A stretch of DNA of 63,801 nucleotides from Gammaproteobacteria bacterium (GCA_018674175.1 JABHAT010000030.1:1-63801), one strand, 5' to 3'. Shown: positions 1-63,801, numbered from the stretch's first letter. Notes: generated by a model not told the origin, from the sequence alone. Numbers and translations: made by a program.

Positions 1-39
1 CCAAGGGTCTTTATCGTTATTAGACTGATTCCACGGCAT
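1..39 (-). CDS. hflK: HflK, N-terminal fragment (runs off window)
   Basis: The first 13 codons read MPWNQSNNDKDPW, the conserved opening of HflK, a membrane-anchored SPFH protein that with HflC forms the complex regulating FtsH protease. A GGAGAG ribosome-binding site lies 6 bases upstream of the ATG. Its position directly after hflX matches the usual hfq-hflX-hflK-hflC order. The rest of the gene lies left of the window. Confidence 0.85.
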   Translation of the reverse strand, partial: MPWNQSNNDKDPW

Positions 40-106
40 TATTTACTCTCCATTTTAAATTAACTCATTAAGTTTTAAATTAGTATAACAATATTATATA
101 GAATAA

Positions 107-1420
107 TTATCCAGTTTTATAAATTTCTTGTGAATTTTTAAGCTTTTCTATCACTTTTCTTTCTATAAGACCTTTTTTAACCAAATATTTCACATAACTT
201 TGATTTGACATAAATTTAATCGTGTTATGACCAGATTTTTCAAAAATCTCTTCTATTACATTACAATTTTCATAGATAGAAGACCTTACCATGCCCTGGC
301 TATTATCAAGCTTTACAGTAAGAAATTCATAGTCTTCAAAAATTTTTTCAGATATTATTTTCCTTAAATTTTCCATACCATAACCTGTTTTTGCTGAAAC
401 ATAACAAAAAGAATCTTTCTCTAAATGTGTAAAGTTTTCAGGATTATAGTTTTGATCAATTTTGTTAAATACTAAGATTTTAGGTATATCTTTTGCTCCA
501 ATACTCTCCAAAACACTATCAACCTCTTCAATATATGCTGAGAAATTATCATCGCTAAGGTCAATTACATGCAATAATAAATTACTTTCTGCAACTTCTG
601 ATAGCGTAGACTTAAATGACTCGATTAGATGATGAGGTAACTCCCTTATAAAACCAACTGTATCACTAATAACTGCATTCTTCTTATACTCTAATTCTAA
701 TTTTCTATGAATAGGGTCCAAAGTAGCAAAAAGCTTATTTTCAGCTAATGTATTCATATCTGTTAATAAATTAAACAAAGTAGATTTTCCGGCATTTGTG
801 TAACCAACAATACTTATTCTTGGTGTATTATGTTTCAACCTAAGATTTCTACTTAATTGCCTTTGATTACCAACCTTAACAAGTCTTTTTTTAATAGTTT
901 TTATTCGAGCTCGCAGTAGTCTCCTGTCAGTTTCCAGCTGGGTTTCTCCTGGACCTCTTAAACCAATACCGCCTTTTTGCCTCTCAAGATGACTCCAGCC
1001 CCTAACTAATCTTGTGGATAAATAGTTTAATTGAGCTAACTCAACCTGAAGCTTTCCTTCATGAGAAAAAGCTCTTTGGGAAAAAATATCTAAAATTAAA
1101 CCAGTTCTATCGAGAACTCTAGCAGAAAAAAGTAACTCAAGATTTCTTTCTTGGCTAGGGCTAAGATCTACATTAAAAATAACTAGCTTGGCATTACTTT
1201 TTTTAACCTCTTCTTCAATTAACTCAGCATCACCTTTTCCAATATAATATTTAATTCCAATACTTTTATTTTTTTGGGTTAAGTAAATTTTATCTATAAA
1301 TTCTATATTCGCAGAAACAACTAAATCATGAAATTCTTCTTTTGAATTATTTATATCAATCGGATATTTATCGATATGAACTAATAAAGCTTTATTTGAA
1401 AAATTATTTATATCAATCAA
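107..1420 (-). CDS. hflX: GTPase HflX (ribosome-splitting factor)
   Basis: A 437-residue OBG/HflX-type GTPase that binds 50S subunits and rescues or splits stalled ribosomes. The N-terminal HflX domain is followed by the GIGLRGPGETQLETDRR glycine-rich segment, then the G domain with GYTNAGKST (G1), DTVGF (G3) and NKID (G4). Length matches the family (about 430). The start appears to be TTG at 1420, preceded by AAGGA at a suitable distance; the nearby ATG at about 1428 is out of frame and stops after four codons. It sits between hfq and hflK in one minus-strand operon. Confidence 0.95.
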   Translation of the reverse strand: MIDINNFSNKALLVHIDKYPIDINNSKEEFHDLVVSANIEFIDKIYLTQKNKSIGIKYYIGKGDAELIEEEVKKSNAKLVIFNVDLSPSQERNLELLFSARVLDRTGLILDIFSQRAFSHEGKLQVELAQLNYLSTRLVRGWSHLERQKGGIGLRGPGETQLETDRRLLRARIKTIKKRLVKVGNQRQLSRNLRLKHNTPRISIVGYTNAGKSTLFNLLTDMNTLAENKLFATLDPIHRKLELEYKKNAVISDTVGFIRELPHHLIESFKSTLSEVAESNLLLHVIDLSDDNFSAYIEEVDSVLESIGAKDIPKILVFNKIDQNYNPENFTHLEKDSFCYVSAKTGYGMENLRKIISEKIFEDYEFLTVKLDNSQGMVRSSIYENCNVIEEIFEKSGHNTIKFMSNQSYVKYLVKKGLIERKVIEKLKNSQEIYKTG

Positions 1421-1441
1421 ATTTCATATTCCTTTATATTA

Positions 1442-1666
1442 TTAATCCTCTGTTTTTAATTTGACAGTTTTCGTCGGGACTATTGTTGATATTGCATGCT
1501 TGTAAACCATTTGATTAACTGTATTTTTTAATATGATCACATATTGGTCAAAAGAATCTACCTGACCTTGTAATTTAATACCATTTACCAAAAATATTGA
1601 GACTGGTATTTTTTCTTTCCTGAGAGCATTCAAAAAAGGCTCTTGCAGTATTTGGGTTTTTATCAT
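1442..1666 (-). CDS. hfq: RNA chaperone Hfq
   Basis: A 74-residue Sm-like protein that forms a hexamer and pairs small RNAs with mRNAs. The Sm1 region ([20 protein letters not shown]) and the Sm2 motif YKHAIST are intact. The C-terminal tail is very short, ending a few residues after the Sm2 strand, as in compact Hfq versions. It lies between miaA and hflX, the typical gammaproteobacterial position. An A-rich leader with GAGGA precedes the ATG. Confidence 0.97.
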
Positions 1667-1687
1667 TTTTATATCCTCATCTGCACG

Positions 1688-2611
1688 TTAAATGTCTTCT
1701 AAAAAATTACTAACTCTATATTTAATATTATCATAATCTGTGGAACTATACACCGTTGTAGCATCAAGATGTCTTAACCAAGTAATCTGTCTTTTAGCTA
1801 ACTGCCTAGTTGCAAATAACATTTTACTTTTCATAACATGTGTATCATAACCACCATTAAGGTATTCGTTGACCTGTTTATAACCAATTGTCTGCATTGC
1901 TGGTAAATACAACCCTGTATATTTATTTTTTAGATTTGAAACTTCGTTTAAAAATCCTTGTTCAAACATAATGTTAAGTCTTTTCTCTATATTGTTATGT
2001 AAAATTTTTCTTTCACTAGGAATTATAGATAAATTGAGATTATCAAAGTACTGGACATTTTCTGAACACTTATTGAAAATATCACTTGGCTTATCTTTAT
2101 TTGAGAAATAAATCTCTAACACCCTGACTATTCGATACTTATCATTAAAATGAATTTTATTAGAAGACTCTGGGTCAACTTTCTTTAAATAACTATATAG
2201 GTAAGCAAGGTTGTTATTTTTAAGCATGTCAGCTACTTTTTTTCTTGTGTCATCTGAAATTTCATCAAGCTTTGAAAGCCCCCCAGAAAAGAATGTTTTA
2301 AAATACATCATAGAACCACCTACTAATAAAGGTATTTTTTTCATTGAATGAATATTACTAATCTCAATCAATAAATCTTGATAAAACTGAGCTACGGAAT
2401 ATTTTTGACATGGTTCCAAAATATTAACCAATCTATGAGGAAAATCTATTAACGTTTTTGAGTCTGGCTTTGCTGAACCAATATTAAATTCTTTATAAAA
2501 CATTACAGAGTCAACACTAATAATTTCAATATTAAAGTTTTTTTTTAATGAAATTGCTAAGTCTGTTTTTCCAGAAGCAGTAGGCCCCATTAATGAAATC
2601 ACTTTATTCAT
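1688..2611 (-). CDS. miaA: tRNA dimethylallyltransferase MiaA
   Basis: A 307-residue enzyme that transfers dimethylallyl from DMAPP to A37 of tRNAs reading UNN codons. It shows the P-loop GPTASGKT at residues 9-16, a DSVMFYKEFNIGSAKP segment corresponding to the conserved DSA..Y...DIGTAKP region, the LVGGSMMYFK motif and a C-terminal QLAKRQITWLRH segment. Its ATG overlaps the tsaB stop codon (ATGA), so translation is probably coupled. Confidence 0.95.
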   Translation of the reverse strand: MNKVISLMGPTASGKTDLAISLKKNFNIEIISVDSVMFYKEFNIGSAKPDSKTLIDFPHRLVNILEPCQKYSVAQFYQDLLIEISNIHSMKKIPLLVGGSMMYFKTFFSGGLSKLDEISDDTRKKVADMLKNNNLAYLYSYLKKVDPESSNKIHFNDKYRIVRVLEIYFSNKDKPSDIFNKCSENVQYFDNLNLSIIPSERKILHNNIEKRLNIMFEQGFLNEVSNLKNKYTGLYLPAMQTIGYKQVNEYLNGGYDTHVMKSKMLFATRQLAKRQITWLRHLDATTVYSSTDYDNIKYRVSNFLEDI

Positions 2612-3288
2612 TTATATTTTTGTGCAACATTATTTCTAATATATAATAGACATACTTTATCTATGTTTTCTTCACTATGAAGAAAATTTTTTTCTACAGC
2701 TTTAAGTATATTAGGAATATTTATATTATGAGGGCTAATAATTTTTTCAACAATAGAATTGTTGTAATTATTAGTATGTGAAAGAAAACTATCACTATTT
2801 TTAATAATAGAAATTTTTTCTTTTTTCGTATTCTTCAATATTCCATAAAATTTTTCATAAGAAAATAAACTATAAGACTTACCTTTAACAAAAATATCAG
2901 AATAACTTGTATACTCCACATAGTAAACTTCATTCATTCTTGCGTCTATGGCAACAATTAGAGGATATTCATTATAATTTTTATTAGCAGATAACGCTAA
3001 TATCTGAAAAGAATTTAAAGTAATTATAGGAATATTTATGTAGAATGCCATTGCTTTAATATATGCTAGCGCCACTCTAAGGCTTGTAAAATTTCCCGGG
3101 CCTTGGTTAAAAATTATTAATTTAATATCTTTTTTCTTTGATCTAGATTTATCTAAAATAATTTTAGTTCGATCAATTAATACCTGCGAAATATTTGTAT
3201 TAGCATCTATAGTTTCTTCATAGAAAGAATTTTCTTTTTTTATTGCTAGTTTTGTTATATCAAAAGCAGTGTCTATAAAAAAAATCAT
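2608..3288 (-). CDS. tsaB: tRNA threonylcarbamoyladenosine biosynthesis protein TsaB
   Basis: A 226-residue ASKHA-fold protein, partner of TsaD and TsaE in making t6A37 of tRNA. It begins with the typical FFIDTAFD phosphate-binding strand and has the GPGNFTSLRVAL motif (family form GPGSFTGLR). The N-terminal half is conserved and the C-terminal half diverged, as usual for TsaB. Its start overlaps the ispF stop by ATGA and its stop overlaps the miaA start. Both neighbours and length (E. coli 231) fit, and miaA is another A37 tRNA modification gene. Confidence 0.88.
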   Translation of the reverse strand: MIFFIDTAFDITKLAIKKENSFYEETIDANTNISQVLIDRTKIILDKSRSKKKDIKLIIFNQGPGNFTSLRVALAYIKAMAFYINIPIITLNSFQILALSANKNYNEYPLIVAIDARMNEVYYVEYTSYSDIFVKGKSYSLFSYEKFYGILKNTKKEKISIIKNSDSFLSHTNNYNNSIVEKIISPHNINIPNILKAVEKNFLHSEENIDKVCLLYIRNNVAQKYK

Positions 3289-3758
3289 ACTTTTTCAATT
3301 AGTAATACAACATGCGCCTCAATTCCCTCATGTCTTCCAACATAGCCTAATTTATCATTAGATTTTGACTTTATGTTTATTTGCTCACTTTTGATATTTA
3401 ATATTTTCGACACAGAATCTTCTATTTTTTTTGCATGTTTAGATATATTTGGTTTCTCAGTTATAATAGTGGCATCTATATTAATTATTGAAAAATTATC
3501 ATCTCTAATAATTTTCACAACATCTTGAAGAAAAATTGAGCTGTCAATATTTTTATATTTCTCTGAGTTATTATAATAGGATCCCATATCACCATTTCCA
3601 GACGCTCCAAGTAAAGCATCGCATATGGCATGAATTAATATATCGCCATCCGAATGAGCAACTATTGCTCGTTTTGAAATAATTTTTATTCCACCAATAA
3701 TTATATGGTCACCATCTTTGTATCTGTGTGAATCATAACCATGACCTATTTTTATCAT
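3285..3758 (-). CDS. ispF: 2-C-methyl-D-erythritol 2,4-cyclodiphosphate synthase IspF
   Basis: A 157-residue enzyme of the MEP isoprenoid pathway. The metal-binding residues appear in GHGYDSHRY (Asp9, His11) near the N-terminus, followed by AHSDGD and the late segments NIDATIITEKP and GYVGRHEGIEAH. I chose ATG at 3758, giving the family start MIKIGHGYD, with GGAG 9 bases upstream inside the end of ispD. The open frame continues 24 codons further upstream but that part overlaps ispD and matches no IspF sequence. Confidence 0.95.
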   Translation of the reverse strand: MIKIGHGYDSHRYKDGDHIIIGGIKIISKRAIVAHSDGDILIHAICDALLGASGNGDMGSYYNNSEKYKNIDSSIFLQDVVKIIRDDNFSIINIDATIITEKPNISKHAKKIEDSVSKILNIKSEQINIKSKSNDKLGYVGRHEGIEAHVVLLIEKV

Positions 3759-3759
3759 A

Positions 3760-4581
3760 CTAATTTTCTCCATCTTCATATAATGATTTATACATATGCT
3801 CATAAATACATTTAGCATAAGACAAATCACTTTGGTAAGTGATTTTATTATTATATGGTTTTCCCATATGAACTCTACACTTATAGCCTAACACCTCAAG
3901 CGCCTGACTATCATCTGTTACAGAAATGTTATTATCACTACAGTACTTTAATGATTCGTATAAAATATTGAATTTAAACATTTGCGGAGTTTGCGCAAGC
4001 CATAGATTTTCTCTTGAAAGTGTTTGAGAAATTTTAGATTCTGCATCAACTTTTTTTATAGTATCAGAAATTGGTATAGCCATAATACTAGATGTATCGC
4101 ATTCTATTGTCTTATTAATAAATTCTAGATTCTCAAATGGGAATACGCAAGGTCGTGCTGCATCATGAACAAGAACCCATGTATTTTCATTGTCACTTTT
4201 AAAACTTTTTATATACTGCAAACATTTATAAACTGTTTCTTGTCGTGTGTTTCCACCCTTAACGAATGATATTTTTTTAAATAATCCAATTGCTAACTTT
4301 TCTTCAGATGAAATTGCTTCATCAATATCGCTATCAGTATTATTTATAATTTCTTTGAACTCACAGAAATCTTTTGATGAATCATCGTAGCCAATATAAA
4401 TTTTTTTTACTACACCTAAAGTATTTATGTTTAAAATAGAAGCATTTAGGACATCCAGCCCATTTTCTTCTCTATCTTCCAAAGATTCAAAAATTTTATT
4501 TGATTTTTCATATCTGGAGCTTTTTCCTGCGGCTGGTATTATACAAATTAATTCGGCATTATTCTTTAATTCATTAATCAT
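3760..4581 (-). CDS. ispD: 2-C-methyl-D-erythritol 4-phosphate cytidylyltransferase IspD
   Basis: A 273-residue nucleotidyltransferase of the MEP pathway, immediately upstream of ispF. The CTP-binding loop is PAAGKSSRY, and the signature WVLVHDAARPCV and a late TDDSQALE segment are present. It is about 35-40 residues longer than E. coli IspD (236); the excess lies mostly between the first strands, in an acidic stretch around residues 68-105. The usual PKQY after the loop is replaced by NKIFESL. Family assignment is firm, but the enzyme is divergent. Confidence 0.9.
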   Translation of the reverse strand: MINELKNNAELICIIPAAGKSSRYEKSNKIFESLEDREENGLDVLNASILNINTLGVVKKIYIGYDDSSKDFCEFKEIINNTDSDIDEAISSEEKLAIGLFKKISFVKGGNTRQETVYKCLQYIKSFKSDNENTWVLVHDAARPCVFPFENLEFINKTIECDTSSIMAIPISDTIKKVDAESKISQTLSRENLWLAQTPQMFKFNILYESLKYCSDNNISVTDDSQALEVLGYKCRVHMGKPYNNKITYQSDLSYAKCIYEHMYKSLYEDGEN

Positions 4582-4588
4582 AGTGATA

Positions 4589-6156
<1,568 letters not shown>

Positions 6157-6198
6157 TTACTTTAAAGATTATTTATAATCGATGAAAAAATAAAAAAT

Positions 6199-7011
6199 TT
6201 ATTCCTTCGATACATCATCGATATTTTTTAAGGTTATCAGTAGTTTTTCAATTGAGTCTAGGGGCAGAGAGTTCATCCCATCACATAGAGCTTCTTCGGG
6301 GTTTGGATGCGTCTCCATAAATATTCCAGATATTCCCACTGAAATAGCAGCTCTTGCTAAAGGTGCTATAAACTGACTTTGTCCACTTGAGCTATCTTTA
6401 TTTAAACCAGGTAACTGAGTAGAGTGTGTTGCATCAAAAACTACTGGGCAATTTGTGTCACGCATTATCACTAAAGATCTCATATCAGATATTAAATTAT
6501 TATAACCAAAACTAAAGCCTCTTTCGCAAACCATAATATCTTTATTTCCTGTTGCTTTAGCTTTTTCTACAACACTACTCATTTCCCAAGGTGATAAGAA
6601 TTGACCTTTTTTTATATTTACGGGAATATTATGTGAAACTACATTTTGTATAAAATTGGTTTGTCTGCATAAAAACGCTGGGGTTTGAAATATATCTACA
6701 ACATCAGCTATTTCATCTAAAGGAGAATCTTCGTGCACATCTGTCAAAATCATTAAATCTAGTTCTGATTTTATTTTATTAAGTATCTCTAATCCTTTAG
6801 AATAACCTATTCCACTAAACGAATTTTTTGATGTTCTATTTGCTTTATATAAAGAAGACTTAAATATAAAAGGAATTGAAAGTCTTTCGGTTATCTCTTT
6901 AAGTTTTCTTGCAGTCTCAAAATTCAATTCTTCGCTTTCGATTACACAAGGACCTGCTATTAAAAAAAAGCAATTCTCTCTATCTTTATTAAAATCAAAT
7001 TTTTTCTTCAT
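6199..7011 (-). CDS. kdsA: 3-deoxy-8-phosphooctulonate (Kdo-8-P) synthase
   Basis: A 270-residue enzyme that condenses PEP with arabinose 5-phosphate for the Kdo sugar of lipopolysaccharide. Visible motifs are [49 protein letters not shown] and [11 protein letters not shown]. Its ATG overlaps the pyrG stop (ATGA). Its presence with the lpx genes further right shows the organism makes Kdo-containing LPS. Confidence 0.97.
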
Positions 7012-8627
7012 TTTATATCTCTAATTGCACTCACAAAAGATTTGAACAAAGGATGTCCTTTGACCGGCTTAGACGTAAACTCTGGATGGAATTGACATCC
7101 TAAAAACCAAGGATGATCTTTTAATTCAACAACCTCAACCAATGTACCATCAGAAGAACTACCCGAGATAATTAACCCACCTTTTTCTAGTATTTTTTTA
7201 TATTTATTATTAAATTCGTATCTATGTCGATGCCTTTCAAATATAGAATTCATTTTATAAGCATTATATATATTTGAATCTTTTTTAAGAATACACTCCT
7301 GCTCCCCTAATCTCATTGTACCACCAATATCAGAGTTTATATCGCGCAATTCCACAGAACCTTTTTTGTCTAACCACTCTTCTATAAGCCCTATGACTGG
7401 ATAAAATGTGCCTTGATCAAATTCAGTGCTATTTGCGCTATTAAGATTACATACATTTCTAGAAAATTCTATTACAGCTGCCTGCATACCTAGACAAATT
7501 CCAAGAAATGGAATTTTATTTTCTCTAGCATATTTTATTGCTTGTATTTTTCCATCTATTCCTCTTCCACCAAAACCGCCCGGAACAATTATGCCGCCTG
7601 AATTTTCCAATAAAGAAAAATCTTTACCGTCTAATTTCTCTGCATCAATATAATCTATATCTATGTTTACACCTGAATGCACGCCAGCATGCTTAATTGC
7701 CTCATTTAGTGACTTATAAGATTCTGTGTAATTTCCATATTTAGCAATAATTTTTATATTAATTTTTTTCTTAATATTATTTCTTTTATTTCGATATTCT
7801 TCCCAAGAATCTAATGAAACTGGGTCACAAGATAAATTTAATTTTTCAACTATTATATTATCTAGACCTTGATCATGAAGTATTAACGGCACCTCATAAA
7901 TATCATCCACATCAATAGAATTGATAACAGCTTTTGCTTCGACATTAGTGAATAGCGCTATTTTCTTTTTGTCTTTATCACTGATATTTCTTTCAGATCT
8001 ACATACTAAAATATCTGGTTGGATACCTATCGATCTAAGTTCTTTTACCGAATGCTGAGTCGGTTTTGTTTTAATTTCATTTGCTGCCTTTATGTATGGG
8101 ACAAGAGTAAGATGTATATAGCTAACAATATCTTTTCCACACTCTACCCCCATTTGTCTTATAGCCTCTATAAAAGGAAGAGATTCTATGTCCCCAACAG
8201 TACCCCCTATCTCCACTATGCATACATCTTTATCAAACGAACCTTTCTTAATATTTAAAATGATTTCGTCAGTTATATGGGGAATTACTTGCACCGTACT
8301 TCCCAAATACTCACCTTTTCTTTCTCTCTTTATAACTGTCTCATATATTTGACCAGTCGTATAATTACTTGATTTGCTAGTTTTATAATTTACAAATCTC
8401 TCATAATGACCGAGATCCAAGTCTGTTTCTGCTCCATCATGAGTAACGAAAACCTCTCCATGCTGAGAGGGACTCATTGTTCCAGGATCTACATTTATAT
8501 ACGGATCAAGTTTAATAACTGAAACACTTAAATTTCTAGATTCAAGGATAGATCCTAGAGATGCTGCAACAATACCCTTCCCAAGGGAAGAGACAACACC
8601 ACCGGTAATAAATATGTATTTAGTCAC
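7008..8627 (-). CDS. pyrG: CTP synthase
   Basis: A 539-residue enzyme converting UTP to CTP with glutamine. The N-terminal synthase domain begins [16 protein letters not shown], and the C-terminal glutamine amidotransferase has GGFGGRG, the nucleophile motif FLGICLGMQ and the late FHPEF. I place the start at GTG 8627, giving (M)TKYIFITGG as in the family. The open frame extends 14 codons further to an ATG, but that extension ([13 protein letters not shown]) is unlike any CTP synthase and lies within the likely leader. Confidence 0.96.
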
Positions 8628-8659
8628 ACTAAAATAAAAGTAATATAAGACGGGAATAT

Positions 8660-8688
8660 ATCTTAACAAAAATATTATGTTTCTACAA
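8660..8688 (-). promoter_or_regulatory. Candidate promoter of the pyrG operon
   Basis: On the minus strand TTGTAG (8688-8683) and TAAGAT (8665-8660) are separated by exactly 17 bases, a plausible sigma-70 -35/-10 pair, about 33 bases upstream of the pyrG GTG. Each hexamer matches its consensus only partly, and the AT-rich background makes chance matches common. Confidence 0.4.
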
Positions 8689-8767
8689 TTTTATAAAAAA
8701 AATTAATAATTCCAAAAAAAAATTATTCATGTACTATGAATATTGATTAAATAATAAGGTAAATTTA

Positions 8768-8959
8768 ATGTTTTGTATAAACGTAGGTAAATTTGAAAGG
8801 TTAATTAGAGTATTAGTCGGTTGCTTAATATTTTACATAGGAGTTATTTCGCCAATAGAACCAAAACTTTGGGGCTATGTAGGTCTGGTTCCAGTTATAA
8901 CAGGAATACTTGGATGGTGTCCTTTATACTTACCATTTAAAATTAATACTAATAAGTAA
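8768..8959 (+). CDS. DUF2892 (YgaP-like) small inner-membrane protein
   Basis: A 63-residue protein with the DUF2892 pattern: N-terminal NVGKFERLIRVLVG, two predicted membrane helices (about residues 12-30 and 34-52), then GLVPVITGILGWCPLY. In YgaP this hydrophobic module is attached to a rhodanese domain; here it stands alone. An AAGG ribosome-binding site lies 8 bases before the ATG. It is divergent from pyrG and convergent with tilS. The precise function of the family is unknown. Confidence 0.88.
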   Translation: MFCINVGKFERLIRVLVGCLIFYIGVISPIEPKLWGYVGLVPVITGILGWCPLYLPFKINTNK

Positions 8960-8971
8960 TTTATAATTAGA

Positions 8972-10240
8972 TTAATCCCAGATAATTTTCAATTCTTCAT
9001 CAATATATATTAATAAAGTTCTGTCTCTTTTCCATGGTGGTATTTTATTTTCTCGCATATAGTCTTTTAAATTTTTATTTTTACTAAATTCAATATTCTT
9101 ACCATCCTCTCTAAACTTTACCTCAACATCTTTATTTAAATTATATCCCAGCCTTTCTTCTAAATTTTTCCAACTAAGATTTACTGATAGATTTGGAATA
9201 ACTAAATTCTCTCCAAACTTCCAATTATATATTTTTGAAGAATCATGTTTTTTGAGAGGCTTCATAATCTCAATATATTCATTATGTCTTCTGATTTGAT
9301 ATTCACTACAAGAAAAAAAAGGAGTCTTATCATTTCCTGCATTCAGAACATTCAAATATATTGAATATATTTGCTCTAATGAAGGCATTCTAAAATTATT
9401 TTTCATTATCCAGAATCTAATTACATTATTGAATCGATAATCATCCAAATTTTTAATACTCGTACTAATTTTATTATCATCACTTAATAAAAAACTTTGA
9501 ATATCAATCTCTGCGAGATCTCTATTTAATTTATCAGCATCTGCAAGGTTGTTGGCCGCTCTTGATATTGTAGAAGAATAACTTGGCCACTTCTCTTTTA
9601 TTTTTGGTAAAATTTCTTTTCTTATATAATTTCTAGAAAATTTTGTATTATCATTTGAGTTATCGATAACATATTTTAACTCTTTAAAATTAACTAATTC
9701 CATAAGAGTATTTTTACTTGTATTTAAGAATGGTCGAGAATGATAACCGTTTAAAATTTTTTTAAAATCTGGCATTGCAGATAAACCTTTTACACCTGAA
9801 CCTCTTAAAAGCTGATACAAAAAAGTTTCTGATTGATCATTCGCATGATGTGCTGTCATCATAATAGTCTTACTGTCTGCGTGTGAGCTAATTACTCTGT
9901 ATCTTTCTTCTCTTGCTCGCTCTTCTATACTCTCACCTGGCTTTAAAACTATATTTATACTTTTTATTATTATAGGGATGTTTAGTTTTTTACAAAAATA
10001 TTTGCAGTGATTTTCCCAATTAACAGAATCTGCATTTAAATTATGGTTAACATGTATTGCTCTTATTTTTATTTTACATTTTTTTGCCATCTTGTTCGCA
10101 AAATATAGTAGCGCTGTTGAATCGCTACCACCACTATATGCAACTAAAAATTGGTTATATTTTTTTTTATCAATTTTGGTAGTTATTGAAGATTCAAAGA
10201 TTGCGTATAATTTTTCTAAATCAAAATCTGATGCTTGCAT
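8972..10240 (-). CDS. tilS: tRNA(Ile)-lysidine synthetase TilS
   Basis: A 422-residue N-type ATP pyrophosphatase that puts lysidine at C34 of tRNA-Ile(CAU) so that it reads AUA. The PP-loop SGGSDS lies at about residues 35-40, followed by the AIHVNHNLN strand, the TAHHANDQSETFLYQLLRG motif, and C-terminal TilS domains ending in a PPWKRDRTLLIYIDEE segment. Length is near E. coli (432). It lies 1 base after accA in the conserved accA-tilS-pyrG order. Confidence 0.94.
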   Translation of the reverse strand: MQASDFDLEKLYAIFESSITTKIDKKKYNQFLVAYSGGSDSTALLYFANKMAKKCKIKIRAIHVNHNLNADSVNWENHCKYFCKKLNIPIIIKSINIVLKPGESIEERAREERYRVISSHADSKTIMMTAHHANDQSETFLYQLLRGSGVKGLSAMPDFKKILNGYHSRPFLNTSKNTLMELVNFKELKYVIDNSNDNTKFSRNYIRKEILPKIKEKWPSYSSTISRAANNLADADKLNRDLAEIDIQSFLLSDDNKISTSIKNLDDYRFNNVIRFWIMKNNFRMPSLEQIYSIYLNVLNAGNDKTPFFSCSEYQIRRHNEYIEIMKPLKKHDSSKIYNWKFGENLVIPNLSVNLSWKNLEERLGYNLNKDVEVKFREDGKNIEFSKNKNLKDYMRENKIPPWKRDRTLLIYIDEELKIIWD

Positions 10241-10241
10241 T

Positions 10242-11186
10242 TTAATCTTGATAATACCCTACGGAACTAAGCTTATTTTTTCTATTGTTTATCAATGTTT
10301 TTAAATCCATATTAAAATATATATCTAGATTTTTTGAAATTGATAAAGATACATCTTTGCTAATTTGCGCTACATTTCTATGGGCTCCACCAAGAGGCTC
10401 CACAATAAGCTCATCGATTAATTTTAATTTCTGTAAGTTGTCAGCTGTAATACACATCGCTTCTGCTGCTAAATTAGCATTTTCGGGAGATTTCCATAAG
10501 ATTGATGCACATCCTTCTGGAGAAATTACGGAATAAATACTGTACTCCAGCATTGTTAAATGATCGCAAACACCTATAGCTAATGCTCCACCAGAGCCAC
10601 CTTCTCCAATAACATAAGATAATATTGGTACTGATAAATCTGACATCTCAAGAAGGTTGTTTGCTATAGCTTCACTTTGCCCTCTTTCTTCAGCATCTAT
10701 TCCAGGGTAGGCACCTGGTGTATCTATAAATGTTATTATTGGCATATTAAATCTTTCAGCAAGCTTCATAACTCTTAATGCTTTTCTAAAACCTTCTGGC
10801 TTTGCCATTCCAAAGTTTCTTTTTATCTTATCATTTGTTCCTCTGCCTTTCTGATGACCAATTACTACGACTGATGTATCTTGAAATTGTGCAATTCCAG
10901 ATATAATTGCATTGTCATCAGCGTAAGCCCTATCCCCATGAAGCTCATGAAAATTTTTGAAAATTGATTTTATATAGTCCATTGTATATGGACGCTCCGG
11001 GTGTCTTGCAATTTGAGTGACTTGCCAAGGAGTTAAATTACTGTAAATGTCTTTTATTAAAATATTGCATTTTTTTTGAAGAACATTGATTTCTTCAACA
11101 ATATTGACTTTTCCATCAGAACCAATATTTCTAAGTTCTTCTATTTTATCTTCTAAGTTTTTTATCGGTTCTTCAAATTCCAGCAC
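10242..11186 (-). CDS. accA: Acetyl-CoA carboxylase carboxyltransferase subunit alpha
   Basis: A 314-residue subunit that with AccD transfers carboxyl from biotin to acetyl-CoA, the first step of fatty acid synthesis. It shows [44 protein letters not shown] and [10 protein letters not shown], all standard. The start appears to be GTG at 11186 (reading [14 protein letters not shown], which aligns with E. coli LDFEQPIAELEAKI), with GGTGA just upstream. It is 18 bases downstream of dnaE. Confidence 0.96.
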
Positions 11187-11204
11187 AATATCACCATAAG
11201 GTAA

Positions 11205-14200
11205 TTACATTGAAGAATATATTAACTCTAGACCTTCAACGCAATCTAATTTTTTTAACCCATTAATTATATCACTAGTTGGTGCAATTTTGTAATTTTC
11301 ACCCAAAACTAGCGATTGTGTAATACCTGAGGCCATATAATCGATTCTAACCAAACATTTTCCCTTCATATCTTTGCTAGAAAATAGATTTTCAAAATTA
11401 CTAACTAAAGCCGATAAGTCTTCCTCATTAACTACTTGAATTTTAATACCGGTTGCATAAGCAGTTCTAGCATTTTCTATCGAATTTATAGCTTTTGCCC
11501 TAAAACTTAGCCTATTTGTATATTCATCTAATCTTAGTGTCCCCTCTATTATTAAAATATCATCTCTACTTATAGACTCATCTAGGAGGTTATTATTAGC
11601 TATTACATCTATATTATCTGTAGCATCACCTAAATTTATTTGCGCTAACTTATCTTTTGAACTAGTGGTTCTGATTCTTATATTATTTATCACTCCTGCT
11701 ATTTTATACAAACTATTTTTACTTGATCTGCCTTTATAGTTGTATTTAATTGACTTAAGATCATTACTAATAAAATTTTTAAGCTCGTTTTTATATTCAG
11801 TTATCGGATGCCCTGTCAAATAAAATCCTAAAACATCTCTCTCGTAAGATAACTTTTTTATTGTTGACCAATCTTCTTGCACACTTGTGTTTTTATTCTC
11901 GATAACTTCTGCAGAAAATCCAAAGATATCTATTTGTCCATGCTGAATATTTTTTGAATTTTGATCTGCCATCTTCATAGACTCTGGATAAGCAGACATT
12001 AAAGATGATCTTGATCTTTCAAATGAATCAAATGCTCCTGATTTTATTAATGCCTCTATTACTCTTTTATTAATTTTATTCGTACCACATCTTCTCAACA
12101 CATCATCTAAACTAGTAAAAATTCCATTTGAATCTCGTTCTTCTATGATTATTTCAATAATTGCATTACCAACGCCCTTTATTGCACCAAGACCATAAAT
12201 AATTTGATTATTTTTTGTTACGCTAAAAGAATAATTTGACATATTTATACTTGGAGGACTCAAAGTAATATTCATATATTCACATTCTTTTACAAACTTA
12301 ACTACTTTATCTGTATTGTCCATATCACTTGATAAAACTGCGGCAAGAAACGGTTCTTTGTAATGTGTTTTCAAATAAGCTGTTTGGTAAGCAATTAGCG
12401 CATATGCAACTGAATGTGACTTATTAAAACCGTAGCCAGCAAATTTTTCCATTAAATCAAAAATATATTCTGATTGTTTTTTTTCAATGCTATTTTTTAT
12501 ACAACCAGTCACAAAAATTTCTCTTTGCTGCTGCATTTCTTCAAACTTCTTCTTACCCATTGCTCTTCTTAAAATATCAGCTGACCCTAAACTATAACCA
12601 GCTAGAACCTGAGCAATTTTCATAACTTGTTCTTGATATAATATTACGCCATAAGTTGGTCTCAAAACATCCTCAATCATAGGGTGTAAATATTCCACAT
12701 TTGCCCCGTTTTTTCTATCTATAAAGTCATCAACCATACCGGATTGTAAAGGGCCAGGTCTATAAAGTGCTACAAGCGCTACAAGATCATCAAACTTATC
12801 AGGCTTTAATCTTTTAATAATATCTTTTAGACCATTAGACTCTAATTGAAAAACACCATTTGTTTTTTGCTTTCTTAATAATTCAAAAGTTAGCTTATCG
12901 TCAAGTGGTATATTATTTAAATCAAAATGATTTTCATTTTCTATATTTTTATTTATTACTTTTAACGTATTTTCAATTACTGTTAAAGTCCTCAAACCTA
13001 AGAAATCAAATTTTATTAGACCGATTTCTTCAACATCATCTTTATCTAATTGAGTTAAAAGTGAGCTTTGTGAAGTGTCCTTATATAATGGAGTATAATT
13101 TATAAGTTTTTCAGGAGAGATAACTATTCCTCCTGCATGAGTTCCAGCATTTCTTGCTAGGCCTTCAAGTTTAATAGCCATATCTATAATTTCTTTTACG
13201 TCATCATCTGAGCTATATAATTTTTTTAATTCCTGATCTTCAAGTGCTTTATTTAAGGTAATTCCTATCTCAAATGGAATAAGTTTCGCAATCTGATCAA
13301 CAAATGGGTATGGGTACTGAAGAACTCGTCCAACATCGCGAACTACGGCTTTTGCAGCCATTGTTCCATATGTGATAATTTGGCTAACTTTATCTCGGCC
13401 ATATTTTGTAGCAACATAATCTATTACACTATCTCTTTTATCCATACAAAAATCGATATCAAAATCTGGCAGAGAGACTCTCTCAGGATTTAAAAATCTC
13501 TCAAATAGCAGATCATACTTAATGGGATCTATATCAGTTATATTCATAATATAAGCCACCAGTGATCCTGCTCCAGAACCTCTACCTGGACCTACTGGTA
13601 TATTATTATTTTTTGCCCACATAACAAAATCTGAGACAATTAAAAAATATCCTGAGTAACCCATTTTTATAATGACATCTAATTCAATTTTTATACGTTT
13701 CAGATACGGCTCTTTATTTATAATTTTTTTATCTAAAAGTTTTTTATTAAGACTTTGTGAGACGATAGATTGAAAATATTCATTCTCATCTTGCCCATCA
13801 TCAAGTGGGAAAACTGGCATTGCAGTTTCGCCCAACGTTAATTGAATATTACATCTTTTTGCAATTTCAAAAGAATTTTCTATAGCTGAAGGTAAGTCAG
13901 AAAAAAGTTCTTCCATTTCCTCACAAGATTTTAGATACTGGTTTTCAGTAAAATCAGACTTTCTTTTTTCATCTTTTAAATAAGTTCCATTATTTATGCA
14001 TACTCTTACTTCATGTGCCTGAAAAGATTCTTTATCTATAAATCTAACGTCATTTGTTGCAACTAATGGCAACTGATATTTTTCAGCAATCTCTAGTGCG
14101 CGAGAAAGATACTCTTCTTCAAAATCTTTTCCTGTTCTTGTAATTTCAATGTAAAAACTATTAGGGAAATTCTTTTTCCAGTATTTAACTACATCTTCAA

Positions 14201-14648
14201 TCAAATCTTCTTTCTCCAACTTAATTGCATTTCCTAAATCACCATTTATTCCGCCAGATAAAGCTATTAATCCATCTGACTTATTTGCTAACTCACTTTT
14301 TGAAACATAAAATTTATTATCTTCACCAAGATTTACATACGCATCTGTAATTAAGTTGCTTAGATTATGAAATCCTTTCATATTCTTACATAGCAATATA
14401 ACTTTTGAGGAACCATTTTTACTATCTTGATTTAATAGATCTATTTCAATTCCTACAATAGGTTTGACGCCATTTTTTATAGCTTCCTTATAAAACTTTA
14501 CCAGTGAGAAAATATTATTTAGGTCAGTTATTGCAACAGCTGGATGATTATTATCTGACGACTCTTTGATTAAGTCTTTTATTCTAATTAAGCTATCAGA
14601 TATAGAATACTCACTATGCAGATGAAGATGTATAAAATTTTTTTTCAT
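11205..14648 (-). CDS. dnaE: DNA polymerase III subunit alpha
   Basis: The 1147-residue replicative polymerase catalytic subunit (E. coli 1160). Domain order: PHP domain from residue 5 (HLHLHSEYSISDS), the C-family palm with GPGRGSGAGSLVAY and catalytic aspartates in LPDFDIDFC, LYRPGPLQSGMVDDF, GYGFNKSHSVAYA, a helix-hairpin-helix region, and a C-terminal OB fold. Its ATG overlaps the rnhB stop by four bases. Confidence 0.98.
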   Translation of the reverse strand: MKKNFIHLHLHSEYSISDSLIRIKDLIKESSDNNHPAVAITDLNNIFSLVKFYKEAIKNGVKPIVGIEIDLLNQDSKNGSSKVILLCKNMKGFHNLSNLITDAYVNLGEDNKFYVSKSELANKSDGLIALSGGINGDLGNAIKLEKEDLIEDVVKYWKKNFPNSFYIEITRTGKDFEEEYLSRALEIAEKYQLPLVATNDVRFIDKESFQAHEVRVCINNGTYLKDEKRKSDFTENQYLKSCEEMEELFSDLPSAIENSFEIAKRCNIQLTLGETAMPVFPLDDGQDENEYFQSIVSQSLNKKLLDKKIINKEPYLKRIKIELDVIIKMGYSGYFLIVSDFVMWAKNNNIPVGPGRGSGAGSLVAYIMNITDIDPIKYDLLFERFLNPERVSLPDFDIDFCMDKRDSVIDYVATKYGRDKVSQIITYGTMAAKAVVRDVGRVLQYPYPFVDQIAKLIPFEIGITLNKALEDQELKKLYSSDDDVKEIIDMAIKLEGLARNAGTHAGGIVISPEKLINYTPLYKDTSQSSLLTQLDKDDVEEIGLIKFDFLGLRTLTVIENTLKVINKNIENENHFDLNNIPLDDKLTFELLRKQKTNGVFQLESNGLKDIIKRLKPDKFDDLVALVALYRPGPLQSGMVDDFIDRKNGANVEYLHPMIEDVLRPTYGVILYQEQVMKIAQVLAGYSLGSADILRRAMGKKKFEEMQQQREIFVTGCIKNSIEKKQSEYIFDLMEKFAGYGFNKSHSVAYALIAYQTAYLKTHYKEPFLAAVLSSDMDNTDKVVKFVKECEYMNITLSPPSINMSNYSFSVTKNNQIIYGLGAIKGVGNAIIEIIIEERDSNGIFTSLDDVLRRCGTNKINKRVIEALIKSGAFDSFERSRSSLMSAYPESMKMADQNSKNIQHGQIDIFGFSAEVIENKNTSVQEDWSTIKKLSYERDVLGFYLTGHPITEYKNELKNFISNDLKSIKYNYKGRSSKNSLYKIAGVINNIRIRTTSSKDKLAQINLGDATDNIDVIANNNLLDESISRDDILIIEGTLRLDEYTNRLSFRAKAINSIENARTAYATGIKIQVVNEEDLSALVSNFENLFSSKDMKGKCLVRIDYMASGITQSLVLGENYKIAPTSDIINGLKKLDCVEGLELIYSSM

Positions 14649-15214
14649 AATAACTTTATTGGTTTAAAAGATTTTCTATGATGCTTACAAATACCATGTT
14701 TATTTATCATTTCCACATGTTGTTTAGTTGGATAGCCTTTATGTTTTTTAAAATTATACTCAGGAAACTCTTTGTCAATTTCTAACATAATTTTATCTCT
14801 TGTGACTTTAGCTATTATTGATGCAGCACTAATTATAGGAATCAAGCGGTCTCCATGTTTTATTGCAAATGACTCTTCACTATTAATATTAGGCTTAAAT
14901 ATTCCGTCTATATAAACTCTGCAATTTTTAAAATTAATATTATTATAAGATATTTTCATAGCTTCCAAAGTAGCATTATGGATATTAATTTCGTCTATTT
15001 CACGAGGATATACTATCCCAATACCATACTGAGATGCTTCTTTAATAATTATTTCATAAAATAAGTTCCTATTTTTTTCACTAACTTTTTTTGAATCATT
15101 TATTTCTTTTGGAAGATACTTTTCTTCTATTACAACTGATGCGGCAACTACTGGCCCTGCTAAGGGACCTCTGCCAGCTTCATCAATACCAACAATTGTA
15201 TATTTTTTTTCCAT
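14645..15214 (-). CDS. rnhB: Ribonuclease HII
   Basis: A 189-residue nuclease that removes ribonucleotides and RNA-DNA hybrids. Catalytic acids are in GIDEAGRGPLAGPVVAA (Asp11, Glu12), and RVYIDG and SAASIIAKVTRD motifs follow. In most gammaproteobacteria rnhB follows lpxB directly; here the upstream neighbour is gnnA on the opposite strand, with 65 bases between the two starts. Confidence 0.96.
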   Translation of the reverse strand: MEKKYTIVGIDEAGRGPLAGPVVAASVVIEEKYLPKEINDSKKVSEKNRNLFYEIIIKEASQYGIGIVYPREIDEINIHNATLEAMKISYNNINFKNCRVYIDGIFKPNINSEESFAIKHGDRLIPIISAASIIAKVTRDKIMLEIDKEFPEYNFKKHKGYPTKQHVEMINKHGICKHHRKSFKPIKLL

Positions 15215-15217
15215 AAA

Positions 15218-15260
15218 CTAGATTATAATAATTAACAATTATCATACATCAGTAATCTAG
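15218..15260. promoter_or_regulatory. Nested inverted repeats between rnhB and gnnA
   Basis: The 65-base divergent gap holds a perfect 8-bp inverted repeat CTAGATTA (15218-15225) / TAATCTAG (15253-15260), and inside it a 6-bp repeat ATAATT / AATTAT (15228-15233 / 15237-15242). A TATAAT-like hexamer for rnhB overlaps the left arm. This could be an operator controlling both directions, but AT-rich palindromes arise easily by chance. Confidence 0.3.
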
Positions 15261-15279
15261 ATAAAAAAAATATTTTAAC

Positions 15280-16206
15280 ATGAGTAAAGTCAAAATTGCC
15301 GTTATAGGGATTGGATATCTTGGTGAATTTCACGCCCAAAAATATAAAGCAAATAAAGATGCTGATCTAATTGGGGTTGTAGATACAAATAAGCAAAGAT
15401 CTGAGGAAATATCTAATAAAATTGGGGTTAAATCTTATAATGACTATAAGTCAATTATTGATCAGGTAGATGCAGTAAGTATTGTAGTTCCAACTAACTT
15501 ACACTATAAAATAGCTAAATTTTTTATTGAGAATAAAAAACATGTTCTTATTGAAAAGCCTTTTGCTAGTAATACTGCAGAAGCAAGAAAACTAAAAAAT
15601 ATTTCCGAAAAAAATCAAACAATCCTACAGATAGGTCACCTAGAAAGATTTAATAAAGCTTTTGTGGAGCTAAAGGATAAAGTGAAAAATCCTCTATTTA
15701 TTGAATGCAATAGAATATCACCTTTTAAGATAAGAGGGACAGAAGTTGATGTTATTATGGATTTAATGATTCACGACTTAGATATTATAATGTCGATTAA
15801 TAAATCAAAAATTAAAAATATACATGCAAGTGGAATAAGCGTACTAACAAATAAAACTGATATTGCAAATGCACGAATAGTTTTTGAAGATAATTGCGTA
15901 TGCAATCTTTCCTCGAGTAGAATTAGTGATAAAATTGAAAGAAAAATGAGAGTATTTCAAAAAAATTCATATTTTTCACTGGATTATCAAAATAGTAGTC
16001 TTGGCACTTACAAAAAAATAAAAAATAAAAATGTAATAAGTATTGAAAAAAAAGAAAAGTCATTTCCACAAAATGATTCACTAAAAGACGAGATAGATAG
16101 CTTTGTAAAATGTATAAAAAATAATAAAAAAGCAGTTGTTGATGCTTCTGATGGTTTGAACGCTTTAACGTATGCTTTAAAAATCTCTAACCTGATAAAA
16201 AAATGA
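15280..16206 (+). CDS. gnnA: Gfo/Idh/MocA oxidoreductase, probable UDP-GlcNAc 3-dehydrogenase GnnA
   Basis: A 308-residue NAD(P)-dependent sugar dehydrogenase. The Rossmann motif GIGYLGEFHA is near residue 10, the signature LIEKPFA follows, and a D-x3-IHDLD segment carries the probable catalytic histidine. The call GnnA rests on context: it overlaps a DegT-type aminotransferase by four bases and is followed by lpxB. In Acidithiobacillus ferrooxidans gnnA and gnnB lie beside lpxA/lpxB, and GnnA oxidises UDP-GlcNAc at C3. A role in another 3-amino sugar is possible, but the lipid A neighbours favour GnnA. Confidence 0.75.
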   Translation: MSKVKIAVIGIGYLGEFHAQKYKANKDADLIGVVDTNKQRSEEISNKIGVKSYNDYKSIIDQVDAVSIVVPTNLHYKIAKFFIENKKHVLIEKPFASNTAEARKLKNISEKNQTILQIGHLERFNKAFVELKDKVKNPLFIECNRISPFKIRGTEVDVIMDLMIHDLDIIMSINKSKIKNIHASGISVLTNKTDIANARIVFEDNCVCNLSSSRISDKIERKMRVFQKNSYFSLDYQNSSLGTYKKIKNKNVISIEKKEKSFPQNDSLKDEIDSFVKCIKNNKKAVVDASDGLNALTYALKISNLIKK

Positions 16207-17300
16207 TACAACAATTTGATTTAAAAAAAGAATACGCTATTTTAGAAGATGAAATTCAGAATGAATTAAAAAAAGTATTTTCTAAAACTAACTTCATTGG
16301 TGGGGAAAATGTTGTTTCTATAGAAAATAATATAGCTAAATACATTGGTACAAAATATGCAATTTCTTGTAATTCTGGAACAGATGCTTTACATTTTTCC
16401 TTAAAATCACTTGACATTGGAAAGGGCGATGAAGTTATAACTACGCCATTTACATTTATATCAACAATTGAAGCAATAATGTACTTAGGCGCAAAACCTG
16501 TTTTTGCTGATATCGAACTAGGTTCTTATAATATAGACAAAAATGAAATTTTAAAAAAAATTAATAAAAAAACAAAAGCTATTATACCTGTTCACTTATT
16601 TGGCAATCCTTTTGATGTGAAAAATCTCATAAAAGATATAAATGATAGTTCAATTAAAATTATAGAAGACTGCGCTCAAAGTTTTGGCTCAGGAATTTAT
16701 TGTCAGAGAGTTGGTAGTATAGGCGATACTGGTTGTTTTAGCTTTTATCCCACTAAAAATTTAGGCTGTTATGGAGACGGAGGTATGATAACTACAAATT
16801 CAGAAGAAGCTTATAATGTAATAAGGAAATTAAAAAACCACGGATCCTCTAAAAGATATCATCATGACACTATTGGATATAATAGTAGGTTAGACGAAAT
16901 TCAGGCAGCAATTTTAAATGTCAAACTTAAATATATTGATCAATATAATATGATGAGAGTTAAAATTGCAAATATTTATAATGATAATCTATCAGACATT
17001 GAAAATATTTTTACGCCTAAAAAAACAGATTATGGGCACCATGTTTATCATCAATATACAATATCTTCAAATATTAGAGACAAAATAATGAAAAAACTTG
17101 AAAAAAATTCTATTGGGTCTGCAATTTATTATCCAGTGTCATTAGAAAAACAAAAAGCTTTTAAAGAAGTCTATAATGATAAAACAATTTATAAAAATTC
17201 AAATTATTTATCAAGCTCATGCCTTTCATTGCCAATTTACCCTCATCTTCCTGAAGATGAAGTGCATAAAATATGTGAAGTAATAAAAAATATAAAGTGA
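16203..17300 (+). CDS. gnnB: DegT/DnrJ/EryC1 aminotransferase, probable GnnB
   Basis: A 365-residue PLP-dependent sugar aminotransferase. NSGTDALH (about residue 57) binds the cofactor phosphate, EDCAQSFGS is the DegT signature, and Lys185 in SFYPTKNLG is the expected Schiff-base lysine. Expected to aminate the 3-keto product of GnnA to UDP-GlcNAc3N (an amine at C3). Its start overlaps the gnnA stop by ATGA and it runs into lpxB, so the three genes are one operon. Confidence 0.75.
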   Translation: MIQQFDLKKEYAILEDEIQNELKKVFSKTNFIGGENVVSIENNIAKYIGTKYAISCNSGTDALHFSLKSLDIGKGDEVITTPFTFISTIEAIMYLGAKPVFADIELGSYNIDKNEILKKINKKTKAIIPVHLFGNPFDVKNLIKDINDSSIKIIEDCAQSFGSGIYCQRVGSIGDTGCFSFYPTKNLGCYGDGGMITTNSEEAYNVIRKLKNHGSSKRYHHDTIGYNSRLDEIQAAILNVKLKYIDQYNMMRVKIANIYNDNLSDIENIFTPKKTDYGHHVYHQYTISSNIRDKIMKKLEKNSIGSAIYYPVSLEKQKAFKEVYNDKTIYKNSNYLSSSCLSLPIYPHLPEDEVHKICEVIKNIK

Positions 17301-17305
17301 TTAAT

Positions 17306-18403
17306 ATGAGAAAAATAATAATAGTTGCTGGTGAAGAGTCTGGAGATATGTATGCTTCAAATATAATAAATAATTTTTCAGAACAAGAAAATATAAAGTT
17401 TTATGGTATGGGCTCAAGCAAAATGAAAAAAACAAAAGCTGAATTACTTGTTGATTCCTCAAGTTTATCTGTAGTTGGTTTTTTTGAAATACTTAAAATA
17501 TATCCAAAATTGTTAAAAGCATTAAATATCATGAAAAAATCTGTAGATATTATTAATCCAGATTTATTAATACTAATTGATTATCAAGAATTTAATATGA
17601 AATTGGCTAAGTATGCCAAATCAAAAGGAGTTAAAGTGCTATTTTATATTAGTCCGCAAGTCTGGGCTTGGAGAGAAAATAGAATAAAAAATATAAAAGA
17701 TTGTGTTGACGAAATGGCTGTCATATTTCCTTTTGAAGAAAAATACTATAAAAAACATGGTTTAAAATCAACTTATGTTGGTCACCCTTTAGTTGGAAAT
17801 AACTCCTATAAAAAGAAATATTCAAAAGAAGCTAATCATATTGGGTTCTTCCCTGGAAGCAGATTAAATGAAGTGAAAAAACATATTCCCATTATAAATG
17901 ATGTGATTAACCTTATTCATAAAAGAAATCCTAAAGAAAGATTTATAATTGCTAATTCTGAAAACATTGATGAAAAAATATACGAAGAAAATTTTTCTAA
18001 TAAAGATTATGTTGAAATAATAACAAATGAAAATATCTATAAAACTATTGATATGTGTAAAGTTGCTTTAGCGGCATCTGGGACTATTACATTGCAAATT
18101 GCCCTTAAAAAAGTGCCTATGTGTGTTTTTTATAAATTGTCAAATCCTACATATTTAATTGCAAAACTTTTAGTTAAAACTAAATTCATATCTCTTGTTA
18201 ATATAGTATTGGAGAAAAAAGCTGTGCATGAATTTATTCAGGGCGACGCATCTTCAGAAAATATTTATTCTGAGATAGATAAACTTATTAATAACATGAG
18301 TTATAGAAATGAAATGATTAATAACTTAGATTTACTTGAGAAAAAGTTACTAAATGATTCTTCAAAAGTCACTATTTACGACCTTGTTAAATCTATTCTA
18401 TAA
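17306..18403 (+). CDS. lpxB: Lipid-A-disaccharide synthase LpxB
   Basis: A 365-residue GT19 glycosyltransferase that joins UDP-diacyl-sugar and lipid X into the lipid A disaccharide. It has AGEESGDMYAS at the N-terminus, SVVGFFEIL, IDYQEFN, YISPQVWAWRENR, YVGHPL and FPGSRLNEVKKHI. I prefer ATG 17306 (MRKIIIVAGEESGD); a GTG at 17297 overlapping the gnnB stop would add three residues. Unusually, lpxB is on the strand opposite lpxA and rnhB. Confidence 0.94.
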   Translation: MRKIIIVAGEESGDMYASNIINNFSEQENIKFYGMGSSKMKKTKAELLVDSSSLSVVGFFEILKIYPKLLKALNIMKKSVDIINPDLLILIDYQEFNMKLAKYAKSKGVKVLFYISPQVWAWRENRIKNIKDCVDEMAVIFPFEEKYYKKHGLKSTYVGHPLVGNNSYKKKYSKEANHIGFFPGSRLNEVKKHIPIINDVINLIHKRNPKERFIIANSENIDEKIYEENFSNKDYVEIITNENIYKTIDMCKVALAASGTITLQIALKKVPMCVFYKLSNPTYLIAKLLVKTKFISLVNIVLEKKAVHEFIQGDASSENIYSEIDKLINNMSYRNEMINNLDLLEKKLLNDSSKVTIYDLVKSIL

Positions 18404-18409
18404 ATAAAT

Positions 18410-19201
18410 TTAATCTTGTTTCGATGACTGTATTACCCCTCTCTCACTTTGGTCTATAAAATTCAAGAGATGAGATATTTCTTTATATTGCTTACTTAGA
18501 TCTTCTAATTCTTTTGTATTCGCTGGGTTATTACTTGAGCGAAATATTAATTTATATGCCTTATGAAGAGAATTTATAGTTTTTTGATCAAAGTCATTTC
18601 TTCTAAGACCTTCTCTATTCAACCCATGTGTTTTTGCAAAACTACCTGTAGCCAAAAGATAAGGAGGCATGTCTTGATTTAATGCTGCACCCATTCCTGC
18701 AAACGAATAATCGCCAATTCTACAAAATTGATGAACCAGTACATATCCTGCTAACACTATATTGTTTCCCATCTCTACATGCCCAGCTAAAGAAGTAGCG
18801 TTTGACATAACATTATTATGTCCAATGATGCAATCATGAGCTATATGAACGTAAGCCATAATCCAGTTATTGTCTCCTACTTTTGTCATAGACTGCCCGC
18901 CAGCTTTAGTTCCACGATTTATCGTGCAATATTCTCTAATAGTATTTCCAGAACCTATTACTAATTTACATTTTTCACCCTTATATTTTTTATCTTGTGG
19001 TATTTCAGCTAAAGAAGAAAACTGATAGATTTTATTATTTTTTCCAATATCACAATCACTGGAAATGACAACATGTGGTCCGATAAAAGTGTTTTTATCA
19101 ATTGTGACGTTTTTTCCTATAACCGAATATGCTCCTATTTCCACAGAAGGATCTATTTCGCATGAAGGATCTATTATTGCTGTTGAATGAATTTTAGACA
19201 A
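18410..19201 (-). CDS. lpxA: UDP-N-acetylglucosamine O-acyltransferase LpxA (possibly acting on UDP-GlcNAc3N)
   Basis: A 263-residue left-handed beta-helix enzyme, first step of lipid A synthesis. Hexapeptide repeats fill residues 1-185; catalytic His122 lies in HIAHDC (E. coli His125), and PQDKKYKGE matches the UDP-sugar site region. The E. coli acyl-length residue Gly173 aligns with Met170, as in Pseudomonas LpxA. I place the start at TTG 19201: AGGA lies 8 bases upstream and the length becomes 263 (E. coli 262). The longer frame to 19273 overlaps fabZ and is not LpxA-like. Confidence 0.93.
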   Translation of the reverse strand: MSKIHSTAIIDPSCEIDPSVEIGAYSVIGKNVTIDKNTFIGPHVVISSDCDIGKNNKIYQFSSLAEIPQDKKYKGEKCKLVIGSGNTIREYCTINRGTKAGGQSMTKVGDNNWIMAYVHIAHDCIIGHNNVMSNATSLAGHVEMGNNIVLAGYVLVHQFCRIGDYSFAGMGAALNQDMPPYLLATGSFAKTHGLNREGLRRNDFDQKTINSLHKAYKLIFRSSNNPANTKELEDLSKQYKEISHLLNFIDQSERGVIQSSKQD

Positions 19202-19211
19202 AATCTTTATC

Positions 19212-19670
19212 CTATAATTTTTGTGGTAATTCTTTAAAACCACACATAAGTTCTGCAGATGCTGCAACTTCATTATTCACAGTTGCTGTAGCATTGAATA
19301 CAGCAAATCCTCGTTTACTTTTTTTCATTTCAACTTTTAGTTCTATTTGATCGCCAGGTACGACAGGTCGTTTAAATCTAGCTTTATCAATTCCAACAAA
19401 TAAATATAAGCTTTCATTCGGCGGACATAAGCTTGGAGTTTTAAATACCAATAAACCTGATGCTTGCGCCAACGCTTCTAAAATAAGAACTCCCGGCATA
19501 ACGGGATACCCTGGAAAATGTCCGTTGAAAAAAGGTTCATTAAAACTTACATTCTTAATGCATATTATAGATTTTCCTTCTTCAAATTCCAATATTTTAT
19601 CTACTAAAAGAAGAGGGTATCTGTGTGGTAAGAGATTCATTATCTCTAAAATATCACCTTTGCTATCCAA
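19212..19670 (-). CDS. fabZ: 3-hydroxyacyl-ACP dehydratase FabZ
   Basis: A 152-residue hot-dog dehydratase of fatty acid elongation. [12 protein letters not shown], catalytic His51 ([12 protein letters not shown]) and Glu65 (LILEALAQ), then [10 protein letters not shown], are all conserved. The start is TTG at 19670 with GGAG 7 bases upstream; an in-frame TAG lies five codons before it, so no upstream ATG is possible, and an internal ATG at residue 11 would remove conserved sequence. It lies between lpxD and lpxA as usual. Confidence 0.95.
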
Positions 19671-19689
19671 TGCATCTCTCCATTGCTAT

Positions 19690-20682
19690 TTATTTTTTGT
19701 ATTTTAAGAATAATTCATTTAGTTGTTTAAATCTTGCGGCATTTTTTAACCATTTCTTATTTAACATTAATGGTGTTCCTGAAGAATATACGCCAGCTTC
19801 TTTTATATCACATGCTACTTTAGCCATACCTGTTATTTTTACATTATCGCATATCTCGATATGACCTTGAATACCAGCTGCCCCACCAATCATGCAGTTT
19901 TTTCCAATTTTTGCGCTTCCCGCTATACCTGCGCAGCCTGCTATTACAGTATTGTCACCGATGTGCACATTATGTGCAATCTGAATTTGATTGTCTATCT
20001 TAACCCCATTTCCAATAATAGTGTTATCTAAAGTACCTCTATCAATAGATGTATTAGAACCAATTTCAACATTATTTCCAATTTGAACACCGCCTATTTG
20101 CGGTATTTTTACTAAACTTTTTTCATCATTTGCATATCCAAAGCCGTCAGAACCAATTACAGTCCCAGAGTGAACAATAATATTGTTACCAATTTTAACA
20201 TTATTATAAATTGTAACATTAGGATAAATATATGAATTTTCACCAATATCCACAAAGTCGCCAATATAACAATTAGCACCTATAAACGTATTATTACCAA
20301 GCTGAACATTTTTACCTATAACTACATTCGGCTCAACCGTAATTTTTTTATTTAAATTTCTTGTTGAAGTGCAAACTGATTCATGGACGCTATAAACCAA
20401 ATCATCTACTTTATTTATTAATTTTGATACTTTAGAAAAAAGTAAATATGGATTTTCACTAATAATAACATTTAAATTGCAAGATTTAGATAACGCTTTT
20501 GTTGTTATTACGACTTTTGATTTTGAATTATCTAAAAATTTTAAAAATTTTTTATCTGAGACAAAAACCACACTACTACTAGTTGCATTTTCAAGACTTG
20601 AGACTTGATCAACTTCGTAGCTTTCATCTCCAATAATATCCACATTAAGTAATTCTGATATTTTTTTTAAGGTATAGTTCAC
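19690..20682 (-). CDS. lpxD: UDP-3-O-(3-hydroxyacyl)glucosamine N-acyltransferase LpxD
   Basis: A 330-residue left-handed beta-helix acyltransferase, third step of lipid A synthesis. The N-terminal uridine-binding domain (residues 1-100) is followed by hexapeptide repeats; catalytic His237 lies in IAHNVHIGDN (E. coli His239). A GIAGSAKIG turn and a C-terminal helix end the protein. It is 7 bases from skp and 20 bases before fabZ. Confidence 0.96.
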   Translation of the reverse strand: MNYTLKKISELLNVDIIGDESYEVDQVSSLENATSSSVVFVSDKKFLKFLDNSKSKVVITTKALSKSCNLNVIISENPYLLFSKVSKLINKVDDLVYSVHESVCTSTRNLNKKITVEPNVVIGKNVQLGNNTFIGANCYIGDFVDIGENSYIYPNVTIYNNVKIGNNIIVHSGTVIGSDGFGYANDEKSLVKIPQIGGVQIGNNVEIGSNTSIDRGTLDNTIIGNGVKIDNQIQIAHNVHIGDNTVIAGCAGIAGSAKIGKNCMIGGAAGIQGHIEICDNVKITGMAKVACDIKEAGVYSSGTPLMLNKKWLKNAARFKQLNELFLKYKK

Positions 20683-20688
20683 AAAATT

Positions 20689-21201
20689 TTATTTTGAGTT
20701 AAATTTTTTCAATACTCTTGATGTAATATTAATAGCTGAGCTATCACTCGCATATGTTACATCAGCGTTAGTAAATATCATGTCATATTTTCCACCTTCA
20801 GCAATATTCAATATAACTTCTTTTAATCTATTTTCTATTTTTCCTAACTCATCTCTTCTTCTAAGTTTAAAATCTTCCTGTGCTTCAGTTGCATCTCTCT
20901 TAAGCTCTCTTTCTGATTTCATTATTTTTCTTTGGAGAGATTCAATTTGATCTTTTGACATTATATCTGATTCTTTTTCAAGTTTTTGTTTTTGTGAGTT
21001 AATTTTTTTTGCTTTTGCTTCTAATTTTTTGTTTCTAGGAGTGAATTCTTGCTCCAGTTTTTTTTGTGCAGCTTTAGCTGCTGGAGACTCATTTAAGATT
21101 TTTGAAAGATCAACATAACCAATTTTATAATCCGCAGCATATATTGGATTAGCTAAAATTATTGTTACTACAAAAATTAATATGTTTTTTAAATTTTTCA
21201 T
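20689..21201 (-). CDS. skp: Periplasmic chaperone Skp/OmpH
   Basis: A 170-residue periplasmic chaperone for unfolded outer-membrane proteins. A signal peptide (about residues 1-22, cleavage after IYA) precedes the conserved IGYVDLSKIL strand, then a long charged coiled coil (about 45-125) that forms the Skp tentacles, and a C-terminal strand returning to the core. It lies directly downstream of bamA, its functional partner. Confidence 0.93.
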   Translation of the reverse strand: MKNLKNILIFVVTIILANPIYAADYKIGYVDLSKILNESPAAKAAQKKLEQEFTPRNKKLEAKAKKINSQKQKLEKESDIMSKDQIESLQRKIMKSERELKRDATEAQEDFKLRRRDELGKIENRLKEVILNIAEGGKYDMIFTNADVTYASDSSAINITSRVLKKFNSK

Positions 21202-21243
21202 TGCTAAATTACCTCTAAATAAATTATTTTTTATTATTATAAA

Positions 21244-23532
21244 CTAGTTAGTGCCAAGGTTGAACTGAAAGCTCTCTGTTTTATCATCATTCTCACTATT
21301 AAGTGGAGTAGTTATGCTTACACTAACGCCCCCAAATGGTGATATCCATTTCACTGATAATCCCATTGAGCCTTTTAAATCATCAAACTCAAAAGAATCG
21401 TAGTCTTTAAAGGCTCCCCCATAATCTATAAAGAAAGCTGTTCGAAGTTGAGCAACATCAACTGGTGGTCTGAAAATAATCTCGCTGCTACCTGCTAACA
21501 TAAAATCACCTCCAAGCGGTTTTCCTTCTGAATCTAATGGAGATAAGCTATTTTTTCTATAGCCTCTAATACTTTTGGGTCCACCAGCTCTAAATTTATC
21601 ATAAAATGGTAAGCCTTGAGTTCCACCATAGCCTTCACCAAATCTTGTTATACCCATAAGTCTTAAAATAATATCTTTTTCTTTATTAATCTGAAAATAA
21701 GAATCTGTTCTAAAAGTAATTTTATAGTATTCAAGATCACTTCCAGGAACAAATACTTCAGCACCTAAGCTTGTCTTAAAACCAGACCTTGGAAATGCTC
21801 CACTATCTCTCTTGTCAATAGCATATGTAACTTTAAAAGAGAAATTATCAAATGATTCACCATTGGATGTTATAAAATCTAAAATTTCTGTAGGGCTATT
21901 ATCATTTGTTCTTATATCCCACTTCAAATAATTAAGTGATAAATAAAAACGATTATCTTCTGTCATTGGAAGACCATAACTATAATTTACTCCAATCCTA
22001 TCAGCATCATAAGTCGATACTGTATCTTCGTCGTCACTTTTAGTTTTTTGCAAATTAAAACCAAAACTTCTACTCACACTATCTAAATTATGATACGGAT
22101 TAGAAAAATTAAATGAGTAATTCCTTTTAGTTTTTTCTGTATTAATATTGAATGCTACTTTACTACCAAAGCCTAAAAAATTATCTTGAGATATTCCTGC
22201 ATTAAGACTTAACCCTTCGCCAGATCCACCAAGTCCAGCACCTATAGTAAAATTGCCTGATCTTTTTTCTTCAATTCTTACATTAAGATCCAACTTATTT
22301 GTAGATCCAGGAACCCTAACTTCTTCAAAAGATACATTGTCAACAAAAGCTAATCTTTTTAATCTTTCTTTTGAATTCTTTAGCGCAAGTGATGAGTACC
22401 ATCCACCTTCCATTTGTCTAATTTCTCTTCTAAAAACCTCATCTTGAGTAGTCACATTGCCCGAGATATTAATTCTTCTTACATATGCCCTATTTCCTGG
22501 ATCAATAAAAAAACTTATATTTACTTCATTTGTTTCCGCATTTTTTTCTGGCATAGTATTTATTCTTGAAAAAGCGTAGCCTTCTTCACTCAATCTTGCC
22601 TTAATATTTTCTGTAGTTTGATTAATTTTTGCTTTTGAAATATATTCACCAGTATTTATTCTAAGTAAATCTGATATTTCTTCAATTGGAAGTATTAATT
22701 TTCCAGCAACATGTATTTCATTAACAATATATTGTTCACCTTCGTCTATATTAATAGTTATATAAACTTCTTCTTTATTTTTACTTAATGATACTTGCGT
22801 GGATTCTATAGCAAAATCCATAAACCCCTTATTTTGGTAAAAATTAATTAAGCGGTCAATATCACCAGCTAACATTGGAGATGAATAAACGCCGCTGTCA
22901 GACCAAAACATATACCAAACTGGTAACGCTGTTTCAAAGTTTTTTGTAAGTTTTTTATCTGAAAAATTTTTATTTCCTGTTATTTTAATTTGCTTTATTT
23001 TTGCTCTAACACCAGCACTAACTTTAACCTTCAAAAAAACCCTATTGTCAGAAAGTAATGTTTCTTCAATTTTAATATCTACTGTATATATTCCTCTTGC
23101 GAAATTTTGTTCTCGCAGCTCTGACTTTATTTTTTCTAATACAGAGCTATCATATATTCTACCTGGAGCAATATCTGCAGCATCTAAAATTTTATCCAAT
23201 TGTTCATCAGAAATATCCTCAAGCCCTTCAAATTCAATATCAATAATCGTAGGTCTTTCGTCAAAATTTATAACTATAGTATTGTTATCTCTGCTAATTA
23301 TAATATCGTTAAAGAATTTAGTTTTAAATAATGTTTTTATTACGCTAGGCGTTGCTGAGGTATCAAATATATCACCAACTTCAAATGGTAGGTAAGCATA
23401 AATTGTGCCGACATCAACTCTTTGTAATCCTTTGAGGACTATATTATCTATAATAAATTTTTCTCCAGCATATGTATTATGGAATACACCCATAAGACAT
23501 AAAACTAAAAATATTTTTTTAAAAAAATTCAT
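21244..23532 (-). CDS. bamA: Outer membrane protein assembly factor BamA
   Basis: A 762-residue Omp85 protein that inserts beta-barrels into the outer membrane. Signal peptide (cleavage near NTYA), five POTRA domains (about 25-420) and a C-terminal barrel with GGPKSIRGYRKNSLSP, the form of the conserved L6 loop (V/I)RG(F/Y). I chose ATG at 23532, overlapping the rseP TGA as TGATG; a GTG one codon earlier is possible. The last residues FQFNLGTN lack the terminal aromatic residue common in Omp85 barrels. Confidence 0.96.
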   Translation of the reverse strand: MNFFKKIFLVLCLMGVFHNTYAGEKFIIDNIVLKGLQRVDVGTIYAYLPFEVGDIFDTSATPSVIKTLFKTKFFNDIIISRDNNTIVINFDERPTIIDIEFEGLEDISDEQLDKILDAADIAPGRIYDSSVLEKIKSELREQNFARGIYTVDIKIEETLLSDNRVFLKVKVSAGVRAKIKQIKITGNKNFSDKKLTKNFETALPVWYMFWSDSGVYSSPMLAGDIDRLINFYQNKGFMDFAIESTQVSLSKNKEEVYITINIDEGEQYIVNEIHVAGKLILPIEEISDLLRINTGEYISKAKINQTTENIKARLSEEGYAFSRINTMPEKNAETNEVNISFFIDPGNRAYVRRINISGNVTTQDEVFRREIRQMEGGWYSSLALKNSKERLKRLAFVDNVSFEEVRVPGSTNKLDLNVRIEEKRSGNFTIGAGLGGSGEGLSLNAGISQDNFLGFGSKVAFNINTEKTKRNYSFNFSNPYHNLDSVSRSFGFNLQKTKSDDEDTVSTYDADRIGVNYSYGLPMTEDNRFYLSLNYLKWDIRTNDNSPTEILDFITSNGESFDNFSFKVTYAIDKRDSGAFPRSGFKTSLGAEVFVPGSDLEYYKITFRTDSYFQINKEKDIILRLMGITRFGEGYGGTQGLPFYDKFRAGGPKSIRGYRKNSLSPLDSEGKPLGGDFMLAGSSEIIFRPPVDVAQLRTAFFIDYGGAFKDYDSFEFDDLKGSMGLSVKWISPFGGVSVSITTPLNSENDDKTESFQFNLGTN

Positions 23533-24881
23533 CACATAATTCTCAAAAGGTCGTTATAAAGAGCAAAGATGGAGAGCAATATTAAGAATGACATTCCTAA
23601 TTGCTGAAACATTAATTGCACTTTATCTGGTATTGGTCTCCTCATTACAAATTCTATTAAATAATACATTAAATGCCCCCCATCTAACATAGGAATGGGT
23701 AATAAATTTAATATACCAATACTAATGCTAAGCATAGCTAGTAAGCTTAAGAAACTTGTATATCCACTACTAAAAGAATCTGAGGCATAACTTGCTATTC
23801 CAACTGGCCCAGATATGCTATTTGAAGATGCTTCTCCCTTTATTAATCTAAAGATAAAATTAAAGGTCAATAATGTAAAATCATAAGTTTTATAAACGGA
23901 AAGCTTTATACAATCAAAAAATCCATATTGTACTTTTATAGTATTTTTAGAAATTAAATCATTATCAATTAAAGGGCCGATTCCTAGACGACCAGCTTCA
24001 AAGCCACTATTTATTAACTTTTCAGGAATAACATTTATAGTTAAATTATTACCATTTCTTAAGATATATAAACTCAATTTTATACCTGGGCTTTCTTTTA
24101 TAAAATTAACTATTTCAATCCAATTTCTAACACTTACACCATTAATAGCTAAAATCTTATCTGCCACAAGTAGACCATAGATTTCAGCAGCGCTTCCTTC
24201 TTCAATATGACCAATAGTGACTGAATTGCTAGCAAAGTTTAGTATTCCAAGATTTTCAAAAATATTTTTACTTTCAAAGTTAATTTTTTCGTGCTCAACT
24301 TCTTTTAATTTTATTACCACATTATTTCTTAAAACCTCTAAATTAATATTTTTTTTCTCTGAAGCAAATTTTATAGTTTGAAGAGTAGCGTCAGACCAAG
24401 TTTTTACATTTCTTGAGTTTACAGAGTGGATTATATCTCCCTCCTGAATTCCAATATTTTCTCCTACACTATTATTTATTAGCAAACCAACTGATGGTTG
24501 AAATCCACTATAGCCACTTACAAAGATTAGAAAATAAAAAAATACTGCTAATATAAAATTAAATAATGGTCCGGAAAAAACTATTATTGACCTTTTCAGT
24601 AAGGACTGATTATTGAAAGATCTATCTTTTTCAAAATCTTCCACTTTTCCTTCACGCTCATCTAACATTTTGACGTATCCACCTAAAGGTAAAATACAAA
24701 TTTTATAATCAGTTTTATCCCCACCAACTTTCTTCCCAAATAGCCTTTTACCAAAACCTACTGAAAATTCCAAGACTTTAACACCGCATAGTCTTGCAGC
24801 TATGTAGTGACCAAATTCATGAAATGTCACAATTATACTAATTGTTAAAATAAAAATAAGTATTGTGTAAATTAAATTCAT
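23532..24881 (-). CDS. rseP: Site-2 protease RseP
   Basis: A 449-residue inner-membrane metalloprotease that cleaves anti-sigma factors and remnant signal peptides. The zinc motif HEFGH is at residues 21-25 in the first transmembrane helix; two PDZ domains occupy about residues 110-295; the third zinc ligand motif NLLPIPMLDGGH follows in a late helix. No rseA lies in the window, so the regulated anti-sigma pathway is not shown. Ordered dxr-rseP-bamA as in E. coli. Confidence 0.95.
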   Translation of the reverse strand: MNLIYTILIFILTISIIVTFHEFGHYIAARLCGVKVLEFSVGFGKRLFGKKVGGDKTDYKICILPLGGYVKMLDEREGKVEDFEKDRSFNNQSLLKRSIIVFSGPLFNFILAVFFYFLIFVSGYSGFQPSVGLLINNSVGENIGIQEGDIIHSVNSRNVKTWSDATLQTIKFASEKKNINLEVLRNNVVIKLKEVEHEKINFESKNIFENLGILNFASNSVTIGHIEEGSAAEIYGLLVADKILAINGVSVRNWIEIVNFIKESPGIKLSLYILRNGNNLTINVIPEKLINSGFEAGRLGIGPLIDNDLISKNTIKVQYGFFDCIKLSVYKTYDFTLLTFNFIFRLIKGEASSNSISGPVGIASYASDSFSSGYTSFLSLLAMLSISIGILNLLPIPMLDGGHLMYYLIEFVMRRPIPDKVQLMFQQLGMSFLILLSIFALYNDLLRIM

Positions 24882-24882
24882 A

Positions 24883-26049
24883 TTAATTAATTTTTTTAAT
24901 TTGTTTTATTGCGTTCTCTCTACTTTTTTTATCCACTTCATAGACATCCTCAACCGAAGATAATTTTTTCTTGTGATGCTTTTCTAGAACTTCAAAAATA
25001 ATTTTAAATATATCTGTAAATTTAATTTTTTCCTCTAAAAATGCTTGCACTGCTATTTCATTAGCAGCATTCATTGCTGTTGGAAATGATTCTCCTTCTG
25101 CGCCAACTTGTTTTGCTAAATAAAAGCAAGGAAATTTATCTTTTGAGACTTCAAAAAAATTTAATGAAGATTGTTTTGTTAAATCTATTGGCTCTATACC
25201 AGAGCTAATTCGTTTAGGCCAACCAAGACAATATGATATTGGAATTTTCATATCATTTTTACTTGCTTGCATTATTACTGAGCCATCTTTATAACAAACC
25301 ATTGAATGAATAAGACTCTGAGGATGTATCAATGTATCTATTTGGCTAATTTCAAGTTTAAATAAGTACATGGCCTCAATTATTTCCAGGCCTTTATTCA
25401 TCATTGTTGCTGAATCAATAGATATTTTCTTTCCCATACTCCATGTTGGGTGATTTAAAGCTTGCTCTGGAGTTACGTTCTTAAGTTCGTTAATATTGCT
25501 CTCTAAAAATGGTCCTCCAGATGCTGTTAGAATAATTTTTTCTATTGACTTAGTACTGTTTGAAGCAAAACATTGATGAAGCGCATTATGCTCACTGTCA
25601 ACCGGAAGAATTATTGAGTTATATTCTTCTGCCAAATCCATAAATAAGCTACCGCACATTACTAAAGACTCTTTATTTGCTAATAGTATTTTTTTTCCTG
25701 ATTGCACAGCATTTAATGAAGACTCGAGGCCAGCTGATCCTGATATTGCACAAACTACAGTATCCACTTCTTCAAGTGAGACTAATTTATTTAAAGTATC
25801 TTTACCAAATAAAATTTCTGTTTTAATTTTAAACTTTTTCAACGAAGTGGTTAGAAATTTTGCATCTTCTTCTTTATTAATATGAGCATATTTTGGCTTA
25901 AATTTTTTACACTGCTCTAATAAACTATCAACAGAAGAGTTTGCAGCTAGAGCAAAAACTTCAAATAATTCTTTATGTATAGAGAGGACCTCTAATGTAT
26001 TAACGCCTATACTTCCTGTTGATCCCAATATTATTACATTATTTTTCAT
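24883..26049 (-). CDS. dxr: 1-deoxy-D-xylulose 5-phosphate reductoisomerase
   Basis: A 388-residue NADPH-dependent enzyme, the second step of the MEP pathway. GSTGSIGVNTLEV is the nucleotide-binding loop; LANKESLVMCG, LPVDSEHNALHQCF (metal ligands), LTASGGPF and MNKGLEIIEA are all canonical. I chose ATG 26049; a TTG two codons earlier overlaps the cdsA stop. It joins ispD and ispF in the same region. Confidence 0.96.
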   Translation of the reverse strand: MKNNVIILGSTGSIGVNTLEVLSIHKELFEVFALAANSSVDSLLEQCKKFKPKYAHINKEEDAKFLTTSLKKFKIKTEILFGKDTLNKLVSLEEVDTVVCAISGSAGLESSLNAVQSGKKILLANKESLVMCGSLFMDLAEEYNSIILPVDSEHNALHQCFASNSTKSIEKIILTASGGPFLESNINELKNVTPEQALNHPTWSMGKKISIDSATMMNKGLEIIEAMYLFKLEISQIDTLIHPQSLIHSMVCYKDGSVIMQASKNDMKIPISYCLGWPKRISSGIEPIDLTKQSSLNFFEVSKDKFPCFYLAKQVGAEGESFPTAMNAANEIAVQAFLEEKIKFTDIFKIIFEVLEKHHKKKLSSVEDVYEVDKKSRENAIKQIKKIN

Positions 26050-26051
26050 TA

Positions 26052-26888
26052 TCAAATTATAACAGATAAAAAATAACTAAATATTAAGAAAATTGGAGCT
26101 GCAGGTAATAAGCTATCAACTCTATCTAAAATACCCCCATGACCAGGCAAAATATTACCTGTATCTTTATTACCTGAAAATCTTTTTACCAAACTAACAG
26201 ATAGATCGCCTATAGCAGACATAAATATAACAAATACTGATAAAAATAAAATCTTCATCGTGAAAATAAATTCATAGTTTTGGAAAATACAATATATAAT
26301 TGTTAAAACAGAACCTGCTAATACAGAACCAAAAAAACCCTCTATAGTTTTATTTGGGCTAATAATATTAAAAAAAGGCCTTCTCCCAAAATATTTTCCA
26401 ACAAAAAAAGCAGCAATATCTGAAAGAGATACTAAAGATATTAAAAATAATAAGGCCTCAGGTGAAAATAAAAATAAAGTATACAAAGAACAGTATAAAG
26501 ATCCTAAAATCACTATGTAAATAAACATATATATAAAACTAAACCTGTCCAATATAATAATTTTTTTTACGTTTGTAATATAGATTGTAATAAAACCCCA
26601 TAGCAAACATGCGGCAATAATTAAATATTGCCAAAGATTATATTTAATTAAAATATTTGATAATAAAATTGATAAAAAAACTAAAGCAATAAAAAAGTAA
26701 TGCTTTCTATTGTTATCTTCGTATAGATTATTATAAAAACACATCTTTGAAACTTCAAAAGCAGATAAGAAAATAATAATATTTAAAATCATTCTAATTA
26801 CTAGATCATTAGAGTATAAAATGCAAAATACTAATAAGGGATATACTATTAAAGCTGTAATAATTCGTTTTTTCAAATTATCCTGCAT
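26052..26888 (-). CDS. cdsA: Phosphatidate cytidylyltransferase CdsA
   Basis: A 278-residue multi-pass membrane enzyme making CDP-diacylglycerol for phospholipid synthesis. About seven or eight hydrophobic helices are visible. The family signature lies near the C-terminus as SLVKRFSGNKDTGNILPGHG followed by GILDRVDS. It lies 3 bases after uppS. Confidence 0.96.
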   Translation of the reverse strand: MQDNLKKRIITALIVYPLLVFCILYSNDLVIRMILNIIIFLSAFEVSKMCFYNNLYEDNNRKHYFFIALVFLSILLSNILIKYNLWQYLIIAACLLWGFITIYITNVKKIIILDRFSFIYMFIYIVILGSLYCSLYTLFLFSPEALLFLISLVSLSDIAAFFVGKYFGRRPFFNIISPNKTIEGFFGSVLAGSVLTIIYCIFQNYEFIFTMKILFLSVFVIFMSAIGDLSVSLVKRFSGNKDTGNILPGHGGILDRVDSLLPAAPIFLIFSYFLSVII

Positions 26889-26891
26889 TAT

Positions 26892-27575
26892 CTAATTTCT
26901 TCCAAATTTTCTATTTATATTTTTATACCAATCTATCGCATTGTAAAAATTTTTTTTGCCAAAGTTCGGCCATAAAATATCTGTGAAATATAATTCGGAA
27001 TATGAAATTTGCCACAATATGAAGTTACTTAATCTTTTATAACCACCAGTTCTAATAAGTAAATCAACTTCAGGAAGATCCTTTGAATATAAAAAATCCT
27101 CAAAGCTTTTGTTTTTTCCACCGTGATCTAATAATTTTTTAACAGCCTGATTTATATCCTGCTTTCCACCATAGTTTAAAGCTATAAATAAATTTAATTT
27201 CTTATTATTTTTTGTCTCATCTTCTAAAAGAAAAGCCTTTTCTTTAAGTCTTTTTGGTAATTTTTGCAAATCACCTATAAATTTTATTTTAATTTTGCTA
27301 TCTTTCAAATATTCTTTTTCTTCCGAAAATGAATAGAAAAAAATATCGAAAAGATTCTTTAATTCTAATTTAGATCTATTTAAATTTTCGTTGCTTAGGG
27401 CAAAAAGAGTAATATTTTTTATACTAAGGTCTACTGCACAACTAATTATTTTTTTTGCTGTCTGAACCCCTTTTTTATGACCTTCTTTTTTGTGCAGATT
27501 ATTTTTTATTGACCATGTTCCGTTTCCATCCATTACTATTGCAACATGCTTTGGGTTCTTTTTAGATGTTTTCAT
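26892..27575 (-). CDS. uppS: Undecaprenyl diphosphate synthase UppS (divergent active site)
   Basis: A 227-residue cis-prenyltransferase that makes the C55 carrier for peptidoglycan and O-antigen. It has HVAIVMDGNG with the essential Asp16, SNENLNR, NYGGKQD and RTGGYKRLSNFILWQ followed by SELYF. Several usually invariant positions differ: Thr20 where E. coli has Arg30, Leu65 for Trp75 and Tyr179 for Glu198. Context (frr-uppS-cdsA) leaves no doubt about the family, but activity or product length may be altered. Confidence 0.9.
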   Translation of the reverse strand: MKTSKKNPKHVAIVMDGNGTWSIKNNLHKKEGHKKGVQTAKKIISCAVDLSIKNITLFALSNENLNRSKLELKNLFDIFFYSFSEEKEYLKDSKIKIKFIGDLQKLPKRLKEKAFLLEDETKNNKKLNLFIALNYGGKQDINQAVKKLLDHGGKNKSFEDFLYSKDLPEVDLLIRTGGYKRLSNFILWQISYSELYFTDILWPNFGKKNFYNAIDWYKNINRKFGRN

Positions 27576-27589
27576 TTTTTACTTTATTT

Positions 27590-28147
27590 TTATACTTGCA
27601 TTAAGTCAGTCTCTTTATCTTTTAGAATAGAGTCTGCATTACCTATGTAAGAATCTGTAATTTTTTGTATGTATTCATTTGCTTGCTTTTCATCATCTTC
27701 AGAGATTTCTTTCTTTTTCAACATCTCTTTTACTTTAGAATTTGCATCTCTTCTGATATTTCTTATTGCTACCCTTGATTGTTCAACCTCACTTTTAACA
27801 AGCTTTATGAAATCCATTCTTCTTTCTTCTGTTAGTGGCGGCATTGGTATTCTTATGTTTGTACCAGCAACTGCTGGATTTATTCCTAAATCTGAGTTTA
27901 TTAATGCTTTTTCAATAGCTCCTACCATATCTTTTTCCCAAACTACCAGCACTAATGTTCTTGCATCCTCTATTTTAATACTTGATACCTGTGATAATGG
28001 ACTTTGGTTACCATAGTAATCTACTTTAATTCCATCAAGAATAGATGGGTGAGCTTTTCCTGTTCTAATTTTTGCCAAGCTTGATTTTAATGACTCAACA
28101 GTTTTTGTCATCTTTTGTTCTGACTCTTTTTTTATATTATCAATCAT
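27590..28147 (-). CDS. frr: Ribosome recycling factor
   Basis: A 185-residue factor that with EF-G splits post-termination ribosomes; same length as E. coli RRF. Conserved segments KIRTGKAHPSILDGIKVDYYG, NPAVAGTNIRIPMPPLTEERR and a long three-helix bundle are present. It lies 2 bases after pyrH. Confidence 0.97.
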   Translation of the reverse strand: MIDNIKKESEQKMTKTVESLKSSLAKIRTGKAHPSILDGIKVDYYGNQSPLSQVSSIKIEDARTLVLVVWEKDMVGAIEKALINSDLGINPAVAGTNIRIPMPPLTEERRMDFIKLVKSEVEQSRVAIRNIRRDANSKVKEMLKKKEISEDDEKQANEYIQKITDSYIGNADSILKDKETDLMQV

Positions 28148-28149
28148 AT

Positions 28150-28848
28150 TTATTTTATTATTGTTCCAGTATTTTCACCATTTATAATGCTCATTAAAGA
28201 ACCTTTTTTCAACATATTAAACACTCTTAATGGAATATTATTTTCTTTACATAGCACCACAGCCGTCGTGTCCATAACTTTTAACTCTTTACTTAAAACC
28301 TCATTATATGTTAATTCTTTAAATAATTTTGCGTCTTTGTATTTCACGGGGTCTTTATCATAAACGCCATCAACTTTAGTTGCTTTTAAGACCATGTCTG
28401 CATTAATTTCTATAGCTCTAAGACTAGCTGCTGTGTCTGTTGTAAAAAATGGGTTGCCTGTACCTGCAGCAAATATTACTATCCTATCTTTCTCAAGATG
28501 CCTTATTGCCCTTCTTCTAATGTAGTCTTCTGAGATTTGATTAATTCTAACGGCAGACATAACACGACACTGAACATCAAGCTTTTCTATCGCATCCTGT
28601 AAAGCTAAAGAATTTATGACTGTTGCCAACATTCCTATATTATCTCCAGTTACTCTATCTAAACCTGCTTCTGCAAGACCGGCTCCTCTAAATATATTTC
28701 CCCCACCTACTACAACTGCTAACTGGTTATCTGTTTTACTTACTTCTACAATATTTGAAGATATTTCGTTTACTACATCAGGATCTATACCGTAATCATA
28801 TTTTCCAATGAGTGCTTCGCCACTTAGTTTTAACAAATATCTTTTCAT
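28150..28848 (-). CDS. pyrH: UMP kinase
   Basis: A 232-residue amino acid kinase-family enzyme phosphorylating UMP to UDP. Motifs: [65 protein letters not shown] and MDTTAVVLC. It follows tsf by 6 bases and precedes frr. Confidence 0.97.
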
Positions 28849-28854
28849 AAGAAA

Positions 28855-29730
28855 TTATTTTTTTATTTGTGCCATTACTTCATCTGCAAAATTTTCATCT
28901 TTTTTCTCAATGCCTTCTCCAACTTCCATCCTATGAAATGATAGAACGTTATTATCATTTTTCTTAAGAAGCTCACTAATGGTAATATCATTATCCTTAA
29001 CAAAAGTTTGATCAACTAGAGTAACTTCAGATATATATTTTTTTATTTTTCCATCAACCATTTTTTGAATAATATTTTCTGGCTTTCCGCTTTCCTTAGC
29101 TTGAGCCATATATATTTCTCTTTCTTTTTCTAGATCATTTTTTGAAATATCATTAGCATTAAGAGCTGATGGTTTCATTGCAGCTACATGCATACATATG
29201 TCTTTTGCTAATTCGTCATTTTCTTTTTCTAGAGTCACCACTACACCTATCTTACTTCCATGCATATAATGCCCTAAGTAAGAATCTTTACCATCTATGG
29301 ATTTAATTCTTCGTATTTTTACGTTCTCTCCAATCTTACTAACAAGCTCTAATCTTGTTTCTTCAATCGTTTTTCCAGATGCATTTTTTGAATTCATAAA
29401 ATCTTCCAAATTTTCTTTATAAGAATCAATTGATGCATCAGAAATTACTTTAACAAACTCTAAAAAATTTTCATCTTTCGCAACAAAGTCTGTCTCGCAG
29501 TTAATTTCTATCATATTTGCATAACCATCTTTCATTACCAAAGTAACTACTCCTTCAGCTGCGATTCTAGATGATTTCTTATCTGCTTTTGCTTGACCAG
29601 CTTTTCTCATAGTCTCGATAGCTTTATCCATATTGCCTTCAGATTCTACTAGCGCTTTTTTGCACTCCATCATTCCGGCTCCAGTTCTATCTCTTAATTC
29701 TTTTACCATTTGCGCAGTTATATTACTCAT
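28855..29730 (-). CDS. tsf: Elongation factor Ts
   Basis: A 291-residue guanine nucleotide exchange factor for EF-Tu. The N-terminal UBA-like domain has the signature LRDRTGAGMMECKKAL, and NCETDFVAKDENF marks the core. Sequence is conserved throughout; length near E. coli (283). It is cotranscribed with rpsB, 51 bases upstream. Confidence 0.97.
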   Translation of the reverse strand: MSNITAQMVKELRDRTGAGMMECKKALVESEGNMDKAIETMRKAGQAKADKKSSRIAAEGVVTLVMKDGYANMIEINCETDFVAKDENFLEFVKVISDASIDSYKENLEDFMNSKNASGKTIEETRLELVSKIGENVKIRRIKSIDGKDSYLGHYMHGSKIGVVVTLEKENDELAKDICMHVAAMKPSALNANDISKNDLEKEREIYMAQAKESGKPENIIQKMVDGKIKKYISEVTLVDQTFVKDNDITISELLKKNDNNVLSFHRMEVGEGIEKKDENFADEVMAQIKK

Positions 29731-29781
29731 TTTAAATCTCTCTCTATTAATTTGTTAAACTAATTACTTTCCTAGCAATTA

Positions 29782-30681
29782 TTAGCTAGGATCTTTTGCG
29801 ATCTCTTTATCGTCATTTTGCTTAGCAGCTACTTTTTTAGTGACTGCTTTTTTAGTGACTGCTTTTTTAGTGACTGCTTTTTTAGTGACTGCTTTTTTAG
29901 TAGCTATTTTTTTCTTTTTAACAACAACTTTTTCATCCGAAGAATTTTTAGCTGATTTTGCCATAATTTCTTCTTTTGTCACTACTGGTTTTTGTGTTTT
30001 TGCAAACTCATGTCCTTTTTGGATTGCATTAGACACTTCTGTGCAATATAAATTTATTGCTCTCATTGAGTCATCATTTCCAGGAAAGAAATAATCAATA
30101 TTATCAAAAGAGTTATTTGTATCAACAACAGCAATAATGGGAATATTTAATTTCATTGCTTCTTTCACAGCAATATCTTCGTACCCAACATCGATTATAA
30201 ATAAAGCATCTGGTATAGTTTTCATATCTTTTATACCACCTAAACTATTATTTAATTTTTGTATTTCACGAGACTGAAGTAACTGTTCTTTTTTAGTGAG
30301 CTCTTGATTCTCTTTTAACGAATCTTCTTCTAATGATTTAAGTCTTTTGATTGACTGTTTTACTGTATTAAAATTTGTAAGCATACCGCCTAACCACCTA
30401 TAATTAACATAAGGCATGTTACAGTTTGAAGCTGTTTCTGAAACACTATCTCTAGCAGCTCTTTTTGTGCCAACAAATAATATTTTGCCGCCATTTGAGG
30501 CAATTTTTTCAGCATACGCACAAGCTTCTTTCATTAGCGGTACTGTTTGTTGAATATCAATGATATGGATGTGATTTCTATTTCCGTATATATAAGGCGC
30601 CATTTTTGGATTCCAATAGCTTGTCTGATGTCCAAAATGAACTCCTGCTTCTAATAAAGCAGGTATAGTTATATCTGTCAT
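29782..30681 (-). CDS. rpsB: 30S ribosomal protein S2 with lysine-rich repeat tail
   Basis: A 299-residue S2 protein (E. coli 241). The core has LLEAGVHFGHQT, NPKMAPYIYGNRN, GTKRAARD, NYRWLGGMLTN and PDALFIIDV. The last 60 to 70 residues are an extra basic tail containing four KKAVT-type units encoded by a perfect 15-bp tandem repeat, then an acidic end. AGGAG lies 5 bases upstream of the ATG, after a folded leader. It is the first gene of rpsB-tsf-pyrH-frr. Confidence 0.96.
   Translation of the reverse strand: MTDITIPALLEAGVHFGHQTSYWNPKMAPYIYGNRNHIHIIDIQQTVPLMKEACAYAEKIASNGGKILFVGTKRAARDSVSETASNCNMPYVNYRWLGGMLTNFNTVKQSIKRLKSLEEDSLKENQELTKKEQLLQSREIQKLNNSLGGIKDMKTIPDALFIIDVGYEDIAVKEAMKLNIPIIAVVDTNNSFDNIDYFFPGNDDSMRAINLYCTEVSNAIQKGHEFAKTQKPVVTKEEIMAKSAKNSSDEKVVVKKKKIATKKAVTKKAVTKKAVTKKAVTKKVAAKQNDDKEIAKDPS
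29832..29891. repeat. Four perfect 15-bp tandem repeats inside rpsB
   Basis: The unit CTTTTTTAGTGACTG occurs four times head to tail (29832, 29847, 29862, 29877), with a degenerate fifth unit to 29906. On the coding strand each unit encodes five residues of the basic S2 tail (permuted KKAVT). Being in frame, copy-number change would only lengthen or shorten the tail. Confidence 0.95.
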
Positions 30682-30707
30682 TTAAATCTCCTAAGGGTTA
30701 ATTATGG

Positions 30708-30767
30708 CCTGAAAACTAGTTATAAAGCTTTTTTTAAAGCACCCCATATAACTATATTAATTTCAGG
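30708..30767 (-). promoter_or_regulatory. rpsB mRNA leader, probable S2 autoregulatory element
   Basis: Transcribed from the minus strand, the leader forms three nested helices: CCTGAAA/TTTCAGG (30767-30761 with 30714-30708), TATAACTA-type 8 bp (30754-30747 with 30724-30717) and GCTTT/AAAGC (30740-30736 with 30731-30727, loop AAAA). An asymmetric internal loop holds TGGGGT opposite TT. Position and shape fit the rpsB leader through which S2 represses rpsB-tsf in gammaproteobacteria; I could not align it to the published model. Confidence 0.65.
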
Positions 30768-30791
30768 TTATTTTTTTTATTACTGCGTAGC

Positions 30792-30820
30792 TTTATATCA
30801 TAGACTTAGTCTAAGAACAA
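30792..30820 (-). promoter_or_regulatory. Probable rpsB promoter
   Basis: On the minus strand TTGTTC (30820-30815) and TATAAA (30797-30792) are exactly 17 bases apart, a good sigma-70 promoter, placing the transcript start just upstream of the folded leader. The spacer contains the palindrome TAGACTAAGTCTA. Confidence 0.65.
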
Positions 30821-30830
30821 TCTGTATAAT
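30801..30830 (+). promoter_or_regulatory. Probable map promoter overlapping the rpsB promoter
   Basis: A perfect TATAAT lies at 30825-30830 with TAGACT at 30801-30806 (18-base spacer) as a weak -35. It overlaps the divergent rpsB promoter, so the two face each other across the same 13-bp palindrome (30801-30813). Confidence 0.5.
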
Positions 30831-30864
30831 AATAGCTAAATTCACCTAATTTAACCATAATATT

Positions 30865-31623
30865 ATGATAAAAAACGCTACTGAAATAGAAAAGATGAGA
30901 ATTGCTGGAAATTTAGCATCAAAGGTTCTTGTTATGATAGAAGATTATGTAAAACCAGGCATAACTACAGAGGAATTGGATGATATTTGTCATAATTATA
31001 TTATAAAAGATCTTGAGTGTATCCCGGCCCCACTAAACTATAGAGGGTTTCCAAAATCAATATGCACATCTATCAATCATCAGGTTTGTCACGGTATTCC
31101 AGATAAAAGAATCTTAAAAAAACAGGATATAGTGAATATTGATATAACAGTTATAAAAAATGGATACCACGGCGATACTAGCAAAATGTTTTATGTTGGC
31201 AAACCTTCAGTACAGGCAAAAAGATTGGTAGATATAACATACGAAGCTTTAAAAATAGGTATAAATACTGTTAAACCAGGCGCAACACTTGGAGATATTG
31301 GAAATAACATTCAAGTATTTGCAGAAAAAAATCATTGTTCAGTAGTTCGAGAATATTGCGGTCACGGAATAGGGAAAAAATTTCATGAAGAGCCACAAAT
31401 TTTACATTATGGTAAGAAAGGGGAAGGCGTTGAATTAAAAGAAGGCATGACTTTTACTATAGAGCCAATGATAAATTTTGGAAAAAAAGAGGTAAAGCTC
31501 CTTCCTGATAACTGGACTGTCGTAACCAAAGATCATAGTTTATCTGCTCAATGGGAGCACACAATTCTTGTTACAAGTAACGGATACGAGGTCTTAACAA
31601 AAAGACCTGACGAAAATATATAA
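30865..31623 (+). CDS. map: Type I methionine aminopeptidase
   Basis: A 252-residue metalloenzyme removing N-terminal Met from new proteins. Metal ligands are visible in NIDITVI and HGDTSKMF (Asp), CGHGIGKKFHEEP (His), FTIEPMI (Glu) and QWEHTI (Glu). Divergent from rpsB, the usual arrangement. Its stop TAA shares one base with the glnD ATG. Confidence 0.97.
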   Translation: MIKNATEIEKMRIAGNLASKVLVMIEDYVKPGITTEELDDICHNYIIKDLECIPAPLNYRGFPKSICTSINHQVCHGIPDKRILKKQDIVNIDITVIKNGYHGDTSKMFYVGKPSVQAKRLVDITYEALKIGINTVKPGATLGDIGNNIQVFAEKNHCSVVREYCGHGIGKKFHEEPQILHYGKKGEGVELKEGMTFTIEPMINFGKKEVKLLPDNWTVVTKDHSLSAQWEHTILVTSNGYEVLTKRPDENI

Positions 31624-34214
31624 TGCTAAAAAATAATTTTCTTCATGATTTCACATTTTCTCAAAATAAAAAAAATGTAATAAATGATTATATTTTTTCT
31701 AAATATGAAAAAAATGTAAGTATAAAAAAACTAGTAAGAAATAAATCAAGAATTATAGATAGCTTAATAAAAAAATCATGGGAAAAGAATAATCTTAAGG
31801 TAGATAGTATTAGTTTAATTGCTGTAGGTGGATATGGGAGATCAGAACTTTTCCCACAATCAGACATAGATATATTAATACTCGTAGATAACTATGATGA
31901 CAAAAAAATTCTAAGAAACTTGGAAAATTTTATAGCTGAAATATGGCATCTAAAAATATCAGTAGGACACTCTGTAAGAACAATTAAAGACTGTATTGAA
32001 GCAATTAATGATGATGTGACAATATATACTAATTTACTTGATAGCAGGCTCATAATTGGGAATAAAATACTTTACGACAATTTATTAGATAATATAAAAG
32101 TTAAAAAAATATGGTCAAAAAAAAAATTTTTATTGGCAAAAAAAGAAGAGCAAAAAAATAGATACAATAAATATTCGAATACAGGTTATCTTTTGGAGCC
32201 AAATATTAAAGAAGGGCCAGGAGGATTTAGAGATTTACAAACATTAATATGGGTTGCAAAAATAAATTTCAAAACAAATTCTTTATCTGATTTATATAGT
32301 ATAAATATAATAACTAAAAAAGAATATTTGGCTTTACTTCGCTCAGAGAGATTTTTATCTAAAGCAAGATTCTTACTTCATTACTTTCACGATAAACCAG
32401 AAGAAAGACTTTATTTTTCAAATCAAAAAAAGCTTGCTGAACTGTTTGGCTATGACTGCAATACAAATACTGGTGTAGAAAAATTTATGCAAAAATTTTA
32501 TAAACATATTACCAATATAAAACAGCTTAATGAAATATTAATCAAATATATAGAGGATTCTATAGATGAAAGAAAAAATAATGAAAATAAAATTATTAAC
32601 AAAGAATTTTATATAAAAAATAACAGTATTAGCATTAAAGATAAGAGCATTTTTATTAACAACCCTAGTAAGATATTTGAAATATTTTTATTAAAAAATA
32701 ATAATGGCGATTTATATGATATTTCAGCTAATACAATAAGATTTATAAGAGAAAGTCTTTATTTAATAGATAAAAAATTTCGTACTAGTGATAAAAATAA
32801 AAAATTATTTATAAGTATATTTTATCAAAAAAATGGAGTTGCTAGGTGTCTAAGAAAAATGAATGATTATGGGGTTTTGGCTGCCTATCTAAAAGCTTTT
32901 TCTAAAATTGTTGGCATGATGCAGTTTGATCTATTTCATATTTATACAGTAGACGAACATACATTATCTGTACTCTCAAACACAAGATATATGAGCACGC
33001 AAAATTGTAAAATAAAATATCCATTTGTTTATGGGGTATTCAAAAAATTACTTTCTCCAGAGATTTTATACCTAGGTGCTATATTTCATGATATCGGTAA
33101 GGGTAGAAAAAAAGATCATGCTAAAGTTGGATCGTCCGAGTCTTTAAAATTTTGCGAAGATCATGGTATGAGTAAACACCAATCAGTAATGGTTTGTTGG
33201 CTTGTTGAGAATCACTTATTGATGTCATTAACAACACAGAAACAAGATATTAGTGATTTAGAAGTTATTAGAAATTTTGCATCTATAGTAAAAACACAAG
33301 AAAGATTGGATTATTTATACTTACTTACAATAGCAGATATTAGAGGCACAAACCCAGAACTTTATACTGACTGGAAAGACTCACTGCTAAAAGAATTATA
33401 TTTATCATGCAAATCATATTTTAGAAAAAATATTTTTGAAGTTAGTAAGCCAGATAGATATATTAAAAATTTAAAGATGACAGTAGAAAAGATTCTTCTA
33501 GAAAAAGTTAGTAAAAATGATTTAGAAAAAATATGGAGTTTTTTAAATACCGAATATTTTAGAAGACATAGTGATGAAGAAATAGCTTGGCATGTTGAAC
33601 TTATAGTAAAAAATACGCCAAATAATGCTGTTTCCATTAGAGAAAGTTTAGCAAAAGGCTGTTCAGAGTTAACAGTGTTTCAAAATCATAGAAAAAACAT
33701 ATTTTCTTATATAGCAAATATAATTGATAATTTAAACATTAATATTGTAGATGTCAGAATAGTAACTTTAAAAAATAATCAAGCTTTAGACACTTATTTA
33801 CTTTTAGACAATGAGGGAAAATTTATAAAAGATAAACATACATTAAAATTTTTAAAAGAAAAAATTATGGAGGTTTTAGATAATTCAAATTACAAAATTA
33901 ATAAGATAACTAAGAAACAAACAGAAAATGTAGCAAGTTTTAAAAATTTCTTAAATATTGACATAACTCGAAAATTAGATGGCCTTTTATTAGAAATTAG
34001 TACACTAGATCATCCTGGACTTCTATCAAAAATATGTGAATCTTTGGATAGTTGTGATTTAATGGTAAAAGATGCGAAAATATCTACACTGGGAGAAGAA
34101 GCAAATGATGTATTTGTCGTGACTCCAGTTAACAAGAGAAAATTTTTGGACAATGATTTAGATAAAATAAAAGCTATTACGAAAGATAAAATTTCAGAAT
34201 TATATATAAATTAA
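31623..34214 (+). CDS. glnD: Bifunctional uridylyltransferase/uridylyl-removing enzyme GlnD
   Basis: An 863-residue nitrogen sensor that adds and removes UMP on PII according to glutamine level (E. coli 890). The nucleotidyltransferase motif [19 protein letters not shown] lies around residues 67-88, the HD domain with [13 protein letters not shown] near residue 487, and C-terminal ACT domains (about 690-863) that bind glutamine. It predicts a PII (GlnB/GlnK) regulatory system elsewhere in the genome. Very AT-rich, with Lys/Asn/Ile bias. Confidence 0.96.
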
Positions 34215-34224
34215 TGAGGATATG

Positions 34225-35043
34225 ATGACAAAAGAAATTATTGAAGCAGGATATGAAGACCTAACAAACTCGATTGATATTTCAAAAAATGAAGACTTGT
34301 TAAGCATAGTAAAAAAAACACTAGATGATCTTGATAAGGGAAAGATAAGAGTTGCTGAAAAAATAGATTCTAAGTGGGTTGTTAATGACTGGATTAAAAA
34401 AGCTATATTGTTATATTTTAGTTTTTCAGAGAATTCAATTATAAAAGGCGCTGAATCCGACTTTTACGACAAAGTCCCCCTAAAATATACAAATTTGTCT
34501 GAAAAAGAAGCATTGGAGAATAAAGTTAGAATTGTTCCTAGTGCTACTGCAAGATATGGGTCTTATCAGGCGCCTGGAGTTATTTTAATGCCTTCTTATG
34601 TGAATATTGGCGCATATGTTGATAAATTCACAATGGTAGATACGTGGGTAACAGTAGGTTCATGTGCTCAAATAGGTAAAAATGTTCACTTATCAGGTGG
34701 AGTTGGGATCGGTGGTGTACTTGAACCGCTTCAAGCAACACCAACAATAATAGAAGATAATTGTTTTATAGGCGCAAGATCTGAGATTGTTGAAGGAGTT
34801 ATAGTAGAAAAAGGTTCAGTGATATCAATGGGAGTTTACATAGGTAAAAGCACTAGAATATATGATAGAAGTACTGGAGAAATTTCATATGGTTTGATAC
34901 CAGCTGGCTCTGTAGTAGTCTCAGGAAATCTTCCATCTAAAGATGGTAAATACAGTATGTACGCAGCAATAATTGTAAAAAAAGTTGATGAAAAAACTCT
35001 TTCAAAGGTTGGTATAAATAATATATTAAGGGATTTAGATTAA
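34225..35043 (+). CDS. dapD: 2,3,4,5-tetrahydropyridine-2,6-dicarboxylate N-succinyltransferase
   Basis: A 272-residue left-handed beta-helix enzyme of the succinylase branch of lysine/diaminopimelate synthesis. Typical segments are [44 protein letters not shown] and [14 protein letters not shown]. Two ATGs lie in tandem (34222 and 34225); GAGG is better spaced for the second. The dapC gene often found before it is absent, so another aminotransferase (for example ArgD) must supply that step. Confidence 0.96.
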
Positions 35044-36179
35044 TGGATGAAGTTTTTAATGCAGCAGTTATTGCTAAAAAATTAATAGAAAAAAAATCTA
35101 TAACACCAAATGATGGTGGCTGCCAAGAATACATAAAAAAAGAGTTAGAAAACTATAAATTTTCATGTGAAAATATAAATCTTGAGGATGTTAAAAATAT
35201 TTGGTTAAGAAAAGGCTCAGATAGACCTTTGGTTGTTTTTGCTGGTCATACAGATGTTGTTCCTTCAGGAAATATTGACGAATGGCATACAGATCCTTTT
35301 ACTCCTGAAATCAAAAACAATATTTTGTATGGTAGGGGCGCATCTGATATGAAATCAAGCATAGCAGCTATGGTTGCTGCCACACAAAGATTCATAAAAG
35401 ATAATCCAAATCATAAAGGCTCAATAGGATTCTTGCTAACAAGTGATGAAGAAGGTCCTGCAAAATATGGAACTCAAAAAGTAATTGAAAAATTTAAAAA
35501 GAATAATACAAATATAGATTATTGTATTGTGGGTGAACCAACAAGCAGTAAAAAATTTGGCGATACTATTAAAAATGGTCGCAGAGGTTCGATTACCGGT
35601 CATTTAAAAATTATTGGAATTCAAGGTCATATAGCATACCCAGAATTAGCAAAAAACCCTATTCATTACGCGGGGACACTAATTAATGATTTGAATAATT
35701 TTAAATGGGATAATGGAAACAAGTACTTTCCCGAAACATCTTTTCAAATATCATCAGTAAGGTCTGATGAGGTAGCTTCAAATATGATACCTAGATCAGT
35801 AGATATCACTTTTAATCTAAGATTTTCAAATGAACTTACTCAAGAAAGTATCAAATCTAAATTTGAAGAAAAATTATCTGAGTTGGGCTGTCAATTTGAA
35901 ATAAAATGGAATTGTTCAGCAGAGCCATTTATTACAGGTGAGGGAAAGCTTACAAAAATTCTTCAGAGTGCAATAAAAGAAATTGTTAATGTTGAGGCAA
36001 GTTTATCTACAAGTGGAGGGACTTCTGATGCAAGATTTATTTCACAGCATGCAAAAGAAACCGTTGAATTTGGGCCTTTGAATGAAACAGCTCACAAGGT
36101 TAATGAAAATATAAATTTGCAAAATTTAGCGGAATTAGAAAAAATATATTATGCTGTCTTATGTAAAATTTTAATATAA
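35043..36179 (+). CDS. dapE: Succinyl-diaminopimelate desuccinylase
   Basis: A 378-residue M20-family zinc hydrolase in lysine/peptidoglycan precursor synthesis. Metal ligands are in FAGHTDVVPSG, GRGASDMKSS, TSDEEGPA, CIVGEPTS and NETAHKVNE. The start shares one base with the dapD stop. The last 9 bases overlap the convergent exonuclease gene. Confidence 0.96.
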   Translation: MDEVFNAAVIAKKLIEKKSITPNDGGCQEYIKKELENYKFSCENINLEDVKNIWLRKGSDRPLVVFAGHTDVVPSGNIDEWHTDPFTPEIKNNILYGRGASDMKSSIAAMVAATQRFIKDNPNHKGSIGFLLTSDEEGPAKYGTQKVIEKFKKNNTNIDYCIVGEPTSSKKFGDTIKNGRRGSITGHLKIIGIQGHIAYPELAKNPIHYAGTLINDLNNFKWDNGNKYFPETSFQISSVRSDEVASNMIPRSVDITFNLRFSNELTQESIKSKFEEKLSELGCQFEIKWNCSAEPFITGEGKLTKILQSAIKEIVNVEASLSTSGGTSDARFISQHAKETVEFGPLNETAHKVNENINLQNLAELEKIYYAVLCKILI

Positions 36180-36944
36180 TTTCTTTTCACATAATTTGCT
36201 AAATTCTTTCCAATGCTCTTTATTTGATTCATCTAATAAAGAAAATATTTCTTTTATCAAATTATTATAATTTTCATTTGTAATACTATTTGAAATTAAC
36301 TTATACCTTAAGAAAACTAGATATGTATTTAGAACGTCAGTCTCACAATAGTCTCGTATTTTTTTAATATCATTTGCGAGATAAAAATCCGAAACTTTAC
36401 TACCATCTATACCGTACTTTCCTGGAGCGCCAATAAGTTGTGCGATATCAGTTAAAGAAGCAGGTTTTTTAAATCCTGACAAAACATCCATTAAATCTAA
36501 ATGCCTATCATGGTACCTATTTAAATAATTATTCCATTTGAAATCTCGATCATCTTCGCCTTTATCCCAATACTTAATTGAAGAAATTCCATGAAGTAAT
36601 GCGCGATAATGCATAACCGGAGAGTCAAAACCTTTTCCATTCCAGCTTATTAATTGTGGTTGGTATTTATCTATTACACCAAAGAAAAGTTTTAGCAAGT
36701 CACTTTCTTTTGAATCTTCTTCTCCTAATGAAAGTAAAGACAACTTTTCATTATTTTTATACAAAACAGATATTGCTACAATTTTATGAAGATGAAGCGG
36801 CTGAAACATATTCCCAGTTTTTTGAAACTGCGTATGTTCCATAGCTTTTATTGTATCCTCTTTACTCAAATTATTTAAATCTAAGAGCTTTGCTCCAGAT
36901 TCTACATCAGGTACTGTTTCAATATCAAAAACTAAAATATTCAT
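36171..36944 (-). CDS. Predicted 3'-5' exonuclease related to the PolB exonuclease domain
   Basis: A 257-residue DEDDy-type exonuclease fold. Exo I is FDIETVPD (Asp6, Glu8), Exo II is the SWNGKGFDSPVM region, and Exo III is YCETDVLNTY with the Tyr-x3-Asp form. The family (DNA polymerase B exonuclease-like, stand-alone) is common in Proteobacteria but its physiological role is not settled. The start overlaps the cysM stop by ATGA, suggesting cotranscription; the end overlaps dapE on the other strand by 9 bases. Confidence 0.85.
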   Translation of the reverse strand: MNILVFDIETVPDVESGAKLLDLNNLSKEDTIKAMEHTQFQKTGNMFQPLHLHKIVAISVLYKNNEKLSLLSLGEEDSKESDLLKLFFGVIDKYQPQLISWNGKGFDSPVMHYRALLHGISSIKYWDKGEDDRDFKWNNYLNRYHDRHLDLMDVLSGFKKPASLTDIAQLIGAPGKYGIDGSKVSDFYLANDIKKIRDYCETDVLNTYLVFLRYKLISNSITNENYNNLIKEIFSLLDESNKEHWKEFSKLCEKKLY

Positions 36945-37828
36945 TTATTAAAAATTCCTGTTGATATATACCTATCTCCACGATCACAAATTATTGAAAC
37001 TATTAAGGCATTTTTTTCTTTTTTCGCTATTTCTAACGCAGCAAAAGTTGTTCCTCCAGAAGACGGACCTGAGAATATTCCCTCTTGTTCTGCCAAATTT
37101 CTTGTAGTTTCTTCAGCTTGCTGTTGAGTCACATAAATAATTTTATCAATATTCTTGTCACTATATATTTTTGGTATATATTCTTTTGGCCATTTTCTTA
37201 TTCCTGGTATTGATGAACCTTCTTCTGGCTGAACACCAATTATTTTAATTTCAGGATTTACAGATTTTAAATATTTTGCTGTACCAACTATTGTTCCAGT
37301 AGTTCCCATCGACGCTACAAAATGTGTAACTTTTCCATCTGTGTCTTTCCATATTTCCGGGCCTGTCGAATTGAAATGAGCTTCAACATTATCATTATTT
37401 GCAAATTGGTTTAAAACTAACCCTTTGCTTTCATCTTGCATTTTTAACGCTAAATCTCTTGCACCTTCCATGCCAACAATTTCTGAAACAAGTACTATCT
37501 CAGCACCATAAGCTTGCATTACAGCTCTTCTTTCAATACTCATATTATCGGGCATAATTAAAATTAACTTATAACCTTTTATTGCACAAACCATAGCGAG
37601 CGCTATTCCTGTATTTCCACTTGTTGCTTCAATTATTGTTTCACCAGAATTTATAAGACCTTTAATTTCTGCCCCAGTAACCATATTCATTGCTGCCCTA
37701 TCTTTAACTGATCCTGCTGGATTATCACCCTCAAGCTTTACCAATAAAGTATTATTTGTCTTATTTAATCTTTGTAATTCAACTAAAGGTGTATTGCCTA
37801 TAAGAGAACTTATGCTTTTAATTTTCAT
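36941..37828 (-). CDS. cysM: Cysteine synthase B (O-acetylserine sulfhydrylase)
   Basis: A 295-residue PLP enzyme making cysteine from O-acetylserine and sulfide or thiosulfate. GNTPLVELQRL, the PLP lysine in NPAGSVKDRAA, TSGNTGIALA, the GTTGT phosphate loop and GPSSGGTTFAAL are present. Short N-terminus and overall pattern favour CysM over CysK. It lies 3 bases after acpS. Confidence 0.92.
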   Translation of the reverse strand: MKIKSISSLIGNTPLVELQRLNKTNNTLLVKLEGDNPAGSVKDRAAMNMVTGAEIKGLINSGETIIEATSGNTGIALAMVCAIKGYKLILIMPDNMSIERRAVMQAYGAEIVLVSEIVGMEGARDLALKMQDESKGLVLNQFANNDNVEAHFNSTGPEIWKDTDGKVTHFVASMGTTGTIVGTAKYLKSVNPEIKIIGVQPEEGSSIPGIRKWPKEYIPKIYSDKNIDKIIYVTQQQAEETTRNLAEQEGIFSGPSSGGTTFAALEIAKKEKNALIVSIICDRGDRYISTGIFNK

Positions 37829-37830
37829 AT

Positions 37831-38208
37831 TTATTTACTTAAAATTAATGCGTTTGCTACCGCAAATTTTTTTTCATCTGAAATTGAAACGTGAATTATT
37901 TTATTAGAATACAAGTCAAATTCTTTTCTTTTATTGAATATCACTATTGGTTTACCAAGATCATTGTGTTGAATCGATATATTTTTTAGCAAAAATCCAT
38001 TCAATATACCAATGCCCAAGGCTTTACCTATTGCTTCTTTTGCAGCAAACTTTTTAGCTAAAAAAGATGGTTTATTTTTTGCTATATTAAAGCTTTTAAT
38101 CTCATTATTACTAAGAATCTTATAAGCAAATTTAACACCATATTTAGAATAAATTTTTTTTATTCTATCAAGATCTACAATATCTACCCCGATTCCAAAA
38201 ACATTCAT
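37831..38208 (-). CDS. acpS: Holo-[acyl-carrier-protein] synthase AcpS
   Basis: A 125-residue phosphopantetheinyl transferase that activates acyl carrier protein. GIGVDIVDLDRIKKI carries the Mg-binding Asp, and FLAKKFAAKEAIGKALG the Glu/Lys site. Same length as E. coli (126). The start overlaps the pdxJ stop by ATGA, the usual pdxJ-acpS pair. Confidence 0.95.
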   Translation of the reverse strand: MNVFGIGVDIVDLDRIKKIYSKYGVKFAYKILSNNEIKSFNIAKNKPSFLAKKFAAKEAIGKALGIGILNGFLLKNISIQHNDLGKPIVIFNKRKEFDLYSNKIIHVSISDEKKFAVANALILSK

Positions 38209-38924
38209 TTAGAACTCTCAATTAAATTTTTCATTTTTTTAATAGCCTCTGATAATCCAAGAAATATTGACTCAGCTATTATGGAATGACCAATATTTAA
38301 CTCGTGAATATTATCAATTCTAGCAACTTCTTTCACATTAGTATAATCAAGCCCATGTCCTGCATTTACAACTAATGCTATATCGTTGGCATAATCTGAT
38401 GCTGTTTTTATTTTATCTAAATAATATTTTTTATCTTCGTTTTTTGCTTCTGCATATTTTCCAGTATGCAACTCTATTGCTCCTACGTCCAAGTCCTTTG
38501 CTAAACCAATGATCTCAATATCTGGCTCTATAAATAACGATATAACTGCATTTGATTCACTTAGTTCGCTCACTACGTTTTTTATTTTTGAGAAATATTT
38601 TTTTACATCAAGACCGCCTTCAGTAGTTAATTCCTGTCTTTTTTCTGGCACAATACATATAAAATCTGGTTTTATTTGATTTGCTATCACACACATTTCT
38701 TCTGTTGCAGCCATCTCCAGATTTAGTTTTGTCTTTATATTTTTTCTAGCTATCTTAATGTCTTCAAACTGTATATGCCTTCTATCTTCACGAAGATGCA
38801 TTGTGATGCTATCTGCACCACTTTCTTCGGAAATCTTTATTGCAGTTAACATATCGGGATATGGAGTATATCTTTGCTGCCTAATTGTTGCGACGTGGTC
38901 TAAGTTTACTCCAAGCTTTACCAT
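38205..38924 (-). CDS. pdxJ: Pyridoxine 5'-phosphate synthase
   Basis: A 239-residue TIM-barrel enzyme of the DXP-dependent vitamin B6 pathway. LGVNLDHVATIRQQR, SITMHLREDRRHI, LNLEMAATEEM, IELHTGKYAEA and NAGHGLDYTNV are typical. It follows recO by 16 bases, as in E. coli. Confidence 0.97.
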   Translation of the reverse strand: MVKLGVNLDHVATIRQQRYTPYPDMLTAIKISEESGADSITMHLREDRRHIQFEDIKIARKNIKTKLNLEMAATEEMCVIANQIKPDFICIVPEKRQELTTEGGLDVKKYFSKIKNVVSELSESNAVISLFIEPDIEIIGLAKDLDVGAIELHTGKYAEAKNEDKKYYLDKIKTASDYANDIALVVNAGHGLDYTNVKEVARIDNIHELNIGHSIIAESIFLGLSEAIKKMKNLIESSK

Positions 38925-38940
38925 AGTATTTATCCAATTC

Positions 38941-39621
38941 TTATAAAGTAATGTATCTTAATATTTCTCTAGTTTTAATCTTTTTTGGTTGTATATAGTA
39001 ATCTATTAATCTTTTCATTAAAACCCTAGATTCTTTTACACTTTCTGTATCGTAGGAGTGTAGGCCAGATAAAGCCATCATAGTTTTACCCATGTAAGCA
39101 TCTCTAATATTTAGACTTAATTTAGGGCCAAGATCTGGAACATACTGGTACTTCTCATTTATATCTATAGTTTTATCATCTGAATCAATATCAAAAACAA
39201 TATAGTGTCCTGTTAAAATTAAAAGACCTATTTCGTAATCATTCAAACTAATTAAAAAATTTTTAGATTTAAGTAAATTCAATAATGACGCGCTGTAATG
39301 ATCATACAACTTTTCAATTTCATAATCATTTTTTGTTAAATAGTACATTAATTCATTAAAATACATTCCCAAGATATTTTGAGTAGGCGAGAAATCAATT
39401 TTTTTTATAACTTCAGATTCTCGCAAAAATTTAATATTACCCTTACCAGACCAATTAACTCTATATGGGGTAAATAACTCTAAAGAATTTCTTTTTTTAT
39501 TTGCTTTAATTCCCTTGTGTATAAAAGTTACTTTACCAATATCTTTTACAATTGCCTCATATAAGTTACTAGACTCTCTATACGGTGAAGTTTTAATTAT
39601 ATATATATCTGATGTAATCAT
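38941..39621 (-). CDS. recO: DNA repair protein RecO
   Basis: A 226-residue recombination mediator that helps RecA displace SSB in the RecFOR pathway. The N-terminal OB fold contains ASN-type YRESSNLYEAIVKDIGKVTF and the FTPYRVNWSGKGNIKFL segment, and the rest is helical. Weakly conserved overall, as usual for RecO, but length (E. coli 242) and position between era and pdxJ support the call. Confidence 0.9.
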   Translation of the reverse strand: MITSDIYIIKTSPYRESSNLYEAIVKDIGKVTFIHKGIKANKKRNSLELFTPYRVNWSGKGNIKFLRESEVIKKIDFSPTQNILGMYFNELMYYLTKNDYEIEKLYDHYSASLLNLLKSKNFLISLNDYEIGLLILTGHYIVFDIDSDDKTIDINEKYQYVPDLGPKLSLNIRDAYMGKTMMALSGLHSYDTESVKESRVLMKRLIDYYIQPKKIKTREILRYITL

Positions 39622-39622
39622 A

Positions 39623-40501
39623 TTAAATATACGTATTTAAAAAAGATTCTGAGTCTTTCCACCTAGGATCAAATTTAACAAAAATCTTAAGATAGACTTT
39701 CTTATTCAATAATTTCTCCGAATTTATTCTTGCGTGCGTACCTATTTTTTCAAGCATAGATCCATTTTTTCCAACAACAATACTAAGATGACTATTTTTT
39801 TTTAAATAAATAGTTGCGCTAATTGATATTAATTTTTCTTCTTCATTGAAGCTATTGATTTCAACATGAAGTCCATAAGGAACCTCAACAGACAAAAATT
39901 GTATGCACGCTTCTCTAATGTATTCTGCTGCAAAAAATTCACTAGGCTTAGTACTTATAATTTCTTGAAAATCATTTCCATCCTTCTCTGGTAAATATTT
40001 TTTAATTATATTTTTCAATTGAATAATATTTTCTGAGTTTTTTGAACTTATTGGTATTATTTCATCATAAATGCTTACAATATCCATTGGTAATTTTGAA
40101 AGGATTTTTGGAAGTCTATTTTTATTCTTATCACGATCAATTTTATTAAGAACTAATATTTTTGGAGACTCTATATCTTTTATATTTTCTATAACTTTAT
40201 TATCATCCTCATTCATTCCATTATAATTTACTAAATGTAGTATTACGTCAGATTCGTATATTGCAGATAAAGCATTCTTATTTAGAATTCTATTAAAATC
40301 TTTTCTTATATTAAAGTTTATTCCAGGGGTATCCACAAACATGTACTCTACTTCATTCTCATGAAGTAAGCCGTCTATTCTGTGCCTTGTAGTTTGAGGC
40401 TTGCTAGTTTCTCCAGCTAAATGCCTACTAATTAATAAATTAAATAACGTTGATTTACCTACGTTTGGTTTTCCAATTATTGATATATTTCCACTATGCA
40501 T
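39623..40501 (-). CDS. era: GTPase Era
   Basis: A 292-residue GTPase that binds the 3' end of 16S rRNA during 30S assembly. G1 GKPNVGKST, switch region KPQTTRHRI, G3 DTPGI and G4 NKID lie in the G domain (1-170); a C-terminal KH domain contains the VVGKNGSMLEKIG RNA-binding loop. It follows rnc by 1 base. Confidence 0.97.
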   Translation of the reverse strand: MHSGNISIIGKPNVGKSTLFNLLISRHLAGETSKPQTTRHRIDGLLHENEVEYMFVDTPGINFNIRKDFNRILNKNALSAIYESDVILHLVNYNGMNEDDNKVIENIKDIESPKILVLNKIDRDKNKNRLPKILSKLPMDIVSIYDEIIPISSKNSENIIQLKNIIKKYLPEKDGNDFQEIISTKPSEFFAAEYIREACIQFLSVEVPYGLHVEINSFNEEEKLISISATIYLKKNSHLSIVVGKNGSMLEKIGTHARINSEKLLNKKVYLKIFVKFDPRWKDSESFLNTYI

Positions 40502-40502
40502 T

Positions 40503-41180
40503 TTATTTTTTATATATTTTAGATATTTTATTTAATGCTTTTTCAGCTGCAACTTGCTGAGATTTTCTTTTATTACTACCATCACCATCTTCACATATAT
40601 TATGCTCTACAATTTTACATAATGTTACAAAGCTTATTTTATTTTTTATATTCACCTCTTTTGTTTCATACTGAGGTAGTTCACAATTCTGTGCTTGCAA
40701 TATTTCTTGCAATTTTGTTTTTGCATCCTTCAGACCATCATTTGATGGCAATGATTTTATAAAACTATCAAAAACTTTGTGGATAAAAGACCTTGCTTCT
40801 TCTGGGCCATCTACTAAATATACTACTGCTATTAATGCTTCAAGCGCATCAGCAATTATTGAATCACGCTTATTGCCACCACTCTTTTTTTCTCCTGCAC
40901 CTAATATAATTTTCTTACCTAAACCAAAATGGGCTCCAATTTTACTTAACGTATCTTTCCTAACTAGATGCGATCTTTTTCTACTCAAATCTCCCTCGTC
41001 ATCTTCGGGGAATTTATCATAAAGATATTCTGCAATAAAGAATCCAAGTATTGCATCACCAAAAAACTCTAATCTTTCATTGTTTTTATTACTTGCACTT
41101 CTATGCGTTAAAGAATCTGTATATAATTGTGAATTTTTAAGTTTTTGAGATAATAATTTTTCTATATCAATACTATTCAT
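40503..41180 (-). CDS. rnc: Ribonuclease III
   Basis: A 225-residue double-strand-specific RNase that matures rRNA. The signature ERLEFFGDAILGFFIAEYL and the second acidic site ADALEALIAVVYL lie in the nuclease domain; a dsRBD occupies about residues 155-222. Length as in E. coli (226). Part of lepB-rnc-era-recO-pdxJ-acpS. Confidence 0.97.
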   Translation of the reverse strand: MNSIDIEKLLSQKLKNSQLYTDSLTHRSASNKNNERLEFFGDAILGFFIAEYLYDKFPEDDEGDLSRKRSHLVRKDTLSKIGAHFGLGKKIILGAGEKKSGGNKRDSIIADALEALIAVVYLVDGPEEARSFIHKVFDSFIKSLPSNDGLKDAKTKLQEILQAQNCELPQYETKEVNIKNKISFVTLCKIVEHNICEDGDGSNKRKSQQVAAEKALNKISKIYKK

Positions 41181-41188
41181 TTTAGATA

Positions 41189-41950
41189 TTATTTTATTGA
41201 ATTCCCTATTCTCTTATATTTTAAACTATAATTATTGGAATTAAAGCTCATCCATATTAAAAATGCTTTACCAACTAAATTTTCATTAGGCACAAAACCC
41301 CAGTATCTACTATCGCTACTATGGTCTCTATTATCGCCCATTACAAAATATTTTCCTTTTGGAACTTTAAAAGTATCATCATTTGATGGACTCATATTAT
41401 CATTTAATACATTATATGATTTAGTTTTATTACTTTCAGTGAAAATATCAATTTCTTCCCTAAAGAAATCATTTATATACATGTGCTCATTTTCTTTAAC
41501 TTTTTTATATTTTATATTATTCACATATAAATTTTTATCTTCATAACGAACAATATCTCCAGGAATTCCAACAACTCTTTTAATAAAATTAATTTTTTCA
41601 TTACCTGGGTATCTAAATACTACAACATCACCTCTTTCTGGATTAGAGATTTCAACTAACTTAAATTTTGTTACTGGTAATCGGATACCATATTGATATT
41701 TATTTACTAAAATATAATCCCCAATTAGTAAAGTTGGTAGCATTGACCCAGATGGTATCCTAAAAGGCTCTGCTAGAAATGATCTTAAAAATAGTACAAT
41801 TAATAGTATTGGTAGAAATGATTTTGATTGATAAATTAACCAGTTTATGAATTTATTATCTATATTTGAAATTGTTCTATTAAAGATTATTAACAGAATA
41901 CTTATTATAATTAGGAAAACTAATATAAATTCTAAATCTATGCTATTCAT
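41189..41950 (-). CDS. lepB: Signal peptidase I
   Basis: A 253-residue inner-membrane protease removing signal peptides. Two N-terminal hydrophobic segments (about 6-24 and 44-58), catalytic Ser69 in RIPSGSMLPT, the general-base lysine in INFIKRVVGIPGD and the box GDNRDHSSDSRYWGFVP are present. Shorter than E. coli LepB (324) but normal for the family. lepA, often upstream, is not here. Confidence 0.96.
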   Translation of the reverse strand: MNSIDLEFILVFLIIISILLIIFNRTISNIDNKFINWLIYQSKSFLPILLIVLFLRSFLAEPFRIPSGSMLPTLLIGDYILVNKYQYGIRLPVTKFKLVEISNPERGDVVVFRYPGNEKINFIKRVVGIPGDIVRYEDKNLYVNNIKYKKVKENEHMYINDFFREEIDIFTESNKTKSYNVLNDNMSPSNDDTFKVPKGKYFVMGDNRDHSSDSRYWGFVPNENLVGKAFLIWMSFNSNNYSLKYKRIGNSIK

Positions 41951-41981
41951 TTATATTTCTTCTACTAATTTTATTTATGAT

Positions 41982-42341
41982 TTAATCTTTTTTTAGAACT
42001 AACAGAACATCTTCCAGCTCTGCAACTAATTGATGGACTAATTGTGATGATTGTAAATTGTCGTTATTAGCATCTTTTCCGGACAACTTCTTTCTTGCTC
42101 CCTCTATTGTGTAACCCTGCTCATAAAGAAGACTTCTAATCTGCCTAATTAGCAAAACGTCATGTCTTTGATAGTACCTTCTGTTACCTCTTCTTTTTAC
42201 AGGTGATAGCATAGGAAATTCTTGCTCCCAATACCTAAGAACGTGTGACTTGACATCACATAATTCACTTACCTCTCCAATAGTAAAATATCTTTTACCT
42301 GGTATTGATTCATTATGTTTACCGCTAGTCACTAACTGCAT
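41982..42341 (-). CDS. MerR-family transcriptional regulator
   Basis: A 119-residue helix-turn-helix regulator. [26 protein letters not shown] is the winged DNA-binding region, with RRYYQRHDV as the wing and a coiled-coil end. No cysteine cluster or ligand domain is visible. This short MerR protein next to ihfA is a very common gammaproteobacterial arrangement of unknown role. Its start lies 17 bases inside the end of ihfA. Confidence 0.87.
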
Positions 42342-42621
42342 TATTTTCTACCCTTGCTTTTAATTTTTGTCCTGCTCTAAATGTAACCACTCTTCTAGGG
42401 CTAATTTGAACATCTTCCCCTGTTTTAGGGTTCCTGCCAGGTCTTTCTTTCTTATCTCTTAAAATAAAATTTCCAAATCCTGAAATCTTTACATCTAGTC
42501 CTGATATCAAAATCTCTGATATCTCTCCGAAAAAAATTTCTACAAACTCTTTCGCTTCTCTTTTATTTAAACCAAGTTCTTCGTAAAGTTGCTCTGCTAT
42601 TTCTGCTTTTGTAAGTGCCAT
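42325..42621 (-). CDS. ihfA: Integration host factor subunit alpha
   Basis: A 98-residue DNA-bending protein (E. coli 99) acting as heterodimer with Ihf[21 protein letters not shown], the DNA-contact arm with [12 protein letters not shown] and the [16 protein letters not shown] end identify the alpha subunit. It follows pheT, its normal neighbour. Confidence 0.96.
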
Positions 42622-42637
42622 CTATCTGCCTTTATTA

Positions 42638-44599
42638 TTATTTTCTTAGCTCAATTTTAAATTTATCATTAAGTGCTCTTAAAATTTTCTCTATGTGTTT
42701 GTCAGCTTCTTCATGTGTTAAAGTTTTAATTTCATCTTGAAATATAAATCCCATGCCGAGGCTTTTTAAATCTATAGGTATATTTTTTCCTACATATAAA
42801 TCAAAGAGTAATATTTTTTTTAGAGAATGTACATTAGTTTCTTCTATTAATTTTAATATGCTTTTGTACCTTACTGTAACGTCAATTAAAAAGGATAAGT
42901 CTCTTCTTATATAAGGTAATTTTGAGTAATTAGTGAACTTTTCTTCTTGGATACCTTGCTTTTCTTTAATTAATTCACTTATTGAAAGTGTTAGAACTAT
43001 ATAAGACTTCTTATTATAGAATATATCTTTGATCACATAATTTAATTTGCTTTTATTAACACCAAAAGATTTACTAAGATCCTCAACTATTGTCGTCATA
43101 TCATATTTGTCAAATTTTTGCTTCTTTGATGCCCAATTCTCATCTTCCTTATCACCACTCACCACACATGTTAAAATTTGTTCAACTTTTTCACCAAATA
43201 CATTGCTAATTTCATAGAAACGATATGAGTTTTCAGAATTCATATTATTATTAAATTCAATATTTTTAATTAAAGAAGAAGCTAAATTACTTCTTAGTTT
43301 ATTTTGTTCCACACTCATATAATTTGTAATTTTATGATGTTCATTAAATTCTTCATTTTTCCAATCAAAGTTTTCTAAAAAATCATTATTAACAAATGAA
43401 TAATTTATGCATTCTGAGTATCCATTGTCATATAAGTATTTCTTAATAGTATTTATTATATGAAATGGTTGGTATGGTTTACTTGGCTTTATATTTATCC
43501 TTTCTGAAACCACAGGAATATTATCATAACCATAGATTCTCGCTATTTCTTCAATATAATCAGCATGAATACTTAGATCAAATCTATAACTTGGATTTAT
43601 AACAGTATGTGTTTTTTTATTATAGTCGCAACCTAAAGATAATAATAATTTTTCAATATTCTCATCTTTTAAATCTATTCCAATTACTTTTCTAATTTTA
43701 TCAAATTCAATTTTTACTTCTTTTTGTTTTGGTAATAAATTTTTATAATCTAAAAAATGAAAGTTAGAAAAATCACAAATTTTATTTTCAAGTATAATGC
43801 ACTGTAACTCAATTAAAGCTTTCTTAGGGAGATTATAATCTACACCTCTTTCAAATCTTTGGGATGATTCAGTTTGTAATTTTAATTTTCTTGCTTTATT
43901 CGCTATAGCATTTGGTTCAAAAAAAGCACTTTCAATAATAATATTTTTAGTTGCTTCTGATACAGAACAATTATTTGATCCTATGATGCCTGCCAATGAA
44001 ATAATCCCACTAGAGTCTGCGACAACTATATTATCTTCAGATAGTTTGTACTTGTTACCATCCAATGCTTCAAAAGATTCATTTTTTTTTGCAAATCTAA
44101 CTGTTATCTCGCCTTTAACTTTGTCTGCATCATAAGCATGCATTGGTTGGCCAATATCAATCATTATATAATTTAAAATATCTACTAATGGATGGACTAA
44201 ATTTATACCGATATCATTAAGTCTTTTTACTATATATTTTGGAGTAACGCATGATGGTTTTAAATTCTTTAAATACATGAAACCATAACTTGGGCATATA
44301 TTTTTTTCAATAATATTAAATTTAAAATCTATTTGCTCACATGTTGGATTTATACCTTTGCTCTTTTCATCAAGCTTATATTTATACTGTTTATTTATAC
44401 AACTGAGCTCTCTAGCAATACCTTTTACAGATAAGCAATCCGACCTGTTAGGTGTCAAATCAATATCTATAATATAATCTTTGGATATGGGTAAAACTTC
44501 ATCTACTTCTAAGCCTGCCATTGTTAGATGATGGCAAAGCTCATCTGTGCTAAAAGGAATATCAATATAATTTTCTAACCAACTTCTAGTTAATTTCAT
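42638..44599 (-). CDS. pheT: Phenylalanyl-tRNA synthetase beta subunit, short form without OB domain
   Basis: A 653-residue beta subunit (E. coli 795). After LTMAGLEVDEVLPISK (residues 25-40) the sequence passes directly to DIDLTPNRSDCL, so the EMAPII-like OB-fold tRNA-binding insert of roughly 110 residues is missing. The B3/B4 editing region, the B5 domain, the catalytic-like core and the C-terminal ferredoxin-like anticodon-binding domain (about 560-653) are present. The frame is open throughout, so this is a clean deletion rather than a broken gene. Confidence 0.95.
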   Translation of the reverse strand: MKLTRSWLENYIDIPFSTDELCHHLTMAGLEVDEVLPISKDYIIDIDLTPNRSDCLSVKGIARELSCINKQYKYKLDEKSKGINPTCEQIDFKFNIIEKNICPSYGFMYLKNLKPSCVTPKYIVKRLNDIGINLVHPLVDILNYIMIDIGQPMHAYDADKVKGEITVRFAKKNESFEALDGNKYKLSEDNIVVADSSGIISLAGIIGSNNCSVSEATKNIIIESAFFEPNAIANKARKLKLQTESSQRFERGVDYNLPKKALIELQCIILENKICDFSNFHFLDYKNLLPKQKEVKIEFDKIRKVIGIDLKDENIEKLLLSLGCDYNKKTHTVINPSYRFDLSIHADYIEEIARIYGYDNIPVVSERINIKPSKPYQPFHIINTIKKYLYDNGYSECINYSFVNNDFLENFDWKNEEFNEHHKITNYMSVEQNKLRSNLASSLIKNIEFNNNMNSENSYRFYEISNVFGEKVEQILTCVVSGDKEDENWASKKQKFDKYDMTTIVEDLSKSFGVNKSKLNYVIKDIFYNKKSYIVLTLSISELIKEKQGIQEEKFTNYSKLPYIRRDLSFLIDVTVRYKSILKLIEETNVHSLKKILLFDLYVGKNIPIDLKSLGMGFIFQDEIKTLTHEEADKHIEKILRALNDKFKIELRK

Positions 44600-44601
44600 A
44601 T

Positions 44602-45615
44602 CTATATTCTCTGAAATTGTTTCAAGAATCTTAAATCATTTTCATAAAATAATCTTAGATCAGTTATGCCTAATTTCAACATTGCTAATCTTTCTACACC
44701 TAATCCAAAAGCGTACCCACTGTAAATAGAAGAATCAATATTTGCCATATCTAAAACATTAGGGTGAACCATCCCGCAACCAAGAATTTCTAACCAGCTT
44801 TTATTTCCTTTGCTGTCTATATACTCAATATCTACTTCTGCTGAAGGTTCTGTAAATGGAAAATATGAAGGTCTAAATCTTATTTTCAAATCATCTTGCT
44901 CAAAAAAACTTTTCAAGAAAATATTTATTATTGATTTTAAATTTGAGAAAGAAACATCTTTATCTACATAAAGGCCTTCAATTTGATGGAACATTGGGGT
45001 ATGCGTTATATCGGAATCTTTTCTATAAACTTTACCTGGTGCTATTATTCTTATTGGAGTAGTATTTTCACTCATAGTCCTTACTTGAACTGAGGAAGTA
45101 TGTGTTCTTAATAACAAATTATTTTCAAGATAAAACGTATCATGCATTGCTCTTGCTGGATGAGAATCAGGTATATTTAAAGCTGTAAAATTATGAAATT
45201 CATCCTCGATTTCTGGTCCCTCAACGCATTCAAACTTTAATGATTCAAATATTTGTATAGCACAATCCATAGTTTTTGATATTGGATGCACACTTCCAAC
45301 AGAGGATGCTTTACCTGGCATTGATAAATCAAAGTCGTCTTTCTTTACATTATCGACTTTACTTAATGATATTTTTTTATCAGCTAACAGATTATTAATC
45401 TCAGTCTTAGCATTATTCAAATCTTTTCCAGCTATAGATTTTTCTTCTTTTGTTAGATCGGATAAGGACTTCATTAAAGAAATTAATAAACTTTTCTTAC
45501 CTAAGAATTGGATTCTAGATTTTTCTAAATCGGAAATACTATTAATATCTTTAATTGATTTTGATGCTTCTTCTAGAATTTTTTTTAAATCTTTTTTTAA
45601 ATTATCACCAGACAT
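44602..45615 (-). CDS. pheS: Phenylalanyl-tRNA synthetase alpha subunit
   Basis: A 337-residue catalytic subunit of class II PheRS. An N-terminal coiled coil (about 1-95) is followed by HPISKTMD, FHNFTALNIPDSHPARAMHDTF, LLRTHTSSVQVR, KVYRKDSDITHTPMFHQIEG and GYAFGLGVERLAMLKLGI. Its ATG shares a base with the rplT stop (TAATG), leaving no room for the pheM leader/attenuator found in E. coli. Confidence 0.97.
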   Translation of the reverse strand: MSGDNLKKDLKKILEEASKSIKDINSISDLEKSRIQFLGKKSLLISLMKSLSDLTKEEKSIAGKDLNNAKTEINNLLADKKISLSKVDNVKKDDFDLSMPGKASSVGSVHPISKTMDCAIQIFESLKFECVEGPEIEDEFHNFTALNIPDSHPARAMHDTFYLENNLLLRTHTSSVQVRTMSENTTPIRIIAPGKVYRKDSDITHTPMFHQIEGLYVDKDVSFSNLKSIINIFLKSFFEQDDLKIRFRPSYFPFTEPSAEVDIEYIDSKGNKSWLEILGCGMVHPNVLDMANIDSSIYSGYAFGLGVERLAMLKLGITDLRLFYENDLRFLKQFQRI

Positions 45616-45974
45616 TACGCTGCAAGTTGTGACTTCGCTTCTTTTGCTATGGCAGCAAATGTCTCAATATCATTCATAGCTAAATCTGCAAGAATTTTCC
45701 TATCAATTTCAATTTCAGCTTTATTTAATCCATTTATAAGCATGCTATAACTTAAATCATAAAATCTAGCTGCAGCATTTATTCTAACAATCCAAAGAGC
45801 TCTAAAAGATCTCTTTTTCGCTTTTCTATCTCTATAAGCATATTGACCAGCTTTTGTTACTGCTTGTGTTGCAACTCTATAGACATTTTTTCTAGCGCCA
45901 TAGTAACCTTTAGCTTTAGCTTTTACTTTCTTATGTCTTGCGTGGGCTGTTACACCTCTTTTTACTCTTGACAT
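45615..45974 (-). CDS. rplT: 50S ribosomal protein L20
   Basis: A 119-residue rRNA-binding protein needed for early 50S assembly; also represses its own operon in relatives. [21 protein letters not shown] (with an internal basic run) and the C-terminal [22 protein letters not shown] are standard. It sits 13 bases after rpmI. Confidence 0.98.
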
Positions 45975-45987
45975 TTCTTACTCCGAA

Positions 45988-46185
45988 TTAAATATATGGT
46001 AGCAATTTTCTAATTGCTGGTGTATCAACTTTTTCAACTAAATCTGGCGATCTCAAAGAACGTTTACGTTTTGTACTTTTCTTTGTCAAAATATGTCTTA
46101 AGTGCGATCTTTTGCACTTGAATTTTCCGGACGCAGTTGCTTTAAATCTTTTTGCAGCTCCTCTATTTGTTTTTAACTTAGGCAT
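45988..46185 (-). CDS. rpmI: 50S ribosomal protein L35
   Basis: A 65-residue basic protein, identical in length to E. coli L35. [15 protein letters not shown] and [11 protein letters not shown] are diagnostic. Lies in infC-rpmI-rplT. Confidence 0.98.
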
Positions 46186-46199
46186 CTTATTTCCCTTAT

Positions 46200-46715
46200 T
46201 TATTTTCTTGGTGCAATCACCATTATTATTTGTCTTCCTTCGAATTTAGGTCTTTGCTCAACTTCAGCTATTTCTTCTAAATCCTTCTCTATTCTTTCAA
46301 CTTGCTTCATACCTATTTCTTTGTGAGCTAACTCTCTACCTTTAAACCTGATTGTTATTTTTGCTTTATCACCATCATTTAAAAATCTTTTTATATTTTT
46401 AAGCTTTGTTTGATAATCATTTTCTTCAGTTCCAGGCCTTAATTTAACTTCTTTAACTTGTTGCTGCTTTTGTTTCTTTTTAGCTTGTTGTGCTTTCTTG
46501 TTATTTTCAAATCTAAACTTTCCGTAGTTCATTACCTTGCAAACTGGAGGTTTTACATTTGGCGTCACTTCTACCAAATCTAGATCAGCTTCCTTAGCTA
46601 TAACTAATGCATCTTCTATTTTTACTATCCCTAGATTTTCCCCTTCTACACCTATTAATCTTACCTCAGGAGTTTTTATACTCTGATTAAGCCTTGTATA
46701 TTTGTCTGAACTAAT
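46200..46715 (-). CDS. infC: Translation initiation factor IF-3 (ATT start codon)
   Basis: A 171-residue factor that checks initiator tRNA and keeps subunits apart. No ATG, GTG or TTG gives a full protein: the IF3 N-domain ([18 protein letters not shown]) lies upstream of the first such codon. The frame begins at ATT 46715, with AGGAG seven bases before it. An AUU start is the known device by which IF3 represses its own synthesis in E. coli. The C-domain has [23 protein letters not shown] and IRFKGRE. It follows thrS by 31 bases. Confidence 0.95.
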
Positions 46716-46746
46716 CTTTACTCTCCTATTATATACTAATTTATCT

Positions 46747-48642
46747 TTATTTTTTACTACTCAATTTACTTATAAAATCATCCGCACTGATTAATTTATG
46801 CTCAGTGCCGTCGTGCTCTCTGACTGAAATACTTCTGGATGATACTTCTTTTTCGCCAATTATTACAACATATGGAATCTTCGCAATAATATGTTCTCGA
46901 ATCTTATAACCAATCTTTTCATTTCTCAAGTCTAAAGAACAGCGAAAACCACTTTCTTTAAACATTTTTTCAATTTCTACTGCGAATTCTACATGCTTAT
47001 CGGCTATATTAGCAATTATTATTTGCTGCGGACTCAACCAAAATGGAAGTTTACCGCCATAATGCTCTATTAAAATACCTATGAACCTCTCAATTGAGCC
47101 TAAAATAGCTCTATGTATCATTACTGGAGTTGCTTTATTGTCAGTTTCGTCGACATAAGATGCTGTAAGTGCTGAAGGCATTGAAAAATCTAATTGTATT
47201 GTTCCGCACTGCCAAACCCTATCCAATGAATCAGTTAAAGAAAATTCAATTTTTGGGCCATAAAAAGCTCCTTCACCTTCCTGTATAGAAAAAGAATCAA
47301 CATTGTCAGAAAGTACTTTCTTTAAAATTTTTTCAGATTTATCCCACAACTCTTCGCTACCTACCCTTTTTTCAGGTCTTGTTGATAAAGCAATGCTTAT
47401 ATCTTTAAAACCAAAATGCTTATAAACAGAGAATGTCATTTGAATTAAACTTTTAATCTCTTCGCTCAACTGAGCTTCACTACAAAATATATGAGCATCA
47501 TCCTGAACAAATTGTCTTGCTCTCATCAAACCATGAAGAGTTCCAGAAGGTTCGTTTCTATGCACAAGTCCAAACTCAGATATTTTAATTGGCAAATCTT
47601 TATAACTTTTTAATCCTTGATTAAATATCTGAACATGCGCTGGGCAATTCATAGGCTTGATAGCATATTCTTTTTTTTCTGAACTTGTGGTAAAAATCAT
47701 GTCCCCAAATTTATCCCAGTGACCTGATTTTTCCCACAATTTTCTATCTAAAATTTGCGGGGTATTAACTTCCAAATAACCATTTTTTAAAGTTATATTG
47801 CGAATATAATCTTTCAATATATTGTATATTGTCCAGCCTTTACTATGCCAAAAGACCATTCCTGGAGCTTCTTCTTGAAAATGAAATAAATCTTGTTGTT
47901 TTCCTATTTTTCTATGGTCTGATTTCTTTGCAATCTCAATCTTTTCTATATAATTGTCTAACTCTTCTTTTGTATCCCATGCTGTGCCATATATTCTTTG
48001 CAGCATTTTATTATCAGAGTTTCCTCTCCAATATGCACCAGATACCTTAGTTAATTTAAAATGTTTCAAAAATTTTGTATTCGGGACGTGTGGGCCGCGA
48101 CACATATCGATATATTCTTGATGATAATACAGCGCTATCTCTTGACCTTCTGGAATTTCTTTAATTATTTCTTGTTTATAAGGCTCATTTCTTTCTAAAA
48201 AAACATCCATTGCCTCTTGAGGTGAAACAACTTTTCTAATTACTTTATAATTGGTCTTGGTTAATTCTTTTATTTTTTTCTCGATTACAGTTAAATCATC
48301 AAGACTAAGATTCTTATCACATTCAATATCATAATAAAAACCGTTCTTTATCACTGGGCCAATAGCCATTTTTGATTCAGGATAAAGCTGTTTAATTGCA
48401 TGACCTATTAAGTGAGCAAAAGAATGTCTAACAATATCAATACCTTCATCATCATTTTTCTTAATTATTTCGATATCACTATCATTTTCTATTACCACAG
48501 AAAGGTCTCTTAATTGACCATTTATCTTTCCCGCAACAGCTATTTTAGCTAGAGAATTACTAATATCCTTAGTAACTTCGAGTAAAGTTGTGTTTTCTGG
48601 GATTTCCTTTTTAAAACCGTCTGGTAATGTAATTTTCGGCAT
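46747..48642 (-). CDS. thrS: Threonyl-tRNA synthetase
   Basis: A 631-residue class II synthetase. TGS domain (1-60), editing domain with [11 protein letters not shown] (His-x3-His) near residue 72 and YYDIECD, zinc-site [10 protein letters not shown], catalytic core around [12 protein letters not shown] and a C-terminal anticodon-binding domain (about 540-631). It heads thrS-infC-rpmI-rplT-pheST-ihfA. Its leader is only about 90 bases before the upstream gene ends. Confidence 0.97.
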
Positions 48643-48710
48643 TCTTTATTCAACAATAATATATTAATATAAATTTAATGATTGTAGTTTATCATTAACT
48701 TTTCTTTAAG

Positions 48711-48738
48711 ACACATACTAAAAAACACATGCTAAAAA
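48711..48738. repeat. Tandem 14-bp repeat at the boundary before thrS
   Basis: ACACATACTAAAAA (48711-48724) is followed at once by ACACATGCTAAAAA (48725-48738), differing at one base. The pair straddles the stop codon of the outer-membrane protein gene, exactly where the higher-GC segment ends and the AT-rich thrS leader begins. It may be a junction scar or a regulatory repeat; no function is evident. Confidence 0.7.
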
Positions 48739-49946
48739 TAACGCGTCAAACGTAGCGTTAAATTACTGTCATGTTCAAACTGCGCTAGAGGTTCTGTATC
48801 ATTTGCTGTTAAATATTGGGCCTCGACTTCAAATTTCATATTTTCTCCAATACGTCTTTCATATTCAATAGAGCTAAATATTGATCCTGTTTCCCAATCA
48901 ATAATTGCACCAAATAATAATTCACTTTCATAAAAATTATTCCACGAAAGACGAGTGCCTACAAAAATATCATTTTCAAATAACGTTGATGCCGTTTTAG
49001 TTTCATCACGGTTATCGTAAAGACACTCAACTAAAATACCCAAATCAAGACCACTATCGGAAATATCAAAAAATGTATATTCGAATCCTAAAGCACTAGA
49101 CACAAAGTTATCATCGCTTTGATCAGCTATTACAAATTCAAGTTTTAAAAGCCAAGCATCCCAAGTCCACTGAATATCTAAACCACTCTGTGTGAGTTTT
49201 TGGTATATAGGCAGAAGACGTGTTCCCTCTTCATTTAATTCTAAGAATGGTGCACGTGCCGTTCCCGTAAAAACATGAATTCCAATATCAAACTGACCAA
49301 TTTGATGTTGATAACGCAAAGCAAAATCACCAGCCCACTTTCCGCGACCCTGGTTATAATCGGCGTTGTTTAAATCAACAGTAATAGGTCCTCGTTGACG
49401 CCCATCCTTACCAGGGAAAGTTCGTTCACGAAAATACGGAAGATAATAGATTTCAAATCTACCAACATCTGTGTATTTTCCAAACCTAATTAAAGGCTGC
49501 CCAAGTTTGTCCGTCTCATCGCTATTTTCAACCTCATCAAACTGGTTAATGACATCAACAACATTACGACTTTCTGCTACACCCCAAAAAATTTGAGCAT
49601 TCCCAATCAAGAGATCAAAATCATTAAAGCGTTGCAAATAACTCAACTCGCGAATATCAAAGTGCGTGCGTTCGTCATCCTGCAAGTCCAATCGCAGAAA
49701 AGGCTCAAATCGCACTCGCTTTTTTCGGTCTTTAGATACCCAACGACCTTCACCACCAAAATAAATTGAAGGTTGAAAATATTCAAACTGCCCATCATAG
49801 GCTGGACTCTCTGGGAAATATCGAAATTCTGTTGTAACGTTTGGCGTAAAACTTAGATCATTTGCCATAGCTGAGGATATAATGATGGCAAATAAAACTA
49901 TGGCCTTACAGCTGACTAAGTGCAGAAGATTTAAATTCATTGTCAT
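48732..49946 (-). CDS. Outer-membrane beta-barrel protein (DUF1302-like)
   Basis: A 404-residue protein with a signal peptide (about residues 1-28, cleavage near SAMA), many alternating aromatic/polar strands and a C-terminal LRLTRYF that fits the outer-membrane beta signal ending in Phe. The pattern resembles DUF1302-type barrels that accompany RND exporters and LolA-like proteins. The start lies 41 bases inside the preceding gene, so the two are translationally linked. It is probably the outer-membrane component, or the destination, of the export system; the substrate is unknown. Confidence 0.7.
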   Translation of the reverse strand: MTMNLNLLHLVSCKAIVLFAIIISSAMANDLSFTPNVTTEFRYFPESPAYDGQFEYFQPSIYFGGEGRWVSKDRKKRVRFEPFLRLDLQDDERTHFDIRELSYLQRFNDFDLLIGNAQIFWGVAESRNVVDVINQFDEVENSDETDKLGQPLIRFGKYTDVGRFEIYYLPYFRERTFPGKDGRQRGPITVDLNNADYNQGRGKWAGDFALRYQHQIGQFDIGIHVFTGTARAPFLELNEEGTRLLPIYQKLTQSGLDIQWTWDAWLLKLEFVIADQSDDNFVSSALGFEYTFFDISDSGLDLGILVECLYDNRDETKTASTLFENDIFVGTRLSWNNFYESELLFGAIIDWETGSIFSSIEYERRIGENMKFEVEAQYLTANDTEPLAQFEHDSNLTLRLTRYF

Positions 49947-50697
49947 TAAGTTCTACCCCAAATTTGTAAACTTCAACAAGCAACGTTGTACTCTTGCCTG
50001 TTAAATGATTATCCATCTGTTGCAACATTGGGCGATAAATTGTACCACCATAATTTTCAAACTCCGATATTGTAAGTGTTTTAAAATGCGCACCACCCCG
50101 ATTAAAGAACTCAACTTTTCGAAACTGGTTAATATCTTTATCAATATAAGCAATTAAGTACGTGTAACCTGAACGCTTATATAATGGTATCTGCTTAATC
50201 TTATCAACTTTTAAACCATCAAGTGTTATCTCTTCTAGCCATTCATAAGAATATTTACCGAGTTCTGCTGCAGTTAAATCTTCGAATGCAAATTCACTTC
50301 CAACAAACGGGCCTGATTTATTTGAAGACGAAATCCGTTTAACTCTTGCTAGTTCTGGTAAATATAACCACTGGTCATCAGAATCCAAAATTTTAGCATG
50401 AGATAATAATGCTGTTCCTTCAACATCAGGTGGTGTAAAGAATAATGTAACAGACTTATCACCGACATTTTCGTTTGGCTTCTCTAGAGTTTTAATCTCC
50501 AATTCGCGTTTAGTTGAATCTCCTGCAGAATTAGTCAATGTCATTGTTAATCTCGCTATACTGGTGCCAAAACCATTGTCCATTCGGTCAGATTTTGCAG
50601 CAATACGAAATCCTTTTTCCTGAGAAGTTTCTGCGTTTACAAATAAAGAAAAAGTTAATAATCCCATCATCAGAATAAAAGAAAATAGTTTTCTCAT
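49906..50697 (-). CDS. Outer membrane lipoprotein-sorting protein (LolA-like fold)
   Basis: A 263-residue periplasmic protein with a signal peptide (cleavage near VNA, residue 22). Recognisable segments are FFTPPDVEGTALL, DDQWLYLPELARVKRISSS and GPFVGSEFAFEDLT, characteristic of the LolA-like family coupled to MMPL/RND exporters. The fold binds lipids or lipoproteins, so it is likely a periplasmic carrier between the RND pump and the outer membrane. ATGA overlap with the RND gene. Confidence 0.8.
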   Translation of the reverse strand: MRKLFSFILMMGLLTFSLFVNAETSQEKGFRIAAKSDRMDNGFGTSIARLTMTLTNSAGDSTKRELEIKTLEKPNENVGDKSVTLFFTPPDVEGTALLSHAKILDSDDQWLYLPELARVKRISSSNKSGPFVGSEFAFEDLTAAELGKYSYEWLEEITLDGLKVDKIKQIPLYKRSGYTYLIAYIDKDINQFRKVEFFNRGGAHFKTLTISEFENYGGTIYRPMLQQMDNHLTGKSTTLLVEVYKFGVELNDNEFKSSALSQL

Positions 50698-53027
50698 GAT
50701 ATTTGTCCTTTGTGTTTATTTATTAAAAATGAAAGTAAAGTTGGCAGTACTAAGAAGTTTATAAACATTGCCAATAAAATCGCAATGCCAGTCACTAATC
50801 CCAAATCTGTATTAGGCTTGAAAGCTGATGTTGCTAGCAAAGCAAACCCAGCTGATAATATTATTGTTGTTGCCATGATAGCTGTTCCCGCCACATCGTA
50901 CGCATACAAAATACTATCATGAAAAGATTTACCTTTATGACGATAGGCTTGCATGAATTTGGAAATCAAATGTACTGTGTCATCGATAACTAGACCAATT
51001 GCCACAGCGCCGACAATTGCAATCGAAAATCCAACTGTGCCTGAGATAATAGCCCAAAGTCCAAATGTGGCGAGAATAGGAACAATATTTAAAATAACAC
51101 TCAATAGCCCAATACCAAGTGATTTAAATGATACGGCCATAATTAAAAAAATTGCTGCGATTAAAAAAATACTTCCTTTGATCATTGATTGAATATTTCT
51201 ATCTGCAATATAATTGAATAAAGACACATTGCCAGATGCAATCGCAACTGCTCCAGATGAGTTATTTTCTTCCATCCATTTAATAGCTTTTTCATTAAGA
51301 GTTCGTGCTTCAACTGTCGAAACGTCTTTAATAGTCGTGGTCACTCGCGTGCTCTGACGATCAATATTAATTCGGTCGTTTAGATCAAGACCATAGGGAA
51401 GTGAAAGTTCATATACTAGTAAATATTGGCTTGCAAGTTTTCGATTGTCTGGAATACGGTAAAATTTTTCATCATCAGCATTCAAATTTTTATTTAGTCG
51501 TTTCATAACATCCGAAATTGCATAAACATGAGCAACTTCTGGCTGGACCTTTAGCCATTCTGTAAAACGATTAACATCTTCTAAAAATTCAGGCTCAAGA
51601 ACTCCCTGAGGCTTTCCAGAATTAATCACAAATTCAATATTATCGGTTCCAAAAAAAGGTCGCGTTGCATCAATGGAGTCACGGATATCAATACCGGGGC
51701 TGAAATATTTCGACCAAACATCATTGAGCTCTAAACGTGGAATAAGTGCTATAGATGCAATACAAAAAAATACTGTTCCAAAAAAAGCTTTGTTTCGATA
51801 CTTGTATATAACTTCACCAATGGAATGAATAATTGAAGAATTTGAACTCTTACTTTTAAAAGCCTTATATTTTAAAGGTAATAAATTCATGATTGCTGGT
51901 AGGAAAGTTAAGGATAAAATCCATGCCATAAAAATACCTGCCGCAGTCATATTACCAAGATGATGAAATGGTGGTGAATCAGAAAAGTTTAAACTTAAAA
52001 ATCCAATTGCCGTTGTGATGGAAGTTAGCGTAACAGGAAATGTATTGGTTGCTACTGCCTTGACTATTGCCTCCTGCTTATTAATACCACGATGCATATA
52101 CTGTCGAAATGCAGAAAGAATATGCACAGCATCAGCTATGGCAATGGTCAAAATAATCGTCGGGGCAGACATTGATAATGGTGTAAGTTCAACCCCTGTC
52201 CAACCACCAAAACCCATACCAAAAATGGTTGATAAAATAATGATAAAAAGTCCAGACATCATCGCAAGAATAGAACGCATCATGATTAACATCACAATAA
52301 TAATTACCAAATACATTGCGGGTATAAGAGTTTCAGAATCTTGCATTCCGACCTCGCTAAATGCTGAGGACAACATTGAAGCGCCCGTAAGTTTTACTTC
52401 AATATTTGGATATTTTATTTTAATTTTATCTCGAATTTCACGCGCCATCGCTGCAGCACTCAGAACATCTTCAGCAATACTTCTATCCACCTGCAAAATA
52501 GAATTCACAATCGTGGCACCACCATCAGGTGCTGTTATAAATTTGTGCAATAGCGGTTCGTTTTCTGCAATGCTTTTCAGTCGGCGCATCTGATTAGGTA
52601 GACCAATTTCCTTCTTGTCAAAAATCAAATCTTCAACAATAAGATCATCACCTTCTGAATAAGTGTGCTGGAAGTTTGTCAAACTATCTACACGGGAGAC
52701 GAAAGGAAGATTCCAAGCCTGATTTGTTATATCGTGAACTGCTTCAATAACATGGGGTTGATAAATATCACCTTCTTTTGGGATTATAACAAAGCTGACA
52801 TTATCTGCCTTCCCAAATGTAGCTTCAAAATTTAAAAATCTTTGTAATTCAGGATTTTCTTCACCAAAAAAAATCTGATAATCTCCCGAGAAGGTAAGAT
52901 TTTTAGCACCATATCCACCAAACAACGTCAGCATTATACACAAGGAAATAGTTAGCAATTTTCGTGTCACTGCAAATTCAGCAACTTTTTCACCCAAAAA
53001 TTCAACGTTCCTTGCGATATGCGCCAT
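50694..53027 (-). CDS. MMPL-type RND transporter
   Basis: A 777-residue inner-membrane exporter with the two-fold RND layout: TM1 (about 22-42), a periplasmic domain, TM2-6 (about 230-385), then TM7, a second periplasmic domain and TM8-12 (about 625-770). The membrane aspartates expected for proton coupling are visible in IADAVHILSAF and GLVIDDTVHLISKF. Much shorter than AcrB and closer to sterol-sensing-domain/hopanoid-type exporters, so a hydrophobic lipid-like substrate is likely. First gene of the operon, 42 bases after tRNA-Val. Confidence 0.88.
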   Translation of the reverse strand: MAHIARNVEFLGEKVAEFAVTRKLLTISLCIMLTLFGGYGAKNLTFSGDYQIFFGEENPELQRFLNFEATFGKADNVSFVIIPKEGDIYQPHVIEAVHDITNQAWNLPFVSRVDSLTNFQHTYSEGDDLIVEDLIFDKKEIGLPNQMRRLKSIAENEPLLHKFITAPDGGATIVNSILQVDRSIAEDVLSAAAMAREIRDKIKIKYPNIEVKLTGASMLSSAFSEVGMQDSETLIPAMYLVIIIVMLIMMRSILAMMSGLFIIILSTIFGMGFGGWTGVELTPLSMSAPTIILTIAIADAVHILSAFRQYMHRGINKQEAIVKAVATNTFPVTLTSITTAIGFLSLNFSDSPPFHHLGNMTAAGIFMAWILSLTFLPAIMNLLPLKYKAFKSKSSNSSIIHSIGEVIYKYRNKAFFGTVFFCIASIALIPRLELNDVWSKYFSPGIDIRDSIDATRPFFGTDNIEFVINSGKPQGVLEPEFLEDVNRFTEWLKVQPEVAHVYAISDVMKRLNKNLNADDEKFYRIPDNRKLASQYLLVYELSLPYGLDLNDRINIDRQSTRVTTTIKDVSTVEARTLNEKAIKWMEENNSSGAVAIASGNVSLFNYIADRNIQSMIKGSIFLIAAIFLIMAVSFKSLGIGLLSVILNIVPILATFGLWAIISGTVGFSIAIVGAVAIGLVIDDTVHLISKFMQAYRHKGKSFHDSILYAYDVAGTAIMATTIILSAGFALLATSAFKPNTDLGLVTGIAILLAMFINFLVLPTLLSFLINKHKGQIS

Positions 53028-53069
53028 AGTTTTATCCTTGATAAATAATACTAGGTTGTTGTTAGGCTA

Positions 53070-53146
<77 letters not shown>

Positions 53147-53152
53147 TTTTAA

Positions 53153-53171
53153 AAATGTTAATATAACATTT
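53153..53171. promoter_or_regulatory. 19-bp palindrome between tRNA-Val and the Dabb gene
   Basis: AAATGTTA (53153-53160) and TAACATTT (53164-53171) form a perfect 8-bp inverted repeat around ATA. It sits 6 bases upstream of the tRNA-Val 5' end, and a TATAAT (53173-53178) for the rightward gene follows at once. It could be a regulator site or simply part of the divergent promoters. Confidence 0.3.
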
Positions 53172-53220
53172 ATATAATATTCATGCATAATAGCATTAAT
53201 TTATAGTTAAAAAATTTTTT

Positions 53221-53619
53221 ATGAAGACACTGAATAAATATATAGCTATTTTAATCATTTTTGGATTTACAACTTCTTCAAGTTACGCAGAAGAATTTGT
53301 GAATGAAAAACCCGTATATCACGTAGTATTGATTTGGCTAAAAACGTATAGAAACGAAATGAGAATAAATAAAGTTATTAATGCTAGCAAAGAGCTTAAA
53401 AATATTCCTGGAGTTTTAGAGGTATCTACTGGCAAAGTTTTGAGAAGTGCGCGAGTAATAGTAGATGATACTTTCGACGTTAGTATAATAATAAAATTTG
53501 CATCTAAAGAATACTTGAAGGACTATCTAGTTCATCCTATTCATATTAAAATTGCAAATGAAGTTATTAAACCGCTAGCTAATAAAATCACGGTTTATGA
53601 CACAATTATTCAAGAATAA
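53221..53619 (+). CDS. Exported Dabb-domain (stress-responsive alpha/beta barrel) protein
   Basis: A 132-residue protein with a signal peptide (residues 1-23, cleavage after SSYA). The rest matches a dimeric alpha/beta-barrel Dabb domain: YHVVLIWLK at the start, IPGVLEVSTG, the strand DVSIIIKFAS, the helix with HPIHIK, and a final VYDTI strand. Most Dabb proteins are cytoplasmic, so export is unusual. AT content is back to the genomic norm. Function unknown. Confidence 0.7.
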   Translation: MKTLNKYIAILIIFGFTTSSSYAEEFVNEKPVYHVVLIWLKTYRNEMRINKVINASKELKNIPGVLEVSTGKVLRSARVIVDDTFDVSIIIKFASKEYLKDYLVHPIHIKIANEVIKPLANKITVYDTIIQE

Positions 53620-53633
53620 ATTAAAGGAAAACC

Positions 53634-54752
53634 ATGGAGCTAATTTTTCACAAATCTGAAAAGTATATTGATGAAGACATTTTTTATTACATAAGTGATC
53701 AAAGAGATAAACACTCTATGATTAAACCTAGTAAAGATAATTTGATAAGTATGACAGTAGAATCTGAAAACTTAGCACCACCAAATAAAAAAGATATATC
53801 TAACGTTCTTTACCCATTTGAAAAAAATAGTATTGATAAAATATATATAGGGTTAAGTTTTCCATTATTCTCTAATAACTGGGCAGCATCATATCTTAGA
53901 TATTTACTAAAAATAATAAAAAAAGATGGCTCAATTATATTACCTGTCTATCCTGAAGAACAAGCTGATGAAAAGGGAATGTGGTCAAGAAGTTTCCTAG
54001 AAAATATTTTTACTAGTAGGACTGGGTGGAAAGGAATGAATAATGTTTGGGCTGAAAATGATGGTGTAATGTCAATGCGAATAGGTAAGAAGTTTCCTAC
54101 AAAAATTAATAGTACTTTAAATTTTTTTATAGAAGAGACTGGAAATCAAATTTCTAGAGATCAACTTATAAACGAAAATAAAAATTATTTAAGTGTTGTT
54201 AAAAATATTTGGTCAACAAGTAAAATGAGTTCAATAGTTGAAAAAATAATTCAAGATAATTTTTCTAATAAAAAGATTATTTTTTGCGATATCGGAGAAA
54301 ATCCATCTTTACCATTTGAAATAAACGTAAGCAGTTATATAAATCTAGATAGCACCATAATTATGACTGGTAATACTGACGAATATAACAAGCTAAGTAA
54401 TTACTTTTCTTACAGAGATACAAAATCATATCAAAAAATTGATAAACAAGATTTAGAAAAATTATCTCTTCTTAAACCAAACATCATTTCTATTATTTAT
54501 AATAAAGATAATGCTGAAATACTTAACAAGGTATTAAATACAACACCTGATTCTATAATTATTTTTTATGGTAATTTGGGAGAAAAGAAAGATTTATATA
54601 ATAGCTATGATGTTTGCATATACTCTTCTATTGTTGCTACTAAGCTAGATTCTAATAAAATTATAAATCACTATTCAGATATAATTGAAGAAGAAATAAA
54701 TAGCGAAGAAAATAATGAAGACAATAAAATTTATGTTTTAACTCCAAAATAA
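53634..54752 (+). CDS. Unrecognised 372-residue protein, possibly methyltransferase-like
   Basis: I do not recognise this family. An AAAGGA site precedes the ATG. Residues 55-155 look like the last half of a class I methyltransferase sheet (NSIDKIYIGLSFPLF, a helix, KKDGSIILPVYPEEQ, then a tail with DGVMSMRIGKK). Residues 210-320 form a second alternating strand/helix region (KKIIFCDIGE, STIIMTGN, PNIISIIYN, SIIIFYGN). No GxGxG SAM loop is visible in either. No signal peptide or membrane helix. It is separated by one base from the nuclease gene, implying a common operon. Confidence 0.7.
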   Translation: MELIFHKSEKYIDEDIFYYISDQRDKHSMIKPSKDNLISMTVESENLAPPNKKDISNVLYPFEKNSIDKIYIGLSFPLFSNNWAASYLRYLLKIIKKDGSIILPVYPEEQADEKGMWSRSFLENIFTSRTGWKGMNNVWAENDGVMSMRIGKKFPTKINSTLNFFIEETGNQISRDQLINENKNYLSVVKNIWSTSKMSSIVEKIIQDNFSNKKIIFCDIGENPSLPFEINVSSYINLDSTIIMTGNTDEYNKLSNYFSYRDTKSYQKIDKQDLEKLSLLKPNIISIIYNKDNAEILNKVLNTTPDSIIIFYGNLGEKKDLYNSYDVCIYSSIVATKLDSNKIINHYSDIIEEEINSEENNEDNKIYVLTPK

Positions 54753-54753
54753 T

Positions 54754-55530
54754 ATGGCATTTAAAAAATACTCTAGGAACCCATATAACCCTTTATCTGA
54801 TAAACCTTATAAGTTATCAAGGTCTAGAATAGACAATTACTTAAATTGCCCGAGATGTTTTTATATGCATGAAAGAAAAGGAATAAAAGCTCCCTCGGGT
54901 CCAACTTTTTCATTAAATAATGCTGTAGATAATTTATACAAAAATGAATTTGATATTTATAGGAAAGAAAAAAAATCGCATCCAATTATGATAAAAAATA
55001 ATTTGGAATGCATTCCTTATGAAAATGAAAATTTGTCGACTTGGAGAAATGCTTTCAAAGGAATTCAATGGCGTGATGAAAAAACAAATTTTTTATTTTT
55101 TGGTGGTATAGATGATATATGGATAAATAAAGAAGATGAGCTTCATATTGTTGATTATAAAGCAACTGCAAAAAAAACTTTTAAACCTAATTTTGATACA
55201 GGATGGGAGGTTTGCTACAAGAGGCAGTTAGAGATATATCAGTGGTTATTTAAAAAAAATGGATTTAAAGTTTCTGACATTGGTTATATTATTTATGCAA
55301 ACGGAAAGTCTGACGAAAGAGATTTTGGTGGTAATTTAAAATTTGAAGAACACCTTTTCCCTTTAGTTTGTAATACAGATTGGATTGACAAAATTATTCA
55401 AGAAATTTATGAATGCTTAAATTCTGATAATTTACCAAAGAGCGGTGGTGGCTGGAATGGGGAAGGTTGTGAGCAGTGCTCTTACAAGAAAAAGTTATTT
55501 AATATTTTTAAATCACATACACAGAAATAA
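54754..55530 (+). CDS. Stand-alone PD-(D/E)XK nuclease (RecB/Cas4-like)
   Basis: A 258-residue protein with the RecB-nuclease fold: KLSRSRIDNYLNCPRCFY (residues 20-37), GGIDDIWIN (Asp120/121), HIVDYKAT (Asp134, Lys136) and the RQLEIYQWL motif (Gln158, Tyr162). Four cysteines, Cys32/Cys35 at one end and Cys239/Cys242 at the other, are placed as in iron-sulfur nucleases such as Cas4 and AddB, though the spacing differs (2+2 rather than 1+3). No cas genes or CRISPR repeats are nearby. Catalytic residues look intact; the biological role is unknown. Confidence 0.82.
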   Translation: MAFKKYSRNPYNPLSDKPYKLSRSRIDNYLNCPRCFYMHERKGIKAPSGPTFSLNNAVDNLYKNEFDIYRKEKKSHPIMIKNNLECIPYENENLSTWRNAFKGIQWRDEKTNFLFFGGIDDIWINKEDELHIVDYKATAKKTFKPNFDTGWEVCYKRQLEIYQWLFKKNGFKVSDIGYIIYANGKSDERDFGGNLKFEEHLFPLVCNTDWIDKIIQEIYECLNSDNLPKSGGGWNGEGCEQCSYKKKLFNIFKSHTQK

Positions 55531-55534
55531 TTCT

Positions 55535-55822
55535 TTAAGAAAATACTGCAGAAAAGTACGGTATCCATGAGTATATTATTATTACTGTGAGTCCTATTTC
55601 AAATATCATGATCTTCTTGAAAAAAGCAGACTCATAGGGTGACTCTGCTGAAGATACTTTGACAATAACCATTACTATATCAAACATTAATACCATAATA
55701 TAAATTGGTAAAGTTGCCGGTATAGCTAAGGTCAAAATAGTACCTATAGAGTCATCTAATAAAAGTTGTGTGTCTTTTTCTTGGGCAAATATTAAGAAAA
55801 CGAATCCAAGAAGCAACAGCAT
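55535..55822 (-). CDS. Small membrane protein downstream of sat
   Basis: A 95-residue hydrophobic protein with three predicted membrane segments (about 2-15, 27-53 and 70-94). I do not recognise the family. ATG 55822 gives a start with no positive N-terminus, but the frame continues upstream to the sat stop and encodes a basic stretch (IFIKKISLLRF) after an AAGGA site, so a rare ATT/ATA start near 55855-55864 is conceivable. It is in the sat operon, suggesting a link to sulfur metabolism, and is convergent with the nuclease gene. Confidence 0.6.
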   Translation of the reverse strand: MLLLLGFVFLIFAQEKDTQLLLDDSIGTILTLAIPATLPIYIMVLMFDIVMVIVKVSSAESPYESAFFKKIMIFEIGLTVIIIYSWIPYFSAVFS

Positions 55823-55867
55823 AAATCTTAGTAAGCTAATTTTTTTTATAAATATGTTAATAATCCT

Positions 55868-57049
55868 TTATTCCTTCATATAATGTTTCATTAAAACTTC
55901 TGCTACCTCTGGTCTTGCAAATTCTTTTGGCAAGTCCTCTCCCTTTGATAACATTTCTCTCACTTTTGTTCCAGATAAAATTACAAAATCGTCTTTTGTG
56001 TGATCTTCCACATCTCTCATCATAACAACTTTATTTAGTTTTTTTGAATAAGCTGTGTGGTCTGCTTTGAAAATTTTTATTAAAAGTGCATCTTTTGGAA
56101 CACTATCAAATATGTCTTGCGCATCAAATGCACCATAAAAGTCTCCTACACCAGCATGGTCTCTACCAACTATTAAATAACTACATCCACAATTTTGTCT
56201 AAAAACAGCATGCAGTAAAGCCTCTCTTGGTCCTGCATAAAGCATATCAAATCCATATCCAGTTATCATTACATAATCTTTTGGAAAATAATGATCAACC
56301 ATAGTTCTTATCGCGGAATCTCTAACGTCAGCTGGAATATCACCAGGTTTTAATTTACCTAATAACATATGTATTAGTATTCCGTCTGCATTGACTCTTT
56401 CGCCAGCCATTCTACATAATTCTTCATGCGCTCTGTGCATTGGATTTCTAGTTTGAAAAGCAACAACATTTTTCCAACCTTTAGATTCTATCGATGATCT
56501 AATTTGCATTGCTGTCCTAAAAGTTTCTCCAAAATCTTTTTCGAAATAACTATAGTTAATTACACTAACATCACCACTTATTAATGTATCGCCTTGCTCA
56601 TAAAATGTTTGTACTCCAGGATGACTTTTATCTTTTGTGCCATAGATTTTTTCAACAATATTATTGATTTCTTCCTCGGTAAGTTTCTCTATTTTATCAA
56701 CTTTTTGTATAGCAATTATTTGCTCTCCTTCGACATTTGGATCTATTAAAGCTATTTCTTCACCCTCTTTAAAATCCAAATCTTGGTTTGTTAAATTTAC
56801 TACTGGAGTTGGCCAAAAAAGACCTTTTTCTAGCTTCATGTTATTTGCCACAGAAATAACATCATTTTTCCCCATGAAACCTTCCAAAGGGGTAAAGTAT
56901 CCGGCTCCAAGCATTACTAGATTCGCTGCAGCAGCTGAGTTAACAGTCATTTTTTTCATTGTTTTAGCAGAATCTAAAAGAGCAACTTTCTCTTCTTCAG
57001 TATTTACAATTTTTGGCATTAGCTCTTCTGAGCCATGTGGTTTTATCAT
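55868..57049 (-). CDS. sat: ATP sulfurylase (sulfate adenylyltransferase), dissimilatory type
   Basis: A 393-residue single-domain enzyme interconverting APS + PPi and ATP + sulfate. Conserved sites: GAGYFTPLEGFM, the nucleotide motif AFQTRNPMHRAHEELCRMA, MLLGKLKPGDIP, GRDHAGVGDFYG and LSGTKVREMLSKG. It resembles the Allochromatium oxidative Sat closely across its length, unlike CysDN. In sulfur oxidisers it recovers ATP from APS made by AprAB; apr genes are not in this window. AAGGGG precedes the ATG. Confidence 0.95.
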   Translation of the reverse strand: MIKPHGSEELMPKIVNTEEEKVALLDSAKTMKKMTVNSAAAANLVMLGAGYFTPLEGFMGKNDVISVANNMKLEKGLFWPTPVVNLTNQDLDFKEGEEIALIDPNVEGEQIIAIQKVDKIEKLTEEEINNIVEKIYGTKDKSHPGVQTFYEQGDTLISGDVSVINYSYFEKDFGETFRTAMQIRSSIESKGWKNVVAFQTRNPMHRAHEELCRMAGERVNADGILIHMLLGKLKPGDIPADVRDSAIRTMVDHYFPKDYVMITGYGFDMLYAGPREALLHAVFRQNCGCSYLIVGRDHAGVGDFYGAFDAQDIFDSVPKDALLIKIFKADHTAYSKKLNKVVMMRDVEDHTKDDFVILSGTKVREMLSKGEDLPKEFARPEVAEVLMKHYMKE

Positions 57050-57082
57050 TTTTTTCCCCTTGATCTTATGGCTTAGCGCCTT

Positions 57083-57137
57083 ATTATAATTTCTTTATTA
57101 TTCTCGTTACGGTATGATTATCTCATATTTATATAAT
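57083..57137. promoter_or_regulatory. Divergent -10 elements between sat and rpe
   Basis: The 114-base gap has TATAAT on the minus strand (57088-57083) for sat and TATAAT on the plus strand (57132-57137) for rpe-trp. I find no good -35 box at the right distance for either. A short inverted repeat GGC-TTAGC-GCC (57070-57080) lies in the sat leader. No trp leader peptide or attenuator is apparent. Confidence 0.35.
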
Positions 57138-57163
57138 ACTAAAAAACACACACTTAAACTAAG

Positions 57164-57829
57164 ATGAAAAATTTTATAGCCCCATCAATTTTATCTGCAA
57201 ACTTTGCAGAACTCGGCAAAGAGGTTGATGATGTAATATTAGCAGGTGCTGATATTATTCATTTTGATGTTATGGATAATCACTATGTTCCAAATCTAAC
57301 CATAGGGCCAATGGTATGTAAATCGCTAGTAGATTATGGGGTAGAAAAACCTATAGATGTTCATTTAATGATAACCCCTGTCGATGATCTAATAATAAAA
57401 TTTTGTGAAGCCGGGGCATCAATGGTTTCTTTTCACCCTGAAGCAACAGAAAATATTAATAAAAGTATAGAACTTATAAAAAGTAGAGATTGTAAAGTTG
57501 GTGTTGCTCTCAATCCGGCTTCTCCACTTTCATTAATAGAACCTATTTTAGATAAAATAGATTTTATTCTAATAATGTCTGTTAACCCTGGTTTTGGTGG
57601 GCAAAAATTTATTCCTGAATCATTAGATAAGATAAAAAAATGCAAAGACATGATTGATGACTCTGGTTATAGCATTCAAATTGAAGTTGACGGCGGCATA
57701 GGAATTGAAAATATTAAGGCAGTTAAAAAAGCTGGTGCAAATATGTTTGTTGCAGGCTCAGCTATATTTAATTCTGATAACTATAAAGATGCTATTAAAA
57801 AAATGAAACAAGAGATTTCTGCTGGCTAA
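57164..57829 (+). CDS. rpe: Ribulose-phosphate 3-epimerase
   Basis: A 221-residue TIM-barrel enzyme of the pentose phosphate pathway, and of the Calvin cycle where present. IAPSILSANFAEL, HFDVMDNHYVPNLTIG, DVHLMITP, MSVNPGFGGQKF and EVDGGI carry the catalytic and metal-binding residues. It heads the trp operon, a common arrangement, but the phosphoglycolate phosphatase gene often found between rpe and trpE is absent. Confidence 0.97.
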   Translation: MKNFIAPSILSANFAELGKEVDDVILAGADIIHFDVMDNHYVPNLTIGPMVCKSLVDYGVEKPIDVHLMITPVDDLIIKFCEAGASMVSFHPEATENINKSIELIKSRDCKVGVALNPASPLSLIEPILDKIDFILIMSVNPGFGGQKFIPESLDKIKKCKDMIDDSGYSIQIEVDGGIGIENIKAVKKAGANMFVAGSAIFNSDNYKDAIKKMKQEISAG

Positions 57830-57834
57830 AAAAA

Positions 57835-59298
57835 ATGTTAAAAAAAGACTTTATAAAACTTGCCAATCAAGGAAATCCTAGAGTTTCTGTAAATAAAATA
57901 ATAAAAAATTTCGTAGGCAGCCCACTTCAAATATATAAAATATTAGATAATAAAAATTCATTTTTATTTGAGTCTGGTTCCAATAAAGGAAAGTGGAGTA
58001 GGTATTCTATAGTTGGAACACAATCTAATGAAATGATTAAAGTTAACGATAATGTAATTTCTTATATTAACAATGGGGAGACTAAGGAGATAAAGTCGGA
58101 TGACCCTTTAGATTGGATAGAGAAATTTTATACAGAAAATCAAGTTTCAAATCTTCCTGAAGGAGTTCCTTTCTCTGGAGGTTTGGTTGGTTATTTTGGC
58201 TATGAAACCATAAAATTTATTGAGAAAAAATTAGATACTAGAAAAAAAGATAGCCTCAATGTCCCTGATATTTTTTTATTTGTATGCAATGAGATTATCA
58301 TTTTTGATAACTTAGAGAATTCTGTGCAAATAATAATTAATGCTAAAACTGATCAGGAAGATAGTTACGAAAAATCTATTTTCAGAATGGATGAAATTGA
58401 AAAATTAATTTATAAAAAAGAAAAAATGTCTTCTTCTAATAATATATTAGATAAAAGCGAGTTTACCTCATCTTTTAAAAAAGAAAATTTTATGAATGCA
58501 GTCAATAAAACTAAAGAATACATTGCAGCTGGTGACGTTATGCAAGTTGTGCTGTCGCAAAGGCTCACAAAAAATTTTAATGGAAATCCTATAGATATGT
58601 ATGAAGCATTAAGAGATATGAATCCGTCACCCTACATGTATTTTTTAGATATGGATGGTTTTCAAATAATTGGCTCTTCTCCTGAAATACTAGTTAAATT
58701 AGAAGATAAAAAAGTTACTGTGCGACCAATTGCAGGTACTAGACCAAGAGGCTCTAGTGAAGCAGAAGATTTGCAAAATGAAAAAGATTTATTAAATGAC
58801 CCTAAAGAACTTGCAGAGCATCTAATGTTAATTGACTTAGGAAGAAATGATATTGGAAGAATATCAAAAGTTGGTAGTGTTGAGCTTACTGAAAAAATGA
58901 TAATCGAAAGATACTCTCATGTAATGCATATAGTTTCTAATGTTGATGGTACTGTTAAAGATAACACTAAACCTCTAGATGTTTTAAGAGCAACATTTCC
59001 GGCAGGTACTGTGTCAGGAGCGCCAAAAATAAGAGCTATGGAAATTATTAATGAGCTTGAACCTTTAAAAAGAGGTATATATTCTGGAGCTATAGGATAT
59101 CTTTCTTGGACAGGAGATCTAGATACGGCATTATCAATTAGAACAGCCGTTATAAAAGATAATTTAATTCATGTTCAGGCAGGTGCTGGTATAGTTTATG
59201 ATTCTGTTCCAGAAACAGAATGGGAAGAAACAATGAATAAAGCAATGGCACTATTAAAAGCTTCAGAAAAAGCTAATGCTTCAAATGAGGGTAAATAA
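57835..59298 (+). CDS. trpE: Anthranilate synthase component I
   Basis: A 487-residue chorismate-using subunit. The N-terminal feedback motif appears as FLFESGSNKGKWSRYS (the LLES-type tryptophan site), and the chorismate domain has VMQVVLSQR, NPSPYMYFLD, IGSSPEILVK, PIAGTRPRG, LIDLGRNDIGR and the late FPAGTVSGAPKIRAME. Stop is followed immediately by the trpG ATG. Confidence 0.97.
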   Translation: MLKKDFIKLANQGNPRVSVNKIIKNFVGSPLQIYKILDNKNSFLFESGSNKGKWSRYSIVGTQSNEMIKVNDNVISYINNGETKEIKSDDPLDWIEKFYTENQVSNLPEGVPFSGGLVGYFGYETIKFIEKKLDTRKKDSLNVPDIFLFVCNEIIIFDNLENSVQIIINAKTDQEDSYEKSIFRMDEIEKLIYKKEKMSSSNNILDKSEFTSSFKKENFMNAVNKTKEYIAAGDVMQVVLSQRLTKNFNGNPIDMYEALRDMNPSPYMYFLDMDGFQIIGSSPEILVKLEDKKVTVRPIAGTRPRGSSEAEDLQNEKDLLNDPKELAEHLMLIDLGRNDIGRISKVGSVELTEKMIIERYSHVMHIVSNVDGTVKDNTKPLDVLRATFPAGTVSGAPKIRAMEIINELEPLKRGIYSGAIGYLSWTGDLDTALSIRTAVIKDNLIHVQAGAGIVYDSVPETEWEETMNKAMALLKASEKANASNEGK

Positions 59299-59880
59299 AT
59301 GATATTGATGATAGATAATTATGATTCATTCACATATAACATTGTGCAATATTTGGGCGAACTGGGATCAAATGTAAAAGTTGTTAGAAACGACATGATT
59401 TCTATACAAGACATTGAGTATATGGAACCGGAAAAAATTGTAATATCACCTGGGCCTTGCACCCCAAAAGAAGCTGGTGTATCAATAGAAACAATAAATC
59501 ATTTTCATAAAAAATTACCGATTTTAGGAATATGCCTTGGGCATCAAAGTATTGGCGCTGCATTTGGTGGAAATATAATAAAAGCTAAAAAAATTATGCA
59601 CGGAAAGACTTCACAAATTCATCATAATCAAGATTATATATTTAAAGATTTGCCAACTCCATATATAGCAACCAGATATCATTCCTTAGTAATAGAAGAA
59701 AAAACTATACCTGATTGTTTAGAAATAATTGCAGAAACAAAATCAGATGATAAAAGTGATAACGAGATTATGGCAATTAGACATAAAGATTTTCATACAT
59801 ATGGTGTACAATTTCACCCAGAATCAATAATGAGTGAACATGGACATCAAATTTTAAAAAATTTCCTAGAAATAAAATGA
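59299..59880 (+). CDS. trpG: Anthranilate synthase component II (glutamine amidotransferase)
   Basis: A 193-residue class I amidotransferase supplying ammonia to Trp[11 protein letters not shown], the oxyanion/nucleophile motif [10 protein letters not shown] and the catalytic His-Glu in [13 protein letters not shown] are present. It is a separate protein, not fused to TrpD as in E. coli. It overlaps the next gene by ATGA. Confidence 0.96.
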
Positions 59881-61688
59881 ATATAAATGAAGCGGTAGAA
59901 AAGATTTCGTCTGGCGACAGTCTGAAAAAAAATGAAATTAAAGAAGTTTTTTTAAGCATTATGAATAACAAATGTAATGATGCTGAGATCATTTCATTCT
60001 TAATGACATTAAAAACAAAAGGTGAAACAGTTGAAGAAATTGCTGGAGCAGCTGAAGTATTAAGAGAGATGTGTCAAAAACTAGAATTACCTTCTGATCA
60101 ATTAGTAGATACTTGTGGGACTGGTGGTGATGGACAAAACACTTTTAATATATCAACAGCATCTGCCATAGTTGCAGCAGCAGCTGGTGTAAAAATTGCG
60201 AAACACGGTAATAAGTCAATATCTAGTAAATCTGGAAGCGCTGACTTACTTGAGTATTCTGGAATCAATATTGATTTAGATGAAGAGCAAGCTAAAAAAT
60301 GTTTTGATGAGAATGGTATAACCTTTATGTTTGCCCCAAAATATCATAAAGCTATGAAAAGCGTTTCTACAGTTAGAAAAAACATTAAAACTAGAACGAT
60401 ATTTAATGTTTTAGGTCCGCTATCAAATCCCGCTAATGCTAACTTTCAAATTTTAGGTGTTTATGACAAAAAATTGGTTTTGCCAATTGCTGAAGTAATA
60501 AAAGATCTTGGTGTTAAGAGAGCTATGGTAGTTCATTCCGAAGAAGGTTTAGATGAAATATCTTGTGAGAAAGATACTTATGTTGCAGAACTTGATGAGG
60601 ATAAGATTACAGAATACACAATTAATCCAAAAGATTTTGATCTTGAAATATCACCTTTAGAATCTTTAAAAGTAAATACTGTAGAAGAAAGCTATAAAAT
60701 ATTTATCAATATGTTGGGGAACAATGATAAAGCTGCAGTAAACATAGTAAGTTTAAATGCTGGTGCCGCAATTTATATCGCAGGTATTAAAGAAAATCTA
60801 AAAAGTGGTATTAAGTTTGCTAAAGAAATTATAGAGTCTGGAAAAGCAATGAAAAAATTTGAAGACATTAAAAAATCAATGCCAGAAAAAATTAAAACAC
60901 CACAAATATTAAAAGAAATTTTAGAGAATAAAGCAAAAGAAGTTGCAGAAAGAAAAATTAAAATTTCTGTTAAAGACTTAAAAGAAATTGATTACATGAG
61001 TTCTTTGAAAAGAGACTTCAAAGGAGCATTACTAGATAAAATTAGCAAAAACAAAGATGCTGTAATAGCTGAGATTAAAAGGGCCTCCCCTAGTATGGGA
61101 GAACTTAATATGAATATAATTCCTGCGAAGGTAGCTTCAGATTTTGAGGCAATGGGCGCTGCATGTTTATCTGTATTAACTGATGCTAAATACTTCAAAG
61201 GATCTGGAGCAATACTTGAGATGGCTAAAAAAGGGTGTGGCCTACCGGTACTTAGAAAAGATTTTATTATTGATGAATATCAAATTGACGAATCCGTTAC
61301 TATGGGAGCGGACTGCATCTTACTTATTGTTTCAGCTCTTGAAAAAGAATTATTAAAAAAACTTTATAATGAAGCTAAACAAAGAAATCTTGATGTCATT
61401 GTAGAGGTGCACGACCATAGTGAGCTTGAAGCTGCATTAGAAATAGAATGCGATATTATAGGTATCAATAATAGAAATCTGCATACGTTTGAGGTAGATT
61501 TAAATACGACCGTTGATTTAATTCAGTATATAAAGAATGAACAACTTATAATTACTGAAAGCGGCATTCATACTCGTGATGATGTTAAAAAAATGAACGA
61601 CTGTGGTATAAATACATTTTTAGTTGGTGAGTCACTTATGACTGCAAAAGATCCTATAAACAAATTTAGAGAAATATTTACAAAATAA
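59877..61688 (+). CDS. trpDC: TrpD-TrpC fusion: anthranilate phosphoribosyltransferase / indole-3-glycerol phosphate synthase
   Basis: A 603-residue fused enzyme. Residues 1-333 are TrpD, with [35 protein letters not shown] and [10 protein letters not shown]. Residues 335-603 are TrpC, with [71 protein letters not shown] and ITESGIH. Met335 (nt 60879) sits where a free TrpC would start, so the fusion probably arose by loss of the stop between two adjacent genes. The E. coli fusions are TrpGD and TrpCF instead. Confidence 0.93.
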
Positions 61689-61689
61689 A

Positions 61690-62262
61690 TTGAAAATTGT
61701 AATCAAAAATTGCTCGCAATGTGGATCAGATAAGATTGATTTTTCTATTCCATTAGGTGATAACAGAAATAGATATATTTGTAAAAGCTGCGGTTTCATT
61801 CACTATCAAAATCCAAATATAGTTTCAGGCTCTATCTTAGAATGGGATAACAAGGTTTTATTATGTAAAAGAGCCATTGAGCCAAGGATTAATTGCTGGA
61901 CATTGCCCGCAGGTTTCTTAGAAAATGAAGAACCTTTAGAGACAGGTGCTGCAAGAGAGTGCATTGAAGAAGCAAATGCTTATTCAGATGATATGAAAAT
62001 TTTTTCTATCTACAGCCTGGTACATATTAGTCAAATTTACATTATGTATTATGGAAGTTTGAGAGACGGTAAACATAGCCCTGGTTTAGAAGAATCTTTT
62101 GATACAAGATTATATGACAAAGAGGATATCCCATGGGATGAATTAGCGTTTCCAATTATTACAGAAAATTTAAAATTATTTTATGAAAAAGAAAAATCTG
62201 ATATGCCTCATACCGGAATCGTTGATAAAATTGATAACGAATATATAATTACCCGAAATTAG
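61690..62262 (+). CDS. Nudix hydrolase with N-terminal zinc ribbon
   Basis: A 190-residue protein starting at TTG, one base after the trpDC stop. A zinc ribbon (Cys-x2-Cys at residues 8-11 and about 31-34) precedes the Nudix domain; the Nudix box reads GFLENEEPLETGAARECIEE. The layout matches the zinc-ribbon Nudix group (ADP-ribose/NADH pyrophosphatase-like), but the exact nucleotide substrate cannot be told. It is cotranscribed with the trp genes and the CPXCG gene, with no obvious functional link. Confidence 0.85.
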   Translation: MKIVIKNCSQCGSDKIDFSIPLGDNRNRYICKSCGFIHYQNPNIVSGSILEWDNKVLLCKRAIEPRINCWTLPAGFLENEEPLETGAARECIEEANAYSDDMKIFSIYSLVHISQIYIMYYGSLRDGKHSPGLEESFDTRLYDKEDIPWDELAFPIITENLKLFYEKEKSDMPHTGIVDKIDNEYIITRN

Positions 62263-62265
62263 TTA

Positions 62266-62454
62266 ATGGATATTAATGAAAAAGAATCTTACTGTCCTTA
62301 TTGTGGCGAAAGTATTTCTTTATTTATAGATAGTTCAATAGAAAATCAAGAATACGTTGAAGATTGCCAAGTTTGTTGTAGCCCAATCTTAATTAGTGTA
62401 GAAATTGATTATGAAGAAAATATATATATAAATACTAAAAAAGAAAACGAATAA
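62266..62454 (+). CDS. CPXCG-motif cysteine-rich protein
   Basis: A 62-residue protein with CPYCGESI near the N-terminus and CQVCCSPI in the middle, giving two Cys pairs for a small zinc-binding domain, followed by an acidic end. It matches the CPXCG family found widely in marine gammaproteobacteria, of unknown function. It starts 3 bases after the Nudix gene and is the last gene of the rpe-trp operon. Confidence 0.85.
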   Translation: MDINEKESYCPYCGESISLFIDSSIENQEYVEDCQVCCSPILISVEIDYEENIYINTKKENE

Positions 62455-62461
62455 AGAATTT

Positions 62462-62493
62462 TAAATAAATACTCTTTAATTTTTATTTATTTA
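62462..62493. terminator. Possible bidirectional terminator between CPXCG and bolA
   Basis: TAAATAAAT (62462-62470) and ATTTATTTA (62485-62493) form a perfect 9-bp inverted repeat with a 14-base loop between two convergent genes; the right arm includes the bolA stop codon. The stem is all A-T, so it would be a weak terminator at best. Confidence 0.3.
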
Positions 62494-62790
62494 GCTGGCA
62501 CAAGGTGGGGAATCCTTTACATATTCTTCTTTAGTTTTCCATTCGCTTTGAGTAAACAAATGAAGAGATAATGCATGAACACCATTTTCTAGTTCATACT
62601 TAAGTAATGTATTAATTTTTCTATGTCGCTGAACTAACTTAACATCTTGAAATTCATCCGAGACTAAGATAACTTTAAAATGAGTTTCTGGGCTAGTGCC
62701 GCTATGCATATGACTTTCATTAATAACTTCGAGATGACTTAACACAAAGTTATCGCTTAAAGTATGTTCAATTTTTTTTTCTACACTCAT
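62491..62790 (-). CDS. bolA: BolA family protein
   Basis: A 99-residue protein with the BolA core: ESHMHSGTSPETHFKVILVSDEF (in part), VQRHRKINTLLKYEL, GVHALSLHLFTQSEW and a C-terminal SPPCAS. BolA partners with monothiol glutaredoxins in iron-sulfur handling and affects cell shape and stress response. The start overlaps the tatD stop by ATGA. Confidence 0.93.
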   Translation of the reverse strand: MSVEKKIEHTLSDNFVLSHLEVINESHMHSGTSPETHFKVILVSDEFQDVKLVQRHRKINTLLKYELENGVHALSLHLFTQSEWKTKEEYVKDSPPCAS

Positions 62791-63593
62791 TTATCCTCCC
62801 CAAAGAAATTTACATAATTTTGATAAGTGATTTCACATACATAATCATAAGACTGATTTCTATATTTTGCCACATCTTTTGCAACTTCAACTAAATACTC
62901 GGGTTTATTTAAATGCTTCATCCCTGAAGTAATTTCAGCTTTTTTTGAAGATATATAGGGTGAAAGATATGGTGAGTCAGTTTCTATTAATAATTTATCA
63001 TCTGGAATGATATCTATAAAATCCCTTAAATGTTTTCCCCTTCTGTCATCACATATCCAGCCTGTTAATCCAATATGAACACCAAGATCAAGATAATCGA
63101 TAAGTGAATTTTTTGTACCAGTAAAACAGTGCACAACAATATTTTCACAATCGTTAATATTTTCTTTGAGAATGCCGTGCATTTGATGAAATGCATCCCT
63201 CTCATGAACAAATAAAGGTAATTTTGCTTCTTTAGCTAGTTTAATATGATTTAAAAAAACAGTATTTTGTATTTCTGGTGTTGAAAAATTCCTATTAAAA
63301 TCTAAACCACATTCTCCAACTGCTTTGACTTGATTTAGCTTTATGATTTCTAATAATTCATTGTAACTTTTTGCATGCCAATCCTTAGCATTGTGAGGAT
63401 GGTATCCTGCAGTAGAGATTAAATTAAATTGCTCTGCTAATTGCGCTACTTTTTTACTTGATTCAAGATCATTTCCAACTAACACCATTTTATCGACACC
63501 ATTTTTTATGGCGCCATCTATTATAATTTCTTCTTTCCCAGAAAAAACGTTATCTGATAGGTTTACACATATATCAACTAATTTATTACTCAT
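62787..63593 (-). CDS. tatD: TatD-family metal-dependent DNase
   Basis: A 268-residue TIM-barrel nuclease. The sequence follows E. coli TatD itself: VNLSDNVF, STAGYHPHNAKDW, VGECGLDFNRNFSTPE, VHCFTGT, GLTGWICDDRRG and LLIETDSPYL. Like E. coli TatD it lacks the HxH of the YcfH type at the N-terminus. TatD acts in DNA repair and degradation. Its ATG shares one base with the stop of the upstream gene. Confidence 0.94.
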   Translation of the reverse strand: MSNKLVDICVNLSDNVFSGKEEIIIDGAIKNGVDKMVLVGNDLESSKKVAQLAEQFNLISTAGYHPHNAKDWHAKSYNELLEIIKLNQVKAVGECGLDFNRNFSTPEIQNTVFLNHIKLAKEAKLPLFVHERDAFHQMHGILKENINDCENIVVHCFTGTKNSLIDYLDLGVHIGLTGWICDDRRGKHLRDFIDIIPDDKLLIETDSPYLSPYISSKKAEITSGMKHLNKPEYLVEVAKDVAKYRNQSYDYVCEITYQNYVNFFGEDK

Positions 63594-63801
63594 TATCTAC
63601 ACACTTCGCATTTAGTTCTATCAAAAGCATTAATAACCTGCTGACATTTTGGACATAATTTCTTATAAGTTGGGTTCAATCCTTTGTCTAGAGTTATCCT
63701 GTCATCAAAGACAAAACATTCGCCATCCCAATGCTTACCTTCAGTTTCATTTAGATAATTAATTATTCCGCCCTTTAGCTGCTTAAATGAATCTATTCCT
63801 A
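63593..63801 (-). CDS. trhO: tRNA uridine(34) hydroxylase TrhO (YceA), C-terminal fragment
   Basis: Only the last 68 codons are in the window. They read QLKGGIINYLNE, HWDGECFVFDDRITLDKGL and a tail with Cys-x2-Cys at LCPKCQQ and CEVC before the stop. This matches the C-terminal part of the rhodanese-like TrhO/YceA family, which makes 5-hydroxyuridine at tRNA position 34. The rhodanese domain with its catalytic cysteine lies outside the window. Confidence 0.85.
   Translation of the reverse strand, partial: GIDSFKQLKGGIINYLNETEGKHWDGECFVFDDRITLDKGLNPTYKKLCPKCQQVINAFDRTKCEVCR

Follow-up and report, generated by a model that had tools for sequence, protein, structure and literature searches.

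A gnnA-gnnB-lpxB operon and two LpxA proteins predict lipid A containing a 2,3-diamino sugar in a gammaproteobacterium with a reduced genome

The lipid A of the uncultured gammaproteobacterium studied here very likely contains the 2,3-diamino sugar GlcN3N. This prediction is based on a confirmed gnnA-gnnB-lpxB operon, on phylogenetic trees that place both GnnA and GnnB with lpx-linked proteins, on the presence of a single GnnA and a single GnnB in the genome, and on the presence of the other lipid A genes that were searched for. In the textbook lipid A of Gammaproteobacteria, the chains are attached to a glucosamine disaccharide by ester and amide bonds. The genome encodes two LpxA proteins, here named LpxA1 and LpxA2. 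Since LpxA1 is of the O-type and LpxA2 is the likelier N-acyltransferase, a mixed or hybrid backbone appears more probable than one composed of GlcN3N only. Lipid A formed with GnnA and GnnB is itself of a previously known kind and probably common; the main interest of the results lies in the class-wide tendency of gnnA genomes to encode two LpxAs.

The analyzed stretch of DNA, in the following called the window, comprises 63,801 nucleotides (JABHAT010000030.1), and its relevant genes are listed in Table 1. The genes gnnA, gnnB, and lpxB form one operon, which contains no other gene and faces lpxA1-fabZ-lpxD. The overlap between gnnA and gnnB is ATGA, that between gnnB and lpxB is GTGA. The lpxA1 gene is convergent to lpxB, with the lpxB and lpxA1 frames ending at positions 18403 and 18410, respectively, and a gap of 6 bases between them; it is followed by fabZ, lpxD, ompH, bamA, and rseP. 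Upstream of gnnA and divergent to it, rnhB and dnaE are located, with a spacer of 65 nt. A first-pass annotation had described the region 15280-18403, the operon with its ATGA overlap, its direct run into lpxB, and the facing lpxA, all of which were confirmed to the base. The lpxA1 frame is open up to position 19273 (287 aa) and over-long. Because this longer frame starts within fabZ, a TTG codon at position 19201, directly after fabZ, is the likeliest start, in agreement with homology and a ribosome-binding-like AGG. Scans of the operon for promoters and terminators gave no more matches than scans of shuffled sequences. The arrangement of gnnA-gnnB-lpxB versus a facing lpxA was found again within the genus and in one further family of the order, a recurrence which shows that it is not due to chance. 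In 232 genomes sampled evenly across the Gammaproteobacteria, the order dnaE-rnhB-gnnA-gnnB-lpxB facing lpxA-fabZ-lpxD-ompH-bamA recurred widely; it is therefore a widespread arrangement and no peculiarity of the window.

Table 1. Genes of the window related to lipid A synthesis and a conserved neighbor of gnnA.
Gene	Position	Strand	Features
kdsA	6199-7011	-	3-deoxy-8-phosphooctulonate synthase, supplies Kdo for LPS; 378 bits with TIGR01362 (above cut-off)
rnhB	14645-15214	-	divergent neighbor of gnnA; marks the conserved locus together with dnaE
gnnA	15280-16206	+	308 aa; Pfam GFO_IDH_MocA 2.6e-31; predicted NAD-dependent UDP-GlcNAc 3-dehydrogenase
gnnB	16203-17300	+	365 aa; DegT_DnrJ_EryC1 1.7e-112; predicted PLP aminotransferase forming UDP-GlcNAc3N
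lpxB	17297-18403	+	368 aa; Pfam LpxB 5.5e-89; lipid-A-disaccharide synthase, gnnA-linked type
lpxA1	18410-19201	-	UDP-GlcNAc acyltransferase, O-type gammaproteobacterial; TIGR01852 308.7 bits
fabZ	19212-19670	-	3-hydroxyacyl-ACP dehydratase; NF000582 197.6 bits, above cut-off
lpxD	19690-20682	-	UDP-3-acyl-glucosamine N-acyltransferase; TIGR01853 366.7 bits, above cut-off

GnnA has the Gfo/Idh/MocA fold with a Rossmann N-terminus (GIGYLGEFHAQKY) and Lys93 in an EKP motif. Its best match in the PDB was 7bvj (E 4e-55; runner-up 6e-22). Among the papers searched, none named this entry; since the 7bvj chain shares 98% sequence identity with GnnA of Acidithiobacillus ferruginosus, whose gene lies at an Acidithiobacillus locus, and 86% with GnnA of A. 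ferrianus, we consider it to be an Acidithiobacillus GnnA. The window protein has the motif DLMIHDLD in common with this enzyme, and the overall identity is only 34%. The best NCBIfam match was NF040723, an archaeal UDP-GlcNAc 3-dehydrogenase, with 211.6 bits and thus below the cut-off of 450; this model was built on archaeal enzymes and is therefore not defining for the bacterial family. In a tree of 87 GnnA proteins, the clade of the window protein was located among lpx-linked sequences, and Acidithiobacillus within the same larger group. The linkage to lpx genes required 10 changes on this tree compared to 22.5 for shuffled labels, and 0 of 500 shuffles were as low. One match to GnnA was detected in the genome at E ≤ 1e-20. 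Taken together, these results suggest a lipid A-type GnnA, predicted to catalyze the NAD-dependent oxidation of UDP-GlcNAc at C3.

For GnnB, the database search alone was ambiguous, with QdtB (1e-84) and WbpE (3e-77) among the matches. In the GnnB tree, the window protein and that of Acidithiobacillus belonged to the lpx-linked GnnB group, with QdtB, WbpE, and most unlinked aminotransferases outside; the lpx label changed 4 times versus 16.1 times after shuffling, and support for the whole lpx-linked group was moderate (87). One homolog was present in the genome at E ≤ 1e-30. The catalytic lysine is Lys185, as pointed out in the first-pass annotation, and lies in the sequence SFYPTKNLG. The protein thus appears to be an lpx-linked GnnB with a DegT-type PLP fold, for which transamination of UDP-3-keto-GlcNAc with glutamate is predicted. 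The same annotation had proposed a phylogeny in which grouping with O-antigen enzymes would speak against its reading; both proteins grouped with lpx-linked GnnA and GnnB. An O-antigen origin of the gene pair (WbpB/WbpE or QdtA/QdtB type) was rejected on the basis of the trees and the gene context.

The genome has a size of 1.08 Mb, is 88% complete, and belongs to a reduced marine lineage. The closest named relatives are uncultured gammaproteobacterial genomes. In a gene-by-gene search, lpxC, an lpxL-type acyltransferase gene, lpxK, and waaA were found outside the window in one copy each, whereas lpxA1, lpxD, lpxB, and kdsA are located within it. The host possesses the lipid A genes that were searched for and, judged by this gene set, makes lipid A.

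The second LpxA was found on contig C22 when the genome was screened for the C-terminal domain of LpxA. Its gene (254 aa) is located far from gnnA between ligA, with a 4-base overlap, and yaaA-mpl, and genomes of the genus, of a sister genus, and of a further family in the order share this position between ligA and yaaA. LpxA1 had a Pseudomonas-type LpxA as best PDB match and was placed in the ordinary gammaproteobacterial clade with the E. coli and P. aeruginosa proteins (support 99/96 in one tree and 98 in another); it did not group with N-type LpxAs and its residues are of the O-type. By these characteristics, LpxA1 is an O-acyl-type LpxA of the ordinary gammaproteobacterial kind, which does not support the N-acylation assigned to it in the first-pass annotation. 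The best PDB match of LpxA2 was LpxA of Leptospira interrogans (3hsq), which is reportedly selective for UDP-GlcNAc3N. The clade of LpxA2 holds Leptospira LpxA and LpxAs encoded beside gnnA from at least six other genomes (SH-aLRT 98); the Leptospira link, which concerns the wider group, was weaker in the careful tree (94/65). The catalytic histidines of LpxA2 are kept in an HIGHD motif. LpxA2-type genes are located beside gnnA or gnnB in other genomes (G082, G099, G122, G160, G068, and G197), and a Granulosicoccaceae genome has the order msbA-lpxK-kdsB-gnnA-gnnB-lpxA2, in which msbA, lpxK, and kdsB were named by eye. LpxA2 is thus the likelier N-acyltransferase of the two proteins, with a predicted preference for UDP-GlcNAc3N.

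The residues of both proteins were compared with reference LpxAs, of which the E. coli sequence served as ruler (Ec) and the others were taken from the PDB matches. The LpxA2 clade differs from the LpxAs of genomes without gnnA at columns including Ec33, 67, 76, 101, 116, and 200; at these columns LpxA1 has the residues of the gnnA-less set and LpxA2 most of those of its clade. LpxA1 carries K75, K76, M173, and E200 and retains the residues of LpxAs from genomes lacking gnnA. Lys76 was rejected as a clean marker of O-type LpxAs, as the window organism's LpxA2 keeps this residue, which most other members of its clade have lost. Among canonical LpxAs, Glu200 was kept in 14 of 17 rows from genomes without gnnA, and it was present in 20 of 20 rows from genomes with gnnA and LpxA2 compared to 4 of 21 where lpx-linked gnnA is accompanied by only one LpxA (p = 5e-8). 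A division of labor would give this pattern, with LpxA1 staying ordinary where LpxA2 is present. E200 and K75 were also tested with phylogenetic pairing, position 75 having been chosen after the data had been seen. This yielded 3 to 6 independent contrasts, a number at which significance is unreachable; each contrast was either tied or in the expected direction. At position 173, the chain ruler of E. coli LpxA, LpxA1 shares Met with the P. aeruginosa protein, whereas LpxA2 has Gly. The chains added by the two proteins may therefore differ in length.

In the sample of 232 genomes, gnnA was called at E ≤ 1e-40 and found in 85. It was present in 32 of the 34 genomes with at least two LpxAs versus 53 of the 192 with one (Fisher p = 9e-14), where the genomes are phylogenetically non-independent and span more than 20 families. 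The pathway does not require LpxA2, given the many genomes that have gnnA and a single LpxA. The frequency of gnnA indicates that diamino-sugar lipid A is probably much more common in the Gammaproteobacteria than the few characterized species suggest, and the two-LpxA pattern gives a putative genomic marker for hybrid backbones. We tentatively propose, at somewhat less than even chances, that an N-branch, in which GnnA and GnnB work with an LpxA2 of their own and a corresponding LpxB type, exists beside the O-branch in one cell across the class and was gained and lost as a unit. Many environmental members might then have an asymmetric lipid A with different amide- and ester-linked chains, considering the short-chain ruler Met173 of LpxA1 and the Gly of LpxA2.

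From the gene identities, the operon, the trees, the presence of two LpxAs and its association with gnnA, and the genes for the later steps, we infer the following activities, division of labor, and final structure. GnnA would oxidize the 3-OH group of UDP-GlcNAc and GnnB would transaminate the product to UDP-GlcNAc3N for lipid A. LpxA2 would transfer a 3-hydroxyacyl chain to the 3-amine of UDP-GlcNAc3N and LpxA1 would continue to add an ester-linked chain to UDP-GlcNAc, and LpxC, LpxD, and the gnnA-linked-type LpxB would process both precursors to a hybrid or mixed GlcN3N and GlcN lipid A. We regard this route, in which N-acylation by LpxA2 is combined with O-acylation by LpxA1, as the probable one, with clearly less confidence than the presence of GlcN3N as such. 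The GnnA/GnnB-based GlcN3N lipid A predicted in the first-pass annotation was thus supported by the trees and the lipid A genes of the organism, whereas its choice of LpxA and its all-amide picture are probably wrong. Resistance to alkaline and enzymatic deacylation is a matter of general amide chemistry; here it would apply only to the amide-linked part of the lipid A.

Alternatively, the lipid A could be composed of GlcN3N only, as in A. ferrooxidans, with LpxA1 N-acylating UDP-GlcNAc3N at both positions and LpxA2 being a paralog for another chain length or growth condition. The proximity of gnnA-gnnB-lpxB to lpxA1, the many gnnA genomes with a single LpxA, and the difference at the ruler position are in line with this possibility. 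Segatella copri has two LpxAs yet diglucosamine lipid A (PMC12643348), so two LpxAs need not imply GlcN3N, and the two LpxAs of Psychrobacter cryohalolentis have been linked speculatively to chain use. However, LpxA1 carries the residues of LpxAs from gnnA-less genomes, LpxA2-type genes occur within gnnA operons in several lineages, and the presence of two LpxAs strongly tracks gnnA. We therefore consider a backbone of GlcN3N only unlikely and favor the hybrid route with two LpxAs.

It is much less plausible that UDP-GlcNAc3N is supplied to O-antigen, capsule, or another glycan and not to lipid A. The same enzyme families do serve the synthesis of O-antigen 3-amino sugars, and some GnnA/GnnB relatives (Endozoicomonas and the genomes G033 and G036) are encoded away from lpx genes, but the translational coupling to lpxB is shared by two families of this order and occurs widely in the class, the operon lacks an acetyltransferase gene, and both proteins group with lpx-linked forms in the trees.

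The window LpxB reached 244.6 bits with TIGR00215 (cut-off 190). In the LpxB tree, proteins encoded directly downstream of gnnA(B) grouped apart from most of those encoded downstream of lpxA, with 5 label changes compared to 16.4 after shuffling (0 of 500 as low); the Acidithiobacillus LpxB was placed among the lpxA-linked proteins, and this tree joins two long branches. In G014, from a third family of the same order, rnhB adjoins an LpxB gene of the gnnA-linked type and gnnAB are absent; in its relative G016 only one LpxA was detected. This pattern fits a joint loss of gnnAB and LpxA2, both assemblies being incomplete. Although this sister family, which kept the gnnA-linked LpxB type after loss of gnnAB (rnhB beside lpxB in G014, L212), shows that loss occurs, the idea that GnnA and GnnB are a relic with little or no GlcN3N reaching lipid A is hardly credible, as both frames are intact and share 64-76% identity within the genus, whose genomes are highly reduced at about 1 Mb. 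A reduced marine lineage keeps the diamino-sugar route in a genome of this size, and with two paralogs from one cell it can be tested directly how LpxA substrate choice arose.

Among known systems, that of A. ferrooxidans, with GnnA and GnnB encoded together with lpxA and lpxB (Sweet, 2004, as cited in PMC8036547), is similar with respect to the two enzyme families, the setting bamA-ompH-lpxD-fabZ-lpxA ... lpxB-rnhB-dnaE, and the location of gnnAB directly upstream of lpxB. In Acidithiobacillus, lpxA-gnnA-gnnB-lpxB are collinear and a single LpxA is present, whereas in the window gnnA-gnnB-lpxB is turned around toward lpxA, LpxB falls into a different group, GnnA shows the low identity given above, and an extra LpxA exists. 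With a convergent lpxA and two LpxAs, the locus is not a cluster of the A. ferrooxidans type, that is, collinear with a single N-acylating LpxA. For the gammaproteobacterium Legionella pneumophila, a GlcN3N backbone with amide-linked chains has been reported (PMC7956469), a disaccharide which differs from the hybrid predicted here. At Ec67 and Ec200, LpxA2 has residues of the same kind as L. interrogans LpxA (3hsq), and both have a gap at Ec106; LpxA2 differs by keeping Lys76 and by the absence of part of the C-terminal domain. Campylobacter that has lost gnnA/gnnB activates TLR4 more strongly and is more sensitive to antimicrobial peptides (van Mourik, 2010, as cited in PMC8036547), and diamino-sugar chemistry therefore has a bearing on immune sensing and envelope stability. 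Capnocytophaga canimorsus has, like the genome analyzed here, gnnA, gnnB, and two lpxA genes, and its GlcN3N-GlcN backbone was determined chemically (PMC3342949); the authors of that study tie the two lpxA genes to the hybrid backbone. This species belongs to the Bacteroidetes and its lpxA and lpxA' are clustered, whereas in our organism lpxA2 is located at ligA-yaaA and lpxA1 at the gnnAB-lpxB locus.

In the genome to which the window belongs, ligA overlaps the second, Leptospira-like lpxA gene (lpxA2, on contig C22) by 4 bases, and lpxA2 is followed by yaaA and then mpl. The synteny with ligA, yaaA and mpl is kept across the order. In two other genomes (loci L321 of G068 and L323 of G197), the genes are arranged in tandem in the order lpxA1-gnnA-lpxA2-lpxB, so that gnnA is flanked by both LpxA types within one operon and has no adjoining gnnB.

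A direct gnnA-lpxB junction with no gnnB in between was observed at loci L282, L283, L061, L063 and L066, which come from several Gammaproteobacteria, Deltaproteobacteria and Omnitrophota. In G155 (L282) and G121, no GnnB homologue was found genome-wide at E ≤ 1e-30. At L212 of G014, a member of the window's order, the gnnA-type lpxB adjoins rnhB and gnnAB are absent; judged from this locus, the pair was apparently lost in a sister family. At L285 (G207), the tblastn match to gnnB falls into two pieces, and this gnnB is possibly frameshifted.

Elsewhere in the window, the ATP sulfurylase-like gene would fit a sulfur-oxidizing lifestyle. Judged by eye, the products of the three same-strand genes are a large transporter of the RND/MMPL type, a protein resembling those that sort outer-membrane lipoproteins, and one that resembles a beta-barrel.

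Coordinates of lpxA2 and of further genes in the window
Feature	Position	Remark
lpxA2 (second lpxA)	L002:973-1737 (G000 contig C22, about 27977-28741)	
Putative trpD-trpC fusion	window 59877-61688	single 603-aa frame, read by eye
ATP sulfurylase-like gene	window 55868-57049	read by eye
Three genes on same strand	window 48732-53027	read by eye
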